DNA of 64,000 bases from Gemmatimonadota bacterium. Its GTDB lineage: Bacteria; JAAXHH01. The stretch spans positions 1 to 64,000 of the forward strand of contig VXTP01000017.1 of the NCBI GenBank assembly GCA_009837395.1, in the 5' to 3' direction. This document shows, one piece after another, positions 1 to 64,000 of the stretch. The notes under the pieces are model-generated. The model was not told where the DNA came from. It searched no databases and worked only from the letters and a program-made list of their open reading frames with translations. Both the position numbers and the translations under genes were made by a program. Each line of letters begins with the position of its first letter. Positions within the stretch are counted from its first letter, which is position 1.

Positions 1-1683
1 CCCCCTGCACCGACTGTCTCCGTAGTCGAGGTCAGCCCGAACATGGCGACGGTGGAGGTGGGCAGGACCCAACGATTTGTCGCGACTGCCAAAGCTTCTG
101 ACGGCACCGTGATCAGCGGGGTCGATTTTGCCTGGTCGAGCAGCAATACCGCCGTGGCTACGATCAACAACAACGGGGTTGCCACGGCCGTAGCCGCCGG
201 AACGGCCAACATCCGGGCGACAGGTAACGGCGTTTCGAGCGCGGCAGTGACGATCACGGTCACCGTGGCCGCCGTATCCCGTATCACGATTGCTCCTTCA
301 TCGGCCCAGACGTTGATGATAGGGGAAATGGTCACCTTCACGGCAACGGCCCGGACGGCGGGAGGCGTTGTTCGCGATGACGTAAGTGTCTCATGGGAGA
401 GCAGCGACCTCACCGTAGTGACCATAACTTCCGCCGGTGTGGCCACAGCCGTCGGCGCCGGTATGGCGACGATCCGCGCTACGGCGGACGGAATCTGGAG
501 TGCCCCGGTAACGATCAACGTGGCCGAACCCCCGCCGCCCGAGCCGGTGGTGGCGAGCGTAACAGTGAGTCCGACGGAGGCGGCGATCGAGACGGACGCG
601 ACACAGCAGTTTTCGGCGAAGGCGCTTACATCGGACGGGATGGAAATCCCGGATGTGGAGTTTACGTGGTCGAGCTCGGACGAAATGGTTGCGACGATCG
701 ATTCGGACGGGCTTGCAACTGGTGTCGGGGCGGGCGAAGCGATGATCACGGCCACCGCGGACAGCGTTTCCGGCATAGCAATGCTGACGGTGGGCGTACC
801 CCCGACTGATGAGCCGGTGGTAGCGAGCGTAACGGTGAGTCCGGATGAAGCGATGATCGAGGAAGGCGCTATGCAACAGTTCACGGCCATGGCTTTGACA
901 TCGGACGGTATGGAAATCCCGGACGTGGAGTTTGCGTGGTCGAGTTCGAACGTGCTGGTGGCTATGGTCGACGCGAACGGTCTGGCGAACGGTGTCGGAG
1001 CGGGTGAGGCGATGATCACGGCGACGGCAGACGGTGTTATGGGTACGGCCACACTCACCGTCACGGAAACAGAACCACCCCCCGAGCCGATGGTAGCCAG
1101 CGTATCGGTGAGTCCGTCGGACGCGACGGTCAAGGAGGGAGAGACGCGACAGTTCAGCGCTACGGCATATGACTCGGATAACATGGAACTCTCGGGCAAG
1201 ACCTTTACGTGGTCAAGCAGCAATAACTTGATTGCAACGGTCAACTCATCCGGATTGGCTACCGGCAGGGACGCGGGTTCTGTTACGATCTCAGCGACCA
1301 CTGACGGAGTATCAGGTGATGCAGCGCTGACGGTTGAAGCGCAGGCCAGTCGTACTGCGAGTATCTCGGGTACGAGCAGCTATCCGAACACCGCCGGTTC
1401 CGTGACCTTCGAGGAAGTCCCCGGCGGGAAGCTCAAACTGACCATAACTGGCATGAACACTGGAGGCGGGGTCCGTGCTCATTTGTTCCTTTACACCAGT
1501 TCGTCAATTAACTGGCGTAGCGGGGCTGCGCCCGATGGCGCCAGGCATTTTGGTGATGTTACCGGCAGAAACAGTTTTTCAAGTACCTTCACACCCAGCG
1601 CAGGCGAAACATTAGACTCCTATAGTCATGTCATTCTTCACTGTGCATTGGTGAATATGCCACTCGGAAGCGGATCATTTTGA
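1..1683 (+). CDS. Big_2 Ig-like repeat surface protein, C-terminal part (5' truncated by window)
   Basis: The frame is open from the first base and the first ATG (43) lies inside an Ig-like repeat, so the gene starts before the window. Five bacterial Ig-like (Big_2) repeats of about 85 residues follow each other, each with an SVSP-type first strand, a WSSSN or WSSSD core, a GVATAVGAG-like turn and an ITATADGVSG-like last strand. PPPPEP-type Pro/Glu linkers separate the last three, of which repeats 3 and 4 are nearly identical. The last 105 or so residues form a different beta-rich domain ending in HCALVNMPLGSGSF, which resembles a DM13 domain (a predicted redox/electron-transfer fold); this match is by eye and tentative. 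Big_2 arrays are typical of secreted or cell-surface adhesins. The anchor or signal peptide would be upstream of the window. The next gene starts 27 bp downstream. Confidence 0.8.
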   Translation, partial: PPAPTVSVVEVSPNMATVEVGRTQRFVATAKASDGTVISGVDFAWSSSNTAVATINNNGVATAVAAGTANIRATGNGVSSAAVTITVTVAAVSRITIAPSSAQTLMIGEMVTFTATARTAGGVVRDDVSVSWESSDLTVVTITSAGVATAVGAGMATIRATADGIWSAPVTINVAEPPPPEPVVASVTVSPTEAAIETDATQQFSAKALTSDGMEIPDVEFTWSSSDEMVATIDSDGLATGVGAGEAMITATADSVSGIAMLTVGVPPTDEPVVASVTVSPDEAMIEEGAMQQFTAMALTSDGMEIPDVEFAWSSSNVLVAMVDANGLANGVGAGEAMITATADGVMGTATLTVTETEPPPEPMVASVSVSPSDATVKEGETRQFSATAYDSDNMELSGKTFTWSSSNNLIATVNSSGLATGRDAGSVTISATTDGVSGDAALTVEAQASRTASISGTSSYPNTAGSVTFEEVPGGKLKLTITGMNTGGGVRAHLFLYTSSSINWRSGAAPDGARHFGDVTGRNSFSSTFTPSAGETLDSYSHVILHCALVNMPLGSGSF

Positions 1684-1710
1684 GCATCTGAATCACAAAG
1701 GAGCATTGGG

Positions 1711-2550
1711 GTGAACAGATTCATTTCAGCCACATTTTTGACAGTCGCGTTGATCTGGTGTTCAACCTCCGCCCACGCGGGCGGATGGACCCAGCCGAAG
1801 GGCAAGGGGTATTTCAAACTCAGCCAGCAGATCGTGCGGGCCGAGTCATTGTTCGCACCGAACGGATCCAAAACCGAGATTCCAAAAGTGAGCGGCAACA
1901 CGACGAGTCTTTACGGTGAATTCGGCTTGCTCGACCGGGTGACCCTGGTGGGTTACATGCCGTTTTATACAAACTTTAGTGTAGACGACGAAGAGTTTGT
2001 TAGACTAATGCTTGATTCTACGTCAGGTGTTGGCGACTGGGACGTCGGTGTACGAATCGGGATTCTGACAGACGGACCAACCGTCGTAAGTATACAGGTC
2101 CTGGCCGGTTTGCCGTTGGGAGATTCGGGGAACGATTTCGTCCTCTGGACCGGCGACGGCGAGTTCAACCAGCTGCTATCGCTTCAGGTGGGCCATTCAC
2201 TCTATCCCGTACCCGGCTATCTGAAAGGCGAGATCGGTTACAACAATAGGCAGGGCGACGACGACCCCAATGAAAACTATTCCGATGAGCTCCGGTATAG
2301 TCTGGAAGCCGGTTATACGGTCGCCGAAAGGCTCGGCATATCGGTATGGCTTCGCGGGATCGAAGTCCTGGGCAAAGCAGATGACGAATTCCGTTCACGC
2401 TACGAAATCGAGTACCTGTCCTTCGGCCCCCAGCTCGATTTCTACGTTACGCCCAACGCGGGAGTAACCGCCAGCATGTCGAAGTTCACCCGGGCCCATA
2501 GCATGCTGGACGCCCCTACGTGGGAATTTGGAGTTTTCCTGAAACTGTAG
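1711..2550 (+). CDS. Putative outer-membrane beta-barrel protein, paralogue 1
   Basis: A 279-residue exported protein with an N-terminal signal peptide ending near AHA (residues 1-23). The start is GTG at 1711, chosen because AAAGGAG lies 7 nt upstream. The mature part has alternating amphipathic strands (for example TTSLYGEFGLLDRVTLVGYM and TVVSIQVLAGLPLG), as in beta-barrel proteins related to the phenol-degradation MetA-like/transporter families. It ends in FLKL. The next gene, 10 bp downstream, is a close paralogue with the same GGWT start of the mature protein, the same GDGEFNQL motif and the same C-terminus, so the pair is a tandem duplication. Substrate unknown. Nothing else in the sequence fixes its role. 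Confidence 0.75.
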   Translation: MNRFISATFLTVALIWCSTSAHAGGWTQPKGKGYFKLSQQIVRAESLFAPNGSKTEIPKVSGNTTSLYGEFGLLDRVTLVGYMPFYTNFSVDDEEFVRLMLDSTSGVGDWDVGVRIGILTDGPTVVSIQVLAGLPLGDSGNDFVLWTGDGEFNQLLSLQVGHSLYPVPGYLKGEIGYNNRQGDDDPNENYSDELRYSLEAGYTVAERLGISVWLRGIEVLGKADDEFRSRYEIEYLSFGPQLDFYVTPNAGVTASMSKFTRAHSMLDAPTWEFGVFLKL

Positions 2551-2560
2551 GAACCACCCG

Positions 2561-3370
2561 ATGTCGAGAATCGTCTTTCTCACCGCGATGCTCGCGGGAC
2601 TCGTTCTTCAGGCAAGCACGGTCTTCGCCGGGGGATGGACGCATGCTCCGGGCAAAGGCTACTTCAAGCTGAACGAGCAGATCATACGGAGCGACTCGTA
2701 CTTTGAGCCTTCCGGAGACCGCATAGACATAACGGACCAGAGCCGGTATACCACCAGCCTGTACGGCGAATACGGCCTGGCAAACCGGTTGACGCTTGTC
2801 GGCTACCTCCCCTTTTACCAGCGTATCAGCGAAGACCGGCACGGATCCGAAGCCAAGACGGGAACGGGCGACTGGGAGCTTGGCGCCCGGATTGGCTTGC
2901 TCACCAGCCGGGCCACGGTCGTGAGCATTCAGGTCATGGCCGGCCTGCCGCTGGGGGATTCCTTCTCCGATCAACAGGAAGTCGGCCTGTTTACCGGGGA
3001 CGGTGAATTCAACCAATTGTTTATGCTCCAGGTCGGTCATTCCCTGTGGCCGACACCGGGCTATCTCAAAGCCGAAATCGGATACAACAACCGCGAGAGC
3101 GATTTTTCGGACGAGATACGGTATGCCGTGGAAGCGGGATTCATGGTAGGCGAGCGCTTTGGCGTATCCGGCTGGGTCCGCGGCGCGAAGGCGATCGGTA
3201 CGGATGGAGAATGGACCGTGTACGACCAGCAGTACGTATCCTTCGGTCCGGAGGTAAGTTTCTACGTCACGTCCAACGCGGGGATCACCGCGGGTGTGAC
3301 CAGGTATACCGGCGCCCACAATGTGCTGGACGCGCCTGCCTGGGACATCGGGCTCTTCCTGAAGTTGTAG
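2561..3370 (+). CDS. Putative outer-membrane beta-barrel protein, paralogue 2
   Basis: A 269-residue protein with a signal peptide (cleavage expected after VFAG), paralogous to the gene 10 bp upstream. Shared landmarks are GGWTHAPGKGYFKLNEQI at the mature N-terminus, TTSLYGEYGLANRLTLVGYL, LLTSRATVVSIQVMAGLPLG, GDGEFNQLF, PGYLKAEIGYNNR and the LFLKL C-terminus. The copies have diverged throughout and differ by short indels, so the duplication is not recent. The start ATG at 2561 follows the stop of paralogue 1 closely, so the two are probably co-transcribed. A barrel of about 12 strands is likely from length and periodicity, but this is inference. Function unknown. Confidence 0.75.
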   Translation: MSRIVFLTAMLAGLVLQASTVFAGGWTHAPGKGYFKLNEQIIRSDSYFEPSGDRIDITDQSRYTTSLYGEYGLANRLTLVGYLPFYQRISEDRHGSEAKTGTGDWELGARIGLLTSRATVVSIQVMAGLPLGDSFSDQQEVGLFTGDGEFNQLFMLQVGHSLWPTPGYLKAEIGYNNRESDFSDEIRYAVEAGFMVGERFGVSGWVRGAKAIGTDGEWTVYDQQYVSFGPEVSFYVTSNAGITAGVTRYTGAHNVLDAPAWDIGLFLKL

Positions 3371-3421
3371 TTCCGATCCTGTAGTTAATCTCCCTCTTAT
3401 CAAGGAGTTCCGAGAAAACTC

Positions 3422-3871
3422 ATGCCGCGCAGGATTCGTTTGACCTTTGTCGTCGAAGCTGTTTCTGTCGATGCCGAATTGCTCGAGGACGAGGCCCCTA
3501 GGACTTGCCAGGCGGTATGGGACGCCCTGCCCCTGGAGGAGGAGGGCATCCACGCCGTGTACTCGGGCAGCGAGATCGCCTACTTCCTGTCCGAGGACAT
3601 CGTCATCCCAACTGAGAACCTGACGAGCCGCACGTTGCCCGGCGACATCTGCTATTTCCGCCTGGAACCGGGCCTGATGCACGGATGGCTGGACGGCATC
3701 ACCGAACTGTGCTGGTTCTACGGAAGGGACGGCCGCCCCAACATGCCGGACGGTCCCGTCTCGGTGAACCTCTTCGCCCGGATGGTCGGAGACGCCAGTG
3801 ATTTCTTCGCGGTGTGTTACCGGATACGCCGGGAAGGGGTCAAACGCGTACGGATCGAACGGGTCGATTGA
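3422..3871 (+). CDS. DUF3830 family protein (cyclophilin-like fold)
   Basis: A 149-residue soluble protein without signal peptide. It matches the DUF3830 family by its overall pattern: an acidic ELLEDEAPRTCQAVWDALPLE segment, an HAVYSGSEIAYF strand, the PGDICYF strand and a long C-terminal region with NMPDGPVSVNLFARM. Family members have a cyclophilin-like beta-barrel of unknown activity and often lie near transport and amino-acid or pyrimidine-type catabolic genes. AAGGAG lies 12 nt before the ATG (3404-3409), a long but usable spacing. Neighbours (outer-membrane proteins upstream, cytochromes downstream) do not indicate a pathway. Confidence 0.75.
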   Translation: MPRRIRLTFVVEAVSVDAELLEDEAPRTCQAVWDALPLEEEGIHAVYSGSEIAYFLSEDIVIPTENLTSRTLPGDICYFRLEPGLMHGWLDGITELCWFYGRDGRPNMPDGPVSVNLFARMVGDASDFFAVCYRIRREGVKRVRIERVD

Positions 3872-4005
3872 ATTCGTATCGAAGGAAACCGCTATCCGGT
3901 CTGTCTAATATAACACACCGTTTAACACAATAGCGTCAAAGATACGACAGATGGCCTATGTGTCCGGCCGGTTCGTCCGACGCTGCCACGGAATTTTGCG
4001 CGGTT

Positions 4006-5139
4006 ATGCGACTATTTTTCAAATATCGTGCGGTGCCGCTCTGTCTCTTCGGCCTTTTTCTGGCGCTTCCGGTCTTCGCCGACCAGGTGGGCGAGGCCAA
4101 CCAGGTAGACGGGGCCAGACCCTTAGACGGGGCCAAACTCTATGAACAGGCCTGCGCGGCCTGTCATGGATCTGATGGAAGGGGACGGCCGCTCGAAGAA
4201 CGCGGTTTTGCCCTGGAACTTCCGGATTTCACGGACTGCGAATTCGCGTCCCGCGAACCCGATCCCGACTGGCATGCCGTGATCCATGAAGGCGGACCCG
4301 TGCGGGCCTTCGACCGCATGATGCCCGCCTTCGGGGATGCCCTGACGGACGAGGAGATCTACGCCATTCTCGGACACATCCGCACCTTCTGCACCAACGA
4401 CAACTGGCCCCGCGGCGAATTCAACGTGCCCAAGCCCCTCTTTACCGAGAAGGCGTTTCCGGAGGACGAGACCGTATTCAACGTGAGGTTGGACACGGAC
4501 GACAGCAAGGCCGTGATCATAGAGCCGTTGTACGAGAAGCGGTTCGGCCCCCGCGGCATGATCGAAGCGAAAGTGCCCTTCGGCCGGCGCCAGACCGGGG
4601 GAGACGACGGGGCGGAGATCGGCTTCGGTGACCTTACCGTGGGCTACCGGTATGCCCTTTACCACAATCTGGATAGAGGGAATGCCTTCAGCATCGGCGG
4701 CGAGGTCGTCCTGCCCACCGGTGATGAGGACGAAGGCTTCGGCGCCGGTTCGACAAAGCTGGAACCCCATGTTTCCTTCGTCCAGCTATTCGGCGACGCC
4801 TTTTTCCAGTCCCAGTTGCAGATGGACTTCGCCGTGACGGGGTCCGCTCCGGACAAGGGTATCGTCCGGACCGCGATCGGCAGGACCTTCACGGAAGGCG
4901 AATACGGCCGGGCCTGGAGTCCCATGGTCGAGCTGCTCGCGTCCCGCGAAACGGTTTCCGGGGCCGACGTCACGCTCGACCTGGTACCTCAAATGCAGGT
5001 GGCATTGAATACGCGCCAGCATATCCTCCTCAACGTGGGCGTGCGGGTACCGGTCGCCAACAGTCAGGGCCGCAAGTCGCAGATCGTCATGTACCTGCTC
5101 TGGGACTGGTTCGACGGAGGATTCCGCGATGGCTGGTAG
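4006..5139 (+). CDS. Cytochrome c fused to an outer-membrane barrel-like domain
   Basis: The frame is open from ATG 3958, but ATG 4006 gives a normal signal peptide (MRLFFKYR, hydrophobic core, PVFA), so that start is preferred; length 377 residues. Residues about 20-45 hold three copies of a 6-residue repeat from an 18-bp tandem repeat. A class I cytochrome c domain follows: haem motif CAACH at residues 50-54, a likely distal Met in RMMPAFGD (105-106), and the family's final helix EEIYAILGHIRTFC. From about residue 145 the protein changes to amphipathic strands (GFGDLTVGYRYAL, GGEVVLPTGDEDEGFG, HILLNVGVRVPV, ending LLWDWFDGG), resembling MetA-like/transporter barrels. The unusual part is haem and barrel in one chain. 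The stop overlaps the next cytochrome gene by 11 bp. Alternative: a periplasmic cytochrome with a non-barrel beta domain. Confidence 0.8.
   Translation: MRLFFKYRAVPLCLFGLFLALPVFADQVGEANQVDGARPLDGAKLYEQACAACHGSDGRGRPLEERGFALELPDFTDCEFASREPDPDWHAVIHEGGPVRAFDRMMPAFGDALTDEEIYAILGHIRTFCTNDNWPRGEFNVPKPLFTEKAFPEDETVFNVRLDTDDSKAVIIEPLYEKRFGPRGMIEAKVPFGRRQTGGDDGAEIGFGDLTVGYRYALYHNLDRGNAFSIGGEVVLPTGDEDEGFGAGSTKLEPHVSFVQLFGDAFFQSQLQMDFAVTGSAPDKGIVRTAIGRTFTEGEYGRAWSPMVELLASRETVSGADVTLDLVPQMQVALNTRQHILLNVGVRVPVANSQGRKSQIVMYLLWDWFDGGFRDGW
4081..4134 (+). repeat. 18-bp tandem repeat, 3 copies, in frame
   Basis: Three consecutive 18-bp units (4081, 4099, 4117) encode DQVGEA, NQVDGA, RPLDGA between the signal peptide and the haem domain. 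The last 12 bp of units 2 and 3 are almost identical. Confidence 0.8.
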
Positions 5140-6835
5140 CTCTGCGAGCAGGTTGTGGATGCGGCTGTGGGCGTACAACGCGCAGGCGCCGCTCGGTCTC
5201 GCATGGCTGGCCTTCGCCTGGCTGGCGTTCGTCGGGTTGGCGTGTGCATCCGTTGACGCGCAATCCGTTGACGCGCAATCGGTGGACGCGCAATCGGTGG
5301 ACCACAGCACCTTCGCTACTTCGGATCAGTGCATCGCCTGCCACAGCAACATCGTCGACGCAGACGGGCAGAACGTGTCCATCGGTCATGTCTGGAGGGG
5401 ATCCATGATGGCGCATTCCGCCCGGGACCCCTATTGGCAGGCGTCCGTGCGGCGGGAGGTCACCGACCATCCGGGCGCGCAGGCCGAGATCGAGGACACC
5501 TGCTCGACCTGCCATATGCCCATGGCCCGGGTGGTGGCGCGGGAGAACGGTGGACTCGGAGAGGTGTTCGCGCACCTCGAAACGGCCCGCCAGGGCGAGG
5601 AAAGTGCGCTGCTCGCCATGGACGGTGTGTCCTGCACGACCTGCCACCAGATACGGCCCGATAATCTTGGCCAGGAATCGAGCTTCGACGGCAACTTCGT
5701 GATTCGGACGGATGCCGACGTCGACCCGCAGATATTCGGACCGTTTGAAGTGGACGACGGATTGACCCGGGTCATGCAATCGGCCACGGGATTCCTCCCG
5801 GACAGTTCCACCCACGTCCAGCAGTCCGAGTTCTGCGCCACGTGCCACACGCTGTTCACGACGAGCCTGGACGCCGAGGGACGGGAAGTGGCCCGTTTCC
5901 CGGAACAGACGCCCTACCTGGAGTGGCGGCACAGCGCCTTCGCGGAGTCGGAGAGCTGCCAGTCCTGCCATATGCCGGAGATCGCATCGGCCCCCATCTC
6001 CTCGGTGCTCGGGGAATATCGGGAGGGTGTCTCACAGCATGTGTTCCGCGGCGGCAACGAGTTCATGCTGCGTATACTGGACAAATACCGCGATGAACTG
6101 CTCGTGTCTGCGCCGCCTGGCGATCTTCAGCGCGCCGCAGAGGCGACCCTGGAGAACCTGGAGACGGCCACCGCCCGGCTGGCGGTGCTGGCCGTGTCCC
6201 GCGATGAGGACCACATTTCTGTCGATATCGAGGTGATAAACCTGGCGGGCCACAAGCTGCCGACGGCCTACCCGTCGCGAAGGGCCTGGATCCATCTCGA
6301 GGTGCGTGATGAGGACGGGAACCTGCTGTACGAATCCGGCGCCATGCATCCCGACGGGAGCATCGAGGGCAACGACAACGACGCGGACGCATCCCGCTAC
6401 GAACCGCACTACCAGGTGATCGACGATCCGGGCCAGGTACAGATCTATGAGCCGATTATCGTGGACGGGTCGGGAAGGGTCACCACGGGCCTGCTAACGG
6501 CCGTCACCTACGCCAAGGACAACCGGCTGCTTCCCGACGGTTTTGACCGGGAGACGGCCGACGCCGCCATCATGGTGCACGGCAAGGCGGGGGAAGACGG
6601 GGATTTCCAGGCCGGAAGCGACAGGATCCGGTACCGGGTCGAGGTCCCGGCCGGCGTGCAGCGCGTCGACGTCCGGGCGCGGCTCATGTTCCAGACGATC
6701 GGCTTCCGGTGGGCGCAGAACCTCGCCCCTTACGATGCCCATGAAACGAAGCGCTTCGTCTCCTATTACAACGAAAACGCCTCTACCTCGGCCGTCGTGC
6801 TCGCCGAGGCCAACCACCGCCAGGACCTGCCGTAG
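5129..6835 (+). CDS. Pentaheme cytochrome c (c554/c-prime-like) with C-terminal beta domain
   Basis: A 568-residue exported multihaem cytochrome. The N-terminal hydrophobic segment (residues 23-38) ends in LAC (Cys39), possibly a lipidation site though not a perfect lipobox. Five CxxCH motifs begin at residues 68 (CIACH), 125 (CSTCH), 169 (CTTCH), 236 (CATCH) and 277 (CQSCH); two are followed by MP, as in cytochrome c554/c-prime-type domains. The C-terminal half has no haem motif; its INLAGHKLPTAYPSRRAW motif is typical of the beta domain that ends many multihaem cytochromes. The start ATG at 5129 overlaps the preceding cytochrome-barrel gene by 11 bp, so the two are translationally coupled and probably pass electrons to each other. 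Residues 41-58 contain a SVDAQ repeat. Enzymatic versus purely electron-carrier function cannot be told from sequence. Confidence 0.85.
   Translation: MAGSSASRLWMRLWAYNAQAPLGLAWLAFAWLAFVGLACASVDAQSVDAQSVDAQSVDHSTFATSDQCIACHSNIVDADGQNVSIGHVWRGSMMAHSARDPYWQASVRREVTDHPGAQAEIEDTCSTCHMPMARVVARENGGLGEVFAHLETARQGEESALLAMDGVSCTTCHQIRPDNLGQESSFDGNFVIRTDADVDPQIFGPFEVDDGLTRVMQSATGFLPDSSTHVQQSEFCATCHTLFTTSLDAEGREVARFPEQTPYLEWRHSAFAESESCQSCHMPEIASAPISSVLGEYREGVSQHVFRGGNEFMLRILDKYRDELLVSAPPGDLQRAAEATLENLETATARLAVLAVSRDEDHISVDIEVINLAGHKLPTAYPSRRAWIHLEVRDEDGNLLYESGAMHPDGSIEGNDNDADASRYEPHYQVIDDPGQVQIYEPIIVDGSGRVTTGLLTAVTYAKDNRLLPDGFDRETADAAIMVHGKAGEDGDFQAGSDRIRYRVEVPAGVQRVDVRARLMFQTIGFRWAQNLAPYDAHETKRFVSYYNENASTSAVVLAEANHRQDLP
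5249..5305 (+). repeat. 15-bp tandem repeat, nearly 4 copies, in frame
   Basis: Units begin at 5249, 5264, 5279 and 5294 (last partial); consensus TCCGTTGACGCGCAA, with copies 3 and 4 sharing a GG variant. They encode SVDAQ repeats just after the signal sequence of the pentaheme cytochrome. The perfect first pair points to recent slippage. Confidence 0.9.
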
Positions 6836-6838
6836 CTT

Positions 6839-7792
6839 CTACCGCCCTGCGTTCTCCAGATCCATCGGGTTCGACCACGCTTTCGTGCCGTCCGGCGCGA
6901 TGATCTCGAATCGGACCCAGCGCGCGTTAGGCCGCAGGGTAAACGTGGCCTCTTCGAAGGTCCTTCCGTCCTTTGGCCGGTGCTCCGTTCCGTAGGAATC
7001 GAACACGGCAATGATGCGCTGTGCCTCGGAGCACCGGATGCTCGCCTCAACGACGCGATTCCCGTCTCCCCGGTCGTCGACCCGGCGAAGCTGGATATCC
7101 CGGATCTCGGGTCCCGAGCTTGCGTAGGCGCAGCCCCGTTCCAGCGCGTCGATGATGGCTTCCGCCGAACGTTCCCTGACCTTCACCATGTTCCAGCCCC
7201 CGTAGGTGTCCTTGTTATCCGATTCGAGGGCGTGGGAGTCGTCGTTGGACAGGGCCGGTATCGTGCGGCCGAGGAGGTCCATCCAGTCGTCCCAGTGCAC
7301 GGAGGACTCGCCCCGTCCGGCGCAGCGGCAGGTGGTATTGAAAACTTCAATTCCAGCCAGGCCGTGCAGGGGAAGGGTATCCCGGAGGATGTTGACCGAG
7401 CTCCAGTGGGGGTGGGCGAGCCAGATCGAGCCGCCCTGCCGCTTGACTTCATTGATCACGTGCTGCGGCGGCATGCGCTTCGAGTCCATGTCTTCGTCGA
7501 TGTTGTAGGCCAGGAAGTGGTGGGTCTGGCCTCCGAAGGGGTTTTCCGGGTGGATCTCCGCACCCTGCACCAGCACGAAATCGTCCGGCGCGCTTACCGT
7601 ATTGATTCGGGTGATCGTGTAGTGATCGGAGATACAGAGGAAGTCGTATCCCTGGTTGACGTAACCGTCCAGCCGCTCCTGGGGGGACGGTTTCCCGTCG
7701 GAATTGGTGGTATGGGAATGGAGGTTGCCCTTGAGCCAGAAGTATCCGTCGTCATCGATGTCGAAGGGGCTGATCAGCCCGTCGCTCGCCAT
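6839..7792 (-). CDS. PHP-domain metal-dependent hydrolase (CehA/McbA-like)
   Basis: A 317-residue cytoplasmic protein of the PHP (polymerase and histidinol phosphatase) superfamily. Metal-binding motifs occur in the expected order: NLHSHTTNSDG (HxH), CISDHYT, GAEIHPEN, WLAHPHWS and NDDSHALES. The C-terminal 90 residues form a beta domain (RDIQLRRVDD, ARWVRFEIIAPDGTKAWSNP) seen in CehA/McbA-type members. These enzymes hydrolyse phosphoester or carbamate bonds; the substrate here is unknown. ATG 7792 has GGGAGAG about 6 nt upstream. It lies downstream of and on the same strand as a secreted phosphoesterase (98-bp gap), so both may form one unit. Its 3' end nearly touches the convergent cytochrome gene (3-bp gap). 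Confidence 0.85.
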   Translation of the reverse strand: MASDGLISPFDIDDDGYFWLKGNLHSHTTNSDGKPSPQERLDGYVNQGYDFLCISDHYTITRINTVSAPDDFVLVQGAEIHPENPFGGQTHHFLAYNIDEDMDSKRMPPQHVINEVKRQGGSIWLAHPHWSSVNILRDTLPLHGLAGIEVFNTTCRCAGRGESSVHWDDWMDLLGRTIPALSNDDSHALESDNKDTYGGWNMVKVRERSAEAIIDALERGCAYASSGPEIRDIQLRRVDDRGDGNRVVEASIRCSEAQRIIAVFDSYGTEHRPKDGRTFEEATFTLRPNARWVRFEIIAPDGTKAWSNPMDLENAGR

Positions 7793-7890
7793 GGTGCTCT
7801 CCCGTGGTCTGGCGGTGATATGGTGTCGTTACGTCGTGAATGGAAACGTTGCACGTCGCCGGCTTCCGCTGAAACTGCTCGTCGCCGGCC

Positions 7891-9480
7891 TCAGCCCAGT
7901 GTTGCAGTGTACGTCCTGCCGAAGCGGTCCGTCGCCTCGACCACCACCTTCTTGGCCTCGGGTGAAACAGGCGCGTAGAACAGGTGATTTGTGGGGACCG
8001 GATCCACCCAGGGACGGCGTTCGGGCAGGTCTGACCCGCGGTGGATGGATTCCGACAGCGGATCGGTGCCCGGCCGGCGGGCCATGGCGCCTCTCCGCAT
8101 GCCGTCTTCGTACCAGACGACTTGCCACTCGGGCTCCCAGTCCCAGATGTTCGCCACGATCTCATCCGGCGCCCCCGGATCGGCGCCGCGGAGATAGACC
8201 CGCATCTGGTGGTCTTCACCCAGCCCCGTGGACTTGTAGCGCCATCGGATATCCGATCCGTCGACCTCGTAGACACCGTACCCGCTGGGCGTCCCGTCCC
8301 AGCATATGGGGCCGCTCCACCAGGCGCCGCAGACCGTGCCCTGGACGATTTCGTGCACCCCGCCTTCGAAGATGTGCTCGTGTTCGTGCACGTGGCCGGA
8401 GAACACGTGGGCCCGGTAGGGCTCGAGCAGTTGGTACATGCGCTCGCGGTTCACGGTCGTGGACGAAATGGACGGACTGCCGTCGCCGGTTCGGATATGG
8501 CGCGTGGTGTACTGGGGGATGTGGTTGAACACCGCCACAGTCCGGCCAGCTTCCACCAGGGCAAGGTCCTGGGCAAGCCAGTTGAGCTGATCGTCGGTCA
8601 CGTAACCGATGTAGCCCTGGCCGTGCCAGAACACGTTGTCCAGTACGATGTAGTGGACTTCCCCCCGGTCGAAGGAGTAGTAATTGGGGCCGAAATGGCG
8701 GCAGAACGTACGGACGGATCCGTCGTCGGTCGGGCCGAAGTCCAGGTCGTGGTTGCCGACGACCTGGAAGAAAGGCATGCCCATTTGACCTACGCCCCGC
8801 TCGTATTCCGGATACAGGGACAGGTCGTCGAACATGATGTCCCCGCAGCCCACGCCGAACAGCCGGCGGTCGGCCAGCGCGGCGGCGGTCTCCTGCACGT
8901 CGGGGACCGTCTCCGCGTGGAAGAGACCCATTTCGTAGGCGTCCTGGGTCTGGGGGTCGGAGAGGACCAGGAACCCGTGGCGTTCATCCGATCCGTCCAG
9001 GGCCGCGAGATCGAAGCGCGCGGCCATCTCCCCCGACTCGTCCGCCATGATCGGCTGGTAGAAAGATGCCGTGCCGCTTGGGTTCTGCGCTATGGCGTAT
9101 CCATCGGGCGTGGAGATCGAAACGAAAGATTGAAGCGTATTGGAAACGAGTTCGAAGCGTCCGTCCGCGTCTGTTGACGTGACCGACAATCCGTCCGTGA
9201 CCGCGACCCCGGCCAGACTAGCGCGGCCGGCCGTGACGCGTCCGGAGACGCGCACCGGGCGGACAGGTTGGACCAGGCCGTCCGGGGATGCGCCGGCTGC
9301 CGCACTGCTTCCGGTCTGCGGCGCGTAGGGGTCCGCCAGTACGGGAAAGGGCGCCGCCACCGCCGCGGCCACGAAAGCCGTCTGCTTGAGAAAGGCGCGC
9401 CGGGTCAGGGCTTCCCGGTCTTTGGAACGGTTCGCTTCCCCGTCCCCTTCATCTGGAGTCGCTTTAAGGCTGGGGTCCAT
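7891..9480 (-). CDS. Tat-exported calcineurin-like metallophosphoesterase
   Basis: A 529-residue protein. The N-terminus carries a twin-arginine signal (TRRAFLKQTAF, then an Ala/Val-rich core) after an acidic leader, so it should be exported folded. Three domains follow: an Ig-like N-terminal domain (about 75-150; VSGRVTAG, ADGRFEL), a Metallophos catalytic domain (about 170-410) with DPQTQD, GDIMFDD, VVGNHDLDF, FNHIPQY and SGHVHEHEH as metal-site motifs, and a C-terminal beta domain ending in the last 90 residues. This is the MetallophosN-Metallophos-MetallophosC architecture common in FCB bacteria. Substrate unknown; phosphodiester or phosphomonoester hydrolysis outside the cytoplasm is expected. 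AAAGGA precedes the ATG by 10 nt. Divergent from the Nramp-like gene. Confidence 0.88.
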   Translation of the reverse strand: MDPSLKATPDEGDGEANRSKDREALTRRAFLKQTAFVAAAVAAPFPVLADPYAPQTGSSAAAGASPDGLVQPVRPVRVSGRVTAGRASLAGVAVTDGLSVTSTDADGRFELVSNTLQSFVSISTPDGYAIAQNPSGTASFYQPIMADESGEMAARFDLAALDGSDERHGFLVLSDPQTQDAYEMGLFHAETVPDVQETAAALADRRLFGVGCGDIMFDDLSLYPEYERGVGQMGMPFFQVVGNHDLDFGPTDDGSVRTFCRHFGPNYYSFDRGEVHYIVLDNVFWHGQGYIGYVTDDQLNWLAQDLALVEAGRTVAVFNHIPQYTTRHIRTGDGSPSISSTTVNRERMYQLLEPYRAHVFSGHVHEHEHIFEGGVHEIVQGTVCGAWWSGPICWDGTPSGYGVYEVDGSDIRWRYKSTGLGEDHQMRVYLRGADPGAPDEIVANIWDWEPEWQVVWYEDGMRRGAMARRPGTDPLSESIHRGSDLPERRPWVDPVPTNHLFYAPVSPEAKKVVVEATDRFGRTYTATLG

Positions 9481-9747
9481 CGGATGGCTTCCTTTCTGGC
9501 CGCCGGATCACGATCCGGATATCGTGCGAATGGCCGGTGGACCATCCGCATCGAGAAATGTGGAGGATATGGGTTGATTATACAAAGTCGACACATGTTG
9601 AAACAGGTTTTTGTGACCGAAATTCGCAGGTTACACCATCGCTACTGTTCCGGTCTTCATAACCGTCGCGCCATACGGTCCGTCCATGGCCCGTCCCCGG
9701 TATTAATGCTTGATGTGACGGCTTCGTGATCATATCATTTCTTTTCC
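9481..9747. other. Divergent intergenic region
   Basis: 267 bp between the phosphoesterase (left, minus) and the Nramp-like transporter (right, plus). It must hold promoters for both. It is locally A/T-richer than its surroundings (around 9575-9610). I could not assign convincing -35/-10 pairs or an operator, and no gene is supported here. Confidence 0.4.
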
Positions 9748-11232
9748 ATGAACGAAGCCCCGAAAGATCCCGATTCCTCCGAATTCCTGTCCATTCCCGA
9801 ACCTGCCGGCGTCTACGCGGAGCCGTGGTCCTGGCGGAAGTTCAGGCGCATGCTCGGCTTCTTCGGGCCCGCCGCACTGGTGGCGTCTATGGCCGTGGGC
9901 GCGGGAGAGACCATCCTGGTTACGGGCGTGGGCGCATGGGCGGAATACGGCCTGCTCTGGCTCATCCTGCTGAGCGTGCTGGTCAAGGGCGTCGCCGTAA
10001 CGTACCTGCTGGGTCGATTCACGGCGGTGAGCGGCCAGCCCTTTGGCCGGATGCTGGCGAAGCTGCCGGGCCCCCGCGGCTGGTTTATCCTGACGCTTTT
10101 AACCATTGAGCTGCTCGCCCTGAGCATCGCCCTGACGGCGGTCGCCAAACCCTGCGGCAATCTCGTCGTACACATCTTTTCGGATTCGCTGCCGGCCGGA
10201 CCGACAGATACGTTCTGGGCGAACCTGGTCACGACCGGATTCCTGGGCCTGGCCATCGGATTGAGCCTTCTGACGTCCTACGAGTTCCTGGAAAAACAGC
10301 AGATCATCATCTGCGGTGTCCTGGTCTCCGGCACCATCCTGGCCACCGTGATCGTCTGGCCGAGTCTGGGCGGCGTTCTCATCGGAACGCTGTCGATTGG
10401 AAACCTGCCCGCCGCCCCCGACTGGGCGCCTTCCGCGGCAAGAAACGACTACTTCCTGAACCTGGTCACCGTCTTCGGCTATGTCGGGGGCACACTGAGC
10501 ACCTACCTGGCCTATTCCGGGTGGGTGGCGCAGCGGGGCTGGGGCCTGACGAATCATGCCGGGATGGAGCGGCTCGGCAGCCGGATCGACCACACACTGA
10601 AAATCAACTATCTGAAGGAGGATCCGTCGGAGGCGCGGCGCATGCGCGTGCTGCTCTCGCCGCTCAAGTGGGACGTGTCCATGGGCGCGCTCGTGCTCTT
10701 CATCGTCACGGCCGCCTTCATGATCGCCGGTGCGGTCGTGCTCTACCCGCGGCAGACCGTCCTCCCCGGCAATGCGTGGGACCTGCTCACGAGACAGTCC
10801 TCCATCTGGGCCCAGATCCACGCCGCCCTCATCCCCGTGTACTACGTGGCCATCCTCGCGGCCCTCTGGGGAACCCTGGCCACCATACCGGAGGCCCTGA
10901 CCCGGTTCGCCCACGAGTTCCTGACGGCCGTCTGGCCGCGGTTCAAGTCCTATTCCTATCGCAGGTTGCAGACCTGGATCGTGATCTGGTTCTTCATCTC
11001 TTCCGCCGCGGCAATCTGGAGCGACATCACCTTCGACCTGATCACGCAGATCGTGGCGCTCCTGGCGACCAACCTCGGCGTGGGCATCGTCTGCTGCGCG
11101 GCCGTCTACCTGAATTTCAAACTGCCCCCCGCATACCGCACCCGCCCCGCCATGCTCGTCCTGGGCGTGCTCTCCACCGTGGTGCTCCTCTCGGCCTTTG
11201 TCGTCAGCGCCGCGGGCATGCTGCAGAAGTGA
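9748..11232 (+). CDS. Nramp-like transporter lacking the canonical metal motifs
   Basis: A 494-residue polytopic membrane protein with about 11 hydrophobic segments, related to the Nramp (SLC11) family by its first segment (GFFGPAALVASMAVGAGETI) and overall spacing. The TM1 DPGN metal-binding motif of true Nramp proteins is replaced by GAGE, and no MPH motif is visible in TM6 (GGTLSTYLAYSGW is at that place). Mn2+/Fe2+ transport therefore should not be assumed; another cation or organic substrate is possible. ATG 9748 has no clear ribosome binding site. Transcribed divergently from the phosphoesterase; its stop converges with a small membrane-protein gene. Confidence 0.75.
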   Translation: MNEAPKDPDSSEFLSIPEPAGVYAEPWSWRKFRRMLGFFGPAALVASMAVGAGETILVTGVGAWAEYGLLWLILLSVLVKGVAVTYLLGRFTAVSGQPFGRMLAKLPGPRGWFILTLLTIELLALSIALTAVAKPCGNLVVHIFSDSLPAGPTDTFWANLVTTGFLGLAIGLSLLTSYEFLEKQQIIICGVLVSGTILATVIVWPSLGGVLIGTLSIGNLPAAPDWAPSAARNDYFLNLVTVFGYVGGTLSTYLAYSGWVAQRGWGLTNHAGMERLGSRIDHTLKINYLKEDPSEARRMRVLLSPLKWDVSMGALVLFIVTAAFMIAGAVVLYPRQTVLPGNAWDLLTRQSSIWAQIHAALIPVYYVAILAALWGTLATIPEALTRFAHEFLTAVWPRFKSYSYRRLQTWIVIWFFISSAAAIWSDITFDLITQIVALLATNLGVGIVCCAAVYLNFKLPPAYRTRPAMLVLGVLSTVVLLSAFVVSAAGMLQK

Positions 11233-11245
11233 CGGCTCGCAAGAC

Positions 11246-11261
11246 GTCCGGCCTTCCGGAC
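11246..11261. terminator. Hairpin between convergent genes
   Basis: A perfect 6-bp stem (GTCCGG/CCGGAC) with loop CCTT lies in the 31-bp gap between the Nramp-like gene and the convergent small gene. No T tract follows on either strand, so a termination role is only suggested by position. Confidence 0.3.
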
Positions 11262-11263
11262 CA

Positions 11264-11470
11264 TCAGGGTTTGAGGTAGTTCAGCAGATTGATGATCAGT
11301 CCCGTAAGCACGACGATGGTCGTCAGTCCCGTACCGACCACCCACATCTTCGTCGCGACGTGTTTCTGAGCATCTTCGAGGGCGGACAGGCGATTGTCGA
11401 TCTTGTTCAGGCGTTCTACGAGGAAATCCCAACGGGATGCCGGTACGTCGAATTGATCTTCCCCTGACAT
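11264..11470 (-). CDS. Small coiled-coil/single-TM protein (XhlA-like organisation)
   Basis: A 68-residue protein. Residues 15-40 form an amphipathic heptad-like helix (LVERLNKIDNRLSALEDAQK) and residues 45-64 a single transmembrane helix (VGTGLTTIVVLTGLIINLL), followed by a short YLKP tail. This layout resembles the hemolysin XhlA and other small phage-derived membrane proteins, but no holin or lysis genes are nearby. The start is well supported: AGGAG (reading the minus strand) lies 5 nt before the ATG at 11470. Function unknown. Confidence 0.6.
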   Translation of the reverse strand: MSGEDQFDVPASRWDFLVERLNKIDNRLSALEDAQKHVATKMWVVGTGLTTIVVLTGLIINLLNYLKP

Positions 11471-11730
11471 TTCGTCTCCTTCGCGGAATGCGTCCAGTGA
11501 TCGTCGTAAGACTTTATGTAAAGGTTATAGTGCGGGATTACCTTGGACTCCTCGTAAAAACGTTGAAATACGGACAGAAATCCTTGCCTCGATGTACCGC
11601 GGCATCCCGTCCCGACAGCCGTGCCGCACGGGGTTGGCCAGGTCCCTTTTCGCTTGCGACTCGCAGCCGATTTACTTAGTATGAAACCGTAAGTCGTGGG
11701 TTTTTCGAAGGCCCGGGACGGGGAGTGGAT

Positions 11731-13020
11731 ATGCAGGATTTTTCCGCGGTACGACAACGAGACGAAGAACTGTACGGCCTGCTGGTGGCCGAGCGCGAAC
11801 GCCAGCGGGACGGGATCGAACTCATCCCGTCGGAGAACTACGTCTCGCCGGCCATACTGGAAGCCATGGGGTCCGTCCTGACCAACAAGTACTCGGAAGG
11901 ATACCCGGGCAAGCGGTACTACGGCGGACAGCAGTACATCGACAAGATCGAGAACCTGGCCCGCAGGCGGGCGAAGGAACTCTTCGGCGCCGAGCACGTC
12001 AACGTGCAGTGCTACTCGGGCAGTCCCGCCAATACCGCGGTCATGTTCGGCCTGCTGGACTACGGCGACACGATCATGGGCATGAAGCTCGACCAGGGCG
12101 GCCACCTGACCCACGGGCTGCATGTCAACTACTCCGGCAAGTCCTATAACGTGGTCTCCTACGGGGTGCAACGTGAAACGGGCCGAATCGACATGGACGA
12201 GGTCCGCGACCTGGCCCTCGAGCACCGGCCAAAGCTGATCATCTCCGGGGCCACGGCCTACCCGCGGCAGTTCGACTTCGAGGCGTTCAAGGCCATCTCC
12301 GACGAGGTCGGGGCCGTGCCCATGGCCGACATCTCACATATCTCCGGGCTCATCGTGGGGGGCGTCCATCCGAGTCCGCTGCCCTTCACGGACGTCGTCA
12401 CCACGACTACCCACAAGACGCTGCGGGGTCCGCGCAGCGCGATCATCATGTGCCACAAGAAATACGCGAAGGACATCGACCGGGCCGTGTTCCCCGGGCT
12501 GCAGGGCGGCCCCCATGACCACATCACGGCGGCCAAGGCGCTGACCTTCAAGGAGGCCATGAGGCCGGAATTCAAGGACTATGCCCGCCAGATCGTGGAC
12601 AATGCGAAGGCCCTGGCCGAGGCGCTGCTCCGGCACGGTTTCGATCTCGTTTCCGGTGGGACCGACAACCACCTGGTACTGGTGGATCTGACCAATAAGG
12701 GCATCATCGGTAAAGACGCCGAAACCGCCCTCGACAAGGCCGGGCTGACCGTGAACAAGAACACGGTGCCCTTCGACACGAGATCGCCCTTCAGCCCGAG
12801 CGGGATCCGCATCGGCACACCCGCTGCCACGACGCGCGGGATGAAGGAACCCGAGATGAAGCAGATCGCCGGCTGGATCGACACGGCGATCGAGCACCAC
12901 GGAAACGACGAAAAGCTCTCGTCGATCCATGATGAGGTCAGGGAACTCTGTGCCGGTTTCCCCGTCCCCGGGATTTCCACGGCCGGGGCGGCGCTCATGC
13001 AGGAGATCGGCACCGGTTAG
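11731..13020 (+). CDS. glyA: Serine hydroxymethyltransferase
   Basis: A 429-residue cytoplasmic PLP enzyme converting serine and tetrahydrofolate to glycine and 5,10-methylene-THF, the main one-carbon entry. Clear family motifs: [20 protein letters not shown] near the start, [24 protein letters not shown], the PLP-lysine motif [12 protein letters not shown] (near residue 225), and NLV-type folate site followed by [14 protein letters not shown] and [14 protein letters not shown]. Length is normal. A GTG at 11725 also opens the frame, but GGAG at 11722-11725 gives a 5-nt spacing to ATG 11731, so the ATG is preferred. The 255-bp upstream spacer shows no convincing glycine or THF riboswitch core. 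Confidence 0.97.
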
Positions 13021-13128
13021 CGCCGGCCCTCACCGGCCGACTTCCTGGGCTCGACCAGGTCTGGCCGCACAGGTCGGACAGGTTGACCGAATCCGAATGA
13101 AACCATATCGTGACGGGGAGGTGGCGTC

Positions 13129-13689
13129 ATGTACCGTATGATCTTAGCCGTAGCCGCGTTTGCCTTAGTAGCCGCATGCGATTCGGGCATGCCGAGACAG
13201 GACGAGGCGGTGGCCCAGGGCAATTCCGGTGAGGTTGGGAAGGTGACCATTGTCGAGGTCGCTTCCGACGGATCGAAGAAAGGAGCCGTTACGGTGGATA
13301 AAGTGGTCAGGACCAAAGATGAATGGAAAGAGCAACTCACCGACGAGCAGTACTATGTCACCCGGGAGAAGGGCACGGAACGGGCCTTTACGGGTAAATA
13401 CAACAAGCATTACGAAGACGGTGTCTACAAGTGCATCGGTTGCGGCACGCCGCTCTTCTCGTCCAGGACCAAGTACGAATCCGGCACGGGCTGGCCCAGT
13501 TTCTATGAGCCGGTCGCCGAAGAGAACATCGACGAGAAGCAGGACCTCAGCTACGGCATGATCCGCACCGAGGTGTTGTGCAAGCGATGCGACGCGCACC
13601 TGGGCCACGTGTTTACCGACGGCCCGCAGCCAACGGGCCTGCGGTACTGCATGAATTCCGCTTCTTTGGACTTCGAGCCTGAGAAGTAG
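13129..13689 (+). CDS. msrB: Peptide-methionine (R)-S-oxide reductase, lipoprotein form
   Basis: A 186-residue MsrB. It reduces methionine-R-sulfoxide in proteins. The N-terminus is a lipoprotein signal ([17 protein letters not shown], lipobox VAAC with Cys at 17), so this copy is exported and membrane-anchored. After a linker of about 45 residues comes the full SelR/MsrB domain: two zinc CxxC pairs (CIGC and CKRC), GTGWPSF, HLGHVF and the catalytic Cys in [14 protein letters not shown] lies 7 nt before the ATG. No MsrA is adjacent. The end of the gene and its stop are duplicated in tandem (13681-13719). Confidence 0.95.
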
Positions 13690-13719
13690 ATCACGGTTCC
13701 CGAGAAGTAGATCACGGTT
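13681..13719 (+). repeat. 21-bp duplication of the msrB 3' end including the stop codon
   Basis: An 18-bp sequence (GAGAAGTAGATCACGGTT) occurs at 13681-13698 and again at 13702-13719. It contains the final Glu-Lys codons and the TAG stop. The period is 21 bp, so the second TAG is in frame: read-through would add seven residues. Confidence 0.95.
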
Positions 13720-13775
13720 AAGGAAAGACGAGCAGGCTCCCGGCCTCCCGGCAAGGAGCAGAGCCTGCGTTACCC

Positions 13776-14909
13776 ATGCGTATTTCCGACGTCAAAGTCT
13801 TCCCGGTCTGGGGCGGAAGCCGAAACTATCTCATCGTCATGGTGGAGACGGACGAGGGGATCTACGGGATCGGTGAAAGCGGCCTGACCTGGTGCGAACA
13901 GGCCGTCAAGGAGATCGTCCATGCCCTCCGCGACCGCCTCGTCGGCCAGGACCCGGTGCGCAAGGAACACCTCTGGCAGGTGATGTTCCGCGGCGGTTTC
14001 TTCCCCGGCGCCCACGCCCTTTCCGCCGCGGTCAGCGCCATCGACATCGCCCTCTGGGATATACACGGCAAAGCACTCGGCGTGCCCGTCTACGAGTTGC
14101 TCGGCGGCCTGTGCCGGGACAAGGCGGTCTGCTATACCCATTGCGGCGGCGACGGTCCGTCCGGGGCACTGGTCGACCAGGCGCGCAGCCGGATGGAAGA
14201 GGGCTGGAAGTTCATCCGCTGGGGGTTGCCCCACGAAGGCAACGTACTGGAGCCCACCCGGGCGGTGCGCACGGGCATCGCGCAGTTCCAGGCCCTCCGG
14301 GAAGCCCTGGGCGACGACGTCGAATTGATCTGCGACGTGCATACCCGGCTCGACCCGCCTGATGCGATCGCCTTCTGCCGCGCCGCTGAACCCTACCGTC
14401 CCTTTTTCATCGAAGATCCCCTGCGATCCGAAAACAAGTCGTCCTACCGGATGCTTCGGCAGCACGTCGCCGTGCCCCTCGGCGTCGGCGAACACTTCAC
14501 CAGTAAATGGGAATTCCGGGAACTGATCGAGGAAGACCTGATCAACTACGCTCGCGTGGACCTCTGCCTCGTGGGCGGGTTGACCGAGGCGCGTAAAGTC
14601 GCGGGCTGGTGCGAGACCCACTACATCGACCTGGCGCCGCATAATCCCCTCGGCCCCGTGTCCACGGCCGCCTGCCTGCACCTGAGCCTGGCGTCATCGA
14701 ACTTCGCCGTGCAGGAGCTGCCCCATCTCCCGGGCATGCTTCCGGAGGTCTTCCCCGTCCAGGTAGAATGGAAAGAAGGCTACCTGCTGCCGCCTGACCG
14801 ACCCGGCCTGGGGGTGGAGTTCGACGAAGAAGCCGCCAAAAGACATCCATACCAACCGGCCCGGGGTCATTTGCTGCAGCGCGAAGACGGATCTTTCACG
14901 AACTGGTAG
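13776..14909 (+). CDS. Enolase-superfamily dehydratase (galactonate dehydratase/mandelate racemase-like)
   Basis: A 377-residue protein of the mandelate racemase/muconate lactonizing enzyme group. The N-terminal capping domain (1-115) starts MRISDVKVFPVW and has GIYGIGESG and SAIDIALWDIHGKALG. The barrel carries the three acidic Mg2+ ligands in order: LICDVHTRLDP, FFIEDPLRSEN and GVGEHFTSKWEF. The motif LAPHNPLGPVSTAA is characteristic of the D-galactonate dehydratase subgroup, which dehydrates aldonic acids. The exact sugar acid cannot be read off. It follows msrB by 86 bp on the same strand, probably with its own promoter. No aldonate transporter is adjacent. Confidence 0.85.
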   Translation: MRISDVKVFPVWGGSRNYLIVMVETDEGIYGIGESGLTWCEQAVKEIVHALRDRLVGQDPVRKEHLWQVMFRGGFFPGAHALSAAVSAIDIALWDIHGKALGVPVYELLGGLCRDKAVCYTHCGGDGPSGALVDQARSRMEEGWKFIRWGLPHEGNVLEPTRAVRTGIAQFQALREALGDDVELICDVHTRLDPPDAIAFCRAAEPYRPFFIEDPLRSENKSSYRMLRQHVAVPLGVGEHFTSKWEFRELIEEDLINYARVDLCLVGGLTEARKVAGWCETHYIDLAPHNPLGPVSTAACLHLSLASSNFAVQELPHLPGMLPEVFPVQVEWKEGYLLPPDRPGLGVEFDEEAAKRHPYQPARGHLLQREDGSFTNW

Positions 14910-14967
14910 CGGGTTTCCTGAAAAAGCGGTACTAAACAAAACATATGTTTATTATCTTGCCATCACG

Positions 14968-16284
14968 ATGGCCCTGATCCCAAAGAAGAACAGTTCCCTC
15001 GTGCTGGTACGCGCGCCGGTCTGGCTCATCTGCCTGGCCCTGCTCTGGTCCGTTGCGCTCGAGCCGGAAGACCTCGAGGCGGCTGTCCCGGCGGAACTCG
15101 CGGCTACCCCGGCGGCTCCGGCAACCCCCGCGACCCCGGCGACTCCGAAAATCGTCGATATTCAAAATCGCCTGCCCCGGTCCTTCAAGAAACGCCTCCG
15201 CAGATCCAGTCGATTCATCGTAATACACAGCACGGAATCGGGGTTGAGAAGTGCACTGAACACCGTTTCGCGCAGGGGATACTCCAACTACCTCGTCGCC
15301 CGAGACGGGACCATTTATCGGATCCTGGACAAGAAGTACCTTTCTCACCACGCGGGTCTGAGCATGTGGAATGGCCTCACGAACATCAGCAACCATTCCG
15401 TCGGCATCGAACTGGTGGGATACCACAACGACCCCTTTAGCGCGTCCCAGTACGATGCCCTGAAATGGTTGATCGAGGTTTTGCAGCGGGTGTACAAGAT
15501 TCCCGATTACCACGTGCTGGAACACTACCGCGTCGCCTACGGCAGGCCGAACAGATGGGTAAAACGGCTCCATCGCGGACGCAAGAAGGATCCCGGCGTG
15601 TTCAATTTCAGCCGGGCTCGGGCCGGCCTGACCTCGAAGGATCCGCGCAACAGCATACTTTACGATCCGGACGTCAAGGCGGGACGGCTCATACGGGATC
15701 CCGACATCGATATCGCCAGGGTCCGCCTCGTGGACCGAGGAAGATATGACGAGGAAGTCGCCCAGCTGTCTGAAAACGTCATTACCCGTCGTAACACGGC
15801 GTGGCGCATCGCCCGTGGGCACTATGACGAGGCCTCGACTGTGTACCACTTCCCCAACGGGACGGTCATGCGGGGGAACCAGATCAGGAACTGGGATCGG
15901 ATCCCGGTCGGGACGAAGGTCTATCTCAACCGCAATCGCACCGAAGATGTCCAGGCGGTCACCGCCGCAGTACCCGTCATCATCCAGGGAACCACGGCCT
16001 TCGACATCGCTGGTACGGCCTACCGGCGCTCCGACACCTACTACATCTTTCCGACGGGCACGATAAAACACGGCAGGCAGGTTCGCCGATGGGACCGCAT
16101 TCCGCCGGGGACGCGGGTGCTCGTCCGTTACAACGCGCCGGTCGCATTGGCCAGCGCCGGCCGCCAGGCCGTACGACGGAACGATACCGTGTTCCTGGTG
16201 CCCCAAAACGAAGTGGTAGTTGCCGCCAACGTGCCGGACACTTCACGGCTCGACAGCGGCACCCTGGTCTTCACCAGGAAATAG
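14968..16284 (+). CDS. N-acetylmuramoyl-L-alanine amidase (Amidase_2) with C-terminal repeats
   Basis: A 438-residue exported protein: hydrophobic signal or anchor at 12-30, then a Pro/Ala/Thr-rich linker (repeated ATP, 40-55). The Amidase_2 domain (about 70-225) cleaves the lactyl amide between MurNAc and L-Ala in peptidoglycan. Expected zinc ligands are visible: His in FIVIHSTESG, His in VLEHYRVAYG and Asp in KKDPGVFNF, with a small insertion between the last two. SVGIELVGYHND is the conserved core strand. The C-terminal 200 residues contain two related units of about 75 residues (GNQIRNWDRIPVGTKVYL and GRQVRRWDRIPPGTRVLV), reminiscent of LysM but interrupted; they may bind cell wall. No clear ribosome binding site precedes ATG 14968. 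Confidence 0.85.
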   Translation: MALIPKKNSSLVLVRAPVWLICLALLWSVALEPEDLEAAVPAELAATPAAPATPATPATPKIVDIQNRLPRSFKKRLRRSSRFIVIHSTESGLRSALNTVSRRGYSNYLVARDGTIYRILDKKYLSHHAGLSMWNGLTNISNHSVGIELVGYHNDPFSASQYDALKWLIEVLQRVYKIPDYHVLEHYRVAYGRPNRWVKRLHRGRKKDPGVFNFSRARAGLTSKDPRNSILYDPDVKAGRLIRDPDIDIARVRLVDRGRYDEEVAQLSENVITRRNTAWRIARGHYDEASTVYHFPNGTVMRGNQIRNWDRIPVGTKVYLNRNRTEDVQAVTAAVPVIIQGTTAFDIAGTAYRRSDTYYIFPTGTIKHGRQVRRWDRIPPGTRVLVRYNAPVALASAGRQAVRRNDTVFLVPQNEVVVAANVPDTSRLDSGTLVFTRK

Positions 16285-16290
16285 GTTCGA

Positions 16291-16344
16291 CAGACCGCAG
16301 CGATTCATCAGACCGCAGCGATTCATCAGACCGCCGCAGTTCAT
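16291..16344 (+). repeat. 18-bp intergenic tandem repeat, 3 copies
   Basis: Units at 16291, 16309 (identical, CAGACCGCAGCGATTCAT) and 16327 (two differences) fill most of the 87-bp spacer between the amidase and symporter genes, just upstream of the symporter's AGGAGG site. Confidence 0.95.
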
Positions 16345-16371
16345 CGCAACGCGCCACACAGGAGGGGATTC

Positions 16372-17733
16372 ATGGAACTGGTGGAACGTGGTGTCGTCTT
16401 CTTCGCCGATACCGCCTGGTCGTATCTGCTCTACCTGCTGATCGGCGGCGGCCTGTTTCTCCTGCTGTATTCCCGTTTCATGCCGCTCAGGCATTTCAGG
16501 CACTCCGTTGAAATCATCCGCGGGAAATACGACGACCCGAACGAACCCGGCGACATCACGCATTTCCAGGCGCTGGTCAGCGCCCTTGCGGCCACCATCG
16601 GGATGGGCAACATCTCCGGCGTCGCCGTCGCCATCGCGGTCGGCGGACCGGGCGCCATGTTCTGGATGTGGGTCAGCGCCCTCGTGGGCATCGCGACCAA
16701 GTTCTTCACCTGCTCCCTGGCCATCATGTATCGGGGCACGGACAGCGCCGGCAAGACGCAGGGCGGGCCGATGTACGTCGTCCAGGAGGGACTGGGCCCG
16801 AGCTGGAAACCCCTGGCCTTTTTCTTTGCTGTCGTCGCGGTGATCGGATGCCTGCCCCTGTTCCAGGTCAACCAGCTGGTGCAGATCATGCGCGACGTGA
16901 TCTTCGTGCCCATGGGCGTGGTCGGCGAGGATCATTTCTGGTTCGACCTCACGGCCGGCGTCGTGCTGGTGCTGCTCGTCGGTACCGTCATATTCGGCGG
17001 CATCACACGGATCGCCGACGTCGCCTCCCGCGTCGTCCCGGCCATGGTGATCCTGTACATGTTCTGCGCCCTGTGGATCATCGCGACGAACTTCGTGGAT
17101 ATTCCGCGGTACCTCATGCTGATCCTCACCGACGCCTTCTCCGGAGAAGCCGCGGCGGGCGGCGCCGTGGGCGCGGTCATCGTTACCGGCGTGCGCCGCG
17201 CCGCCTTCTCGAACGAAGCGGGCATCGGCACCGAATCCCTCGTCCACGGGGCGACGAAGACCCGGGAACCGACGCGCGAGGGCCTGGTGGCCATGCTGGA
17301 GCCCGTCATCGACACCATGATCGTGTGTACCTGCACGGCCCTCGTGATCATGATGACCGGGGTATGGCAGACGACTTCCGACAACGGCGTGACACTGACG
17401 GCCAATGCTTTCGAATCCGCCATGCCGGGCTTCGGTTCCTACATGCTGATCGTGTGCGTGCTCTTCTTCAGCACCAGCACGATATTCACCTATTCCTACT
17501 ATGGAACGAAGTGCCTCGGCTTCCTGATCGGGGCCCGGTGGCAGTTTCTGTACAACTACTTCTACGTCGGCTGCATCATCGCCGCCTCGGTCGCTTCGCT
17601 GGATACCGCCATCAGCATGATCGACGGCACGTTCGCCCTGATGGCCATCCCCACCATGCTCTCGGCCCTGCTCCTGTCGCCCAAAGTGATGGCGGCGATG
17701 CGGGACTACCGGAAACGCTTTCAACTGGGATAA
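16372..17733 (+). CDS. Alanine/glycine:cation symporter family (AGCS) transporter
   Basis: A 453-residue polytopic inner-membrane protein of the AGCS family (Na+- or H+-coupled uptake of alanine, glycine or related amino acids). Diagnostic stretches: FQALVSALAATIGMGNISGVAVAI in the first helices, GGPGAMFWMWVSALVGIATKF, YRGTDSAGKTQGGPMYV, the RRAAFSNEAGIGTES motif and the FFSTSTIFTYSYYG helix near the C-terminus. Length is normal. A strong AGGAGG lies 7 nt before the ATG. It precedes the GH116 gene by 15 bp, so the two are probably co-transcribed. The substrate in this context is uncertain. Confidence 0.9.
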   Translation: MELVERGVVFFADTAWSYLLYLLIGGGLFLLLYSRFMPLRHFRHSVEIIRGKYDDPNEPGDITHFQALVSALAATIGMGNISGVAVAIAVGGPGAMFWMWVSALVGIATKFFTCSLAIMYRGTDSAGKTQGGPMYVVQEGLGPSWKPLAFFFAVVAVIGCLPLFQVNQLVQIMRDVIFVPMGVVGEDHFWFDLTAGVVLVLLVGTVIFGGITRIADVASRVVPAMVILYMFCALWIIATNFVDIPRYLMLILTDAFSGEAAAGGAVGAVIVTGVRRAAFSNEAGIGTESLVHGATKTREPTREGLVAMLEPVIDTMIVCTCTALVIMMTGVWQTTSDNGVTLTANAFESAMPGFGSYMLIVCVLFFSTSTIFTYSYYGTKCLGFLIGARWQFLYNYFYVGCIIAASVASLDTAISMIDGTFALMAIPTMLSALLLSPKVMAAMRDYRKRFQLG

Positions 17734-17748
17734 GAAGGGATAATACCC

Positions 17749-20376
17749 ATGACGTGGCCCGTTTTACATCACTACGACCAGGATCATCTCGCGCGCATCG
17801 CCCTGCCCCTGGGCGGCATCGGCACAGGTACGGTTTCCCTGGGAGGGCGGGGCGACCTCCGGGACTGGGAACTGATGAATCGCCCGGCCAAGGGGTTCAT
17901 TCCCGGCCGGGACAACCGGTGTCCCCCTTCGTTCGTACTGTATGCGCGGCCCGAAGGCGGGGCCGAGGTGACCCGCCTGCTCGAAGGCCCCCTGGAATAC
18001 TTCGAATACGAAGGCGCAAGCGGCAGCCCCACGGCCAATCACGGCCTGCCACGCTTCGCCCGGTGCACCTTCGACGCGGCCTACCCCTTCGGCCGGGTCC
18101 ATCTGTCCGACGACGGCGTGCCGGTCGACGTGCGGCTGGAGGCGTTCAATCCCCTCATCCCCTGCGATGCCGACCGCAGTGGACTGCCCGTGGCGGTCCT
18201 CCGGTACGTGCTGACCAACCGGACCGACATTCCCGTTTCGGCGGCCGTCTGCGGGTCGATCCCCAATTTCATCGGCATGGACGGCACGGACGGGGCCTGC
18301 AGCGAAAACCGGAACCGATACCGCGCGGGAGACGGGTACCGCGGGCTGTTCATGGCCTCGAAGGGCGTGGACCGGGAGGCCGCGCAGTGGGGCACGATGG
18401 CGCTGGCCACTACGGCGGAGACAGTCAGCTACCGCACCGCCTGGCGGGAGGCCGGCTGGGGTACTCCGCTCCTCGACTTCTGGGACGAATTCAGCGCCGG
18501 CGGTGTGCTTACGGACCGGGAAGCCGGCGACAACGACCGGCCCATGGTCTCCCTTTCCGCCCGCATCGAACTGGCGCCGGGTGAAACGTCCAGCGTGACT
18601 TTCGTACTGGCCTGGCACTTCCCCAACCGCTATACCTGGACGCCCGCGACGAAGGAGGATATGACGGTGGGCGGCGATACGGAAACCGCCGACGAAGACG
18701 AAGAGGCCTGCTGCAACGACAGCGAAAACTGCTGCGACGACGGCGGCAACGGCAGTGGTGACTGCTGCGACAACGGGAGCGCCTGTTGCGACACGGGCGA
18801 CCGGATCGGAAACTACTATTCGACCCGGTTCGAGGACGCCTGGGACGTGGTGGAGCAGGTCGTGCCCGATCTGGACAGCCTGGAAGCGGACACGCTCCGG
18901 TTCGTCGAGGCGTTCAGCGGATCTGACCTGCCGGAGGTGGTCAAGGAAGCGGCCCTGTTCAACCTGAGCACCTTGCGCAGCCAGACCTGCTTCCGCACGC
19001 CCGACGGCCGCTTCTACGGCTGGGAGGGATGCCACGACGCGGCGGGGTGCTGCCTGGGCTCCTGCACCCACGTCTGGAACTACGAGCAGTCCACGGCCTT
19101 TCTCTTCGGCGACCTGGCGCAGACCATGCGCGAAGTGGAGTTCGCCCACGCCACCGATGAAAACGGGTTGATGAGCTTCCGCGTCTGGCTGCCCCTGGCG
19201 CGGGCCCGCAACTTCAATCGCGCGGCGGCGGACGGCCAGATGGGCTGCGTCATGAAGATGTACCGCGAGTGGCAACTTTCGGGCGACGACGAACGGCTGC
19301 GGGCGTTGTGGCCCGGCGTCAAGAAGTCCCTGGCCTTCTGCTGGATACCCGGCGGGTGGGACGCCGACCGCGACGGCGTCATGGAAGGCTGCCAGCACAA
19401 TACCATGGACGTGGAGTACTTCGGACCCAATCCCCAGATGGAGTTCTGGTACCTGGGCGCATTGCGCGCCGCGGAAGAGATGGCCCGCTACGTGGGAGAC
19501 GACGACTTCGCCGGGGAGTGCCGGGACCTTTACGAGCGCGGAAGCGCGTGGACCGACGCGCATCTCTTCAACGGCGAGTACTACGAACACGAGATCCGGC
19601 CGCCGCAAAGCGCGGAAGACATCGCGGAAGGACTGACCGTCGGCATGGGGCCGAAGGACCTGTCGAACCCGGACTACCAGCTCGGCTCGGGCTGCCTGGT
19701 GGACCAACTCGTCGGCCAGTACATGGCCCACGTCTGCGGCCTGGGATACCTGGCGGAAGCCGGCAAGGTCCTCAAGTCGCACGAAAGCATCCTGGCGTAC
19801 AACCGGTTGGAGGGCTTCCAGCGCCACACCAACGTCATGCGGTCCTATGTCCTCGGCGACGAGTCGGCGCTGCTCATGGCGTCCTATCCGAAGGACCGCC
19901 CCGACAACCCCTTCTCCTACTTCACCGAGGTCATGACCGGTTTCGAGTACACCGCGGCCATCGGCATGATCTACGAGGGCATGGTCGATGAGGGCCTGGC
20001 CTGCATCCAGGACATCCGCAACCGGTACGACGGTCGGCGGCGCAATCCCTTCGACGAGGCCGAATGCGGACATCACTACGCCCGGGCCATGGCCGCCTGG
20101 GCCGCTCACCTCGCCCTGACCGGCTTTCACTACTCGGCGGTTTCGAAGACCATGACCCTGACCGACCACCCGGGCCGGTATTTCTGGTCGACCGGATATG
20201 CGTGGGGGATGTGCGTGGTGTCGCGTAACGGTGAGGGACTGCAGGCCGAACTGAGCGTCCTCCATGGAGCGCTCAGGCTGTCGCGGCTGCGATTGGGGGA
20301 TTCGGGCGAGGCGGCGTTCGATCCGATGCTTGAAATGGCGGAGGGCGAAGAGCGGGCTGTCCTGGTCCAGGACTAG
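17749..20376 (+). CDS. GH116-family glycoside hydrolase (GBA2-like) with a Cys-pair insertion
   Basis: An 875-residue protein matching GH116 (beta-glucosidase/glucosylceramidase GBA2-like): N-terminal beta-sandwich (about 1-300, IALPLGGIGTGTVSLGGRGDL) and an (alpha/alpha)6 catalytic domain (about 365-830). Catalytic-region motifs are YGWEGC, GCCLGSCTHVWNYEQS and GCQHNTMDVEYFGPNPQMEFWYLGAL; the Asp in NTMD fits the general acid/base, and a conserved Glu of the first motifs the nucleophile, which I do not assign exactly. No signal peptide is seen. Between the domains (residues 305-351) is an acidic, Gly/Asn-rich segment with four Cys-Cys pairs (321-322, 328-329, 339-340, 346-347) that does not look like part of either domain. 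It follows the symporter by 15 bp. Short repeats surround the stop codon. Confidence 0.88.
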   Translation: MTWPVLHHYDQDHLARIALPLGGIGTGTVSLGGRGDLRDWELMNRPAKGFIPGRDNRCPPSFVLYARPEGGAEVTRLLEGPLEYFEYEGASGSPTANHGLPRFARCTFDAAYPFGRVHLSDDGVPVDVRLEAFNPLIPCDADRSGLPVAVLRYVLTNRTDIPVSAAVCGSIPNFIGMDGTDGACSENRNRYRAGDGYRGLFMASKGVDREAAQWGTMALATTAETVSYRTAWREAGWGTPLLDFWDEFSAGGVLTDREAGDNDRPMVSLSARIELAPGETSSVTFVLAWHFPNRYTWTPATKEDMTVGGDTETADEDEEACCNDSENCCDDGGNGSGDCCDNGSACCDTGDRIGNYYSTRFEDAWDVVEQVVPDLDSLEADTLRFVEAFSGSDLPEVVKEAALFNLSTLRSQTCFRTPDGRFYGWEGCHDAAGCCLGSCTHVWNYEQSTAFLFGDLAQTMREVEFAHATDENGLMSFRVWLPLARARNFNRAAADGQMGCVMKMYREWQLSGDDERLRALWPGVKKSLAFCWIPGGWDADRDGVMEGCQHNTMDVEYFGPNPQMEFWYLGALRAAEEMARYVGDDDFAGECRDLYERGSAWTDAHLFNGEYYEHEIRPPQSAEDIAEGLTVGMGPKDLSNPDYQLGSGCLVDQLVGQYMAHVCGLGYLAEAGKVLKSHESILAYNRLEGFQRHTNVMRSYVLGDESALLMASYPKDRPDNPFSYFTEVMTGFEYTAAIGMIYEGMVDEGLACIQDIRNRYDGRRRNPFDEAECGHHYARAMAAWAAHLALTGFHYSAVSKTMTLTDHPGRYFWSTGYAWGMCVVSRNGEGLQAELSVLHGALRLSRLRLGDSGEAAFDPMLEMAEGEERAVLVQD

Positions 20377-20430
20377 CGGCCGCCACGCTACCGAATTAGC
20401 GGCCGGGCCGCCACCCTTTTCGGCCGCCAC
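20374..20430 (+). repeat. Short repeats around the GH116 stop codon
   Basis: TAGCGGCCG, which includes the stop, recurs at 20374 and 20397. The overlapping GGCCGCCAC recurs three times (ending at 20386, 20414 and 20430) in the spacer between two convergent genes. Confidence 0.75.
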
Positions 20431-20448
20431 ATTTCTGCGAAGCCCGGC

Positions 20449-22827
20449 CTACGGCTCCACCACCATGAAATTGACGGATTTGGAGACGGCAGCGTCTCCG
20501 TGGCGGTCCGTCAGCGTCACAGTGAGCACGTATTCCCCGGCTTCGAGATCCGTGGTGTCCAGGGCAGTGAATTCCGCCTCTTCTTCCTCCTGCCCTGCTC
20601 CTTCGAAGAACGACATGACCGTCTGCATGTCTCCGGGAGGTCTCGCCCTCCTGTTACGAAGGGCCGGCATGCCCTTCGGCGTGATCTCGTATAGCGTCTC
20701 GTAGGAAGTCCGTCCGCCTTCGTCCATCTTCAGGTTGTACACCTCGTAGTACACGTACACCAGGTCTCCTCGCGGGTACAGCCGGCCCGGATTGGGCACG
20801 ACGTTCAGTCCCCTGCGCACGAAGGGGCCCGAACTCGCCGCGGGCGTGATGGCGGTGGACAGCTTGAGATCGCTGATAAGCAGGCCGCCGCCGCTGTAAT
20901 CCGAGAAAGACACGGACTTCTTGTAAACCCCGATACGCCTCGTGGCTTCGTCCCGCATTTCCACGGCGGCCGTGAACATGCCCGAAGGCGCGGTCAGTTC
21001 CGCGGCCAGCGTAAAGGCCGCTCCCTGGAGTTCCCGGTTGCCCGCCTGCCTTTCGGGCCGGTCTATGGGGCCGAACCTGTACGCGCGGGAGAGGACCGGC
21101 GTCTGTACCGTATCTCGCACGGTGACCTGGTTGTTCAGCCAGGTCCGGTCGCCCTTTTCGTCGGTGATGTCGCCGAACTGCCAGACCGGAATGCTGTAGG
21201 AGAGTACCACCTCGGTCGATCCGCTGTCGCCCCGGAAGGACACTGCATCGAAGGCATACTCGAGGAGTTCACCGCCGAAGTCATGCGCGTAGACCTCGGG
21301 ACTGCGGGCGATCAGTTCGGTTGCGCGTTGGCGAGGGTGGAAACGATCTTGCCGGACCATGTCCCGGGTGTGGATACTGACGGTCTTGAGCGGATAGTCG
21401 AATTTCCCGTCCTTCAACGTGTCCACGAAGTATAGCTCCAGGTCGTGCGGTACGTATACCCAGCTTTCCACCGCGTATCCCGGTTGGGTCTCCATCTGGC
21501 TCCGCGCATTGAGCCAGATCGCTTCCAACTCGTTCATCGTCCCTTGTATCATGGGCAGTGGCGCCTCGCTATCATGAAGCTGTAGCCTGTAGCCGGTCAG
21601 GAGGTTCTTTTCGCGGATCGCGTCCACCGCGGGATTTCCGGAAAGCATATGGGGGATTTCCGGGTCTTCATAGTGGCGGAACACGAAGCGCCGCCGGTCG
21701 TCGGGCGCGCCGTAGCGGATGTACATCTCGCCGCGGCGGTCATAGGGTTGCTGACCCCCGGAGAAATGAACCCTGGCGTACATGACGCGACGGTAGTGCT
21801 CGACCAGGCGCTCGTTCTCTGTCGTAGCCGGATTCGCGTCCCGCTCGTTCCAGAAGGCACGCCACAGGGATTCGCGTTCCGGTCCGGTCGCCGATTCCCA
21901 GGCCTGCAGTTCCTCCTGCGGCGCGACATGGCGCAGATCCCTGTAGACCGCCCGTTCATCCGCGTCCAGCAGGGCAACATAGTCTTCCAGGGCCTCCTGC
22001 AGTTGCCCGTAATTTCCTTCGGGTCCAAGGGACAGCACTTCGAATTGCGCCAGCATGGTACGGATTCTGGTCGGCACGTCCTCACCCAGTTGCAATATCA
22101 GCCCTCTCAGTTGCTTTACCCCGTAATCGTAACGTTCGGAACGATGATTCACGTCGGCGAAACGCAGCAGTGATTCGTTGTGATCCGGATTGACGCGGTA
22201 TTGATACATATACGCGGCGATCGCTTTTTCGTGTTCCGGCTCGGGCGGACTGTCATAGCAGCGGCCGAGCTGGAAGTAGGCGTCAGGATGGGAGGGGTTC
22301 AGTTCCACGGTTTTCTGGAAAAACCTTCTCCCGTCCTTATCGCTGCCGATCAACCTGCTCGTCCGGACCTGGTCCATGTAGGTCATGCCCAGGTAGTAGA
22401 GAATATCCGCGTTATCGGGCTCTGCCTCGAGGGCTTTCCGCAGAGCTTTGCGGGCGTCGAGCCGCCGATTGGACAAGCGCATGAATACCATGGCCATGCC
22501 GACGTGACCGGGCGCCCAATTCTTGTCCAGCTGGGTGGCCCGCCTGAACGCTTTCAACGCTTCGTCATCGTTCCCGAGGGCCAACCAGGCCATGCCGAGC
22601 CAGGAACGGGCCGGCGCCGATCTTCCCTCGACACGCACCGCCTGTTGGAGGAGGGGCAGGGCTTCGTCGAATCGACCCTGCTGGTAAAGGGATTTGCCGG
22701 TTTCCAGGGGGGATTCCAGGGGGGAAGGACTTTCAACAGATTCCGGTTGGCCGGCAGCGGGCTGTGATACCACTTCCAGCGTCATCGCGCACGCGGCAAT
22801 CATCAGCAGGAAGTGTCGAGCAATCAA
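20449..22827 (-). CDS. TPR and GWxTD-like domain secreted protein
   Basis: A 792-residue exported protein when started at TTG 22827. That start is chosen because a perfect GGAGGT lies 5 nt upstream (minus strand) and the product then begins with a compact signal peptide (about 25 residues to PAAGQ); the longer ATG frame from 22902 would put 25 polar residues in front. Residues about 40-250 hold TPR-like helices (SLYQQGRFDEALPLLQQAV, ARSWLGMAWLALGNDDEAL). The middle has the GWxTD-domain core (RAFWNERDANPATTENERL, RRGEMYIRYGAPDD), but the defining motif reads QQPYDRRG instead of GWxTDRG. The C-terminal 350 residues are beta-rich. GWxTD proteins are typical of FCB and Gemmatimonadota-type bacteria; function unknown. 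Confidence 0.8.
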   Translation of the reverse strand: MIARHFLLMIAACAMTLEVVSQPAAGQPESVESPSPLESPLETGKSLYQQGRFDEALPLLQQAVRVEGRSAPARSWLGMAWLALGNDDEALKAFRRATQLDKNWAPGHVGMAMVFMRLSNRRLDARKALRKALEAEPDNADILYYLGMTYMDQVRTSRLIGSDKDGRRFFQKTVELNPSHPDAYFQLGRCYDSPPEPEHEKAIAAYMYQYRVNPDHNESLLRFADVNHRSERYDYGVKQLRGLILQLGEDVPTRIRTMLAQFEVLSLGPEGNYGQLQEALEDYVALLDADERAVYRDLRHVAPQEELQAWESATGPERESLWRAFWNERDANPATTENERLVEHYRRVMYARVHFSGGQQPYDRRGEMYIRYGAPDDRRRFVFRHYEDPEIPHMLSGNPAVDAIREKNLLTGYRLQLHDSEAPLPMIQGTMNELEAIWLNARSQMETQPGYAVESWVYVPHDLELYFVDTLKDGKFDYPLKTVSIHTRDMVRQDRFHPRQRATELIARSPEVYAHDFGGELLEYAFDAVSFRGDSGSTEVVLSYSIPVWQFGDITDEKGDRTWLNNQVTVRDTVQTPVLSRAYRFGPIDRPERQAGNRELQGAAFTLAAELTAPSGMFTAAVEMRDEATRRIGVYKKSVSFSDYSGGGLLISDLKLSTAITPAASSGPFVRRGLNVVPNPGRLYPRGDLVYVYYEVYNLKMDEGGRTSYETLYEITPKGMPALRNRRARPPGDMQTVMSFFEGAGQEEEEAEFTALDTTDLEAGEYVLTVTLTDRHGDAAVSKSVNFMVVEP

Positions 22828-23008
22828 TTTCGTACCTCCTTCAGAATGGGTACGAGAGCGCCGTATGTTATTTAAGTTAACACAGGACGGACCGAACATC
22901 AATAGGGCGATACCCTACTTTACTCAAGCAGGGCATCCTGAAGTCAACAACGATGCCGGGGAGACGAACTGAATATCCAGGAGAGAAGGACGCTGCCGGG
23001 GGATGCTG

Positions 23009-23040
23009 AAAAGGCGCTCGATTCATTTCGGGCGCCTTTT
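23009..23040 (-). terminator. Rho-independent terminator of the ABC exporter operon
   Basis: A perfect 9-bp inverted repeat (AAAAGGCGC at 23009-23017, GCGCCTTTT at 23032-23040) with a 14-nt loop lies 12 bp beyond the ATPase stop. On the minus strand the stem ends in TTTT. It separates the exporter genes from the GWxTD-like gene. Confidence 0.85.
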
Positions 23041-23051
23041 CTATTTGGGGC

Positions 23052-23726
<675 letters not shown>

Positions 23727-23810
23727 GGTTTGCTCCCGTAGTGTAATGATACCGCCGGGCGGACCGGGAGAATGTCCTGGTGCGTTACCCAGTCTGCCCG
23801 TTCCCCACCT

Positions 23811-26156
23811 TCAATCGTTCATCAACGACTCCACCAGCGGACTCGCGTTTTTTCTCCAAACCTGAAAGGCCACCGTGCCCAGCACGAGTACCAGAGCCGC
23901 CATACCAGCCAATACGAACTCGCCGACGCCCAATGCTGCGTTGAACTCGTACATCCCGAGCCAGAGACGCAACAACAGATAGGCGGGCGGGCACGCCAGC
24001 AGGATCGCGATCGCCAGAGGCAGCATGAACTGCCTGCCGATCAGGGCCGTCGTGTCGAACGTCGATGCGCCCAGCACGTTTCGGATACCGATTTCCTTCG
24101 TTCTCCTGTTGATGTTCAACAGGCTCAGGCTGTAAACACCCAACAGGGCGACCAACAGCGTGATGATGGAGATGTATAGCGCCACATCTCCCAGCAACCG
24201 TTCTCTTTGATAGAACCGGCCGATGTCGTCTTCCAGGAAGTAGTACTCAAAGGGCAAACCCCCGGCGATTTGCTCCCAGACCGATTTGACGGTCGACAGG
24301 GTCTGCGGCAATCCCTCCGGCCGCGTTCTGATCAGGAGAAACCGGATCCTGTCGGGAGCAAGACGCAGAACCACCGGCTCCAGTTCGTATTGCAACGATC
24401 GGTAATGGTAGTCTTTCGTCACGCCGATCACGCGGGCTTCGCCACCGGGAACAACCACTCCGATCGGATCTTCCCACCCCATTTCCCTTGCCAGCGCTTC
24501 ATTGACGATCACGCCTTCGGTCTCATCCGTGGCGTGCGCTCTTGAAAAGTCGCGCCCTTCCGCCAACGCTATGCCCAGCGTGGGCAGATAGTCGTATTCC
24601 ACGTGGTATTCGTAGGCCGAAAACCGCTTGCCCGAGCTGTCGGTGTGGCCAATCTGCCCCAACCCTCTCATCGGTCCGAATGAGCTCGACGCCGCCGAGA
24701 TATGGGTGATCTGGGGGTAGTCGTCCAGCGCCTCTCTCATGGGCCCGAGCATCCCGGAATCGGGCATGCTTACGACAAGCACATTGGTCGCGTCGAAGCC
24801 GAGATCCTGGTCGGCGAAGTACTGAAGCTGACGAAGTATGGCAAGCAGGCAGATCATCAGGAAGATCGAAAGCGTGAACTGCATGGTGATAAGCACTTTG
24901 CTAAGGACCGTCAATGCCCCGGCCTTTACATGATGCGCCAGGATGGAGGTGGGGTCGAGGCGGGACATGTAGAGCGCGGGATAGCTTCCGGATATGAGGA
25001 CGACCAGACCCGTAAGGCCGATCAGCGCCAGGAGCGTCGAAGCATTGTCGAAGTAATCGATTTTGAGATCTTTGGCGAACAGGCCGTTGAATCCTGGAAG
25101 CATCAGATGGGCTAACGACAAGCCCAGTATCAGCGCGGCCACGCCCACCAGCAACGCCTCCCCCCAGAACTGGCCGATAAGCTGGGCGCGGGTTCCGCCC
25201 AGCGTCTTTCGCACGCCGACTTCCTTTCCGCGAAGCGCCGACCTGCCCAGGGTGACGTTGATGAAGTTGATGCACGCAGTGAACAGAAGGAGGAAGCCGA
25301 GCGTTCCCAGCACATACGAGACCACAATGTCGCTCTTTGGAAAGAGGTCGAACAGTATCGAAGAATCCAGATAGATGCTGGCCAACGGTTGAAGCCCCAT
25401 TACGCTGGCATCTATCCCACGAAACCTGGGGAAATGCTTTTCAACGAATTCTGGAAACTGGGCCTCCAGGGTCCCGGCGACTTCCGGGCTGGTCAATTCG
25501 ACTAAGGTAGCAGCAATAGACTGACTCCAGTTCCGATTCCAGTTGCCGTCGGCCTCCGTCAGGATCTTCATCGAAATTAGAAAATCGAACTGAAAAATGG
25601 TATTGGCAGGAACGCGAACCACGCCGGCCACCAGGTGTTTCCGGTCGTCCATGGTCAGCCATTTCCCTACGGGGTCAGCGTCTCCGAAGTACTTCTCTGC
25701 GGATTTCTCATTCAGTACCACCTGGGATCTGCTTTCGAGGGCGCCTTCGAGATAGCCGGCAACGGCCTGAAAGGTGAGTATTTCGAAAAACCCGGGGTCG
25801 GCGTAAAAAACCGTTTCTTCGCGGATGGTCACGTTTTCGTAACTCACCAGAACCGGCCCGGTATTGGCATATCGGACGGATCGGACGATGCCCGCATATG
25901 CGTCTTCCAACGCCGGCGCGAGGGGAACGGCCGTAATCCCGATCGTCCGATACTCCCCCATGAAGGCCGTTTGGGTGACACGAAAGACGTTGGCGCCCTT
26001 TTCATGGAAGCCATCGTAACTCAATTCTTGTCGGACGAGCAGGAAAATCAGAATGCACAAGGCCATGGCTACGGACAGTCCGAAAATATTGATGATGCTG
26101 TGCCCTTTACTCCGCATGATGTTTCGTAGGGCTGTTTTCAGGTAGTTTCCGATCAT
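23811..26156 (-). CDS. FtsX/MacB-type ABC transporter permease (two-repeat form)
   Basis: A 781-residue permease of the duplicated FtsX type common in FCB bacteria. The layout is: TM1 near residues 17-40 (INIFGLSVAMALCILIFLLV), a large periplasmic MacB_PCD domain, an FtsX domain with three TMs (TLGFLLLFTACINFINVTLG onward, ending with KEVGVRKTLGGTRAQLIGQF), a second periplasmic domain, and a final FtsX domain (RRTKEIGIRNVLGAS). Starting at 26156 puts AAGGAG 7 nt before the ATG; the frame is open to 26192 but that adds only 12 polar residues. The 13-bp stretch with the ribosome binding site is duplicated in tandem. Upstream of and co-directional with its ATPase. Cargo unknown. Confidence 0.9.
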   Translation of the reverse strand: MIGNYLKTALRNIMRSKGHSIINIFGLSVAMALCILIFLLVRQELSYDGFHEKGANVFRVTQTAFMGEYRTIGITAVPLAPALEDAYAGIVRSVRYANTGPVLVSYENVTIREETVFYADPGFFEILTFQAVAGYLEGALESRSQVVLNEKSAEKYFGDADPVGKWLTMDDRKHLVAGVVRVPANTIFQFDFLISMKILTEADGNWNRNWSQSIAATLVELTSPEVAGTLEAQFPEFVEKHFPRFRGIDASVMGLQPLASIYLDSSILFDLFPKSDIVVSYVLGTLGFLLLFTACINFINVTLGRSALRGKEVGVRKTLGGTRAQLIGQFWGEALLVGVAALILGLSLAHLMLPGFNGLFAKDLKIDYFDNASTLLALIGLTGLVVLISGSYPALYMSRLDPTSILAHHVKAGALTVLSKVLITMQFTLSIFLMICLLAILRQLQYFADQDLGFDATNVLVVSMPDSGMLGPMREALDDYPQITHISAASSSFGPMRGLGQIGHTDSSGKRFSAYEYHVEYDYLPTLGIALAEGRDFSRAHATDETEGVIVNEALAREMGWEDPIGVVVPGGEARVIGVTKDYHYRSLQYELEPVVLRLAPDRIRFLLIRTRPEGLPQTLSTVKSVWEQIAGGLPFEYYFLEDDIGRFYQRERLLGDVALYISIITLLVALLGVYSLSLLNINRRTKEIGIRNVLGASTFDTTALIGRQFMLPLAIAILLACPPAYLLLRLWLGMYEFNAALGVGEFVLAGMAALVLVLGTVAFQVWRKNASPLVESLMND

Positions 26157-26182
26157 CGTTCCGCTCCTTCGTTCCGCTCCTT
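26157..26182 (-). repeat. Tandem duplication of a Shine-Dalgarno segment
   Basis: The 13-bp sequence CGTTCCGCTCCTT is repeated exactly at 26157-26169 and 26170-26182. On the minus strand each copy contains AAGGAG, so the permease start at 26156 has one ribosome binding site at normal spacing and a second 13 nt further upstream. Confidence 0.9.
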
Positions 26183-26461
26183 CCAGTTCCATTCAGGTCG
26201 CTATCAAAAGGAAAGCCGGTGATCTGCGGTCATTCAGCCGCCCCCGAGCGTACCTGCGATCGTGTCTTCTACCTTCCAAACAATAGGAAGATCAGACCAA
26301 ATGCCTATAGGGTGAACACCTGATTCGGCGTGGGATTTTCCCTTAAATCTCAAGAAAACCCGGATATGTCGGAAATAACGGGAGGTTAAGCGGGGTGCGG
26401 CAGTGCGAGGTGTCGGAACCTGCTCGTACTAAGGAAGATTGATGGCCAGGGAGACTCAGAT

Positions 26462-27115
26462 TTACTCATCGAGGAAAGTAAGGCGGTATTTCAGGGCAAT
26501 ACGAACGAGGTCGGGCAGATTTCGAGCTTCCAGCTTTTTCGTCAGATTCGTCCGATGTGTTTCGACTGTTTTGGCGCTGATGTTCAGGAGGTGAGCCGTG
26601 GCCTGATTTGTATGGCCTTCGGCGATCAATTGCAGAACCTCTCTTTCTCGGGATGAGAGCCGATCTACGGGGCTAAGCGTCCGATCGCCTGTTTCGTTCT
26701 GAAGGTATCCAGTCAATACGGATCGAGCAACCGCGGGAGACAGATATACTTCGTCTATGTTGGCAGACCGGATAGCGAGGAGTAGTTCTTCGACTAATGA
26801 TCTTTTAAGAAGATACCCTTTCGCACCATTCTTAAGCGCCTGGCGTACCATATCTTCGTCGGAGTACATGGACAGGATGACAACGCGCGTCTCAACATCC
26901 AATGATTGTATTCGGTATGTGGTTTCAATGCCGTTCAATAAAGGCATGGCTATGTCCACCAATGCTACGGCAGGCCTTTTTCGCTGAATCAATTTCAGTG
27001 TTTCCTGGCCATCCGACGCTTCGCCGACGACTTCGATATCATCCGTCGTTTCAAGTAATGATTTGATGCTTTCGCGGAACAGATGATGATCGTCGGCAAT
27101 GACGACTTTAATCAT
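26462..27115 (-). CDS. NarL/FixJ-family response regulator
   Basis: A 217-residue two-component regulator. The receiver domain (1-120) has the acidic pair IADDHH, the phospho-acceptor Asp54 in ALVDIAMPLLNG, a Ser in VVILSMYSDED and Lys in LKNGAKGYLLK. The C-terminal LuxR-type HTH (about 150-212) reads LSSREREVLQLIAEG ... NISAKTVETHRTNLTKKL. Its start overlaps the stop of the upstream histidine kinase by 4 bp, so the two are translationally coupled and are the cognate pair. The adjacent ABC exporter operon downstream on the same strand (about 270 bp away) is a plausible, unproven target. Confidence 0.95.
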   Translation of the reverse strand: MIKVVIADDHHLFRESIKSLLETTDDIEVVGEASDGQETLKLIQRKRPAVALVDIAMPLLNGIETTYRIQSLDVETRVVILSMYSDEDMVRQALKNGAKGYLLKRSLVEELLLAIRSANIDEVYLSPAVARSVLTGYLQNETGDRTLSPVDRLSSREREVLQLIAEGHTNQATAHLLNISAKTVETHRTNLTKKLEARNLPDLVRIALKYRLTFLDE

Positions 27116-29877
27116 GTTTCCTCCAGGGGTATTGAAGCGATCAACCGTGTACCGGTACCTGTATCTGAATGGATATCCAGAACGCCCCCAAACGGTTCCA
27201 GGCGTTCCTTCATGTCGATTAAACCGATACCCGGGGCAACCTGGTCATCGGGTGTCGAATCAGGATCGAATCCTCGGCCGTTATCGAGAATCGACAGTTG
27301 TATGGTCCGGTCTGTCTGTTTCAATCCCACTTCGACGTGGGTGGCGTGACCATGTTTAGCGCAATTCGCAAGCCCTTCCTGCAAAATACGATACAGGCAG
27401 ATATCAATTGTGTTGGAGAACCTGGGACAATCCATGCCATTATACACAACCGTGATACGGGTCCGATGAGCGAAGCTCTTGCACAATCCGTCCAGCGCCG
27501 CGTTCAATCCGACCGTATCGAGAATCGGCGGGCGCAGATCGTGGGCGATGGTTCGCAGTTTTTCCAGGGTTTCGTCGGTCATCGTTACCACATCTCGAAG
27601 TCGTTCCCGCGTATCTTCGGAAACACCGGCCAGATCTTTCTGCGTAATTTCCAGACTTGTTTTTAATGCCAAAAGATCCTGACCGGTATCGTCATGCAGG
27701 TCTCGCGCTATGCGACGGCGCTCGGATTCCTGCGCGTCGACGAGTCGACGTGAAAGCGCCCTCATTCTATCGGCCTGCACCTTCAGCGATGCGCCCATTT
27801 CCAGGTTTTCCATTGCCAGTTCCAGCTCCCCAGCCAGGACAAGCAACTGTTCTTTCTCGTCGTGGCTAAACGGTTCTTCCGACCGCTTTGCTCCCAGTGC
27901 CAATGCCCCTTTGTTGCCGGACTCGCCACCCAGTAATATGATCAGCTCGAAGGGCGGTTCACCGGGTATCCCACTGGAAACGATATCGCCATATTCGATT
28001 GGGGTTCTATCGGCAGCCGTAGTCTTCAAGAGGTGCTCGACCGTACCGGTGGACTCGATGAAAAAGGATCTGTTGCGGGCCGTGTTTTGCTCGGAACCCT
28101 CCTCAACGCCGTACCACGAAAGCGACAGTGGTTTCTCCGGGTTTTCTTTGAGATAAATCGCCATGCAGGACAGGTCCAGCCCCTCCAATAGTTCCCGTCC
28201 GGTTTTTTTAAGCAGGGAATCCGAATCCTGACACCTCGACAGAGCTCGTCCCAGTTCGAGCAGTCGCTGCCGATTCAGAAGTTCATTTCGCAGGAAGTAT
28301 CGGTCCATTACCTGGATGACCGGCGTCTTCACCCAGTTCCACCCTCCCATGAGTATCAAAATGAGCCCTGCGACGGCACTCGCTACAACGAAGTCGGAGG
28401 CTCTGACAACGAACTCTTCTGATGAAATCGTGTAATAGAGTATGACAAACATCGCAATGCTCAGTATGAGAAACACACCCTGATTGGTGATCAGGTACCT
28501 AATGCTCTTTCCAAAGACGAATCTCAGGCCGAACACCCGATGTGCAAGAATCGCGTAGGCAAATGCGAGCGCCAACAGACACTGCATTCCCGCCGGGATA
28601 ATCCGGTCAATGAACCATACGATCAACGGCAGCATCTGACCGTGGTCGGGAATCAGCCCCCATGAAGCCAGCATTCTGCCGGGTTGTGCGATCAACCAGG
28701 ACGGTGCGAGTATCAGGGCCAGGAAGAATCCGGCTTCAATAATGTGCAGCCGTTTTCGTTGTTGCCGGCGTGCGACGTAATGTTGTACGATCAGAAGGCA
28801 TCCAGCCATCGCCATTAAGACAATAGCCGGAACGGGTGCGGGTACCAGTTGCGCAATGCTGTCAACTACTCCAACCCAATCGTGAGCCCAGTCATAGATC
28901 AAACCCAAAAAACTGATGAGCCCCATTACCCCGAAGACAAACATGGGAATGAGGATGAACCAGATCCTCCTTCGGATCCATGAACCGATCTTTGTGGTGG
29001 TGGGATAGACGGTTAAAATCAACAGGATCAGGATGGACTGCAGATAACCTGCCGCAAATACAACGCCTAGACTAAGCGGGATTGTCCAAGTCGGCCATGC
29101 GGCAATCAGATAGAAGACAGCCGGCGATACCATAGCCATCGTGAGGACAAGCAACGCGCACTGGAATGCCACCGTATTCTTCATGCCGTGGTATCCCAAC
29201 CAGGTGCCAAAGCCCAGAAGGACAATCGAGAAGATCAGGAACGGGCCACGCTGAAGCCAACTCATTAGCTCGCTGCTGATCACTATATCTTGTTGATCAC
29301 TCCCGCGGGTTTCGCGTGCGTAGTCATTCGGCTCGAGTGTGAGGAATGCCTCGTGTACCTGGTTATCGCGAACCCATGTGAGATTGAGGCGGTCTCCGGG
29401 TCTGTTCTCCGAGTGCGCATGAAAGTAGGATGAAGGATTCGACGACAGGTCCATGCTGTCGATGGACAAAAGTCTATCGCCTGCCCGCAGGCCCGCCTGG
29501 TCGGCCGGGCTGTCGGGCGTAACGCGTTCGACGATAAAACCTCCTGCCCACTTTATGAACATGAGTTGTAACCAGGTGCCTTCGTGAAGACGGCTGACCG
29601 CACCTCTCGACGATCCTCCCGTAGGAATCGTCTCACTTCCCCAAAGCTGGATACCGGACGACCAGCGGTCGATCTTGGCCAGTCGAATCGTCGACCAGGT
29701 AACCATGCCGATGTGTAGACACAACAACATGATCAGCGTACTCAGTATCAGATAACGGTAGATAAGCGATTTCAAACAAAGCCATCCCGAGATATAATCT
29801 CTGAATAAACCGGTCAGGTGATTGTCAGTCGGAATACAGGATATAAATGTATACCGGGCAGGGTGGGGTTTTACCAA
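27112..29877 (-). CDS. Sensor histidine kinase with extracytoplasmic PDZ domain and multi-TM region
   Basis: Up to 921 residues. Order of parts: TM1 (about 40-65), a PDZ domain (about 95-180; GGFIVERVTPDSPADQAGL, GDRLLSIDSM), a region of about ten TM helices (about 210-520), a GAF-like segment (about 540-690), HisKA_3 dimerization domain with phospho-His728 in RRRIARDLHDDTGQ, and HATPase_c (ILQEGLANCAKHG, DNGRGFDP, GIGLIDMKERLEPFGG). This is a NarX/LiaS-type kinase catalytic module, matching its NarL-type regulator. A PDZ domain between TM1 and the multi-TM block suggests sensing of protein C-termini or envelope stress; that is inference. The start is uncertain: TTG 29877 has no ribosome binding site, and TTG 29775 just before TM1 is an alternative. 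Confidence 0.88.
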   Translation of the reverse strand: MVKPHPARYTFISCIPTDNHLTGLFRDYISGWLCLKSLIYRYLILSTLIMLLCLHIGMVTWSTIRLAKIDRWSSGIQLWGSETIPTGGSSRGAVSRLHEGTWLQLMFIKWAGGFIVERVTPDSPADQAGLRAGDRLLSIDSMDLSSNPSSYFHAHSENRPGDRLNLTWVRDNQVHEAFLTLEPNDYARETRGSDQQDIVISSELMSWLQRGPFLIFSIVLLGFGTWLGYHGMKNTVAFQCALLVLTMAMVSPAVFYLIAAWPTWTIPLSLGVVFAAGYLQSILILLILTVYPTTTKIGSWIRRRIWFILIPMFVFGVMGLISFLGLIYDWAHDWVGVVDSIAQLVPAPVPAIVLMAMAGCLLIVQHYVARRQQRKRLHIIEAGFFLALILAPSWLIAQPGRMLASWGLIPDHGQMLPLIVWFIDRIIPAGMQCLLALAFAYAILAHRVFGLRFVFGKSIRYLITNQGVFLILSIAMFVILYYTISSEEFVVRASDFVVASAVAGLILILMGGWNWVKTPVIQVMDRYFLRNELLNRQRLLELGRALSRCQDSDSLLKKTGRELLEGLDLSCMAIYLKENPEKPLSLSWYGVEEGSEQNTARNRSFFIESTGTVEHLLKTTAADRTPIEYGDIVSSGIPGEPPFELIILLGGESGNKGALALGAKRSEEPFSHDEKEQLLVLAGELELAMENLEMGASLKVQADRMRALSRRLVDAQESERRRIARDLHDDTGQDLLALKTSLEITQKDLAGVSEDTRERLRDVVTMTDETLEKLRTIAHDLRPPILDTVGLNAALDGLCKSFAHRTRITVVYNGMDCPRFSNTIDICLYRILQEGLANCAKHGHATHVEVGLKQTDRTIQLSILDNGRGFDPDSTPDDQVAPGIGLIDMKERLEPFGGVLDIHSDTGTGTRLIASIPLEET

Positions 29878-30046
29878 AAAAGTGCCGCTGAATCGCAGGC
29901 GTCAAGGAGAGTTCAGTCAATGCGAGTTCAAGAAAACCGGTGGGTCTTGCAGACACAGTCACAGCCCGAACGGTCACAGTTCAGTCCGCACGCTGGATCG
30001 GGATCCCTGATCGGGCTAGTTGTCAATGGGGTGCCGACCCGGCCAA

Positions 30047-32692
30047 TCACGATTCGGTTCGCGTCCGCAGTGCCGCCAGCAGGCCCGGCACTCCGAAGAA
30101 CAGCAGGCTGAGGGTCGAGGGGTTCATGTCGATGGATCCGCGCTTGCGGGGATCTTCGCTCCAGTCCTGCGCGTCGATGAGCTGTTCCAGGATCTTCAGG
30201 CCGGTCTCCAGGTAGCGGTGGTCGCCCGTCAGGCGATGGGCATAGCCCAGGTGCCGGCAGAGGATGCCGCCGTAATGCTCCTTGAGTGGCCGGTCGGACG
30301 CGAAAGTGTCCGGAAAGCCGCAGAACCAGTCCACAGCCCGGCGGTAAGTCTCGGCAACGTCCTTCCTGCCGGTCATCCGGTGCATCAACTCCAGGCCGAT
30401 CATCAGGTAATGGGTCTGGTAACCCTTCTGTTCCGCATAGGGCAGGTCGCGGATCAAGCGGGAGAACGGGCCGCCGAGACCCTTGAACTCGATGTCGGTA
30501 AAGGGGTCGGCCGTACCCGTTTCAACGGCCAGCGTCGTGCCTTCCGTGGCCATGCCGTAGGGTAGTTGTTTCGGCAGCCGGTCCGGTGCCGCGACCTGGA
30601 ATCGCTTGTGCCAGCTCCCGTCCTCGTTCTGGCCCCGGGCGACGATGGTGTACACTTCCTCGGCTCGGCGCAGGAAGCGGTCCTCGCCGGTCACCTCGTA
30701 TACGTGAAGCAGTCCGCGCAACACATTGGCGATGGACCGCAGGCTGAAACTGAAGGCAGAGTCTTCCGTCCACCGGTAACGCAGGAAGAACGCGCCGGCC
30801 TCGCGCAGGACTTCCAGCGTCCTGCCGTCGCCGGTCAGATTGTAGTGGTCGATCCAGTTGTCGACGAAGGTATGGGAAGCGCAGGGCTCGTCGCCGAAAT
30901 GATCGACGCCGTGGCGGTAGCAGCCGCCGACCATGTACGGCCGGAAGGGATGCCAGTGGCACGTATCCACGTCCATCGAATGGCGGGTCATGGCTTCGGC
31001 CAGCGCGAAGTAACGCGGATCAGCCGTGCGCTGGTACTGGATCCAGACCGCGTGGCGGGGGTCCCACTCGCTGTTGCACCAGCCCCAGCGGCCCTGGGAC
31101 TTCCAATCGTCTTCGGTTTCGTCCCACGTGGCCCGGACATCGCCGTAGTCCAGGTAGCCGTACCAGCGTCCGAGCCGGATGTTTCGCGCCAGCCAGTCCG
31201 CAAACCCCGTCAGCATGCGCTCCACGGACCGGATCATCTCCGCAGGAATGCCCTGTCTACCGGTGTCAATCGAGGCGGAAGCCGCGAAGCCTCCCGCGGC
31301 CCCGCATCGGTCCATCCACTCAGGCGAGACCGAAACATGGGGCTGTGACAGGGCGCATCGAAGGGTTTCGACCGCCTCTTCGCGGCAGTTTTCCTCGAAG
31401 TACATGACGTAGCATTCGGTGGTTTTCGCTATACCGGTCCCGTCGGCATACACCCCTTCTCCCTCGTGCCAGGCGACCTCTTCGGCGTACCGGGCCAGGG
31501 AAAGGCGGCTGCCGTCCGTGTCGTGGCGCGCGTACACGGTCATCCGTCCGTCACCAGTCAATTCGATGGCGCGCGGGTATTCCTCGGCCAGGTGCAGGCA
31601 TGCGACGCCGACGCCGGACTTTCCGTCACTGAGGGTCGCCCACCCTTCGCACGCTTCATCTTCGGCGCTGATGCTTTCGGTCCCCGGCCGGTCGTGCATT
31701 ACCTGCACGTGGTTATCCTTCTTCTGCGCGACGCGCAGACGCTCACCCTGATCGAGCGTTCCCGTATTGATCCCGTTCAGTCCGAAGGCACAGTCCGGAC
31801 TGTATCCCGTGAACGGTGTGGGGACATCCAGGGCGAGGTCTTCGATTTCCACTTCCCGCGGATTGCAGGTGAAGACGTGGGTCTGGAGTATCCGCAGAAA
31901 CGCCTGCCCGGCATAGGCGTGGATCCGGGTGATACACCGTACCGGCCGGTAGCCGCCGTAATGATGCATGGGAATGTCGGCTTCCAGCGCGCTCTCCAGC
32001 CGGATCACGGTGCGCAGCGGACCCCGTTCCTCGACGGCTACTGAATAGGAGTCACCGGCCAGCGATGCCCTGCACAGGCCGCCCGGACCATACAGCCGGC
32101 GTTTCAGTTCCCCGTCGGAAGCGCCCTCACTGATCCGTGCCCAGGCATCGCCTGCCCGGTCCCGGCCGCATTCCGCGTGGCCCGGTTCGCCGCGCTGAGC
32201 ATCGCCTAGTTGCGTATCGCCGCGCTGCGCACCGCCGCGCTGAGCATCGACGAGCGAGACGTCATGGTAGAGACGGTATCGATGGCGGTCGACCCTGAAT
32301 CGCAGGACGCCCGTGTCCACGTGGAGATCGTTTTCGGTTTCTTCGACGCGTACGGAATGATATGTGTTGGGATTGCCGGTGGTGGGTTGCCTGGGTGCCG
32401 GCGCTTCTTCGACCATCTCATCAGTTAGGTGATAGGTCGCCCTCCCGGATGAGCCGGACTTCGCCTGGAAATCAACGAGCACCCACTTCACCGATCCTTC
32501 CGCCCAGCAGCCGAGTACCCGGAACTGGGCCGGGACGCGGTCGCCATCGGGATCCACGACGGCCAGACCTTCCGTTCCGCGCAGCATGCCCTCGGGAATG
32601 GGCACGCCTCGCGTAACCGGCCATTGCGCCGGGTGCCGTTCCGGGTCATGGGAATACGTAAGAGGGATCGATATCATGCCGTTTGTGGGCAT
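30047..32692 (-). CDS. PcRGLX/YetA-like protein (exo-rhamnogalacturonan lyase, PL26-type)
   Basis: An 881-residue protein matching the PcRGLX/YetA organisation: N-terminal RIFT-barrel domain (PVTRGVPIPEGML, QFRVLGCWAEGSVKWVLVDF), a central beta domain (AEYPRAIELTGDGRM and surroundings) and a C-terminal (alpha/alpha) toroid (RWYGYLDYGDVRATW, WGWCNSEWDPRHAVWIQYQRT, HSMDVDTCHWHPF). Family members act on rhamnogalacturonan I from the non-reducing end. No signal peptide is visible. The frame opens at GTG 32743 but ATG 32692 gives the conserved start MPTNGMISIPLTYS, so it is preferred; neither has a good ribosome binding site. An in-frame 15-bp repeat adds a Gln/Arg/Gly-rich loop near residues 148-167. 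Monocistronic, divergent from the deacylase gene. Confidence 0.82.
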   Translation of the reverse strand: MPTNGMISIPLTYSHDPERHPAQWPVTRGVPIPEGMLRGTEGLAVVDPDGDRVPAQFRVLGCWAEGSVKWVLVDFQAKSGSSGRATYHLTDEMVEEAPAPRQPTTGNPNTYHSVRVEETENDLHVDTGVLRFRVDRHRYRLYHDVSLVDAQRGGAQRGDTQLGDAQRGEPGHAECGRDRAGDAWARISEGASDGELKRRLYGPGGLCRASLAGDSYSVAVEERGPLRTVIRLESALEADIPMHHYGGYRPVRCITRIHAYAGQAFLRILQTHVFTCNPREVEIEDLALDVPTPFTGYSPDCAFGLNGINTGTLDQGERLRVAQKKDNHVQVMHDRPGTESISAEDEACEGWATLSDGKSGVGVACLHLAEEYPRAIELTGDGRMTVYARHDTDGSRLSLARYAEEVAWHEGEGVYADGTGIAKTTECYVMYFEENCREEAVETLRCALSQPHVSVSPEWMDRCGAAGGFAASASIDTGRQGIPAEMIRSVERMLTGFADWLARNIRLGRWYGYLDYGDVRATWDETEDDWKSQGRWGWCNSEWDPRHAVWIQYQRTADPRYFALAEAMTRHSMDVDTCHWHPFRPYMVGGCYRHGVDHFGDEPCASHTFVDNWIDHYNLTGDGRTLEVLREAGAFFLRYRWTEDSAFSFSLRSIANVLRGLLHVYEVTGEDRFLRRAEEVYTIVARGQNEDGSWHKRFQVAAPDRLPKQLPYGMATEGTTLAVETGTADPFTDIEFKGLGGPFSRLIRDLPYAEQKGYQTHYLMIGLELMHRMTGRKDVAETYRRAVDWFCGFPDTFASDRPLKEHYGGILCRHLGYAHRLTGDHRYLETGLKILEQLIDAQDWSEDPRKRGSIDMNPSTLSLLFFGVPGLLAALRTRTES
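32191..32250 (-). repeat. 15-bp tandem repeat, 4 copies, in frame
   Basis: Four 15-bp units (32191, 32206, 32221, 32236); the first and last are identical (CCGCGCTGAGCATCG). On the coding minus strand they give DAQRG GAQRG DTQLG DAQRG in the PL26-like protein. Confidence 0.92.
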
Positions 32693-32729
32693 CGCTTGAT
32701 CAGGACTTGCCTCATCCCTATATTCTGGC

Positions 32730-32750
32730 GCACCGAGACGCACCGAGACG
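32730..32750. repeat. 10-bp direct repeat
   Basis: GCACCGAGAC occurs twice in a row (32730, 32740), upstream of the preferred PL26-like start codon. It continues the local pattern of short tandem duplications. Confidence 0.7.
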
Positions 32751-32819
32751 CACTGAATACGAGAGGCCGTCGCGGTCAGTAAACCGGGTTACACTCGAAT
32801 ATAATCCAAGGAGAACGCC

Positions 32820-33719
32820 ATGTCAGGCCCCGTCAAGTTGAAGTCCGTTGCCATAACCGGGAAGGCGCCCGGCCCGAAACTCCTCATACTCGGGGGCATT
32901 CACGGCGACGAGTTCGAATCCATGTGGACCATACGGCGGCTGAAGGAGGCCATGGATCCCGGTGAACTCTGCGGCACGGTCACCCTGGTCCCGGTCGTCA
33001 ACGAGGCGGCCTACTGGCGCGGCCAGCGTACCGCGGAGGACGGACTGGACCTGGCCCGGACCTGCCCCGGCCGGGCAGACGGCACCATCACCGAACGGAT
33101 CGCACACGCGGTCAGCGCGATGATCCGCGAGGCCGACTACCTCATCGACCTGCACAGCGGCGGACTGATCTCGAGGTTCTACCCGACGGTGGGTTACATG
33201 CTGCACGCGGACGCCGACGTCCTGGCGCGGCAGCGGGAAATGGCCCGGGCTTTCAACATGCCGGTCGTCTGGGGCACCTACGCGGGACACGACGGCCGCA
33301 CGCTCTCCATCGCCCGGGACGCCGGCGTTCCCGCGATTTATTCGGAATGGTTGGGTGCGGGGGACTGCGACCCCGAGGGCGTCGACGGCTATTACGAAGG
33401 TTGCCTGAACGTCATGGGCGTGCTGGGCATGATCGAACGGGACCAGCCGCCGTCGATCATACAGCACACGGTGGAAGACGACCGGGAAGGCGCGGGACAC
33501 ATCCAGCTGAACTACCCGGCGCCCTTTTCAGGCTTCTTCGAACCCTGGGTAGAACTGATGGACCGCGTCGAGCCCAGTGATGGATTCGGGGTGGTTACCG
33601 ACCTGCTGGGGGACCGGCGGGAAGAGATCGTATCCACGCAATCCGGCCACGTGCTGGTCCTGCGCACCTTCAACCGTGTCCACGAGGGCGAGACGATCGC
33701 GGCGGTGCTGGAGGTCTGA
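32820..33719 (+). CDS. Succinylglutamate desuccinylase/aspartoacylase-family deacylase
   Basis: A 299-residue zinc-dependent carboxypeptidase-like protein of the AstE/AspA family. Zinc ligands are visible as His and Glu in GGIHGDEFE (about 28-34) and His in LIDLHSGG (about 116); the Arg in DLARTCPGR fits the substrate-binding site, and IYSEWLGAGD likely holds the catalytic Glu. The last 70 residues form the beta domain typical of the family (GHVLVLRTFNRVHEGETIA). It removes an acyl group from an N-acyl amino acid or related amide; the substrate is not determined by neighbours. AAGGAGA lies 6 nt before the ATG. Confidence 0.88.
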   Translation: MSGPVKLKSVAITGKAPGPKLLILGGIHGDEFESMWTIRRLKEAMDPGELCGTVTLVPVVNEAAYWRGQRTAEDGLDLARTCPGRADGTITERIAHAVSAMIREADYLIDLHSGGLISRFYPTVGYMLHADADVLARQREMARAFNMPVVWGTYAGHDGRTLSIARDAGVPAIYSEWLGAGDCDPEGVDGYYEGCLNVMGVLGMIERDQPPSIIQHTVEDDREGAGHIQLNYPAPFSGFFEPWVELMDRVEPSDGFGVVTDLLGDRREEIVSTQSGHVLVLRTFNRVHEGETIAAVLEV

Positions 33720-33723
33720 GCGA

Positions 33724-33954
33724 TCAGATTAATAGCTCAGTAAGGTTACGCCCTGTGGTCGGAGGAGGCAATTGCTTGTTTTCTTGCTGTGCGATATCAA
33801 GCCATTCGTCTACGATTTGGCAAAGTTTGCGGTAAACTTCGGTCTCTTCGTCGCCGTGGCAACAGGGACCGATGATTCCCGGGCAATAGCCGATGAAACA
33901 CTCATCCTCATTCGACCACTCGACGATTTTAATGTAGCGCGCGCTCTTTGTCAT
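33724..33954 (-). CDS. hicB: HicB-family antitoxin
   Basis: A 76-residue protein. The N-terminal part (YIKIVEWSNEDECFIGYCPGI) is the partial RNase H-like HicB fold that binds and blocks HicA, and HGDEETEVYRKLCQIVDEWL is its main helix. It ends with a short polar tail (PPPTTGRNLTELLI) and lacks an obvious ribbon-helix-helix or HTH DNA-binding domain, so operon autoregulation may be weak or absent. Its ATG overlaps the hicA stop by 4 bp. It converges on the deacylase gene with a 4-bp gap. Confidence 0.85.
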   Translation of the reverse strand: MTKSARYIKIVEWSNEDECFIGYCPGIIGPCCHGDEETEVYRKLCQIVDEWLDIAQQENKQLPPPTTGRNLTELLI

Positions 33955-34145
33955 TTGAGCGACTCCTCAATGTTTCTCATTACCACCTTTTCCTGGTAGG
34001 GTTTGACGTCATCGCCCGGATTTCCAGAAATTACTACTCTCATCCCTCTAGGATGTTCAAATTTCCTGTGGTTACCTTTTCCTCCCCTGTCGACGAATCC
34101 AGCCTTTACCAGATCTCGGATTAGTTCCCTGATCTTTCTCGGCAT
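33951..34145 (-). CDS. hicA: HicA-family mRNA interferase toxin
   Basis: A 64-residue protein with the double-stranded-RNA-binding-like HicA fold: KIRELIRDLVKAGF first helix, then RGGKGNHRKFEHP with the catalytic His, and the strand MRVVISGNPGDDVKPYQ leading to the final helix. Length and order (toxin gene first, 4-bp overlap with hicB) are standard for hicAB. Expected activity is ribosome-independent mRNA cleavage. The local base composition is A/T-richer than the neighbours, which fits horizontal acquisition. Confidence 0.88.
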   Translation of the reverse strand: MPRKIRELIRDLVKAGFVDRGGKGNHRKFEHPRGMRVVISGNPGDDVKPYQEKVVMRNIEESLK

Positions 34146-34341
34146 GAGCGGAAACCAATTCTGTACAGTAACTTAGCGACAGCTACCGGCACATGTCAAC
34201 ATCATTCCCAACGGCTTTAAAACGTGTTACTACAAGCGTATAACATTCGTCATGCTTGACGCGAAACACGTCGCATTCATATCCTTAGTAGTCTGGATAG
34301 AACGGTGATTCTCGACGGTATTCCCTTGTTTTGTGGACTGG

Positions 34342-35742
34342 ATGTCTGATTCGAACTACCTTGGCATCTCTCATACTGGTCTATACCCCATGATCCGTGA
34401 CTCCTACTGGCTGGACATGCCTTACACGCCCTCCGATCCCCTGTCCGGGGAACTGGACGTGGACGTCGTCGTGATCGGCGGCGGCGTGACGGGGGTGACC
34501 GGCGCACTGTTCCTTGCCGAGGGCGGCGCGCGCGTGGCGGTACTCGAGCGGCGGGAGATCGCTTCGGGCGCGACGGGCCGCAACGGGGGGTTCATGCTGG
34601 CCGGGACCCACGAGTACTACGCCGAGGCCGTGGAGGAACTGACGGACCTGTACGGCCCGGACGGCAGGAGGCTGGCCCGGGAGGCGTGGACGATCGCCCT
34701 CGAGAACCACGATCTGATGGCCGGTCTCATGAAGAAGTACGACATACAATGCGACTACTTCCGGCACGGCAGTTACGTGATCGCGATGAAACGGCCGGAC
34801 CGCGGTTCTCACAGGAATCCGCTGGAACGCATCGTCCAGTCGTACCACCTTCTCCAGGAGGATGGGTTCGAAGTGGCCTACCTGGACGAGGAGGAACTCT
34901 ACGAGATCAAGCGCAGCCCGCTCCTGGCGGGCGCCTTCTGGAACAAGTTCGACGGCGAACTCCATCCGGTCAAATACGTGCGAGGTCTCGCGGCCGCCGC
35001 GCGGGGACTGGGCGTCCAGTTCTTCGAAAACACGGCCGTCACCGGGGTCGAGCGGAAAGACCGCGGACTGCTCGTGCATACGCCCGGTGGAAGGATCCGG
35101 ACAGAGCAGGTGCTCCTCGGGATGAACGCCTACACGCCGCAACTCGATGCGCGGTACGAGCGACGCATCATTCCCCACCGGGGGCAGGTCTTTACGACGG
35201 AACCCGTTTCCGAGCGGCTGTTCAACGGCGTCTTCTACGCCAACGATGGCTGGGAATTCTGGCGGCAGCTGCACGACGGGCCCGGGGAGGGCGGCCGACT
35301 GCTGTTCGGCGGGGGCCGGAATCACCACATCCGTGCCGAGCGGGGATTCCACTTCCTGCGGCGCCGGAGCCGGCCGGGCCAACCGGTCCGGACGTACCGG
35401 GGGTACAAGGAGCGTCCCACGCGGGCGGTGCAGCGGACGAACGACCGGGCATTCAACGGCGCCTTCCCGCACCTGGCCAACCTCGGCCGCTCCCACCGCT
35501 GGGGCGGCGTCATGGGCTTCTCCTACGACAGCAGCCCCTTCGTCGGCGAGACGGAAACGCCGGGCGTCCACATCGTCGCCGGATTCACGGGCCGGGGCAA
35601 TGCCTACGCCACGGTGGCGGCGCGCATGCTCAGCGACCGGCTGCTGGGAAGGCCCCCAACCCTGGAACGCCGGTTCGAGACGGTGAAGCGGGTTTTCGAT
35701 CCTTTGCGCGGAGGGATCGACGCGGAAAACCGACGCCGGTAA
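34342..35742 (+). CDS. FAD-dependent oxidoreductase (DAO family)
   Basis: A protein of about 466 residues of the D-amino-acid oxidase/glycine oxidase superfamily. The dinucleotide-binding motif is VVVIGGGVTGVTGALFLAEGG (about residues 45-65), followed by ERREIASGATGRNGGFM, the DAO-family FAD segment. PHRGQVFTTEPV and the C-terminal GFTGRGNAYATVAARML complete the FAD site. Substrates are likely secondary or tertiary amines or amino acids. The start is uncertain: ATG 34342 is used here, GTG 34333 is further out, and ATG 34390 (MIRDSYWLD, the usual family start) is possible; none has a clear ribosome binding site. It converges on the amino-acid ABC operon. Confidence 0.88.
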   Translation: MSDSNYLGISHTGLYPMIRDSYWLDMPYTPSDPLSGELDVDVVVIGGGVTGVTGALFLAEGGARVAVLERREIASGATGRNGGFMLAGTHEYYAEAVEELTDLYGPDGRRLAREAWTIALENHDLMAGLMKKYDIQCDYFRHGSYVIAMKRPDRGSHRNPLERIVQSYHLLQEDGFEVAYLDEEELYEIKRSPLLAGAFWNKFDGELHPVKYVRGLAAAARGLGVQFFENTAVTGVERKDRGLLVHTPGGRIRTEQVLLGMNAYTPQLDARYERRIIPHRGQVFTTEPVSERLFNGVFYANDGWEFWRQLHDGPGEGGRLLFGGGRNHHIRAERGFHFLRRRSRPGQPVRTYRGYKERPTRAVQRTNDRAFNGAFPHLANLGRSHRWGGVMGFSYDSSPFVGETETPGVHIVAGFTGRGNAYATVAARMLSDRLLGRPPTLERRFETVKRVFDPLRGGIDAENRRR

Positions 35743-35750
35743 CGCCGGTA
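35733..35750 (+). repeat. 9-bp duplication including the stop codon
   Basis: ACGCCGGTA is repeated at 35733 and 35742. The first copy together with the next base forms Arg-TAA; the period of 9 places a second TAA in frame 9 bp later. Confidence 0.85.
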
Positions 35751-35779
35751 AGTCCGGCCGGGCATCAGTGTAAGCCCGG

Positions 35780-36682
35780 CTAAGCGAACTGGTGGAAGTG
35801 CCGGGTCATGCGCCGTTCCACCTGCCTGAGCAGGATGGAAAGGGACAGGCAGAGCAGGAAGTACACGAAGGCCACCAGCAGCCACACCTCGAAGAGCAGC
35901 CCGCTCGAATTGGCGATTTCCGAGCCGACGAAGGTCAGTTCCTGGACGGAGATGAGGGAGACGATGGACGAATCCTTCACCAGGGAGATGTACTGGCCCG
36001 TCAGCGGCGGTGCGATGCGGGCCAGCGCCTGGGGAAAGATGACGAACCGGTAGCGGTCCAGGACCGGTATGCCCAGGCTTTCCCCAGCCTCCCACTGGCC
36101 GCGGGGTATGGCGGCCAGGCCGGCCCGGACGACTTCGGCGATGTACGCGGCGCTGATGAAGGATATGCACAGCACGCCGGAGACCAGGTTCTCCCAGAGC
36201 GCCGGGGGGCCGAAGAGGAAGCGCTGCCATCCCGAAGCTTCCTCCGCGGGCCGGCTGAACAGGGCGTCCAGGCCCAGCAGGGGCATGAGCTGGCTGCTGA
36301 TGAAGAAGTAGAAGATGAAGATGAACACCAGGGGCGGGATGTTGCGCAGGATCTGGATGTAGGTCCCGCAGAACATGCGCAGCGTGCGCCCCCCGGCGTA
36401 CCTGCCCACACCGATCAGCACGCCCAGTATGCTGGCCAATACCGCCCCCCAGAGACTGAGCCGAAGGGTCGCGTAAATCCCCGTCAGGAAAAAGGGCGTC
36501 TCGCCGGCGTCGCCGGTGGCAAAGACGGTCGAAAGCGCCTGGGGCCAGTCCCACCGGTACGCCACGCCGATGGCCGAACGGTACCACATCCAGCCGGCCG
36601 CCGCGACCAATCCCACCATTAGTATCCCGTCGAGCCTATTGAGCCGGAACCGGCTTTTCCTTTGACCGATCATCGACGTCAT
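35780..36682 (-). CDS. Polar amino-acid ABC transporter permease (second permease)
   Basis: A 300-residue inner-membrane permease of the HisM/GlnP type. A first TM near 24-43 is followed by the BPD_transp_1 domain: LRLSLWGAVLASILGVLIGV, the EAA-like loop RAGLAAIPRGQWEAGESLGI and the PPLTGQYISLVKDSSIVSLI segment characteristic of amino-acid permeases. Its ATG overlaps the stop of the first permease by 4 bp (36679-36682), so it is translationally coupled. It ends the operon; the FAD oxidoreductase converges with a 37-bp gap. Together with its partner and ATPase it should form an importer for a polar amino acid. Confidence 0.93.
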   Translation of the reverse strand: MTSMIGQRKSRFRLNRLDGILMVGLVAAAGWMWYRSAIGVAYRWDWPQALSTVFATGDAGETPFFLTGIYATLRLSLWGAVLASILGVLIGVGRYAGGRTLRMFCGTYIQILRNIPPLVFIFIFYFFISSQLMPLLGLDALFSRPAEEASGWQRFLFGPPALWENLVSGVLCISFISAAYIAEVVRAGLAAIPRGQWEAGESLGIPVLDRYRFVIFPQALARIAPPLTGQYISLVKDSSIVSLISVQELTFVGSEIANSSGLLFEVWLLVAFVYFLLCLSLSILLRQVERRMTRHFHQFA

Positions 36683-37476
36683 GCGCCCGCCCTTCGCCGT
36701 TCGGCCATGGCCGCCGCGGTGGAAAGGGCCAGGGTCACGGCCAGGTAGATCGCGGCCACGGTCAGCCAGATCTCGAAGGTCAGGAAGGTGTCCGCGATAA
36801 GGTTCCGGCCCTGCGTGGTGAGATCGAAGATGGCGATGACGCTGACGATCGAGGAGTTCTTCACGAGCGATACCGCCTCGTTGGTGAGCGGCGGCAGCAT
36901 GTTCCGGAGCACCTGCGGCAGGATGACGTACCGGTAGTTGTCGAGGCGCGTCAGTCCCAGGCTATCCCCCGCCTCGACCTGCCCCCGGGGGATGGTCCGC
37001 AGGCCGGCCCGGAAGATCTCGGACGTGTACGCGCCCTGGAACGCGGCGAGGCACGCGATCGCCGTCGTGGTCTGTCCCCAGCCGAGGATCGGGCCGAGGA
37101 CGAAGTACATCACGTAGAGCTGGATCAACAGGGGGGTGTTGCGGATCAGCTCCAGGTACCCGCGGGCGAGTCCGCGCCCGACCACGGAGGAAGACAGCCG
37201 CAGGAGCGCGGTCGCAAGTCCGATGACGAGGGTCAGGATGAGGCTGAGGACGGATATTTCGAGGGTGACGAAGAGGCCCTGGACCAGCGGACCGGCGGCC
37301 CAGGCGCCGTTTTCAGACGTGAACAGGAAGTCGTCCACCCGGTACCACTGCCACCGGTAGTTGATGTTCTCGGCGCCGCGCATGACCGCGAAGACGAGGA
37401 TGCCGGCGATGGCCGCCGGCTGGATCCAGTTCGACAGCGCACGCCTGACCCACGGCCTGCGGAATAGCCCGATCAC
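36679..37476 (-). CDS. Polar amino-acid ABC transporter permease (first permease)
   Basis: A 265-residue permease. The frame runs back to 37761, but the correct start is GTG 37476, whose last bases overlap the ATPase stop (GTGA, 4 bp); the upstream extension would be a low-complexity shadow of the ATPase gene. The protein has a first TM (SNWIQPAAIAGILVFAVM), a periplasmic loop, then the BPD_transp_1 domain with VTLEISVLSLILTLVIGLAT, the RAGLRTIPRGQVEAGDSLGL loop and PPLTNEAVSLVKNSSIVSVI. It pairs with the next gene as a heterodimeric channel. Confidence 0.92.
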   Translation of the reverse strand: MIGLFRRPWVRRALSNWIQPAAIAGILVFAVMRGAENINYRWQWYRVDDFLFTSENGAWAAGPLVQGLFVTLEISVLSLILTLVIGLATALLRLSSSVVGRGLARGYLELIRNTPLLIQLYVMYFVLGPILGWGQTTTAIACLAAFQGAYTSEIFRAGLRTIPRGQVEAGDSLGLTRLDNYRYVILPQVLRNMLPPLTNEAVSLVKNSSIVSVIAIFDLTTQGRNLIADTFLTFEIWLTVAAIYLAVTLALSTAAAMAERRRAGA

Positions 37477-38234
37477 GCCGAAGCCTCGTAGTGGAGGATC
37501 TGGTTGAGGAAGGCCCGGGTCCGTTCTTCCCTGGGCGCGTCGAAGAAGGTGTCCGGCGCGGCGCTTTCGACGATCTCGCCGTGGTCCATGAAGACGACCC
37601 GGTCGGAGACCTTGCGTGCGAAACCCATTTCGTGGGTCACGCAGACCATGGTGATGCCGCTGTCCGTAAGCTCGAAGATCACGTCGAGGACCTCCCGGAT
37701 CATCTCCGGGTCGAGGGACGACGTGGGTTCGTCGAAGAGCAGGATATCGGGCTGCATGCACAGCGCCCGGGCAATCGCCACGCGTTGCTGCTGCCCCCCG
37801 GAAAGCTGGTCGGGGTACTTTTCGGCCTGGTCCCCGATGTGCACGCGCTCGAGGTAGGACAGGGCGGTTTCTTCCGCCTTCTCCTTATCCATCCCGAGGT
37901 TGCGCATGGGGGCGAGGGCCAGGTTCCGCAAGACGGTCATGTGGGGGAACAGGTTGAAGCTCTGGAACACCATGCCGATCTTCCCGCGCAGTTCGCGGGG
38001 AAGCCGCTCGCCCGGTCCCAGCGGGACGCCGTGGACCCGGACCGTGCCCCGGTCGTGGGTTTCCAACCGGTTGATGCAGCGGATCAGCGTGGACTTGCCC
38101 GAACCGGACGGTCCGCAGATGACGACGCACTCGCCTTCGCCGATGCTCAGATCCACGTCCCGGAGCACCTGGAACGTCCCGAACCACTTGCTTACGTCTT
38201 CAAACGCGATAATGGATGGGGTATCGCCAGACAC
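37473..38234 (-). CDS. Polar amino-acid ABC transporter ATP-binding protein
   Basis: A 253-residue ATPase of the GlnQ/HisP type: Walker A GPSGSGKSTLIR, Q-loop IGMVFQSFNLFPHMTVLRN, signature LSGGQQQRVAIARAL, Walker B ILLFDEPTSSLDP and H-loop MVCVTHEMGFARK, which is typical of the polar amino-acid subfamily. It starts 3 bp after the creatininase stop and overlaps the first permease by 4 bp, so transport and metabolism genes form one transcript. No periplasmic binding protein gene lies in the operon or elsewhere in the window. Confidence 0.94.
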   Translation of the reverse strand: MSGDTPSIIAFEDVSKWFGTFQVLRDVDLSIGEGECVVICGPSGSGKSTLIRCINRLETHDRGTVRVHGVPLGPGERLPRELRGKIGMVFQSFNLFPHMTVLRNLALAPMRNLGMDKEKAEETALSYLERVHIGDQAEKYPDQLSGGQQQRVAIARALCMQPDILLFDEPTSSLDPEMIREVLDVIFELTDSGITMVCVTHEMGFARKVSDRVVFMDHGEIVESAAPDTFFDAPREERTRAFLNQILHYEASA

Positions 38235-38237
38235 GGA

Positions 38238-38987
38238 TCAGGTGCCCTCGATCATCGCTTTCATCCTGGCCGCGACCCAGTCGACCGCCACGTCGATCAT
38301 GCCCTGTCCCTTCACGGCGTCGGCGAGCTTGGCCTCGTGGTGGAATTCCCGGTCCTGGGTCGCCCGGTCGGCCTGGGAAATGGTCAGCCTGGCCGAGTCG
38401 TAGTCGACGCCCTCCCAGTGGACGTGCCGGGGGAAGGCCGCGTAGGCGAATGAGGTCTCGAACTCGCTGGCGTGGCCGGGACAGTTGTTCGAGTCCATGT
38501 ACTTTCGGACGATTTCCGGGGTATAGGCTTCCCAGTAGCTGCAGAAGGCGAAATCGACCCCCAGGCGGGACTTGATGTCCTCCAGCGCGGCGTTGACGGG
38601 ACCGGCGTTCCCGGCGTGACCGTTCACGGCCAGAATATGGCTGATCCCGCCCCGTTTCATGCTGTCGGCCACGTCGTAGAGGAGTTCCGTGAAGATCTCG
38701 GGCCGGGTCGTCAGCGTTCCCTTGTGGTCCATCCAGTGCTCCGACACGCCGATGGCCAGCGGCGTGGTGACGACGACCTCGGGATAGAGCGCCTGAGCGG
38801 CGCGTTCGGACACGTGGACGGCGCTGGCGGTGTCGTGGGACATCTCCAGGTGCTCGTTGTGCTGTTCCGTACTGCCCGTGGGGATGAACGCTCCCTTGAG
38901 GTTGCCGTCGTTGATCCCCTCGCGGAACTGCCTGCGGGTCATTTTCCAGAGTTGTACGGGCCGGTCTTGGGGTAGGGCGTCGGACAT
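38238..38987 (-). CDS. Creatininase-family amidohydrolase
   Basis: A 249-residue protein. Metal-binding motifs of the creatinine amidohydrolase family are in place: IPTGSTEQHNEHLEMSHDT near the N-terminus, VNGHAGN (about 118), and GHASEFETS with the catalytic Glu (about 168). The family also includes formamide hydrolases in cofactor and pyrimidine pathways, so creatinine is not necessarily the substrate. The neighbours (class V aminotransferase, cupin, amino-acid importer) point to breakdown of an amide or cyclic amino-acid derivative. Cytoplasmic; no signal peptide. Confidence 0.88.
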   Translation of the reverse strand: MSDALPQDRPVQLWKMTRRQFREGINDGNLKGAFIPTGSTEQHNEHLEMSHDTASAVHVSERAAQALYPEVVVTTPLAIGVSEHWMDHKGTLTTRPEIFTELLYDVADSMKRGGISHILAVNGHAGNAGPVNAALEDIKSRLGVDFAFCSYWEAYTPEIVRKYMDSNNCPGHASEFETSFAYAAFPRHVHWEGVDYDSARLTISQADRATQDREFHHEAKLADAVKGQGMIDVAVDWVAARMKAMIEGT

Positions 38988-39063
38988 GGAAGTCTCCTGA
39001 CTGGTTGGATATTGGCCGCGGCGGGACTCGCGGGTTGATCGGCGCGGCCGCGGTCTTTCTCGT

Positions 39064-39387
39064 TTAGGCGTAATCCTCCCGGGGCGGGCTGAATATGTCC
39101 AGGGCGACGGATCGGGTCTTGACCTCGGTCACGCCGTGCTGGACCCCACCGGGAATCACGTACTTGTCGCCCGTCCGGATGGTCCGGCTTTCCCCGCCGA
39201 TGACCATGACGAATTCACCCTCCAGCACCACGCCCAGCTGTTCGTGGGGATGGTCGTGCATGGGCACCTGCGATCCCGGCGTAAGCGTTACGAAGGACAT
39301 CTGGGCCCGGTCGCCTCCGGCCACGGCGATGCTGACGCCCGGGGCGATGGACTTTTTGGACATGTTTTCCTCTTCGACGAAATACAT
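39064..39387 (-). CDS. Small cupin-domain protein
   Basis: A 107-residue single-domain cupin. The metal site is visible as PMHDHPHEQLGVVLEGEF (motif 1) and GDKYVIPGGVQHGV (motif 2). The start ATG 39387 has GGAGG 5 nt upstream; a second in-frame ATG at 39363 also has a GAGGA site, but the outer one is the better match. It lies between the aminotransferase and creatininase genes on the same strand, 44 and 76 bp away. Single cupins of this type act as isomerases, dioxygenases or sensors; the role here is unknown. Confidence 0.87.
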   Translation of the reverse strand: MYFVEEENMSKKSIAPGVSIAVAGGDRAQMSFVTLTPGSQVPMHDHPHEQLGVVLEGEFVMVIGGESRTIRTGDKYVIPGGVQHGVTEVKTRSVALDIFSPPREDYA

Positions 39388-39431
39388 ATGCTCCTCCGGC
39401 TATGGGCGGGATGCCCGGTGGCTTCCTTTGG

Positions 39432-40628
39432 TTAGCCCGGCCCGGCGTCGGCGTATACGGCACTCGCCGCCGCCACGCCGCTCCCGGCGACTTCGTGACC
39501 TTCCGCGCGCAGGGCCTGTTCGAGGGCGCCCAGGCAAAGGATGACGTGATCGCGCTGCGAGGACTGGCCCATGAGCCCCACGCGCCAGGCCTTGCCCTTC
39601 AACGCGCCGAGGCCGCCGCCGAGTTCGAGGCCGTAATCCTTCAGCAGGCGGCTCCGCACACCGGCCTCGGCGATCCCTTCCGGGGCCAGGACGGGGTTGA
39701 TGGTCGGGGCGCGGTGCGGCGGATCGACGAAGAACGCGAGCCCCATGGCGTCGATCCCGGCCCTGAACGCTTCGTAGTTCTCGGTATGCCGCCGGTGGCC
39801 GTTTTCCAGCCCCTCTTCGTGGATGAGCACGAGGGCTTCCCGTAAGGCGTAGAACAGGTTCACCGGGGCAGTATGGTGATAGGTCCGGTCGCCGTCCCAG
39901 TACGCGTTGATCAGGGAGAGATCCATATACCAGTTGTCGACCGGCGTCTTGCGTGCGGCAATGGCCTCGAGCGCGCGATCGTTGAGCGTAAGGGGCGCCA
40001 GGCCCGGCGGGGCGCTCAGACATTTCTGGCTGCCGGTATAGCAGACGTCGATGCCCCACGCGTCGACCTCGACCGGCGTCCCACCCAGGGAGGCCACGGT
40101 GTCGACGAGGACCAGGGCGCCGTGCTCGTGGATGACCGGGATGATTTCCTCGAGAGGTTGCAGTACGCCCGTGGACGTTTCCGCGTGTACCAAGCCCACG
40201 ACCTTGGGACGGCATACGTCCAGCGCTTGCCGGACCTGTTCGGGCGTGAACGGCCGCCCCGGTTCGCCTTCGAGACGTATCAACCTGCCGCCGTGGCGCT
40301 CGGCCATCTGGGCCATGCGGTCTCCGAAGACGCCGCCCACGCAGACGAGTACCTCGTCACCCGGTTCCACGAGATTGCAGATGCAGGTCTCCATGCCGGC
40401 AGAACCCGTGGCGGAGATGGCCAGCGTCATGGCGTTTTCGGTCTGGAACACGTACCGCAGCAGCGCCTTGGTATCGTCCATGACCCCGATGAAATACGGG
40501 TCCAGGTGTCCGGTCAGCGGAGCCCCCATGGCCTGGTAGACCCTGGGATGCATGTCGCTCGGTCCGGGCCCCATGAGGACGCGCCGGCCGGGGTCCAGGG
40601 GGGCGAATGAATCATGATGCAGGGGCAT
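39432..40628 (-). CDS. Class V PLP aminotransferase (alanine/serine-glyoxylate type)
   Basis: A 398-residue fold-type I PLP enzyme. LMGPGPSDMHPRVYQAM is the typical N-terminus of the alanine-glyoxylate/serine-glyoxylate aminotransferase group. SATGSAGMET binds the cofactor phosphate, VDTVASLGGTPVEVD holds the PLP Asp region, and YTGSQKCLSAPPG carries the Schiff-base Lys. The C-terminal RVGLMGQSS motif also fits. It transfers the amino group to glyoxylate or pyruvate from a small amino acid, or acts as a (S)-ureidoglycine-glyoxylate-type aminotransferase; the neighbouring creatininase and cupin make purine- or amide-derived substrates worth considering. First gene of the catabolic/transport operon. 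Confidence 0.92.
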   Translation of the reverse strand: MPLHHDSFAPLDPGRRVLMGPGPSDMHPRVYQAMGAPLTGHLDPYFIGVMDDTKALLRYVFQTENAMTLAISATGSAGMETCICNLVEPGDEVLVCVGGVFGDRMAQMAERHGGRLIRLEGEPGRPFTPEQVRQALDVCRPKVVGLVHAETSTGVLQPLEEIIPVIHEHGALVLVDTVASLGGTPVEVDAWGIDVCYTGSQKCLSAPPGLAPLTLNDRALEAIAARKTPVDNWYMDLSLINAYWDGDRTYHHTAPVNLFYALREALVLIHEEGLENGHRRHTENYEAFRAGIDAMGLAFFVDPPHRAPTINPVLAPEGIAEAGVRSRLLKDYGLELGGGLGALKGKAWRVGLMGQSSQRDHVILCLGALEQALRAEGHEVAGSGVAAASAVYADAGPG

Positions 40629-40647
40629 GCGGTGATGTTCCTTTCGG

Positions 40648-41157
40648 TCAGCGTGCCTGAATCAAGGTCTCGGCCGTCCAGGCGTCGACGAAACCTCTGG
40701 TTCTCAGCCAGTCGCGCAAGATATCGGCGTCGGCCTTTTCCTTGAAGTCGCCCACGCGCACCTTGAAGCTGTTTGATTCCTCATCCACGTAGATGCCATA
40801 CGACCATTCTGCCAGCGTTCGCTCCACCTGCTGTAGTGCGGCTTCGGCCGATTCTCGGCTCGTAAACGAATAAAGCTGGACTCTGTATCCCAGGATGGGT
40901 TCTGCTACCGCGGCGGGGACGGGGGTATCGGAAACCGGTTCGGCCGGATCATCCAGCGACGCCTCATCGGATCGTGATACGTCGTCTTCACGCTCCAGCG
41001 CTTCGGGTGCCGGAGCTTCGGTCTGAGGCGCAGGTGCCGGTGCGGGTGTCCGCTTCCCGAGCAGCCACGTGCAGCCCGCCAAATTCATGCCGAACAGGAG
41101 ACACCATACCATCAACGCAATCTGGAACGGCATTTTCAGCGGAGATTCATACCGCAT
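40648..41157 (-). CDS. SPOR-domain lipoprotein
   Basis: About 169 residues from ATG 41157 (the frame is open to 41199). A lipoprotein signal ends in NLAGC. A Pro/Ala/Glu-rich and acidic linker of about 60 residues follows, then a SPOR domain of about 75 residues (YRVQLYSFTSRESAEAAL, KVRVGDFKEKADADILRDWL). SPOR domains bind denuded glycan strands at the septum, so a role in division or envelope maintenance is likely. It lies 19 bp upstream of the aminotransferase on the same strand. A strong terminator sits in front of it, so it probably has its own promoter in the 60 bp after that hairpin. Confidence 0.85.
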   Translation of the reverse strand: MRYESPLKMPFQIALMVWCLLFGMNLAGCTWLLGKRTPAPAPAPQTEAPAPEALEREDDVSRSDEASLDDPAEPVSDTPVPAAVAEPILGYRVQLYSFTSRESAEAALQQVERTLAEWSYGIYVDEESNSFKVRVGDFKEKADADILRDWLRTRGFVDAWTAETLIQAR

Positions 41158-41220
41158 GATCAGCACCCATATTGGTAACGGGGCGTGGCGGGAAGGCATG
41201 GGTCAGGGCGACGGTAACAA

Positions 41221-41252
41221 AAGAGGATTCCGGAAAACCCCGGAATCCTCTT
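41221..41252 (-). terminator. Strong rho-independent terminator
   Basis: A perfect 13-bp stem (41221-41233 with 41240-41252) and 6-nt loop. On the minus strand it is followed by a T-rich stretch (CTCTTTTGTT) and lies 54 bp beyond the stop of the TPR-protein gene. Confidence 0.92.
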
Positions 41253-41306
41253 GAAAACCACAAGTTTTGAGACCGTTCGACCAGCGCCGGTAACCATCCC
41301 CGGAAC

Positions 41307-42506
41307 CTACATGCCTGCTCCCGAGGTGATCAGCTCCATCTTCGTCTTCTGGTGTTCTTCGCCCTTGGTAAACAGCTCCATCTTCCTGGCATCGTCCGTT
41401 TCGATACTGGCCAGTCCGACGTAGGCATCGCCGAGTACATCGTGGGCTTCGATACTCTTAGGCTCCAACACCAGCAGCTTGTTCATGCTCTCGATGGCCC
41501 CATTGAACGCCGCCGAGGCCGCTTCCACGTTTCCGGCATCCCGGTCGGACAATCCCTTGTTGTAGTAGTTGGTCCCCAGATACCGCAGCAGATCCTGATC
41601 CTCGGGAAGAGCGGCGGTTCCCTTCTCCAACACTTCGATCGCCTGTTCCAGGTTATTCTTGGAGGAATGGATAGAACCGAGGTCCCGATACAGAGACTTT
41701 TCTTCCGGAAACGCTTCCATCGCCTGCTCGTACGTGGTGATTACGTTGGCCGTGTCGGCGACATTGAAATAGGCGTCCCGCTTGATGAGGTAGGTGTTGA
41801 GATCGACCGCTTCCGACAGTTCGATAACCCTGTCGCTCGCTATGATCACCTTGTCCCAGACCTGGGTGTTGTAGTACACGCGGACCAGGCCGTCCCAGGC
41901 TTCGAATTTGTCCGGATCCGCTTCGGCAAGCGTCTCGAGGGCCATCCTGGAACCTTCATAATCTTCCGCGTTCAGGGCGGCGTAACCCCAGTACAGGTAT
42001 CCCTGCTGCTTGGCGGTTTCCAGGTTGTCGGCCTCCTCGGCCTCGTTCTTCTTGCCGATGGAGCGCAATATGTCCTGGAGCATCGAGGTCGCGTTGACAG
42101 AGCGGCCGTAGAACTGGGCGGCGTCCGCGTATTTCTCTTGTTCAAAGCTTTGCTGGCCCGTCTGGTAGTTCGTGCGGATCATGGAGCCCAGGGTGTTTCT
42201 GAACTGTTCCTTGTCCTTCTTGTCCAGGTCATCGAAGGTAACCGCTTCCCAGTTCTGGAACATCAGGTCGAAGTTGCCCTTGCGGTAATGAATGAGCCCG
42301 AGGAGATAGTGGGCGTCGTTGTTGCCCGGGTCCTTCTCCAGGGCGGTTTCCAGCAGCGCCATGGCCTTGTCGGTCTGAGGCGGGATTTCGCGGATGTAGA
42401 TCTTCGCGGAACGAAGCTCGATTTTCTGCGCGTCGGCGGCGACCGGTATCAACAGGGCGAAGCCGAGGGCAAACAATACGCAGACGGCAACCTTTCTCAA
42501 AAACAT
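41307..42506 (-). CDS. Exported TPR-repeat protein
   Basis: A 399-residue protein with a signal peptide (about 1-26, ending ADAQ) and TPR-like helical repeats from about residue 35 to the end (NNDAHYLLGLIHYRKGNFDLM, DKFEAWDGLVRVYYNTQVWD, EKSLYRDLGSIHSSKNNLEQ, QDLLRYLGTNYYNKGLSDRD, KSIEAHDVLGDAYVGLASIE). Such periplasmic TPR proteins are scaffolds for envelope complexes. The start ATG 42506 has AAAGGAG 7 nt upstream; the preceding GTG codon is less likely. The gene is separate from its neighbours: 130 bp to the pyr cluster upstream, strong terminator downstream. Confidence 0.87.
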   Translation of the reverse strand: MFLRKVAVCVLFALGFALLIPVAADAQKIELRSAKIYIREIPPQTDKAMALLETALEKDPGNNDAHYLLGLIHYRKGNFDLMFQNWEAVTFDDLDKKDKEQFRNTLGSMIRTNYQTGQQSFEQEKYADAAQFYGRSVNATSMLQDILRSIGKKNEAEEADNLETAKQQGYLYWGYAALNAEDYEGSRMALETLAEADPDKFEAWDGLVRVYYNTQVWDKVIIASDRVIELSEAVDLNTYLIKRDAYFNVADTANVITTYEQAMEAFPEEKSLYRDLGSIHSSKNNLEQAIEVLEKGTAALPEDQDLLRYLGTNYYNKGLSDRDAGNVEAASAAFNGAIESMNKLLVLEPKSIEAHDVLGDAYVGLASIETDDARKMELFTKGEEHQKTKMELITSGAGM

Positions 42507-42636
42507 CACGGACTCCTTTCGACACGTACGTCGATGGCAAATCTCCTGGACCTGCCATGGGTTTGCATCTTCATGATCGCGTCCGGTGGATCTGATTTAG
42601 ACAGTCATACAAAACTAAGTGATTTGCACCTGTCCG

Positions 42637-43983
42637 TCAAGGTGATTCAGGCGCGCCGCGCCGGTAGCTGACCCGGCCGTCGACGATGGTCATGGCTACG
42701 CATCCTTCCAGCGTGCGACCGGTGAAAGGCGAGTTTGCGGATTTTGACCTGAAGGACGCGGGATCCACGGTCCAGGTTCCATCCGGATCAAAGAGAAAGA
42801 GGTCGGCGGGGCCGCCGGACGCCAGGCCGCCTCCTTCTACCCCCAGGATGCCCGCGGGAGATGAGGAAAGGGCCTTTACGGCGTCGCCCAGGGTCAGCAG
42901 GCCGGGCCTGACCAGCTCGGTATACACTACGGCCAGCATGGTTTCGAGACCCGTGGCGCCGGGCAGCGCTTCCTGGAACTCCGTGTTCTTCTCGTCCACG
43001 GACCGCGGCGTGTGGTCCGATGCGACGGCGTCGATCGTTCCGTCCGCCAGGCCCGCGCGAAGCGCTTCCACGTCCGCTTTGCTCCGCAGGGGCGGATTGG
43101 TCTTCAGGTGGGTGTCGTAGGTTGAAAGGGATTCGTCGGTCAACACCAGGTGGTGGGGACTGGCATCGGCGGTCACCCGCACGCCCCGCTGCTTCGCCGA
43201 CCGGATGAGATCCACCGTCACGGCCGTGCTGGCGTGGGTGATGTGGATCCGTCCGCCCGTCCACTCGGCCAGCATGAGGTCCCGGGCGGCGACGGTTTCT
43301 TCCGCGATGGAGGGCATGCCCTTCAGTCCCAGCCGGGTGGCGTGGCTTCCCTCGTGCATGTGCCCGCCGGCCGAGAGCGCCGGGTCTTCGCAGTGCACGA
43401 GGATGGGCAGGTCGAACATCCGGCTGTATTCGAGGGCCCGGCGCAGGATGGCCGGATTCCGGATGGACCGGCCGGCATCGGACAGCGCCACGGCGCCGGC
43501 TTCGGCCAGTTCGCCGGCTTCGGTCAGGCGTTCGCCCCGGCGACCCGCGGTGACCGCGGCGATGGGATGGATCTTCGCCGCCGCGCCGGCCGCTCTTTCC
43601 CGTACGGATTCCACCGTGGGCGCGTCGTCGATGACCGGATCGGTGTCCGGCATGCACGCCACGGCGGTGACACCGCCCGCGGCGGCGGCGAGCGCGCCGC
43701 TCTCCAGGGTCTCCCTGTACTCGAATCCGGGTTCGCAGAGATAGGCGTGCAGATCAACCAGGCCCGGCAGAACGAGCAGGCCGGCCGCATCGATGACCGC
43801 GGCGCCTTTCGCCTCGTCGTCCGCCGGCCGGTCGATGATCCGCCCGTCACGCATCCAAAGATCATCCTGCTCGTCGCGGCCGGAAGCGGGGTCGACGATG
43901 CGTCCGTTGCGGACCACCGCAAGCCCGGCGACTCCGGCTGCGCCGCCGATGGTATCCGGTCCTTCAGGCCGCATCGCGCTCAC
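42637..43983 (-). CDS. Dihydroorotase-like protein, probably catalytically inactive (PyrC'-type)
   Basis: A 448-residue amidohydrolase-fold protein of the class I dihydroorotase family, overlapping pyrB by 20 bp. Some metal residues persist: Asp169 (ALSDAG), His198 (VHCED), His250 (HITHAST), Asp323 (ASDH). The HxH motif with its substrate Arg, normally DxHVHLREPG, reads DLHAYLCEPG, so the second His (position 81) is Tyr and the Arg (83) is Cys. The substrate Asn of MPNT is Asp113 and the substrate-binding His of SDHAPH is Arg327. This matches non-catalytic PyrC' subunits that hold aspartate transcarbamoylase together in pseudomonads and relatives. An active dihydroorotase should then be encoded elsewhere. 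Last gene of the coupled cluster. Confidence 0.85.
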   Translation of the reverse strand: MSAMRPEGPDTIGGAAGVAGLAVVRNGRIVDPASGRDEQDDLWMRDGRIIDRPADDEAKGAAVIDAAGLLVLPGLVDLHAYLCEPGFEYRETLESGALAAAAGGVTAVACMPDTDPVIDDAPTVESVRERAAGAAAKIHPIAAVTAGRRGERLTEAGELAEAGAVALSDAGRSIRNPAILRRALEYSRMFDLPILVHCEDPALSAGGHMHEGSHATRLGLKGMPSIAEETVAARDLMLAEWTGGRIHITHASTAVTVDLIRSAKQRGVRVTADASPHHLVLTDESLSTYDTHLKTNPPLRSKADVEALRAGLADGTIDAVASDHTPRSVDEKNTEFQEALPGATGLETMLAVVYTELVRPGLLTLGDAVKALSSSPAGILGVEGGGLASGGPADLFLFDPDGTWTVDPASFRSKSANSPFTGRTLEGCVAMTIVDGRVSYRRGAPESP

Positions 43984-44920
43984 CTCCGCCGTTGAGGAGA
44001 TAGAGGACCGCCATGCGCACCGCGACGCCGTTAGTCACCTGGTCCAGGATGACCGATCTCCCGCTGTCCGCCACGCGGCTGTCGAGTTCCACGCCGCGGT
44101 TGATGGGGCCGGGGTGCATGACGATGGCTTCGGGTTTGGCGAGTTCCAGCCGTTCGGGGTCGATGCCGAACAGCCGCGTGTACTCGCGCTGGGACGGAAA
44201 GAAGGCTTCCTGTTGCCGTTCAAGCTGTATCCGCAGGGCGTAGATCACGTCGGCGCCGCGGAGGGCGTCCTCGATCCGGTAGCAGACTTCCACGCCCATC
44301 TCCTCGATGTCGACGGGAATCAGCGTGGGCGGGCCGCATACGACCACGTCGGCGCCCATTTTCCGGAGTCCCCAGATATTGGAGCGCGCCACCCGGCTGT
44401 GGGCGATGTCGCCGATGAGCGCCACCTTCAGTCCCTCCAGCCGGCCCAGGGCGTCCCGCATGGTCAGGAGGTCCAGCAGTCCCTGCGTGGGATGTTCGTG
44501 GGCGCCGTCGCCCGCGTTGATGACGACCGCGCTCGACAGGCACTGCGAGAGGAAGAGGGGCGCGCCGGCGGCGGCATGGCGCACCACCACGCAATCCACC
44601 TGCATGGCTTCGATGTTCCGCGCCGTGTCGCTCAGGGATTCTCCCTTGGACACGCTGCTGCCGGTGGACGCGAAGTTCAGGGTGTCTGCGGAGAGCTGCT
44701 TCTCGGCGAGCTCGAAGGACAGCCGCGTGCGGGTGCTCGATTCGAAGAAGAGGTTTACGACGTTCTTCCCGCGGAGGGCGGGGACCTTGCGGATGGGCCG
44801 CCTGATCACTTCCTTGAAGGAGTCCGCCGTATCCAGGATCAGCCCGATCTCCTCTCGGGAGTAGTCCTCGAGGCCGATCAGGTGTCGGTGGCGTAGCGCG
44901 CGGAGCCGGTTTTTCGCCAT
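43964..44920 (-). CDS. pyrB: Aspartate carbamoyltransferase catalytic subunit
   Basis: A 318-residue enzyme making N-carbamoyl-L-aspartate in de novo pyrimidine synthesis. Motifs: ESSTRTRLSFELAEKQL (carbamoyl-phosphate site), NAGDGAHEHPTQGLLDLLT, the family's SxxKGES-type loop (SSVSKGESLSD), IGDIAHSRVARSN and MHPGPINRGVELDS. Its start shares one base with the pyrR stop (TGATG) and its end overlaps the dihydroorotase-like gene by 20 bp. No pyrI regulatory-subunit gene is present, consistent with a PyrB/PyrC' type complex. Confidence 0.97.
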   Translation of the reverse strand: MAKNRLRALRHRHLIGLEDYSREEIGLILDTADSFKEVIRRPIRKVPALRGKNVVNLFFESSTRTRLSFELAEKQLSADTLNFASTGSSVSKGESLSDTARNIEAMQVDCVVVRHAAAGAPLFLSQCLSSAVVINAGDGAHEHPTQGLLDLLTMRDALGRLEGLKVALIGDIAHSRVARSNIWGLRKMGADVVVCGPPTLIPVDIEEMGVEVCYRIEDALRGADVIYALRIQLERQQEAFFPSQREYTRLFGIDPERLELAKPEAIVMHPGPINRGVELDSRVADSGRSVILDQVTNGVAVRMAVLYLLNGGGERDAA

Positions 44921-45453
44921 CAGGCCACCTCCTCCACCGCGACGTTGTCGTCCCGGTCCAGTTCATGGACGTGGACGACGACGGTCCGGCCGGGGCCCAC
45001 TTCGATGGTCTCCCCGATGTAATCCGCCTGGATGGGCAGTTCCCGTCCCTCCCGGTCGATCAGGACGGCGAGTTCGATCCGCCTTGCCCGGCCGAAATCC
45101 TTTAGCTCGTCCAGCGCCGCGCGGATCGTACGGCCCGTGTACAGGACGTCGTCCACCAGGATGACGGTGCGCCCCTCGATGTCGAAGGGGATGTCGGTCG
45201 TGCGGACGACGGGGTAGTCCGCGCGGACCTGGAGGTCGTCGCGGTACAGGTTGATGTCCAGCACGCCCACGGGTACGGCCGTGTCTTCCGCCTCCCGTAT
45301 GGCCTCGGCCAGTCGCCGCGCCAGCCAGTCGCCGCGCCGCTGGATGCCCACGATGGCGATGCCGGAAGCGCCCTGGTTGCGTTCCAGGATCTGGCGGGCG
45401 ATGCGGGACAGCGCCCGGGCGATGCCTTCCCTGTCGAGGACCTGTTCGCTCAT
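44920..45453 (-). CDS. pyrR: Bifunctional pyr operon regulator / uracil phosphoribosyltransferase
   Basis: A 177-residue PyrR. The PRPP-binding motif is VILVDDVLYTGRTIRAALDEL, with GIQRRGDWLARRLAEAI and DINLYRDDL as further family signatures. The frame is open to 45912, but the start is ATG 45453, which overlaps the stop of the preceding isomerase gene (ATGA) and gives the normal family length. PyrR binds pyr mRNA when UMP or UTP is high and promotes attenuation. Because the gene is translationally coupled to two unrelated upstream genes, there is no space for a PyrR-binding leader directly in front of pyrR; regulation would have to act further upstream or differently. Confidence 0.95.
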   Translation of the reverse strand: MSEQVLDREGIARALSRIARQILERNQGASGIAIVGIQRRGDWLARRLAEAIREAEDTAVPVGVLDINLYRDDLQVRADYPVVRTTDIPFDIEGRTVILVDDVLYTGRTIRAALDELKDFGRARRIELAVLIDREGRELPIQADYIGETIEVGPGRTVVVHVHELDRDDNVAVEEVA

Positions 45454-46322
45454 CCGGCCGCCCCCTCGCGCGGTGCGTCCGCCGTGTCCGCCGCGTCCGC
45501 CGCGCTCGCAGCCGACAAGGCCGCCTTCAGCGTCTCCAGGCTCTTTCGGGCGATGTGCTCCGCGCCGTGCGAATAGTCGAACACCTCCACCGAACCATAT
45601 CCGTCGTAGCCGGTTTCCCGGAGCGCCCGCAGTATGGGGACGAAATCGGTGTCTCCGAACCCCGGCCCGTTGCCGCTGGCGTCGTTGAAGTGGATGTAGG
45701 CCGTGATATCCCGGTGTTCGTGGATGGCCGCAGCCACGTCCAGCCCCTGGCACAGGGTCGCGCGGACGTCGATGATCAGTCGGAAATGGGGATGGTCGAT
45801 TTCGCGGACCATCCGCGCGGCTTCGTCCGGGGTGTTGATGAAGTTGGTCTGGGCGCTGTCCAGGGGTTCGAGGCAGAGGGTGACCCCGTTCTCCTCGGCC
45901 GTGGGCAGGCACTCCAGGTACGCCTGGCGGGTCCGGTCCCAGGTCGCCTCGTAGGTCTGGTCCGGCAGCACGTCGCGTTGCTTCGGCGAACCGGCCACCA
46001 TGACCCGGCCGCCGATGTCGCCGCAGAACTTGATCAGGTCGCAGAGGTACAACCGGGTGCAGTACCGGATGCCGTCATCGGGGTGGTTGAGGTAGAGGCC
46101 TTCCGGACTGAGCAGGAGCCAGTGCAGCCCGGTGATTTCGAGGCCGTATTCCGCCGCGTCGTCGCGTATCGCCTTCCTGACGTCCGGACCGACCTCGTTC
46201 ACCGACCGCGCTACCGTAAAGGGGGCGATCTCCACGCCGTCATATCCGATTTCCGCGGCGGTGCGGAAGATCCGCCGGAGGGGGACGTCCTGGAACATCT
46301 CGTTGCAGAAGGCGAACTTCAT
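45450..46322 (-). CDS. Sugar phosphate isomerase/epimerase-like TIM-barrel protein
   Basis: A 290-residue AP endonuclease 2/xylose isomerase-like TIM barrel. The start is ATG 46322, overlapping the stop of the giant fusion gene by 4 bp (the frame extends to 46505 but only as a shadow). MKFAFCNEMFQDVPLRRIF and YDGVEIAP are the usual first strand and helix; metal-site positions are CLEPLD (Glu), IIDVRA (Asp), YIHFND (His) and SVEVFDY (Glu). Related enzymes are hydroxypyruvate isomerases and ketose 3-epimerases; substrate unknown. The C-terminal 25 residues are an Ala/Asp-rich tail from short GCC-type repeats. Its stop overlaps pyrR by 4 bp. Confidence 0.88.
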   Translation of the reverse strand: MKFAFCNEMFQDVPLRRIFRTAAEIGYDGVEIAPFTVARSVNEVGPDVRKAIRDDAAEYGLEITGLHWLLLSPEGLYLNHPDDGIRYCTRLYLCDLIKFCGDIGGRVMVAGSPKQRDVLPDQTYEATWDRTRQAYLECLPTAEENGVTLCLEPLDSAQTNFINTPDEAARMVREIDHPHFRLIIDVRATLCQGLDVAAAIHEHRDITAYIHFNDASGNGPGFGDTDFVPILRALRETGYDGYGSVEVFDYSHGAEHIARKSLETLKAALSAASAADAADTADAPREGAAG

Positions 46323-49300
46323 ACGGGTTGTCCCGCCTCTTCCATCCTTTCCGTCATTTCCCGGCCGGTCGCGGCGTAATCGTTCTTGAGATCCTGCGGG
46401 AGGGTGCGCCAGACCAGGAAGCGCTTGCGCAGCACGCTCAGGAAGCGCCGGTTGATGCGCTGCCAGGACGCCACGTCGCCGCTCTCGCGGTGGATGTCCA
46501 CCCATACGGCGTAGAGATCTCTTTCATTCTCCGCCGGAGCGGCGCTGAGCGAGACCTTCTGGCTGATGCCCAGGTCGTAGGGGGCGAGCCAGGTCATCAT
46601 CGAGATATGGTACATGGGCTGCTCCGTAGCGCCTTCCACGGCCGTCAGCTGGACGTTCTCCGTGACGAAGGCGCCCAGGGAACCCTCCTCGTAGGATTCG
46701 AAGACCCGCGTGAGATAGGCGTACATGCCCAGCACCTCGACGCTGCCGATGGTGAAGGGGAAATCGAAGCTCCAGTCGTCCCCGTCGGGCTCGGGGAACT
46801 TCCACTCCCGGCCCACGTCGGGCACGGCCATGTCCGCCGCCTTCTTGGCCGGGTAGGCCGTCGACAGGAACACCGTGGCCATGACCACGACCACGGACCA
46901 TACGGCCGACAGGGAGGAATAGTTCAGCGACAGGCCGGCGAGGATGTCGTAGTTCGACAGCACGAGGGTGATGGTCTGTCCCCCCAGGTAGCCCAGCACG
47001 GCGCCCACCGTGGCGAAGACGGAGGACTCCGCCAGGAAAAGCGCCGCGATGTGGCTCGGCGCCAGGCCGACCGAACTGTAGACGCCGATTTCCCGGAAGC
47101 GCTCGTGGACCGCGCCCATCATGGTGTTCAGGACGATCATGGCGGCGACAAGGATTGGGATGAGGAAGTTGCCGAGGCCCCCGATGGAGGTGGAACCGAT
47201 GGAACTGTAGACGTTGACCGTGCCGTCCTTCCCCACGAACATGGTCATGGCGACCCGGGACAGGAAGTCCTCGATATCGCGGTCGAAGGCGGGGTTCGGT
47301 TGTCCGCTCTCGTCCACGAAGTCCGTGATGGCGACCGAATACATCTTCCCGTCGAGGTCCATGACCGTCTCGTACGGCAGGATCATGACGTTGTTGGATT
47401 CGAGATGGATGAAGGCCTCCGGCGGCGACTCGGCCTGCAGCCGTGGGTCCTCGCCGATGCGCTGCGCGATCTTGCCTTTTTCCTGTACGAGGTCGACCGG
47501 CGTGAGCTTCTCATCGTCCAGGTCCTTGAGCTGGTTGAACCGCCGGGAATCGATCACGCCCACGACCTGCAGCTTCATGCCGAACATGTCGATGTAGGCG
47601 GAACCGGCGTCTTCCGGGCTGATGCCCACCACCGCGGCCACATCGTCCGGAAGAATGGCCGCGTCCCGTTCCCCGGGCTCGAACCACCTGCCGCCGAGGA
47701 GGTATTCGTCGAGGCGGGTCGCCCTGGGCTCGTCCGGGGTCAGGCCCAGTATGCTGTTCACGTAGCTTTCATGGGACGACCGGGGCGACGAGAAGGAGAA
47801 GAACCCCTTTTCGCCCTTGACCTGGGACATGTACCAGGCCCGCGGAATCAGCGTGGCCTTGTCCTCGAAGGTGCTCTTGAGATAGTCGTAGACGGAGGGC
47901 TGCAGTCCTTTCCAGTTACGGTCCCGGACCAGCGTCCCATCGTAGGTCGGTTCGTTGTACCGCTCCAGCTTGTAGTACCTGAGGGACGTGGTGATGGACG
48001 TGAAGGACAGCACGGTGAAGGTCAAAAGCGTGATGGTCGCCGCCGTGAGGGCCGTTCGGACCTTCCGCTTGCGCAGGTTGGAAACCCCCAGCGACAGGGC
48101 GACGGCCGTGGCGCTCAACCGGCCGATGTCGGCCTCGTGCATGCCGGTCTGCGCCCGCTTGATCTTCTGGACTTCCTGGTTGAACTTGGACAGGACGATG
48201 ATGAGCACAGTCGTTCCCAGCGCGAAGATGACGAAGGCCAGGAAGATCACGTAGGGCGACGTGCTGAGCTTGAAGGCGGGATGCACCTGCTGCAGCACGA
48301 GGAAGACCGCGATGAAGAAGGCGGCGAACCCGAAGATCCGCTTGTTGATCGTCGGAAACCCGAAGACCAGGCGCTCCATGAAGAAGGAGAAGGGGATGAG
48401 CAGGATGAAATAGAAGATCACGCCCTTCACCGTGTCGTCCGCCGTGGACTTGACCTCCGGGTAGCCCCGCGCTTCCAGCCCCCAGGCCTCTCTCGACTTG
48501 GAAATGAAGGCGTCGTACTCCCGGTTCGCCAGATGCTCCTCCGCCTCGAGCAGCTTGACCCGCGCCTGTTCGTGCAACTGCTCGATGCGCTGGTTCTCCA
48601 CGCCGAAGCGGGCGAGTTGCTTGAGCCTTACATCATCCACGACCCACATGTCCCGCGTGCCCTGGTAGGACGGATTCACGATGAGGCCCATATCGACCGG
48701 GTAGCCCTGGCCCTGGGCTTCTTCCAGGAGTTCCAGGGTCACTTCCTGAGGTTCGACGGGGTCCTTCAGAAAGGAATCCGACGCGTTGGTCAGCAGGTAT
48801 TTGACGCCGAAGAGGCTCGTGCTCATGAGCAGCTTGACGCGCTGGCCGGGCTTGGCAAAGACGACCGCCGCGGGTATGGTGCGGCCTTCCGAGCCGCTTT
48901 GCTTTTCAATGTAGCTGTGGCCGTACCACTGGGGTTCGGCGTCGTTCTGCGCCAGGACGGTCAGCTGGTCCAGCGCCGTGAGGTACCGGGAGTCGATGAT
49001 CTCGTACACGTCCAGCGCCTGGGCGCGGAACACGATCTGCAGGGTGGTGTTTTCATTCGCGCCGCTCGCGGCGTTCAGGGGGAAGGTCTTGTCGCCCTCC
49101 TGGCCCAGGTCCGGCGCGTAGATGATCTCGCCGTCCTCGTCCAGCGCGTACGACCGCAGCCTGATCGGCCCCTTCTGCTGCTTCAGCGGGCGGAAATCGA
49201 AGCGTCCCAGGGAGTCGGCCTTGGTGATGAGGATGCCGCGCACGCCCGTATTGGTCAGCCCCTTGTAATAGGTGACCAGCGCGCCGGGGATGGGCTTCTT

Positions 49301-50947
49301 GGGCACGAAGAAGTTGACGTCCCGGTCGAATTCGTAAACCGTGCCCGACAAGTCGTGGGCCGTGTCCTGGATCTTGAGCTTGGTCTCTTCGAAGAGTTCG
49401 CCGTCGGTGGTGGCCCGGGCGAGCATGACCGCGAGCGACCGCGCCTGCTCGGTGACATTGGCGATGTTGACCGATTCGAAGCGGTCGTTGGGCGTGTCCA
49501 CCAGGCCCCGCGTCCCGTTCGGTGTGACGAAGGACATGCCTTTCTTGCCCATGTAGGTCACGGCCTCGCTGTCCAGCCCGATCTTGACGGGCATGAAGTC
49601 CTTCCAGGTCCGCTGCGGCGGCACGATGGCGTTGACGTAGCGGGCCGAATCGGCGCCGGCGCCAAAGGCTTCCTGGATATAGCTCGCGAATTTCCGCGAA
49701 TAGGGCGCGAAGATGTTCTTGATATAGTGGTTGGTCGCCCAGGCGGCGTTGTCGAAGGTGCCGAAGGCGAAGCTGCCGACGCGGGAGTCGTGGCTGGAAA
49801 GGTCGATGCCGAAGAACATGTCGAAATTGATCTTGTCCGCTTCGGGGATCCTCGACATGAAGTAACCGCTCGCCCGGCCGTGCCGGTACAGCCAGTTGTG
49901 CGCGCCTTCCAGGCCGATGAAGTGGGCGGAAGTGGCCAGGATGACCACGGAGTACTTCGGGTTGTAGCGCTTGACCGCCCGGGCGACCTCGAGCAGCGCG
50001 GCGACGCCCGTGGCGCTTTCGGCACCGGGTGCGACGCCCGGGACCACCGACATGGCGTCGTAGAAAGACGAGATGACGATCGTGTAGTCTTTCCACTTCG
50101 TGCGGGTCTCGTCCCTGGCGTTCGGCATTTCCTCGTCGAGGCCGGGAATCCACCCGAAGATGTTCTTCCCTTCCACCACCTCCCAGTCCATGCGGGCCTG
50201 GACGTTCACCTGGTTTGTACCCGGTTCGGCCAGGGCCAGCAGGCCGGGCACGTGCGTCTTATCGACCCAGTAACGGGGCACATTGAGCGGAAGCCCCATG
50301 AATTTGAGCTCCGCCTCGCTCCGGGTCACCCGTCCGTTGTCGAAATAGATGACCGCGCTGGCGCCGAGCATACGGGCATTGATGAAACGGTCCTGGGAGT
50401 CGAAGTCCATGAGCACGACGCTGCCCTGCATCTCGTGCCCGTTGAAGTCGGCGAATTCCCCTTTGCCGCCGTAGACAATCGGACCGGAAAGGCCCTCGCC
50501 GGGTGTGGTGGGCGTCCGCACGTGATTGGGCCAGAGGGCATGGAGGGGGATCTCCTCGCCCGTCTCCAGCACCGTCAGTTTCGATCCCTTGTCGATGGGC
50601 ACCGTGACCGGGAACGTCTCGGTCCGGATGTCCTGCAGGCCGATCTCTTCGAACTGATCCCGTACGTACGCGTAGGCCGAATCGGCGCCGGCGTAGCCCA
50701 CCACCCGGGAAGGATAGGAGGAGAGGGTACGCACCGTGTTCTCGACCGACTCCGCGCTGACCGACTCCAGGGCCTCCTCGAGGTCGCGGTCGTGGCCCAG
50801 GAAAGGCTGAACTTCCTGGGGTTCCGGCAGGGAGATCAGCTTCATCAGGATGTTTTCGGTGATATCCTCGGGATGGAAGATGGTGACCGAGGACAGCATC
50901 AGCACCGCGATGGTAATGCCTATGCCCGTCTTTATCTTCGACCACAT
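46319..50947 (-). CDS. Giant fusion: M28-like (degenerate) ectodomain with FtsX-type permease
   Basis: A 1542-residue membrane protein. Parts in order: N-terminal TM (about 7-24); a PA-like insert domain (about 150-240); an M28 aminopeptidase-like domain (about 255-520); a carboxypeptidase-regulatory-like beta domain (about 550-650); a helical segment (about 780-840); TM helices (about 870-890, 905-920, 935-955); an FtsX/MacB-type permease half with TM near 1005-1025, a MacB_PCD-like domain, and three C-terminal TMs with MMGAVHERFREIGVYSSVG; and a cytoplasmic-like tail. In the M28 part the zinc-ligand sites are changed: SSFYDA in place of AHYDS, GAESATG in place of GAxDNxSG, TSAHFIGLEG in place of TAEExGLxGS. 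So a peptidase activity is unlikely. No ABC ATPase is adjacent. First gene of the coupled cluster ending with the pyr genes. Confidence 0.88.
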   Translation of the reverse strand: MWSKIKTGIGITIAVLMLSSVTIFHPEDITENILMKLISLPEPQEVQPFLGHDRDLEEALESVSAESVENTVRTLSSYPSRVVGYAGADSAYAYVRDQFEEIGLQDIRTETFPVTVPIDKGSKLTVLETGEEIPLHALWPNHVRTPTTPGEGLSGPIVYGGKGEFADFNGHEMQGSVVLMDFDSQDRFINARMLGASAVIYFDNGRVTRSEAELKFMGLPLNVPRYWVDKTHVPGLLALAEPGTNQVNVQARMDWEVVEGKNIFGWIPGLDEEMPNARDETRTKWKDYTIVISSFYDAMSVVPGVAPGAESATGVAALLEVARAVKRYNPKYSVVILATSAHFIGLEGAHNWLYRHGRASGYFMSRIPEADKINFDMFFGIDLSSHDSRVGSFAFGTFDNAAWATNHYIKNIFAPYSRKFASYIQEAFGAGADSARYVNAIVPPQRTWKDFMPVKIGLDSEAVTYMGKKGMSFVTPNGTRGLVDTPNDRFESVNIANVTEQARSLAVMLARATTDGELFEETKLKIQDTAHDLSGTVYEFDRDVNFFVPKKPIPGALVTYYKGLTNTGVRGILITKADSLGRFDFRPLKQQKGPIRLRSYALDEDGEIIYAPDLGQEGDKTFPLNAASGANENTTLQIVFRAQALDVYEIIDSRYLTALDQLTVLAQNDAEPQWYGHSYIEKQSGSEGRTIPAAVVFAKPGQRVKLLMSTSLFGVKYLLTNASDSFLKDPVEPQEVTLELLEEAQGQGYPVDMGLIVNPSYQGTRDMWVVDDVRLKQLARFGVENQRIEQLHEQARVKLLEAEEHLANREYDAFISKSREAWGLEARGYPEVKSTADDTVKGVIFYFILLIPFSFFMERLVFGFPTINKRIFGFAAFFIAVFLVLQQVHPAFKLSTSPYVIFLAFVIFALGTTVLIIVLSKFNQEVQKIKRAQTGMHEADIGRLSATAVALSLGVSNLRKRKVRTALTAATITLLTFTVLSFTSITTSLRYYKLERYNEPTYDGTLVRDRNWKGLQPSVYDYLKSTFEDKATLIPRAWYMSQVKGEKGFFSFSSPRSSHESYVNSILGLTPDEPRATRLDEYLLGGRWFEPGERDAAILPDDVAAVVGISPEDAGSAYIDMFGMKLQVVGVIDSRRFNQLKDLDDEKLTPVDLVQEKGKIAQRIGEDPRLQAESPPEAFIHLESNNVMILPYETVMDLDGKMYSVAITDFVDESGQPNPAFDRDIEDFLSRVAMTMFVGKDGTVNVYSSIGSTSIGGLGNFLIPILVAAMIVLNTMMGAVHERFREIGVYSSVGLAPSHIAALFLAESSVFATVGAVLGYLGGQTITLVLSNYDILAGLSLNYSSLSAVWSVVVVMATVFLSTAYPAKKAADMAVPDVGREWKFPEPDGDDWSFDFPFTIGSVEVLGMYAYLTRVFESYEEGSLGAFVTENVQLTAVEGATEQPMYHISMMTWLAPYDLGISQKVSLSAAPAENERDLYAVWVDIHRESGDVASWQRINRRFLSVLRKRFLVWRTLPQDLKNDYAATGREMTERMEEAGQPV

Positions 50948-51509
50948 GTGCGTTTATCCCTGATAAGCGGCCGCGCTGTGCTGGTGCGCAGACCTGTCGC
51001 GCGGGCTTGTGTGCCACGCGAAAAACCCGCGCCGCATTCCTGCCGCTGCTGCCACAGTCCGAATGCCGCTGCCGCTGTTCTGTCGTCGCTGCCGCAGTCC
51101 GAAATGCGGTAACGGTGGTTTCGTACGCTGGAAGTCGCGCAGAACCGCCGCCTCCGCGTCAGTCATTGCCGGGGAACATGGGTATGCCCGGGACTGCCGA
51201 GAGGCCCTTCCTGTCGCATTCATCCCGAGCGTAGTGAGTTGTGGCATACTTGAACAAAGCAATATAAAAAAGATGAAAGGCCGGTTCAAGCAAAAACCTG
51301 CCATCCCCCCGGGCCGGGTGCAAGGGACGCATCACGCGCGCACGAACATCGGACTAAGAAAGTTGCACGATAGCAGGTTGCACGATGGTACACGCCGGAT
51401 AAAACTAGTGTTGTGCCATCTGACGGAGACCGGATATATTGAATTGCGTACAGGTCCTGACCCTATTCCCCCTTCAAAAACCTGTTTTCCTGTTTCGGCG
51501 CACCGTATC
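50948..51509. other. Divergent intergenic region with short repeats
   Basis: 562 bp between the giant fusion gene (left, minus) and the DUF6785-like gene (right, plus). The frame upstream of the latter stays open, but its translation is low-complexity and unlike protein. It contains an imperfect repeat (GCTGCCACAGTCCGAATGC near 51047 and a variant about 46 bp later) and a 15-bp tandem repeat with GTTGCACGAT at 51362 and 51377. Promoters for both genes must lie here. I could not identify an RNA gene or operator. Confidence 0.45.
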
Positions 51510-53495
51510 ATGACATCCCTTACGCGAATCGGTATACCGCGGTCCGGCATACTGCGATCGGCCGGCATATCCCGCCGCGCCGTCGTCCTGGGGCTGGCCC
51601 TCGCCGTCCTGATCAACATCTGGGTGCCCTTCGGTTCCTTCATCCTGCAGTCCTCCCGCATGACGGTAGGGCACCTGCCTATCTCGGTCCTCATACCGTT
51701 CTTCTTCTTGCTCTTCATCGTCAACCCCGCCCTGCGTACGTGGCGGCCGACCTGGGTGCTTACCGGTAACGAACTTGCCCTGGTCTTCGTGATGATGTTC
51801 GTGTCCTCCCTCGTGCCGGGCAAGGTCCTGGTCGCGTACCTCATGGGGGTCATCGCTACGCCGTACTATTTCGCCCGTCCCGAGAACCAGTGGGCGGTCA
51901 CCTTTTTCGAGTACCTGCCCGACTGGCTGCTCGTGAGCGGCCAGGGCAATACGCTGGTGTGGTTCTACGAAGGGATCCCGGAGGGGGCCGGCGACGTCAT
52001 CTGGGGACCCTGGCTCCCGCCCCTCTTCTGGTGGCTGACCTTCTTCGTGATGCTCTTCTTTATGGGCGCCTGCATGTCCACCATCATGCGGAGGACGTGG
52101 GTAGCCCACGAGCGGCTGACCTTTCCGCTCGTCCGGATGGCGGTCGACCTGATCCGCCACGACGACCGGACGGAACGGACTTTTCCGGGTTTCGCCTACG
52201 ACCGATTGTTCCAGATGGGCTTCGGCCTCACGCTGGCCCTCATGATCTGGAACATCGCCGCGTTCTGGGGAGCCATTTCGCCCATTCCCATCGGTTCGCT
52301 TTACCGAACCACGATGATACTGGTGGAAGGCACCGATGCCATCAGGGTCAGCGTCAATATATATGCCCTGTGCTTCGCATTTCTGGCGCCGCTCGAGATC
52401 ACCTTCAGCCTGTGGTTCTTCGCCCTGTGCGGCGTGCTGGAAGGCGGCCTGCTCGACCGTGTCGGACTCCAGTTTTCCGACAGCCCGGTGGGGGTGAACG
52501 CCGTGGTGAAGGCCCAGTTCTTCGGCGGGTTCATCGTCTTCGTCATCTGGCACCTGTGGACGGCCCGCGCGCAGATCGCCGACGTCTTTCGGCGGGCCCT
52601 GCGCGGCGGTGAGCAACCGACCACGGAGTTGATGTCCTATCGCGTCGCCGTGCTCGGCCTGGCGGGCAGCGTAGTGTACCTGGTGGCGTGGCTGGTGGGT
52701 TCGGGGCTGTCCTGGCAGGTGGTGCCCGTGTACCTGTTTTTCCTCTTCGTGCTGTACCTGGGCACGGCGCGGATCATCGCCCAGACGGGCCTGGCCTTCC
52801 TGGACCTGCCGGTCAACGCCCACCATTTCACCATTCTGACCCTGGGATCGGGGAACATCGACCACCAGAGTCTCACCACCCTCGGCCTGGGATCCGCCTA
52901 TGCCCGAAACTGGCGGGGCATGGGCATCGGCACGATCGCCCAGTCGGACAAGGTGATGTCCGACCTGCGGCAGGACAAGCGGGGAATCCTCGCCCTCATG
53001 ATCGCCACCTTCGTGATCAGCCTGCTTACCTCCGTGCTGTACACGGTCTACATCGGGAATACGACCGTTGGCGCGTACAACTTCGGCGAGCGCGACGCCT
53101 TCGGAGGCATCAACGAGTCTTACTACGACGACATCGTGCGCTGGATCCGGAACGCCAGCCAGCTGCAGCCGCCCGAGTTCCTGTTCATGGCCCTCGGCGG
53201 CGTCATCATGCTCGTCATGACGGCCCTGACCTACCGGTTTCCCGGCTGGCCCCTGGCGCCGGTGGGTTTCACCGTGGCATTCGCCGACGTGACTCGGCTC
53301 CTTATGTTCTCGCTGTTCCTGGCCTGGCTGATCAAGATGCTGCTGCTGCGGATCGGCGGGGTGACGTTCTACCGCCGGGCCCAACCCTTTGCCTGGGGCG
53401 TGCTCGTGGGGTACACTACGGGGGTTTTCCTCGGGTTCGTCGTGGACTGGATCTGGTTCCCGGGTCAGGGACACGCCCTGCACGAATGGACGTAG
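51510..53495 (+). CDS. DUF6785-like polytopic membrane protein
   Basis: A 661-residue inner-membrane protein with about 13 hydrophobic helices. The start ATG 51510 (MTSLTRIGIPRSG) is chosen because it directly precedes the first TM (AVVLGLALAVLINIWVPFG); the frame is open back to 51009 without protein-like sequence. Landmarks are TVGHLPISVLIPFFFLLFIV, WVAHERLTFPLVRM, AFLDLPVNAHHFTILTLG and GNIDHQSLTTLGLGSAYARN. These fit the DUF6785/DUF6784 proteins frequent in uncultured soil and marine lineages, distantly OPT-transporter-like. Function unknown; probably transport. No Shine-Dalgarno is evident. Confidence 0.8.
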   Translation: MTSLTRIGIPRSGILRSAGISRRAVVLGLALAVLINIWVPFGSFILQSSRMTVGHLPISVLIPFFFLLFIVNPALRTWRPTWVLTGNELALVFVMMFVSSLVPGKVLVAYLMGVIATPYYFARPENQWAVTFFEYLPDWLLVSGQGNTLVWFYEGIPEGAGDVIWGPWLPPLFWWLTFFVMLFFMGACMSTIMRRTWVAHERLTFPLVRMAVDLIRHDDRTERTFPGFAYDRLFQMGFGLTLALMIWNIAAFWGAISPIPIGSLYRTTMILVEGTDAIRVSVNIYALCFAFLAPLEITFSLWFFALCGVLEGGLLDRVGLQFSDSPVGVNAVVKAQFFGGFIVFVIWHLWTARAQIADVFRRALRGGEQPTTELMSYRVAVLGLAGSVVYLVAWLVGSGLSWQVVPVYLFFLFVLYLGTARIIAQTGLAFLDLPVNAHHFTILTLGSGNIDHQSLTTLGLGSAYARNWRGMGIGTIAQSDKVMSDLRQDKRGILALMIATFVISLLTSVLYTVYIGNTTVGAYNFGERDAFGGINESYYDDIVRWIRNASQLQPPEFLFMALGGVIMLVMTALTYRFPGWPLAPVGFTVAFADVTRLLMFSLFLAWLIKMLLLRIGGVTFYRRAQPFAWGVLVGYTTGVFLGFVVDWIWFPGQGHALHEWT

Positions 53496-53523
53496 TCCCG
53501 CGCTGTGGCCCTCAAGCGCCCGG

Positions 53524-53668
53524 GCGAGCCGCGCCGGGCGATGAGCGAGCCGCGCCGGGACCGACTACCGTCACCGTATATACAATGGCTCTACGGGCGT
53601 ATATTACCGGTGTATATACAATGGCTCCACAGACGTGTATTACGGGCGTATGAACAATGGCTCTACGT
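53524..53668. repeat. Repeat block including three copies of the DapA-like gene's 3' end
   Basis: A 15-bp sequence GCGAGCCGCGCCGGG occurs at 53524 and 53545 (period 21). Then about 36-bp units start at 53576, 53612 and near 53647 (partial); the core TACAATGGCTCTACGGGCGT is partly degenerate in copy 2. The rightmost copy is the true end of the minus-strand gene (last codons plus stop at 53640); the other two lie beyond the stop. Confidence 0.88.
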
Positions 53669-54560
53669 CCCGCAGGAGCCGGTCGATCTCGGCGAGGTCG
53701 TGCCGGTCCAGCCTGCCTGGTGCCCGCGTATAGCTCGACGCGATCAGGCCCCGCCGTTTCAGGATCTCCTTGCAGAAGATCACGCCCTGCAGGCTCTCGA
53801 TGTTGATGAGCGGCAACAGCCGGGTGTGGATCTCCCGCGCGCCTTCCACGTCGCCGGACCGGTAGCGCTCGTAGAGGCGGACCAGCACGTCGGTGAACTC
53901 GCAGGCCGGCATGGTGCCGCTCGCGCCGCGGTTCAGCTCGTCGATGAACCAGCGTCCGCCGAACCCGGTGAAGACGCCGTGCAACTCGTCCCCGCAGGTC
54001 TCCAGCAACGCCGTCACCGAATGGCCGGGGGGCATCATCTCTTCCTTGATGTACTTCACGTTCGGAATGTCCAGCAGCAAATCCCGGATGAAGGCCGGTG
54101 GAAGGCTGGAGCCCAGCGGAGGATCGAAGTTCTGGATGAATACGGGTTTCCCCATGGCTTCCGCGATTTGGCGGTAGTAGTCGACCAGGCCGTCCAGCCC
54201 GGGCTTGAGCACGTAGGGCGGCAGGGCGATGGCGCCGTCGGCGCCGGCCTCGCGCGCGTGGCGGCTGAACATCACGGCGACCTCGGTACTCACCCCGGCC
54301 ACGCCCGCGATCATGGGGATGCGGTTGTCCACCTGCTCCACGGCCACGTCCACGACCCGTTTCCGCTCGTCGTCCGAGAGCAGCCAGAACTCGCTCACCA
54401 TGACGGGATAGACAATGCCGTGGGTGCCTGTATCCACGCAGAAGTCGATCTGCCTGCGCAGTCCTTCCTCGTCCAGCGCGCCGTCCTCGGTAAAAGGTGT
54501 CTGCGGAATAGTGAATATGCCGTGCCAGCCATGCCGGCCTTGCCGGCCGTCGCTTTCCAT
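53640..54560 (-). CDS. DapA/N-acetylneuraminate lyase-family protein
   Basis: A 306-residue class I aldolase-fold (DHDPS family) enzyme. Landmarks: GIFTIPQTPFTEDGALDEEGL near the N-terminus, TGTHGIVYPVMVSEFWLL (in place of the usual GTTGE region), the proton-relay segment KPVFIQNFDPPLG and the Schiff-base Lys in NVKYIKEEMMP. The changed GTTGE-like motif suggests a substrate other than aspartate semialdehyde, such as a sugar acid or 2-keto acid derivative. AGGGAGG lies 3-9 nt before the ATG on the minus strand. Divergent from aceE. Its last codons are repeated beyond the stop. Confidence 0.87.
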   Translation of the reverse strand: MESDGRQGRHGWHGIFTIPQTPFTEDGALDEEGLRRQIDFCVDTGTHGIVYPVMVSEFWLLSDDERKRVVDVAVEQVDNRIPMIAGVAGVSTEVAVMFSRHAREAGADGAIALPPYVLKPGLDGLVDYYRQIAEAMGKPVFIQNFDPPLGSSLPPAFIRDLLLDIPNVKYIKEEMMPPGHSVTALLETCGDELHGVFTGFGGRWFIDELNRGASGTMPACEFTDVLVRLYERYRSGDVEGAREIHTRLLPLINIESLQGVIFCKEILKRRGLIASSYTRAPGRLDRHDLAEIDRLLRDVEPLFIRP

Positions 54561-54668
54561 GCCAACCTCCCTTGATCGGAACTAAGGTTTAATCCGTGAT
54601 TGTGCGGCGCTTCCAGGGGCATCTCGGACACGCTTGTAGAAGGGGTCCGGGACGCGCCCGCAAACCAA

Positions 54669-54701
54669 TATAATGATTGACAGAAGGGGTGCCACGCCCC
54701 T
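54669..54701 (+). promoter_or_regulatory. Possible aceE promoter -10 box and leader hairpin
   Basis: A perfect TATAAT at 54669-54674 lies about 100 bp before aceE, but I see no good -35 box 17 bp upstream. Just downstream, AGGGG (54685-54689) and CCCCT (54697-54701) form a 5-bp stem followed by ATTTTGTGT, so it would stand at the very 5' end of the transcript. It could stabilise the mRNA or act as a weak attenuator. Confidence 0.35.
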
Positions 54702-54771
54702 ATTTTGTGTCGTTGTTTTCGAATGGATAAAAGGCTCGCAGCCGACGCGCAGAATACCCCGGGGAAGCTTG

Positions 54772-57444
54772 ATGACAACGGACGTGGAACCCGATGTAGC
54801 ATCGCTGGAACTACACGAATGGCTCGAATCGATTGAGTACGTCATTTCGCAGGGCGACCCGGAGCGGACCCGCCGCATCCTCGCGGCACTGGAATCCCGG
54901 GCCGCCGAATCCGGCGTACGCCTGCCCTTCTCCGCCAACACGCCTTACGTCAACACCTTTCCCGTCGAACTGCAGGAACCCTATCCCGGCGACCGCGACC
55001 TGGAACGGCGCATCAAGAACATCGTGCGCTGGAACGCCCTCGCCATGGTGGTCCGGGCCAACCGGGCCGACGCCTCCATAGGCGGGCACATCTCCACCTA
55101 CGCGTCGTCCGCGACGCTCTACGAGGTGGGGTTCAACCATTTCTTCCGCAACCGGAACGGAAGCCACGAGGGCGATCTCCTCTTCGTCCAGGGCCACGCG
55201 GCGCCCGGCATCTACGCGCGGGCCTACCTGGAAGGCCGCGTCTCCGAAGAGCAGCTCAAGAACTTCCGCCACGAAGTGAATACGCCCGGCCTGTCGTCCT
55301 ATCCCCACCCCTGGCTGATGCCGGACTTCTGGGAATTCCCCACGGTGTCCATGGGGCTCGGCGCCATCACCGGCATCTACCAGGCCCGTTTCATGAAGTA
55401 CCTCGAGAACCGGGGGATCAAGAAACCGAGCGATTCCAAAGTGTGGGTCATGATGGGCGACGGGGAGATGGACGAGCCCGAGTCCCTCGGCGCCATCACC
55501 GTGCCGGTCGTCGAGAACCTCGACAACCTCATCTTCGTGATCAACTGCAACCTGCAGCGTCTCGACGGCCCCGTCCGGGGCAACCACAAGATCATCCAGG
55601 AACTCGAGGCCATCTTCCGGGGCGCGGGATGGAACGTGATCAAGTGCATCTGGGGCAGCGACTGGGACCCCCTCCTGGAAAAGGACGGCGACGGTCTCCT
55701 CGTGAACCGCATGCACGAAACGGTAGACGGCCAGTACCAGAAGTATAGCGTGGCGTCCGGCGAATACATCCGGAACAAGTTCTTCGGCGTCCATCCGGAC
55801 CTGAAGAAGATGGTGGAACACCTGTCCGATTCGCAGCTGCAGCATCTGCGGCGCGGCGGCCACGATCCGCTCAAGGTCTACCACGCCTACAAGGCCGCCG
55901 TGGAGAACGAGGGTTCGCCGACGGTCATCCTGATGAAGACGATCAAGGGATACGGCATGGGCGACAGCGGGCAGGGCGCCAACAGCACCCACCAGATCAA
56001 GAAGATGGAAGACAGCGACCTGCTGGCCTTCCGGGACCGGTTCCGGATCCCCGTTTCCGACGAGGACGTGGCCGAAGTGCCCTTCTACAAGCCGCCCGAG
56101 GACAGCGAGGAGATCCAGTATCTGCACGAGCGGCGCAGGGCCCTCGGCGGCTACGTGCCCTCCCGGCGGACGACCTTCACGCCGCTGCACGCGCCGAAGC
56201 AGGACAAGTACCGCAAGTACTACGAGGGAACCGACCGGCAGGTGTCGACGACCATGGCTTTCGTCAACATCCTGTCGGACTTGATGCGCGACAAGGAAAT
56301 CGGCAACCTGATCGTGCCCATCGTGCCCGACGAGGCCCGGACCTTCGGCATGGAGGCCCTGTTCCGGCAGTCCGGCATCTACTCCCCGGTGGGGCAGCTA
56401 TACGACCCGGTGGACAGCGAAACGCTCCTCTATTACCGCGAATCGAAAGACGGCCAGTTGCTGGAGGAAGGCATCTCGGAAGCGGGCGCCATGTCGTCCT
56501 TCATCGCCGCCGGCACGGCCTACGCCACCTACGACATCAACACCATCCCCTTTTTCATCTACTATTCCATGTTCGGCCTGCAGCGCGTCGGCGACCTGGT
56601 CTGGTCCGCGGGCGACATGAAATGCAAGGGCTTCCTGGTCGGCGCCACGTCGGGGCGGACCACGCTGGCGGGCGAAGGGCTCCAGCACCAGGACGGCAAC
56701 AGCCACCTGCTGGCCTACCCGGTGCCGAACCTGCTGGCCTACGACCCTGCCTACGGCTACGAACTGGCGGTGATCATCGAAGAAGGCATCCGGCGCATGT
56801 ACGAGGATCAGGACGACGTGTTCTATTACCTGACCGTGCACAACGAGAACTACGCCATGCCGCCCATGCCCGGCGACCCCGAGGCGACCCGGGAGGGCAT
56901 CCTCAAGGGGATGTACCTGTTCCGCAAGTCGGAGAAGGAAGACGGCGGCCTGCGCGTCCAGCTCTTCGGCAGCGGCGCCATCCTGAACGAGGTACTCAAG
57001 GCTGGCCGGATCCTGGAAGAACAGTACGGCGTGGCCGCGGACGTCTGGAGCATCACCAGCTACAAGGCCCTGCACAACGAGGCGGTGGACGTGGAGCGGT
57101 GGAACATCATGCATCCCGAGGAAACGCCGCGCGTACCCTACGTGACTTCCTGCGTGGCCGACGTGCCGGGGCCCTACGTGGCGGCCTGCGACTACGTGAA
57201 AGCGCTGCCGGACACGGTATCCGCCTGGTTCCCGGGCCATCTGATCACGCTCGGCGCCGATGGTTTCGGACGCAGCGACAGCCGCGCCGCCCTGCGGGAT
57301 TTCTTCGAGGTGGACGCCCGCTATATCGCGCTGTCCGCGCTTTACGGCCTGATGCGCGACGGCAAGCTGCCGGCCTCCACGCTGAAGCAGGCGATGGCGG
57401 ACCTGGAGATCGACGCCGACAAGCCGAATCCGCTCATGCTGTAA
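54772..57444 (+). CDS. aceE: Pyruvate dehydrogenase E1 component, homodimeric type
   Basis: An 890-residue thiamine-diphosphate enzyme decarboxylating pyruvate and acetylating the E2 lipoyl group. The start ATG 54772 gives MTTDVEPDVASLELHEWL and the family's normal length; the frame is open to 54673 but without signal. Motifs: RIKNIVRWNALAMVVRANR, GGHISTYASSATLYEVGFNHFFR, the ThDP motif MMGDGEMDEPESLGAI ... VINCNLQRLDGPVRGN, EAGAMSSFIAAGTAYAT, TLAGEGLQHQDGNSHL and ITLGADGFGRSDSRAALRDFF. This is the AceE type of Proteobacteria rather than the two-subunit E1. The E2 gene follows 44 bp downstream; no E3 (lpd) is in the window. Confidence 0.98.
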   Translation: MTTDVEPDVASLELHEWLESIEYVISQGDPERTRRILAALESRAAESGVRLPFSANTPYVNTFPVELQEPYPGDRDLERRIKNIVRWNALAMVVRANRADASIGGHISTYASSATLYEVGFNHFFRNRNGSHEGDLLFVQGHAAPGIYARAYLEGRVSEEQLKNFRHEVNTPGLSSYPHPWLMPDFWEFPTVSMGLGAITGIYQARFMKYLENRGIKKPSDSKVWVMMGDGEMDEPESLGAITVPVVENLDNLIFVINCNLQRLDGPVRGNHKIIQELEAIFRGAGWNVIKCIWGSDWDPLLEKDGDGLLVNRMHETVDGQYQKYSVASGEYIRNKFFGVHPDLKKMVEHLSDSQLQHLRRGGHDPLKVYHAYKAAVENEGSPTVILMKTIKGYGMGDSGQGANSTHQIKKMEDSDLLAFRDRFRIPVSDEDVAEVPFYKPPEDSEEIQYLHERRRALGGYVPSRRTTFTPLHAPKQDKYRKYYEGTDRQVSTTMAFVNILSDLMRDKEIGNLIVPIVPDEARTFGMEALFRQSGIYSPVGQLYDPVDSETLLYYRESKDGQLLEEGISEAGAMSSFIAAGTAYATYDINTIPFFIYYSMFGLQRVGDLVWSAGDMKCKGFLVGATSGRTTLAGEGLQHQDGNSHLLAYPVPNLLAYDPAYGYELAVIIEEGIRRMYEDQDDVFYYLTVHNENYAMPPMPGDPEATREGILKGMYLFRKSEKEDGGLRVQLFGSGAILNEVLKAGRILEEQYGVAADVWSITSYKALHNEAVDVERWNIMHPEETPRVPYVTSCVADVPGPYVAACDYVKALPDTVSAWFPGHLITLGADGFGRSDSRAALRDFFEVDARYIALSALYGLMRDGKLPASTLKQAMADLEIDADKPNPLML

Positions 57445-57465
57445 CGGGCCGAATCCGCTCATACT
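57423..57465 (+). repeat. 25-bp-period duplication around the aceE stop codon
   Basis: GCCGAATCCGCTCAT (the Pro-Asn-Pro-Leu-Met codons at the end of aceE) occurs at 57423-57437 and again at 57448-57462. The stop TAA (57442) lies between the two copies. Confidence 0.9.
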
Positions 57466-57488
57466 AATGGCAGGGAGAAGCAAGAACC

Positions 57489-58940
57489 ATGGCGACGCCA
57501 TTCAATCTTCCGGCGCTGGGTGAGAACGTCGATGCGGGAACCGTGGTGGGTATCCTGGTAGCCGTCGGGGATCAAGTCGAAGAAAACCAGCCCGTCCTGG
57601 AGATCGAGACGGACAAGGCCAACCTCGAGGTGCCGTCGGGATTCAGCGGGGTGGTGACGGAAATCCTCGTGGAGAACGGCGCGACGGCCGAGGTAGGCAC
57701 TCCAGTCCTGATGTATGAAGAAGGGGCGGGGGAGGCCGCGGCTGGTGGCGAGGCCGCCAGCGCTGAAGCGGACGGACAGGCCGCCGCCGAGGCCACCGGA
57801 CAGGTCGCCGCCGCGGAAACGGAAATAAAGGCGGAGGCCGAAGCGCCTGCCGCGGACCCTGCAGCCGATGCTGCGGCGTCCACTGCCGAAGCGCCCGCCG
57901 CGGAAACCTCAGTTGCCGATACTCTTGAGACCGGAGTCAGCGCGCCACCTGCCGCGGACGCTGGTCCGGCGGAACGAAAACCCGCACCCCCTCCTCCTCC
58001 GGCCCCGGTCGTGCCCGCGGCGACTTCCACTTCAGGCGCGCCGGTACCCGCGGCGCCATCCGTACGCCGTTTCGCCCGGGAGATCGGGCTCGATATCGGC
58101 CAGGTTCCGGGAACCGGTCCCGACGGCCGCATATCCGTCGAAGACGTCAAGTCTCACTCCAGGCAGTTGAGCGCCGGCCGCGCGCCAGGTGGCCCTGCAC
58201 CGTCCGCTCCGGCTTCGCTCCCGGACTTCGCGAAATGGGGTCCGGTGGAGACCGAGCCCATGAGCAACCTGCGCCGGGCCGCCGCGGAGCATCTGTCCGC
58301 CGCGTGGACGAACATCCCCCACGTCACCTACGCCGACAAAGCCGACGTCACCGACATGGAAGCCCTGCGCAAGCAGTTCGGCCCCGCGGCCGAAGCCGCC
58401 GGCGGCAAGCTGACCATGACGGCCATCGCCCTGAAGATCGTGGCCGCGGCGCTCAAGCGTTTCCCTCTCTTCAACGCCAGCGTCGACATGGCCGGGCAGG
58501 AGATCATTCACAAGAAGTACTACCACGTGGGCGTGGCGGTCGACACGGACCGCGGACTGGTCGTGCCGGTCATCCGGGACGTGGACCGGAAGAACATGGT
58601 CGAGCTGTCTGTGGAACTTTCAGAGGTTGCCGCCCGGGCGCGGGACAGGAAGCTCTCGCCGGACGATATGCAGGGGAACACTTTCACGATCTCGAACCTG
58701 GGCGGGTTCGGCGGGACCTTCTTCGCGCCGATCATCAATGCGCCCGACGTGGCCATCCTGGGGCTGGCGCGCAGCCGCATGGAACAGGTCTACGTGGATG
58801 GCGCGTTCCAGCCGCGTCTCATGCTGCCGTTGATGATCTCCTACGACCACCGGCTCATAGACGGCGCAGACGGCGCCCGTTTCATGCAGTGGCTGGTCCA
58901 GGCCTTCGAGGAACCCTTCCTGCTCAGCCTGGAAGGATGA
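57489..58940 (+). CDS. aceF: Dihydrolipoamide acetyltransferase (pyruvate dehydrogenase E2)
   Basis: A 483-residue E2. One lipoyl domain (about 1-75) carries the lipoylated Lys in EIETDKANLEVPSG. A very Ala/Glu/Pro-rich flexible linker (about 80-185) follows, then the peripheral-subunit-binding domain (about 190-225; APSVRRFAREIGLDIGQVPG, GRISVEDV) and the catalytic domain (about 250-483) with the active-site His/Asp in SYDHRLIDGADGARF. Standard ribosome binding site: GCAGGGAG about 10 nt before ATG. It accepts acetyl groups from AceE 44 bp upstream. E3 must come from another locus. Confidence 0.96.
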   Translation: MATPFNLPALGENVDAGTVVGILVAVGDQVEENQPVLEIETDKANLEVPSGFSGVVTEILVENGATAEVGTPVLMYEEGAGEAAAGGEAASAEADGQAAAEATGQVAAAETEIKAEAEAPAADPAADAAASTAEAPAAETSVADTLETGVSAPPAADAGPAERKPAPPPPPAPVVPAATSTSGAPVPAAPSVRRFAREIGLDIGQVPGTGPDGRISVEDVKSHSRQLSAGRAPGGPAPSAPASLPDFAKWGPVETEPMSNLRRAAAEHLSAAWTNIPHVTYADKADVTDMEALRKQFGPAAEAAGGKLTMTAIALKIVAAALKRFPLFNASVDMAGQEIIHKKYYHVGVAVDTDRGLVVPVIRDVDRKNMVELSVELSEVAARARDRKLSPDDMQGNTFTISNLGGFGGTFFAPIINAPDVAILGLARSRMEQVYVDGAFQPRLMLPLMISYDHRLIDGADGARFMQWLVQAFEEPFLLSLEG

Positions 58941-58975
58941 CCGGGCAACCGGGATCTTCGGACCACATCCCCCCA

Positions 58976-59011
58976 ATAAAAAACGAGGCGGTCCTTGCCG
59001 AACCGCCCCGT
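58976..59011 (-). terminator. Rho-independent terminator of the thioredoxin-like gene
   Basis: A 10-bp stem (58983-58992 with 59002-59011, one G-U pair) with a 9-nt loop. On the minus strand it is followed by six T residues. It lies 62 bp beyond the stop of the thioredoxin-like gene. The plus strand has no T tract after the stem, so aceF is probably not its main target. Confidence 0.85.
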
Positions 59012-59073
59012 CCAATTGATCTTCGTCGTGCTGTGGTTGTATCCTGATTCCCTGATTTCCCGCTAACGGGCGA

Positions 59074-59655
59074 TCAGTCCACGGTCTCCATCGTCGTTGC
59101 CACTGATTTCAAAAGCTTGTCTTTCATATTCCACACCGTGTAACCTGCGTCGATCAGCCCGGTAGGCGCGTCCTTCCACTCGGCATCCGCGCCGTAGAGG
59201 AAATAGGCGTCCCAGACCATGGGGTCCTTGTGTTCCAGTTCCCCCGACTTTTTGTACCAGAATCCCAGCGCGTTCGCGGGATCCCACATCTGGCTGACCC
59301 GTTTGTCGCTGAACACCTGCTCCGCCGCGATCTTTGCCGTATTGACCGCATCGTTCCTGAGAATCCGCTGCCAGACCACGTAGACCCGGAGATCATCGGA
59401 GGGAAACTTCTTCAGTATCTCTTGCTGCACCGCCCCGGCGCCGCTTATGCAGTGGCCTCAGGTAGGAGAGAACATCACGACGAGGCGGACTTTGCCCGTA
59501 TCGCCGTTGAACGCCTTCTTGAAATCCACGAGGCTGAGCGGTTCCGGGTTGAAGCCGGTGTTGGTGTTGAGTTGGGCGCCGGCCTGGGAAGCCCACGACA
59601 GGGCTCCGGCCAGGATCAGCGCGGTGATCAAGCGGATTCGGTTTTTCATTTTCAT
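59074..59655 (-). CDS. Secreted thioredoxin-like protein with in-frame TGA, probable selenoprotein (UGHC)
   Basis: Two open segments, 59655-59458 and 59457-59074, are in the same frame and separated by a single TGA (59460-59458). Read through, they give one 193-residue protein: a signal peptide (about 1-28, ending AGAQ), a strand VRLVVMFSPT, then TGA-Gly-His-Cys where thioredoxin-fold proteins have CxxC, then ISGAGAVQQEILKKF, the strand LRVYVVWQRIL, and MWDPANALGFW near a conserved C-terminal region. So the TGA falls exactly on the first redox Cys position, and the downstream part is intact without other stops. Selenocysteine (UxxC) explains this best; a nonsense mutation or sequencing error is the alternative. 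A hairpin follows the TGA. The gene ends at a terminator and has no partner in its operon. Confidence 0.8.
59425..59460 (-). promoter_or_regulatory. Candidate bacterial SECIS hairpin after the in-frame TGA
   Basis: Starting 5 nt after the TGA on the minus strand, CTGCAT (59452-59447) can pair with GTGCAG (59430-59425), leaving a 16-nt G/C-rich loop; alternatively CACTGC (59454-59449) pairs with GCGGTG (59433-59428). Both put a stem-loop at the position SelB requires in bacterial SECIS elements. Folding was done by eye. Confidence 0.45.
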
Positions 59656-59767
59656 CGATCCATTTTCAGGTGGTGAACTAAAGCCCCGGTCGTCCCGGGC
59701 CGGTCGGGTTACCTATGATATCGATCTTGCCTGCGGATTGACAAGTGAAATCGTAAACCTTTCGGAA

Positions 59768-59868
59768 GGCGCGGTCAAATCAGGACGGCGCGGTCAAATC
59801 AGGACGGCGCTGCCAGACCAGGCCCGCGCGGTCAGACGCTGAAGCGCACGGTCAGACGCTGAAGCGCA
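59768..59868. repeat. Two tandem repeats at the ychF 3' end
   Basis: GGCGCGGTCAAATCAGGAC is repeated exactly at 59768 and 59787 (period 19), with a degenerate third unit. Then a 20-bp unit is repeated exactly at 59829 and 59849; the second copy contains the last ychF codons and stop (minus strand), and the first is a copy lying beyond the stop. Confidence 0.95.
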
Positions 59869-60925
59869 CGTTGATCACGTCGCCGTCCGCGACGACGTAC
59901 TGCTTGCCTTCCACGCGCAGCACGCCTTTCTCTTTCGCGGCCTGCCAGCCACCGAGTTCGAGGATGGTCTGGCACTCCACGGTCTCGGCCCGGATAAAAC
60001 CCCGCTTCAGATCGGAGTGGATCTCCCCGGCGGCATCCGGCGCCGTGACGCCCCGCGTGACGGTCCATGCCTTCACTTCGTCTTCACCCACGGTAAAAAA
60101 CGAGATCAGGTTGAGCAACCGGTACGAGGCGGCGATCATGCGGCTCAGGGCCGATTCCTCGATGCCCAGTTCGTCCAGGAATGCCACGGTGTCCGCCTCG
60201 TCGAGCTGGGCGATCTCCATTTCGACCTTCGCGCAGAGCGCCAGGGCGTCCAGTCCTTCGGCGCAGTCGCCCAGTTCCGACAGGACGCGTTTTTCCGCGC
60301 CCAGGTCTTCCTCGGAGACATTCAGCACGAGGAGCACCGGTTTCTGCGAGAGAAACCGGTAGCCTCTCAGCCTTTTCTCGTCTTCAGGAGCAAATTCGAG
60401 GTTCCGAATGACCCCGCCGCCCTCGATCTCCTCCTTGCACTGTTCGAGCAGTTTCCATTCCCGCACCAGGTCGGGTTGCTTCGTGGACCGGGCCTCCTTG
60501 GAAAGGCGGGCCAGCCGGCGCTCAATGATCTCCAGATCGGCGATGGCGAGTTCCAGTTCCACCGACTCGAAATCCGCGCCCGGGGAAACGGGCGTACCGG
60601 CCAGGTCCGGGAAGCCGCGCAGGACGTGCACGAGGACGTCCATCATGCGCAGGTCGGCGAGTCCTCCTGTGCCCTGCTGTTCCTCCTGCCGTCCCGAACC
60701 GGACGTGATGCCGCCTATATCGAGGTATTCTACGGTGGCGAAGGTGGTCTTGCGCGGATTAAAGAGACTGGAAAGGCGATTTACTCGGTGGTCCGGGACC
60801 CGGATCGTGCCCCGGTTGGCCGCGTTCTGTCCCGCGTATCCGCCGGTTTCCGCATTGGCCCTGACCAGCGCGTTGAACAACGTGGTCTTACCGCAACCGG
60901 GCAGCCCGACGAGGCCGATCTGCAA
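59852..60925 (-). CDS. ychF: Redox-regulated ATPase/GTPase YchF (Obg family)
   Basis: A 357-residue P-loop NTPase, close to the usual 363. Walker A GLPGCGKTTLFNAL at residues 6-19, YLDIGGI as the G3-like motif (normally DIAGL), and VLLVLNVSEEDLG in place of the NKxD motif, as in the YchF/OLA1 subfamily, which prefers ATP. A coiled coil (about 125-165) and the C-terminal TGS domain (ISFFTVGEDEVKAWTVTRG, GFIRAETVECQ, EGKQYVVADGDVINVRFSV) complete it. It associates with the ribosome and stress responses. Upstream lies VapBC on the same strand. A 20-bp duplication copies its last codons and stop. Confidence 0.95.
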   Translation of the reverse strand: MQIGLVGLPGCGKTTLFNALVRANAETGGYAGQNAANRGTIRVPDHRVNRLSSLFNPRKTTFATVEYLDIGGITSGSGRQEEQQGTGGLADLRMMDVLVHVLRGFPDLAGTPVSPGADFESVELELAIADLEIIERRLARLSKEARSTKQPDLVREWKLLEQCKEEIEGGGVIRNLEFAPEDEKRLRGYRFLSQKPVLLVLNVSEEDLGAEKRVLSELGDCAEGLDALALCAKVEMEIAQLDEADTVAFLDELGIEESALSRMIAASYRLLNLISFFTVGEDEVKAWTVTRGVTAPDAAGEIHSDLKRGFIRAETVECQTILELGGWQAAKEKGVLRVEGKQYVVADGDVINVRFSV

Positions 60926-61057
60926 ATTGGTGTCCTCCCTGGATCAGCACGAAGCGAACGGATCGTGCATTACCATTCGAGACGTCATTCGTACGATTCC
61001 CAGTGAACTATTGATGCCGAGAAACTCGTTAGAATCTCGTTGTGAAGTGGTGAAACG

Positions 61058-61495
61058 TCAACTGGTTATCGGATCCCGCGTCGGGAGTTCGGGAAAGAGC
61101 GAGAAGTCGCGATCCCGCGTCAGAAGCACTTCTGCCCCGTGTGCCACGCATATAGCCGCTATTCTGGCGTCGTGGACTACTCCACCTATAACGCGGGGAC
61201 GCCGAACGAAGCTTTCCAATATTCCCGGAAAGTCTTCGGTCTCTCCTATCAGTCGTACCGAAGGGGAGGCTGTCCAGGCAGCGAGTTGCCGCCACGACTG
61301 TTCTGGACTCGTGGCGTTATCCCTCCAAATGCGGGGATTGGATACCACGCTGAGGAACTCGTAACAGCAGGGCCAGGGAATGGCCCATGCATCGTTGCCC
61401 TCTGCCAATTCGCGCATTAGCGATGCGGCTGCTTCATGGTGTCTTGATTCGCGACGGTGCGCATAGACCAGCAGATTTGTATCTACAGCGATCAC
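61058..61495 (-). CDS. vapC: PIN-domain toxin (VapC family)
   Basis: A 145-residue PIN-domain ribonuclease. Acidic active-site residues are in their usual places: Asp5 in MIAVDTNLLVYAHR, Glu in CYEFLSVV, Asp in VVHDARIAAICV and Asp in LLTRDRDFSLFP. The start overlaps the antitoxin stop by 4 bp (61492-61495). It is expected to cleave tRNA or rRNA when free of its antitoxin. Confidence 0.93.
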   Translation of the reverse strand: MIAVDTNLLVYAHRRESRHHEAAASLMRELAEGNDAWAIPWPCCYEFLSVVSNPRIWRDNATSPEQSWRQLAAWTASPSVRLIGETEDFPGILESFVRRPRVIGGVVHDARIAAICVAHGAEVLLTRDRDFSLFPELPTRDPITS

Positions 61496-61740
61496 TGGGG
61501 GTCAGGCTTTCCGTAAATGACCTCTCGGAGGTCCTGCCAGGAGTACGCATCTAGGGGGTCTCTCTCTCCGACTTTACCCACGCTGTGGTCGGGTAGAACG
61601 TACCGTTTGCGGGGGGATTCGGTTGAAAGCACCTGCCGTAGACCCTCTTCAACCACTGCGCGTAGCGGCCGTCCTGTCCGGCGTGCGTGTCGCTTCGCGC
61701 GCACAAGTAATTCGTCCTGGATGTTGAGCGTAGTCTTCAT
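61492..61740 (-). CDS. vapB: VapB-type antitoxin
   Basis: An 82-residue protein. The N-terminal ribbon-helix-helix (MKTTLNIQDELLVRAKRHAR, then GRPLRAVVEEGLRQVL) should bind the operon promoter. The C-terminal 35 residues, Asp/Trp-rich with DPLDAYSWQDLREVIYG, would wrap the PIN toxin. It is directly upstream of and overlaps vapC. The DNA just upstream of its ATG (61741-61796) is A/T-rich and contains near-palindromic CATAT/ATATG steps (GCCATATTAGCCATATCATTGCATATGG), a plausible operator. Confidence 0.88.
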   Translation of the reverse strand: MKTTLNIQDELLVRAKRHARRTGRPLRAVVEEGLRQVLSTESPRKRYVLPDHSVGKVGERDPLDAYSWQDLREVIYGKPDPQ

Positions 61741-61796
61741 AATGCCATATTAGCCATATCATTGCATATGGTCAAGCCATATCTAAAGACTGATAC

Positions 61797-62912
61797 TCAA
61801 ACACAAAACGCGCGGATCATCGCCTTGTACGCGTCGATCGCCAGGCCAAACTGGTCGAGGTCCATCCATTCGTCCACGGTGTGGGCCTGGCGGATGTCCC
61901 CGGGACCGAGCAGGATCAGCTCCATCGTCCGGCCGAAGACCAGTCCATCGGTGCCGTAGGGAACCGTGTGGGCCTTCTCCGTGCCGGTGATCCGCAGCGC
62001 CGTCCGGACCAGCTCCGAATCCGCGGGCGTGCTGAAGGGGTCCCCGATCTTCTGGATCGTCAGTTCCACGCCGTTCCGTTCGGCCGCCTGCCGGGTCCGG
62101 TCCAGGAGGGCTTCCTGGTCCTGCCCGGGCATGGGCCGGTAGTAGACCGTGCAAGTGCTTCGAGGCGCCGTCATGTTCAGGGCGACGCCGCCGTCGTTGA
62201 CCCCGATGTTCCAGTCGGAAAAGGGCGGATCGAACTCGTCGTTCAGATGCCGGGGATCCGATCGCAACTCGTCGTGGATGGCCTTCATCTCCACGAGAAA
62301 GGGGATCATGGCGTGATGGGCGTTGACGCCTCTGCCGGTGCTGCTGTGGGCCGCCCGGCCCTCCGTCTCGCCCCGCATGAAAACCGCGCCCTTGTGGGCC
62401 CGTACGACCTCCATGCGCGTCGGCTCGCAGATGATCCCGTAGCGCAGGTCGCCGCCGGCCAGGAGCTCGGACCGCTCGCTGACTTCGGTCGCGCCCCAGC
62501 AACCGACTTCTTCGTCGGCGGTGAACACGAGATAGATCGGCGCGGAGAGTTCCGACGCCTCGAAGGCCGCCCCCGCCGCCAGCATGGTGGACAGGGCGCC
62601 CTTCATGTCGCAGCTCCCGCGGCCGTATATCCGGTTGTCCCGGATCTCTGCCGTAAACGGGTCCGTCTCCCAGCCGTCCACCGGAACGGTGTCCGAATGG
62701 CCCAGCAACGCGAGGCCGCCCTTCCCCTCGCCCTTGCGGCCGACGAGATTGACCTTCTCCACGCCGTCGTCGTCCAGGTAGGTGATGCGCTCGATCTCGA
62801 AACCTACGCGGTCGAGCTGGTCCTGTAGGTAATCGGATACGGCGGCGTTGCTGTTGGCGCTGATCGAGTTGAACGCGATCAGCTCCCTGGTGACCTGGAG
62901 GGGATCGAACAT
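61797..62912 (-). CDS. M20-family deacylase (ArgE/DapE, acetylornithine deacetylase-like)
   Basis: A 371-residue two-zinc hydrolase. The start ATG 62912 (MFDPLQVTRELIAFNSIS) fits the family N-terminus; the frame runs to 62948 near the tRNA-Leu gene. Metal and catalytic motifs: ALLGHSDTVPVDGW (first His/Asp), YGRGSCDMKGALS (bridging Asp), FTADEEVGCWGA (catalytic Glu pair) and GIICEPTRMEVVRAHKG. The dimerization domain (about 175-285) is present. The M20 subclass includes acetylornithine, succinyl-diaminopimelate and related amide hydrolases, so argE is likely but not certain. No arg or dap genes are adjacent. Confidence 0.9.
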   Translation of the reverse strand: MFDPLQVTRELIAFNSISANSNAAVSDYLQDQLDRVGFEIERITYLDDDGVEKVNLVGRKGEGKGGLALLGHSDTVPVDGWETDPFTAEIRDNRIYGRGSCDMKGALSTMLAAGAAFEASELSAPIYLVFTADEEVGCWGATEVSERSELLAGGDLRYGIICEPTRMEVVRAHKGAVFMRGETEGRAAHSSTGRGVNAHHAMIPFLVEMKAIHDELRSDPRHLNDEFDPPFSDWNIGVNDGGVALNMTAPRSTCTVYYRPMPGQDQEALLDRTRQAAERNGVELTIQKIGDPFSTPADSELVRTALRITGTEKAHTVPYGTDGLVFGRTMELILLGPGDIRQAHTVDEWMDLDQFGLAIDAYKAMIRAFCV

Positions 62913-62956
62913 CGCAAAAGCCTGCTTTCTTTGATTGGAAGATGCCAATGGGAGGA

Positions 62957-63040
62957 TGCCGGAGGTCGGACTCGAACCGACACGACCTTGCGGTCAAGGG
63001 ATTTTGAGTCCCTCGCGTCTACCAATTCCACCACTCCGGC
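62957..63040 (-). tRNA. tRNA-Leu (CAA)
   Basis: On the minus strand an 84-nt cloverleaf starts GCCGGAGTGG and ends CTCCGGCA, with a 7-bp acceptor stem, a long variable arm and GGTTCGAGTCC T-loop. The anticodon loop CTCAAAA gives anticodon CAA. The 3' CCA is not encoded. It is the last of three tRNAs in a row. Confidence 0.96.
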
Positions 63041-63099
63041 ACAATCAAGATAGCCCGCCGGAGACATGCGCGTCAGGCGGGCTATCGGTCAATATAAAA

Positions 63100-63174
63100 C
63101 GGGGACGACGGGACTCGAACCCGCAACTTCTGCCGTGACAGGGCAGTGCTCTAACCAGATTGAACTACGCCCCC
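63100..63174 (-). tRNA. tRNA-Asp (GTC)
   Basis: A 75-nt cloverleaf: acceptor GGGGGCG pairs with CGTCCCC (one G-T pair), discriminator G as expected for Asp, anticodon stem CTGCC/GGCAG with loop CTGTCAC (anticodon GTC), and T-arm GCGGGTTCGAGTCCCGT. CCA is not encoded. Confidence 0.96.
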
Positions 63175-63185
63175 GATTTGATGCA

Positions 63186-63260
63186 TGGGCGATACTGGAT
63201 TCGAACCAGTGACCTCATGCTTGTAAGGCATGCGCTCTGAACCAACTGAGCTAATCGCCC
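63186..63260 (-). tRNA. tRNA-Val (TAC)
   Basis: A 75-nt cloverleaf: acceptor GGGCGAT pairs with ATCGCCC, D-arm TAGCTCAGTTGGTTCAGAGC, anticodon stem CATGC/GCATG with loop CTTACAA (anticodon TAC), T-arm CTGGTTCGAATCCAG. CCA is not encoded. First of the three-tRNA cluster. Confidence 0.96.
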
Positions 63261-63275
63261 GCAGGTGTATCCACG

Positions 63276-63566
63276 CTACGGTCGACGCGATTCCCGGTCG
63301 CTGGCCGACCCGGTCCGCGGGAACTTCCCTCTCCAGATCAGGATCACTGGGATGCCCACGCAGTAACCGGAAACCATCAGCAGCGGCGCCAGGGTAATCG
63401 ATTCGTAGGCCAGCGCGATGAAACCCGCCAGTATGACGCCGAGCACGATGGCGAGGAGACGAAGGTGAGCACCACGAAACGGTGGGACATAGGCCTGGGA
63501 AGTCGCGGCGCGCCGCCGTCCGGATGACCGGGATGAGCCGGACGCTGACTGCGATCTTCTCGCCAT
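63276..63566 (-). CDS. Small two-TM membrane protein
   Basis: A 96-residue protein. The start ATG 63566 is preferred over the frame's earlier opening (63626), because GGAGG lies a few nt upstream. A Ser/Arg-rich cytoplasmic N-terminus (about 1-33) is followed by two TM helices (LLAIVLGVILAGFIALAY and TLAPLLMVSGYCVGIPVILIW) and a basic tail. No function recognised. It lies between rplI and the tRNA cluster on the same strand. Confidence 0.7.
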   Translation of the reverse strand: MARRSQSASGSSRSSGRRRAATSQAYVPPFRGAHLRLLAIVLGVILAGFIALAYESITLAPLLMVSGYCVGIPVILIWRGKFPRTGSASDRESRRP

Positions 63567-63670
63567 TTCTCCTCCACCTCCACGATCGGCCAATATACGA
63601 AAAAAGGCGCCTTGCGTCAAGTCCAAATCAAGGCGGGAAGGCCCGGGCGGAAGGCCAGGACAGAAGGCCT

Positions 63671-64000
63671 CTATTCCTTGACCACCCAGAGCTTCACGCC
63701 GGCCTCCACCTGGGCGTGCAGCGCGATGGGAACGGTGTATATGCCCAGCGCCTTGATGGGCTCGTCGAGATGGATCTTGCGCCGGTCGATATCGTAGCCC
63801 TTTTCCTTCAGCAGGTCGGCGATGTGCTGCTGGGTGACGGAACCGAACATGCGGTCTTCCTCGCCGACCTGGACGACGGCGGTGAGGGAGACCTCTTCGA
63901 GAACGCCGGCGAGTTCTTCGGCCTGTTCCCGCGTCCTGGCTTCCAGGGCCAGTTGCCGCTTCAGTTTGCCCTGAAGCATCTTCAGGTTACCGGGCGTTGC
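63671..64000 (-). CDS. rplI: 50S ribosomal protein L9, C-terminal part (5' truncated by window)
   Basis: The frame is open to the window edge and upstream of Met (63979) it reads ATPGNLK, the conserved end of the L9 N-terminal domain, so the start is outside. The visible 109 residues contain the long central helix (LALEARTREQAEELAGVLEE) and the C-terminal RNA-binding domain (DRMFGSVTQQHIADLLKEKGYDIDRR, LGIYTVPIALHAQVEAGVKLWVVKE). L9 binds the L1-stalk region of 23S rRNA. Confidence 0.96.
   Translation of the reverse strand, partial: ATPGNLKMLQGKLKRQLALEARTREQAEELAGVLEEVSLTAVVQVGEEDRMFGSVTQQHIADLLKEKGYDIDRRKIHLDEPIKALGIYTVPIALHAQVEAGVKLWVVKE

Follow-up and report, generated by a model that had tools for sequence, protein, structure and literature searches.

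A conserved in-frame UGA at the redox site of a predicted exported thioredoxin-like protein from a Gemmatimonadota bacterium

Known UxxC selenoproteins and the gene in the window

Thioredoxin-like proteins with a UxxC motif are included among the 119 prokaryotic selenoprotein families of a 2026 inventory (PMC13188914), and a 2025 deep-learning survey lists them together with other families (PMC12013277). The UxxC families listed include thioredoxin (PF00085), thiol:disulfide interchange proteins (PF13098), DsbG-like proteins (NF041057), Redoxin (PF08534), GOS_C (NF045500), SaoT (NF040730) and HUIPC (NF047660) (PMC13188914). The gene described here resembles these systems in encoding a thioredoxin-like protein with selenocysteine (Sec) at the first position of UxxC but differs in that their models miss its family, the exception being a sub-threshold match of NF041057 (Rcas_1661) to one member (E = 0.085). 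Novelty was gauged from the 2026 review table (PMC13188914) and NCBIfam 20. Among the families of PMC13188914 and PMC12013277 that are represented by a Pfam or NCBIfam model, none was matched. Judged by their sequences, the proteins appear to form an unlisted selenoprotein family that occurs in several bacterial phyla and mostly in the Sec form.

The gene is located on the minus strand of a 64,000-nucleotide stretch of contig VXTP01000017.1, referred to here as the window, and occupies positions 59077..59655. Translated with TGA as Sec, it encodes 193 residues. The frame opens with an ATG at 59655 and consists of 65 sense codons, a TGA, 127 sense codons and a stop TGA at 59074..59076, the shared endpoint of every genus homologue first compared. 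The TGA at 59458..59460 (59460-59458 on the minus strand, TCA on the plus strand) is the sole interruption of the 193-codon frame 59655-59077. The original prediction of two same-frame segments parted by one TGA is borne out by translation and by the conserved frame; its 128 codons past the TGA are reached only by counting the stop, while continuation of the frame itself holds. The TGA was also correctly placed where CxxC begins: it takes the position of the first Cys (FSPT-U-GHC) in the pair Sec66-Gly-His-Cys69, and the homologous position is likewise TGA in most diverged homologues. When the window was searched for open frames that one TGA interrupts within 2-3 residues of a Cys, 59655-59077 was the only such frame outside longer ORFs. 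A putative Sec-type signal peptide, MKMKNRIRLITALILAGALSWASQAGA followed by Q, is encoded at 59571..59655 on the minus strand and was recognized by eye from its charged start, hydrophobic core and AGA/Q cleavage site.

The host genome carries the full set of Sec genes. In the host assembly (3.8 Mb, 47 contigs, 95.6% complete), selA matches with 497 bits, selB with 346.8 bits over a joined frame and selD with 255 bits, and selC is present as a tRNA-Sec (anticodon TCA on DNA, UCA in RNA) adjoining selB. The selD match (G000:C24:20204-21151) lies within a 777-codon open frame, and the host SelD probably forms part of a fusion with another domain. In the host (G000:C36:126790-127932) and the rest of its genus, and also in genomes G001 and G014, the SelA match to TIGR00474 begins only at about position 58-72, suggesting an absent or strongly diverged N-terminal part. 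The closest named genomes are metagenome-assembled genomes (MAGs) labelled Candidatus Latescibacterota, with two of seven labelled Gemmatimonadetes; a literature search on the candidate phylum Latescibacterota found almost nothing on selenocysteine. At the profile match cut-offs used, selA was not found in two genomes that bear the TGA, G013 and G088. G013 contains selB, and G088 has neither selA nor selB over cut-off while its congener G358 has both. Since nearly all sampled genomes contain selA, co-occurrence of sel genes and the TGA discriminates weakly.

Conservation of the UGA codon and its hairpin

The in-frame TGA is conserved within and beyond the genus. A single TGA, always at this codon, is found in all 12 searched genus genomes and in G013, a member of a second genus with 46% identity. 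dN/dS values of 0.07-0.30 before and 0.03-0.33 after the TGA indicate similar purifying selection on both sides. Homologues outside the phylum, found with profile A1, carry a TGA at the homologous site within a range of motifs, namely UGVC (G088, G358), UPAC (G172), UPGC (G187, G389, G469, G492-G494, G534), UPFC (G340), UTAC (G468) and UAVC (G532), and G491 encodes two family copies with TGA, one UPLC and one UPGC. Cys forms are confined to one clade and comprise a second gene of G187 (L053, APSCPRC) and the G384 gene (L074, SPSCGRC). The site is TGA or Cys in all homologues with the sole exception of a Ser form (L083, G586:C103:150264-150722; SPTSASS) in which both redox residues are gone; its genome, G586, is among the few searched that have neither selA nor an over-cut-off selB. 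In a tree of 22 members Sec forms are found throughout, with two state changes, one to Cys and one to Ser. The tree places the Latescibacterota branch together with G088/G358, the nearest clade outside the phylum, with a support of 97/97. Separately, all that G001 retains of the gene is a C-terminal third (L048, G001:C102), close to a YchF-like coding region; the active-site half has been lost. The G001 genome has selA and selB despite this truncation, and the fragment was not counted as evidence for Sec.

A hairpin resembling a bacterial SECIS element (bSECIS) follows the UGA. The bSECIS model calls for a stem of 4-16 bp, a loop of 3-9 nt with G in its first two positions, a distance of 16-37 nt from the UGA and a minimum free energy of at most -7.5 kcal/mol (PMC13188914). 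The window hairpin, GCGCCG[GGG]CGGUGC at 59427..59441 on the minus strand with outer GC pairs extending to 59424-59444, fits this model, with a 6 bp stem, a 3-nt GGG loop and a UGA-to-loop distance of 22 nt. Its fold energy is -12.0 kcal/mol for the 51 nt after the UGA and -7.6 kcal/mol for the hairpin alone. A hairpin consistent with this model lies 17-22 nt downstream of the UGA in every Sec member, its loop beginning between +18 and +23 and its stem showing compensatory changes between members; GCACCC[GUU]GGGUGC, GACGGGG[GUU]CUCCGUC and CGGCGGGG[GUU]CCUCGCCG are examples. Such a hairpin is absent from the Cys and Ser members, and the three non-Sec members give p = 0.65 against synonymous recoding. 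In the same comparison the window hairpin singly is not significant (p = 0.12), single hairpins of other Sec members range from p = 0.002 to 0.17, and 12 diverged Sec members combined give p of about 1e-9, a figure to be read with the relatedness of these members in mind. The case consequently rests on the set of hairpins, as the window hairpin alone is not significant.

Pairing and codon usage point in the same direction. In a 17-nt hairpin alignment 89.6% of cells are paired compared with 67.4% after shuffling, the covariation score is 0.70 compared with 0.32 in shuffles (0 of 500 reaching the observed value) and both-sided changes occur in six of seven pairs; the alignment was trimmed manually to the hairpin region and contains related members, which makes these pairing figures indicative. 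At codons +1 to +11 after the UGA, wherever the residue is invariant and its codon degenerate, the 12 genus genomes all use the same codon, an ATA among them. Between the window and G013, codons that keep their residue are identical at 8 of 8 positions from +4 to +12 versus 9 of 29 elsewhere (p = 0.0006).

These observations bear on three alternatives to Sec insertion. A pseudogene or recent nonsense mutation, in which the TGA would end translation and the downstream part would be decaying, is compatible with the two pieces split at the TGA that a standard gene caller would report. Against it stand the single TGA at a constant codon in 12 genus genomes and distant lineages, aligned homologues with no other stop or frameshift apart from the truncated G001 copy, and dN/dS well below 1 past the TGA. 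Conservation across the TGA refutes this reading, whose probability we regard as negligible, and agrees with the original argument that a random nonsense mutation at this position is unlikely. Sequencing or assembly error at 59458-59460 is a general concern as the sequence is a MAG, but the identical triplet recurs in the 12 separate genus genomes, which are independent MAGs, and in more distant lineages, which excludes a wrong base. Recoding of UGA as another amino acid could take the form of genome-wide reassignment (to Trp or Gly) or of leaky readthrough, and readthrough would not depend on having every sel component. Reassignment is rejected because TGA serves as an ordinary stop in the window, where it ends five of six other genes checked and the selenoprotein gene itself. 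Cys at the homologous position in the non-Sec clade and the complete sel machinery with a bSECIS-like hairpin also argue against recoding of either kind, which we consider very unlikely. Encoding of a selenoprotein by the 59077..59655 gene is, by contrast, strongly supported by the sequence comparisons and in our assessment close to certain. The claim that the organism decodes UGA as Sec has likewise gained computational support from the full sel set, the conserved UGA, the Sec/Cys homologues and the hairpin.

A predicted thioredoxin fold with a replaced cis-proline

Searched singly against Pfam, NCBIfam and the PDB, the protein could be assigned to no family. Pfam gives nothing for the window protein at E <= 1 and its NCBIfam match stays below threshold, and among eight members scanned against Pfam and NCBIfam none has a convincing match or one above a curated cut-off, including those of CcmG, TlpA and Redoxin. 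The weak matches of the other members include, besides the Rcas_1661 match given above, one to Pfam Thioredoxin_4, again in a single member (E = 0.003). An AlphaFold (AF2) model built from an eight-sequence alignment, with Cys modelled in place of Sec, adopts a thioredoxin fold (pLDDT 79.8, below 50 over residues 1-31; pTM 0.76) and supports the thioredoxin-like core proposed originally. Residue U66 is located just before helix 67-83 (helix 1), placing UxxC at the helix start in the model. Foldseek matches it to CcmG, a secreted mycobacterial disulfide oxidoreductase, a DsbE-type protein and ResA (top matches include 1kng, 1lu4, 3gl3 and 2f9s) with a probability of 1.00 and E values of about 1e-6 to 1e-4, at 6-24% identity.

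The family shares with the TlpA-like proteins CcmG, DsbE and ResA the predicted thioredoxin fold, export (predicted here) and a CxxC-type motif at the start of helix 1. In contrast to these proteins, it has Sec for the first Cys, is only 6-24% identical in the fold matches listed and carries Trp-Asp in place of the cis-proline. The cis-proline typical of the thioredoxin fold is missing from the family: the site before the third strand is W or Y followed by D or N in each of the 19 members whose sequence extends that far. In the window protein it is Trp148-Asp149 (59209..59214, minus strand), with W148 falling on the proline of the Val-Pro pair of a thioredoxin-like protein from G104 (L052) in a BLASTP alignment. 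L052 itself shows 30% identity over most of the domain and a SATCGHC motif; it differs from the family in its Cys form, its Val-Pro cis-proline and the lack of a UGA, and was left out of the family as an ordinary TlpA-like protein. According to a passage of PMC2757866 that cites a 2007 paper, cis-proline is proposed to keep metals off CxxC, and the position is likewise not proline in peroxiredoxins (PMC2757866).

The protein could also be a distant member of a listed Sec family such as DsbG-like Rcas_1661, Redoxin, TlpA-like proteins or GOS_C, and both the CcmG/ResA-type fold and the two sub-threshold matches (Rcas_1661, Thioredoxin_4) lean that way. With none of the eight scanned members giving a convincing NCBIfam or Pfam match and with Trp-Asp at the cis-proline site and a W/WD signature common to the family, we consider such membership unlikely.

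Metal-gene neighborhoods and possible function

In three lineages family members are encoded beside or fused to MerT or heavy-metal-associated (HMA) domains. The G389 protein is a fusion in one frame (L087 5064-6932, minus strand; same gene in L075) of MerT (E = 3e-8), HMA (E = 4e-12), an unassigned middle domain and the UxxC domain. In G493 a MerR regulator, a MerT-like/HMA protein and a Thioredoxin_3 protein are encoded upstream on the same strand. In G358 the family gene is preceded by an ArsR regulator gene and by genes for a Sec-like glutaredoxin, a MerT-like protein and an HMA protein carrying a UGAU motif, and G088 contains the same glutaredoxin, MerT-like and HMA genes. Within these G358 and G088 loci (L069 529-1453, plus strand, and L049 2756-1833, minus strand), the glutaredoxin gene upstream of the family gene has a TGA before SSC (SPGUSSC or SPTUSSC), and the HMA (MerP-like) gene, which with it flanks the MerT-like gene, has two in-frame TGAs (GMVUGAUP). 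The arrangement is an apparent mer-like operon rich in selenocysteine. MerT and MerP are not homologous to the thioredoxin-like domain, and their genes are not adjacent to it in the window genome.

No mer gene is found beside the selenoprotein gene in the window genome, and none is apparent by eye in several other family neighborhoods. In the window, pyruvate dehydrogenase E1/E2-like genes lie on one side and a YchF-like GTPase gene on the other, both recognized by eye. Short adjacent direct repeats (ggcgcggtcaaatcaggac; gcggtcagacgctgaagcgcac) are present at 59766-59870 in the stretch that separates the selenoprotein gene from the YchF-like one, and two small overlapping ORFs at 61058-61740 on the minus strand resemble a VapBC-type toxin-antitoxin pair by eye.

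Taken as a selenoprotein with an exported, thioredoxin-like role in redox chemistry or metal handling, a reading that we consider highly probable, the protein could act as follows. UGA66 would be decoded as Sec by SelB and tRNA-Sec, with the bSECIS hairpin, starting 17 nt past the UGA, directing insertion. The product would be exported and its divergent thioredoxin-like domain would carry the redox pair Sec66/Cys69. A selenolate presumably activated at the N-terminus of helix 1 would attack or bind a soft electrophile outside the cytoplasm; this could be a disulfide or a soft metal, Hg(II) for example, which Cys69 may then resolve or co-ligate. Our best inference is an exported protein that serves in selenol-thiol redox chemistry or in the handling of soft metals.

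One alternative is an exported enzyme of general disulfide reduction or isomerization that plays no part in metal handling and was recruited into mer contexts elsewhere. It would agree with the CcmG/ResA-like fold and with the lack of adjacent mer genes in the window and, by eye, in several other neighborhoods; we give it somewhat less than an even chance. It is at odds with the MerT/HMA association in three lineages, one of them with a fusion, and with the absence of cis-proline, the residue that the passage of PMC2757866 proposes to keep metals off CxxC. Loss of cis-proline to Trp-Asp together with MerT/HMA partners in three lineages favors metal handling. A role in Hg handling is a lead for the mer-linked lineages and a weaker one for the window, and in the window's phylum general thiol redox work is equally open because no mer gene was seen beside the gene there. 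A more far-reaching and tentative possibility, which we hold to be doubtful, is that the family forms the exported core of a selenium-based defence against soft metals (Hg), having given up cis-proline so that Sec and Cys bind metal directly, with MerT as its partner and, in one lineage, a Sec glutaredoxin and a two-Sec (UGAU) heavy-metal-binding protein as further partners.

Genes of this family are likely split at the UGA by gene callers. Overall, predicted export, the lack of the proline proposed to exclude metals and mercury-transport neighbors in several lineages give testable grounds for a part of selenocysteine in handling soft metals.
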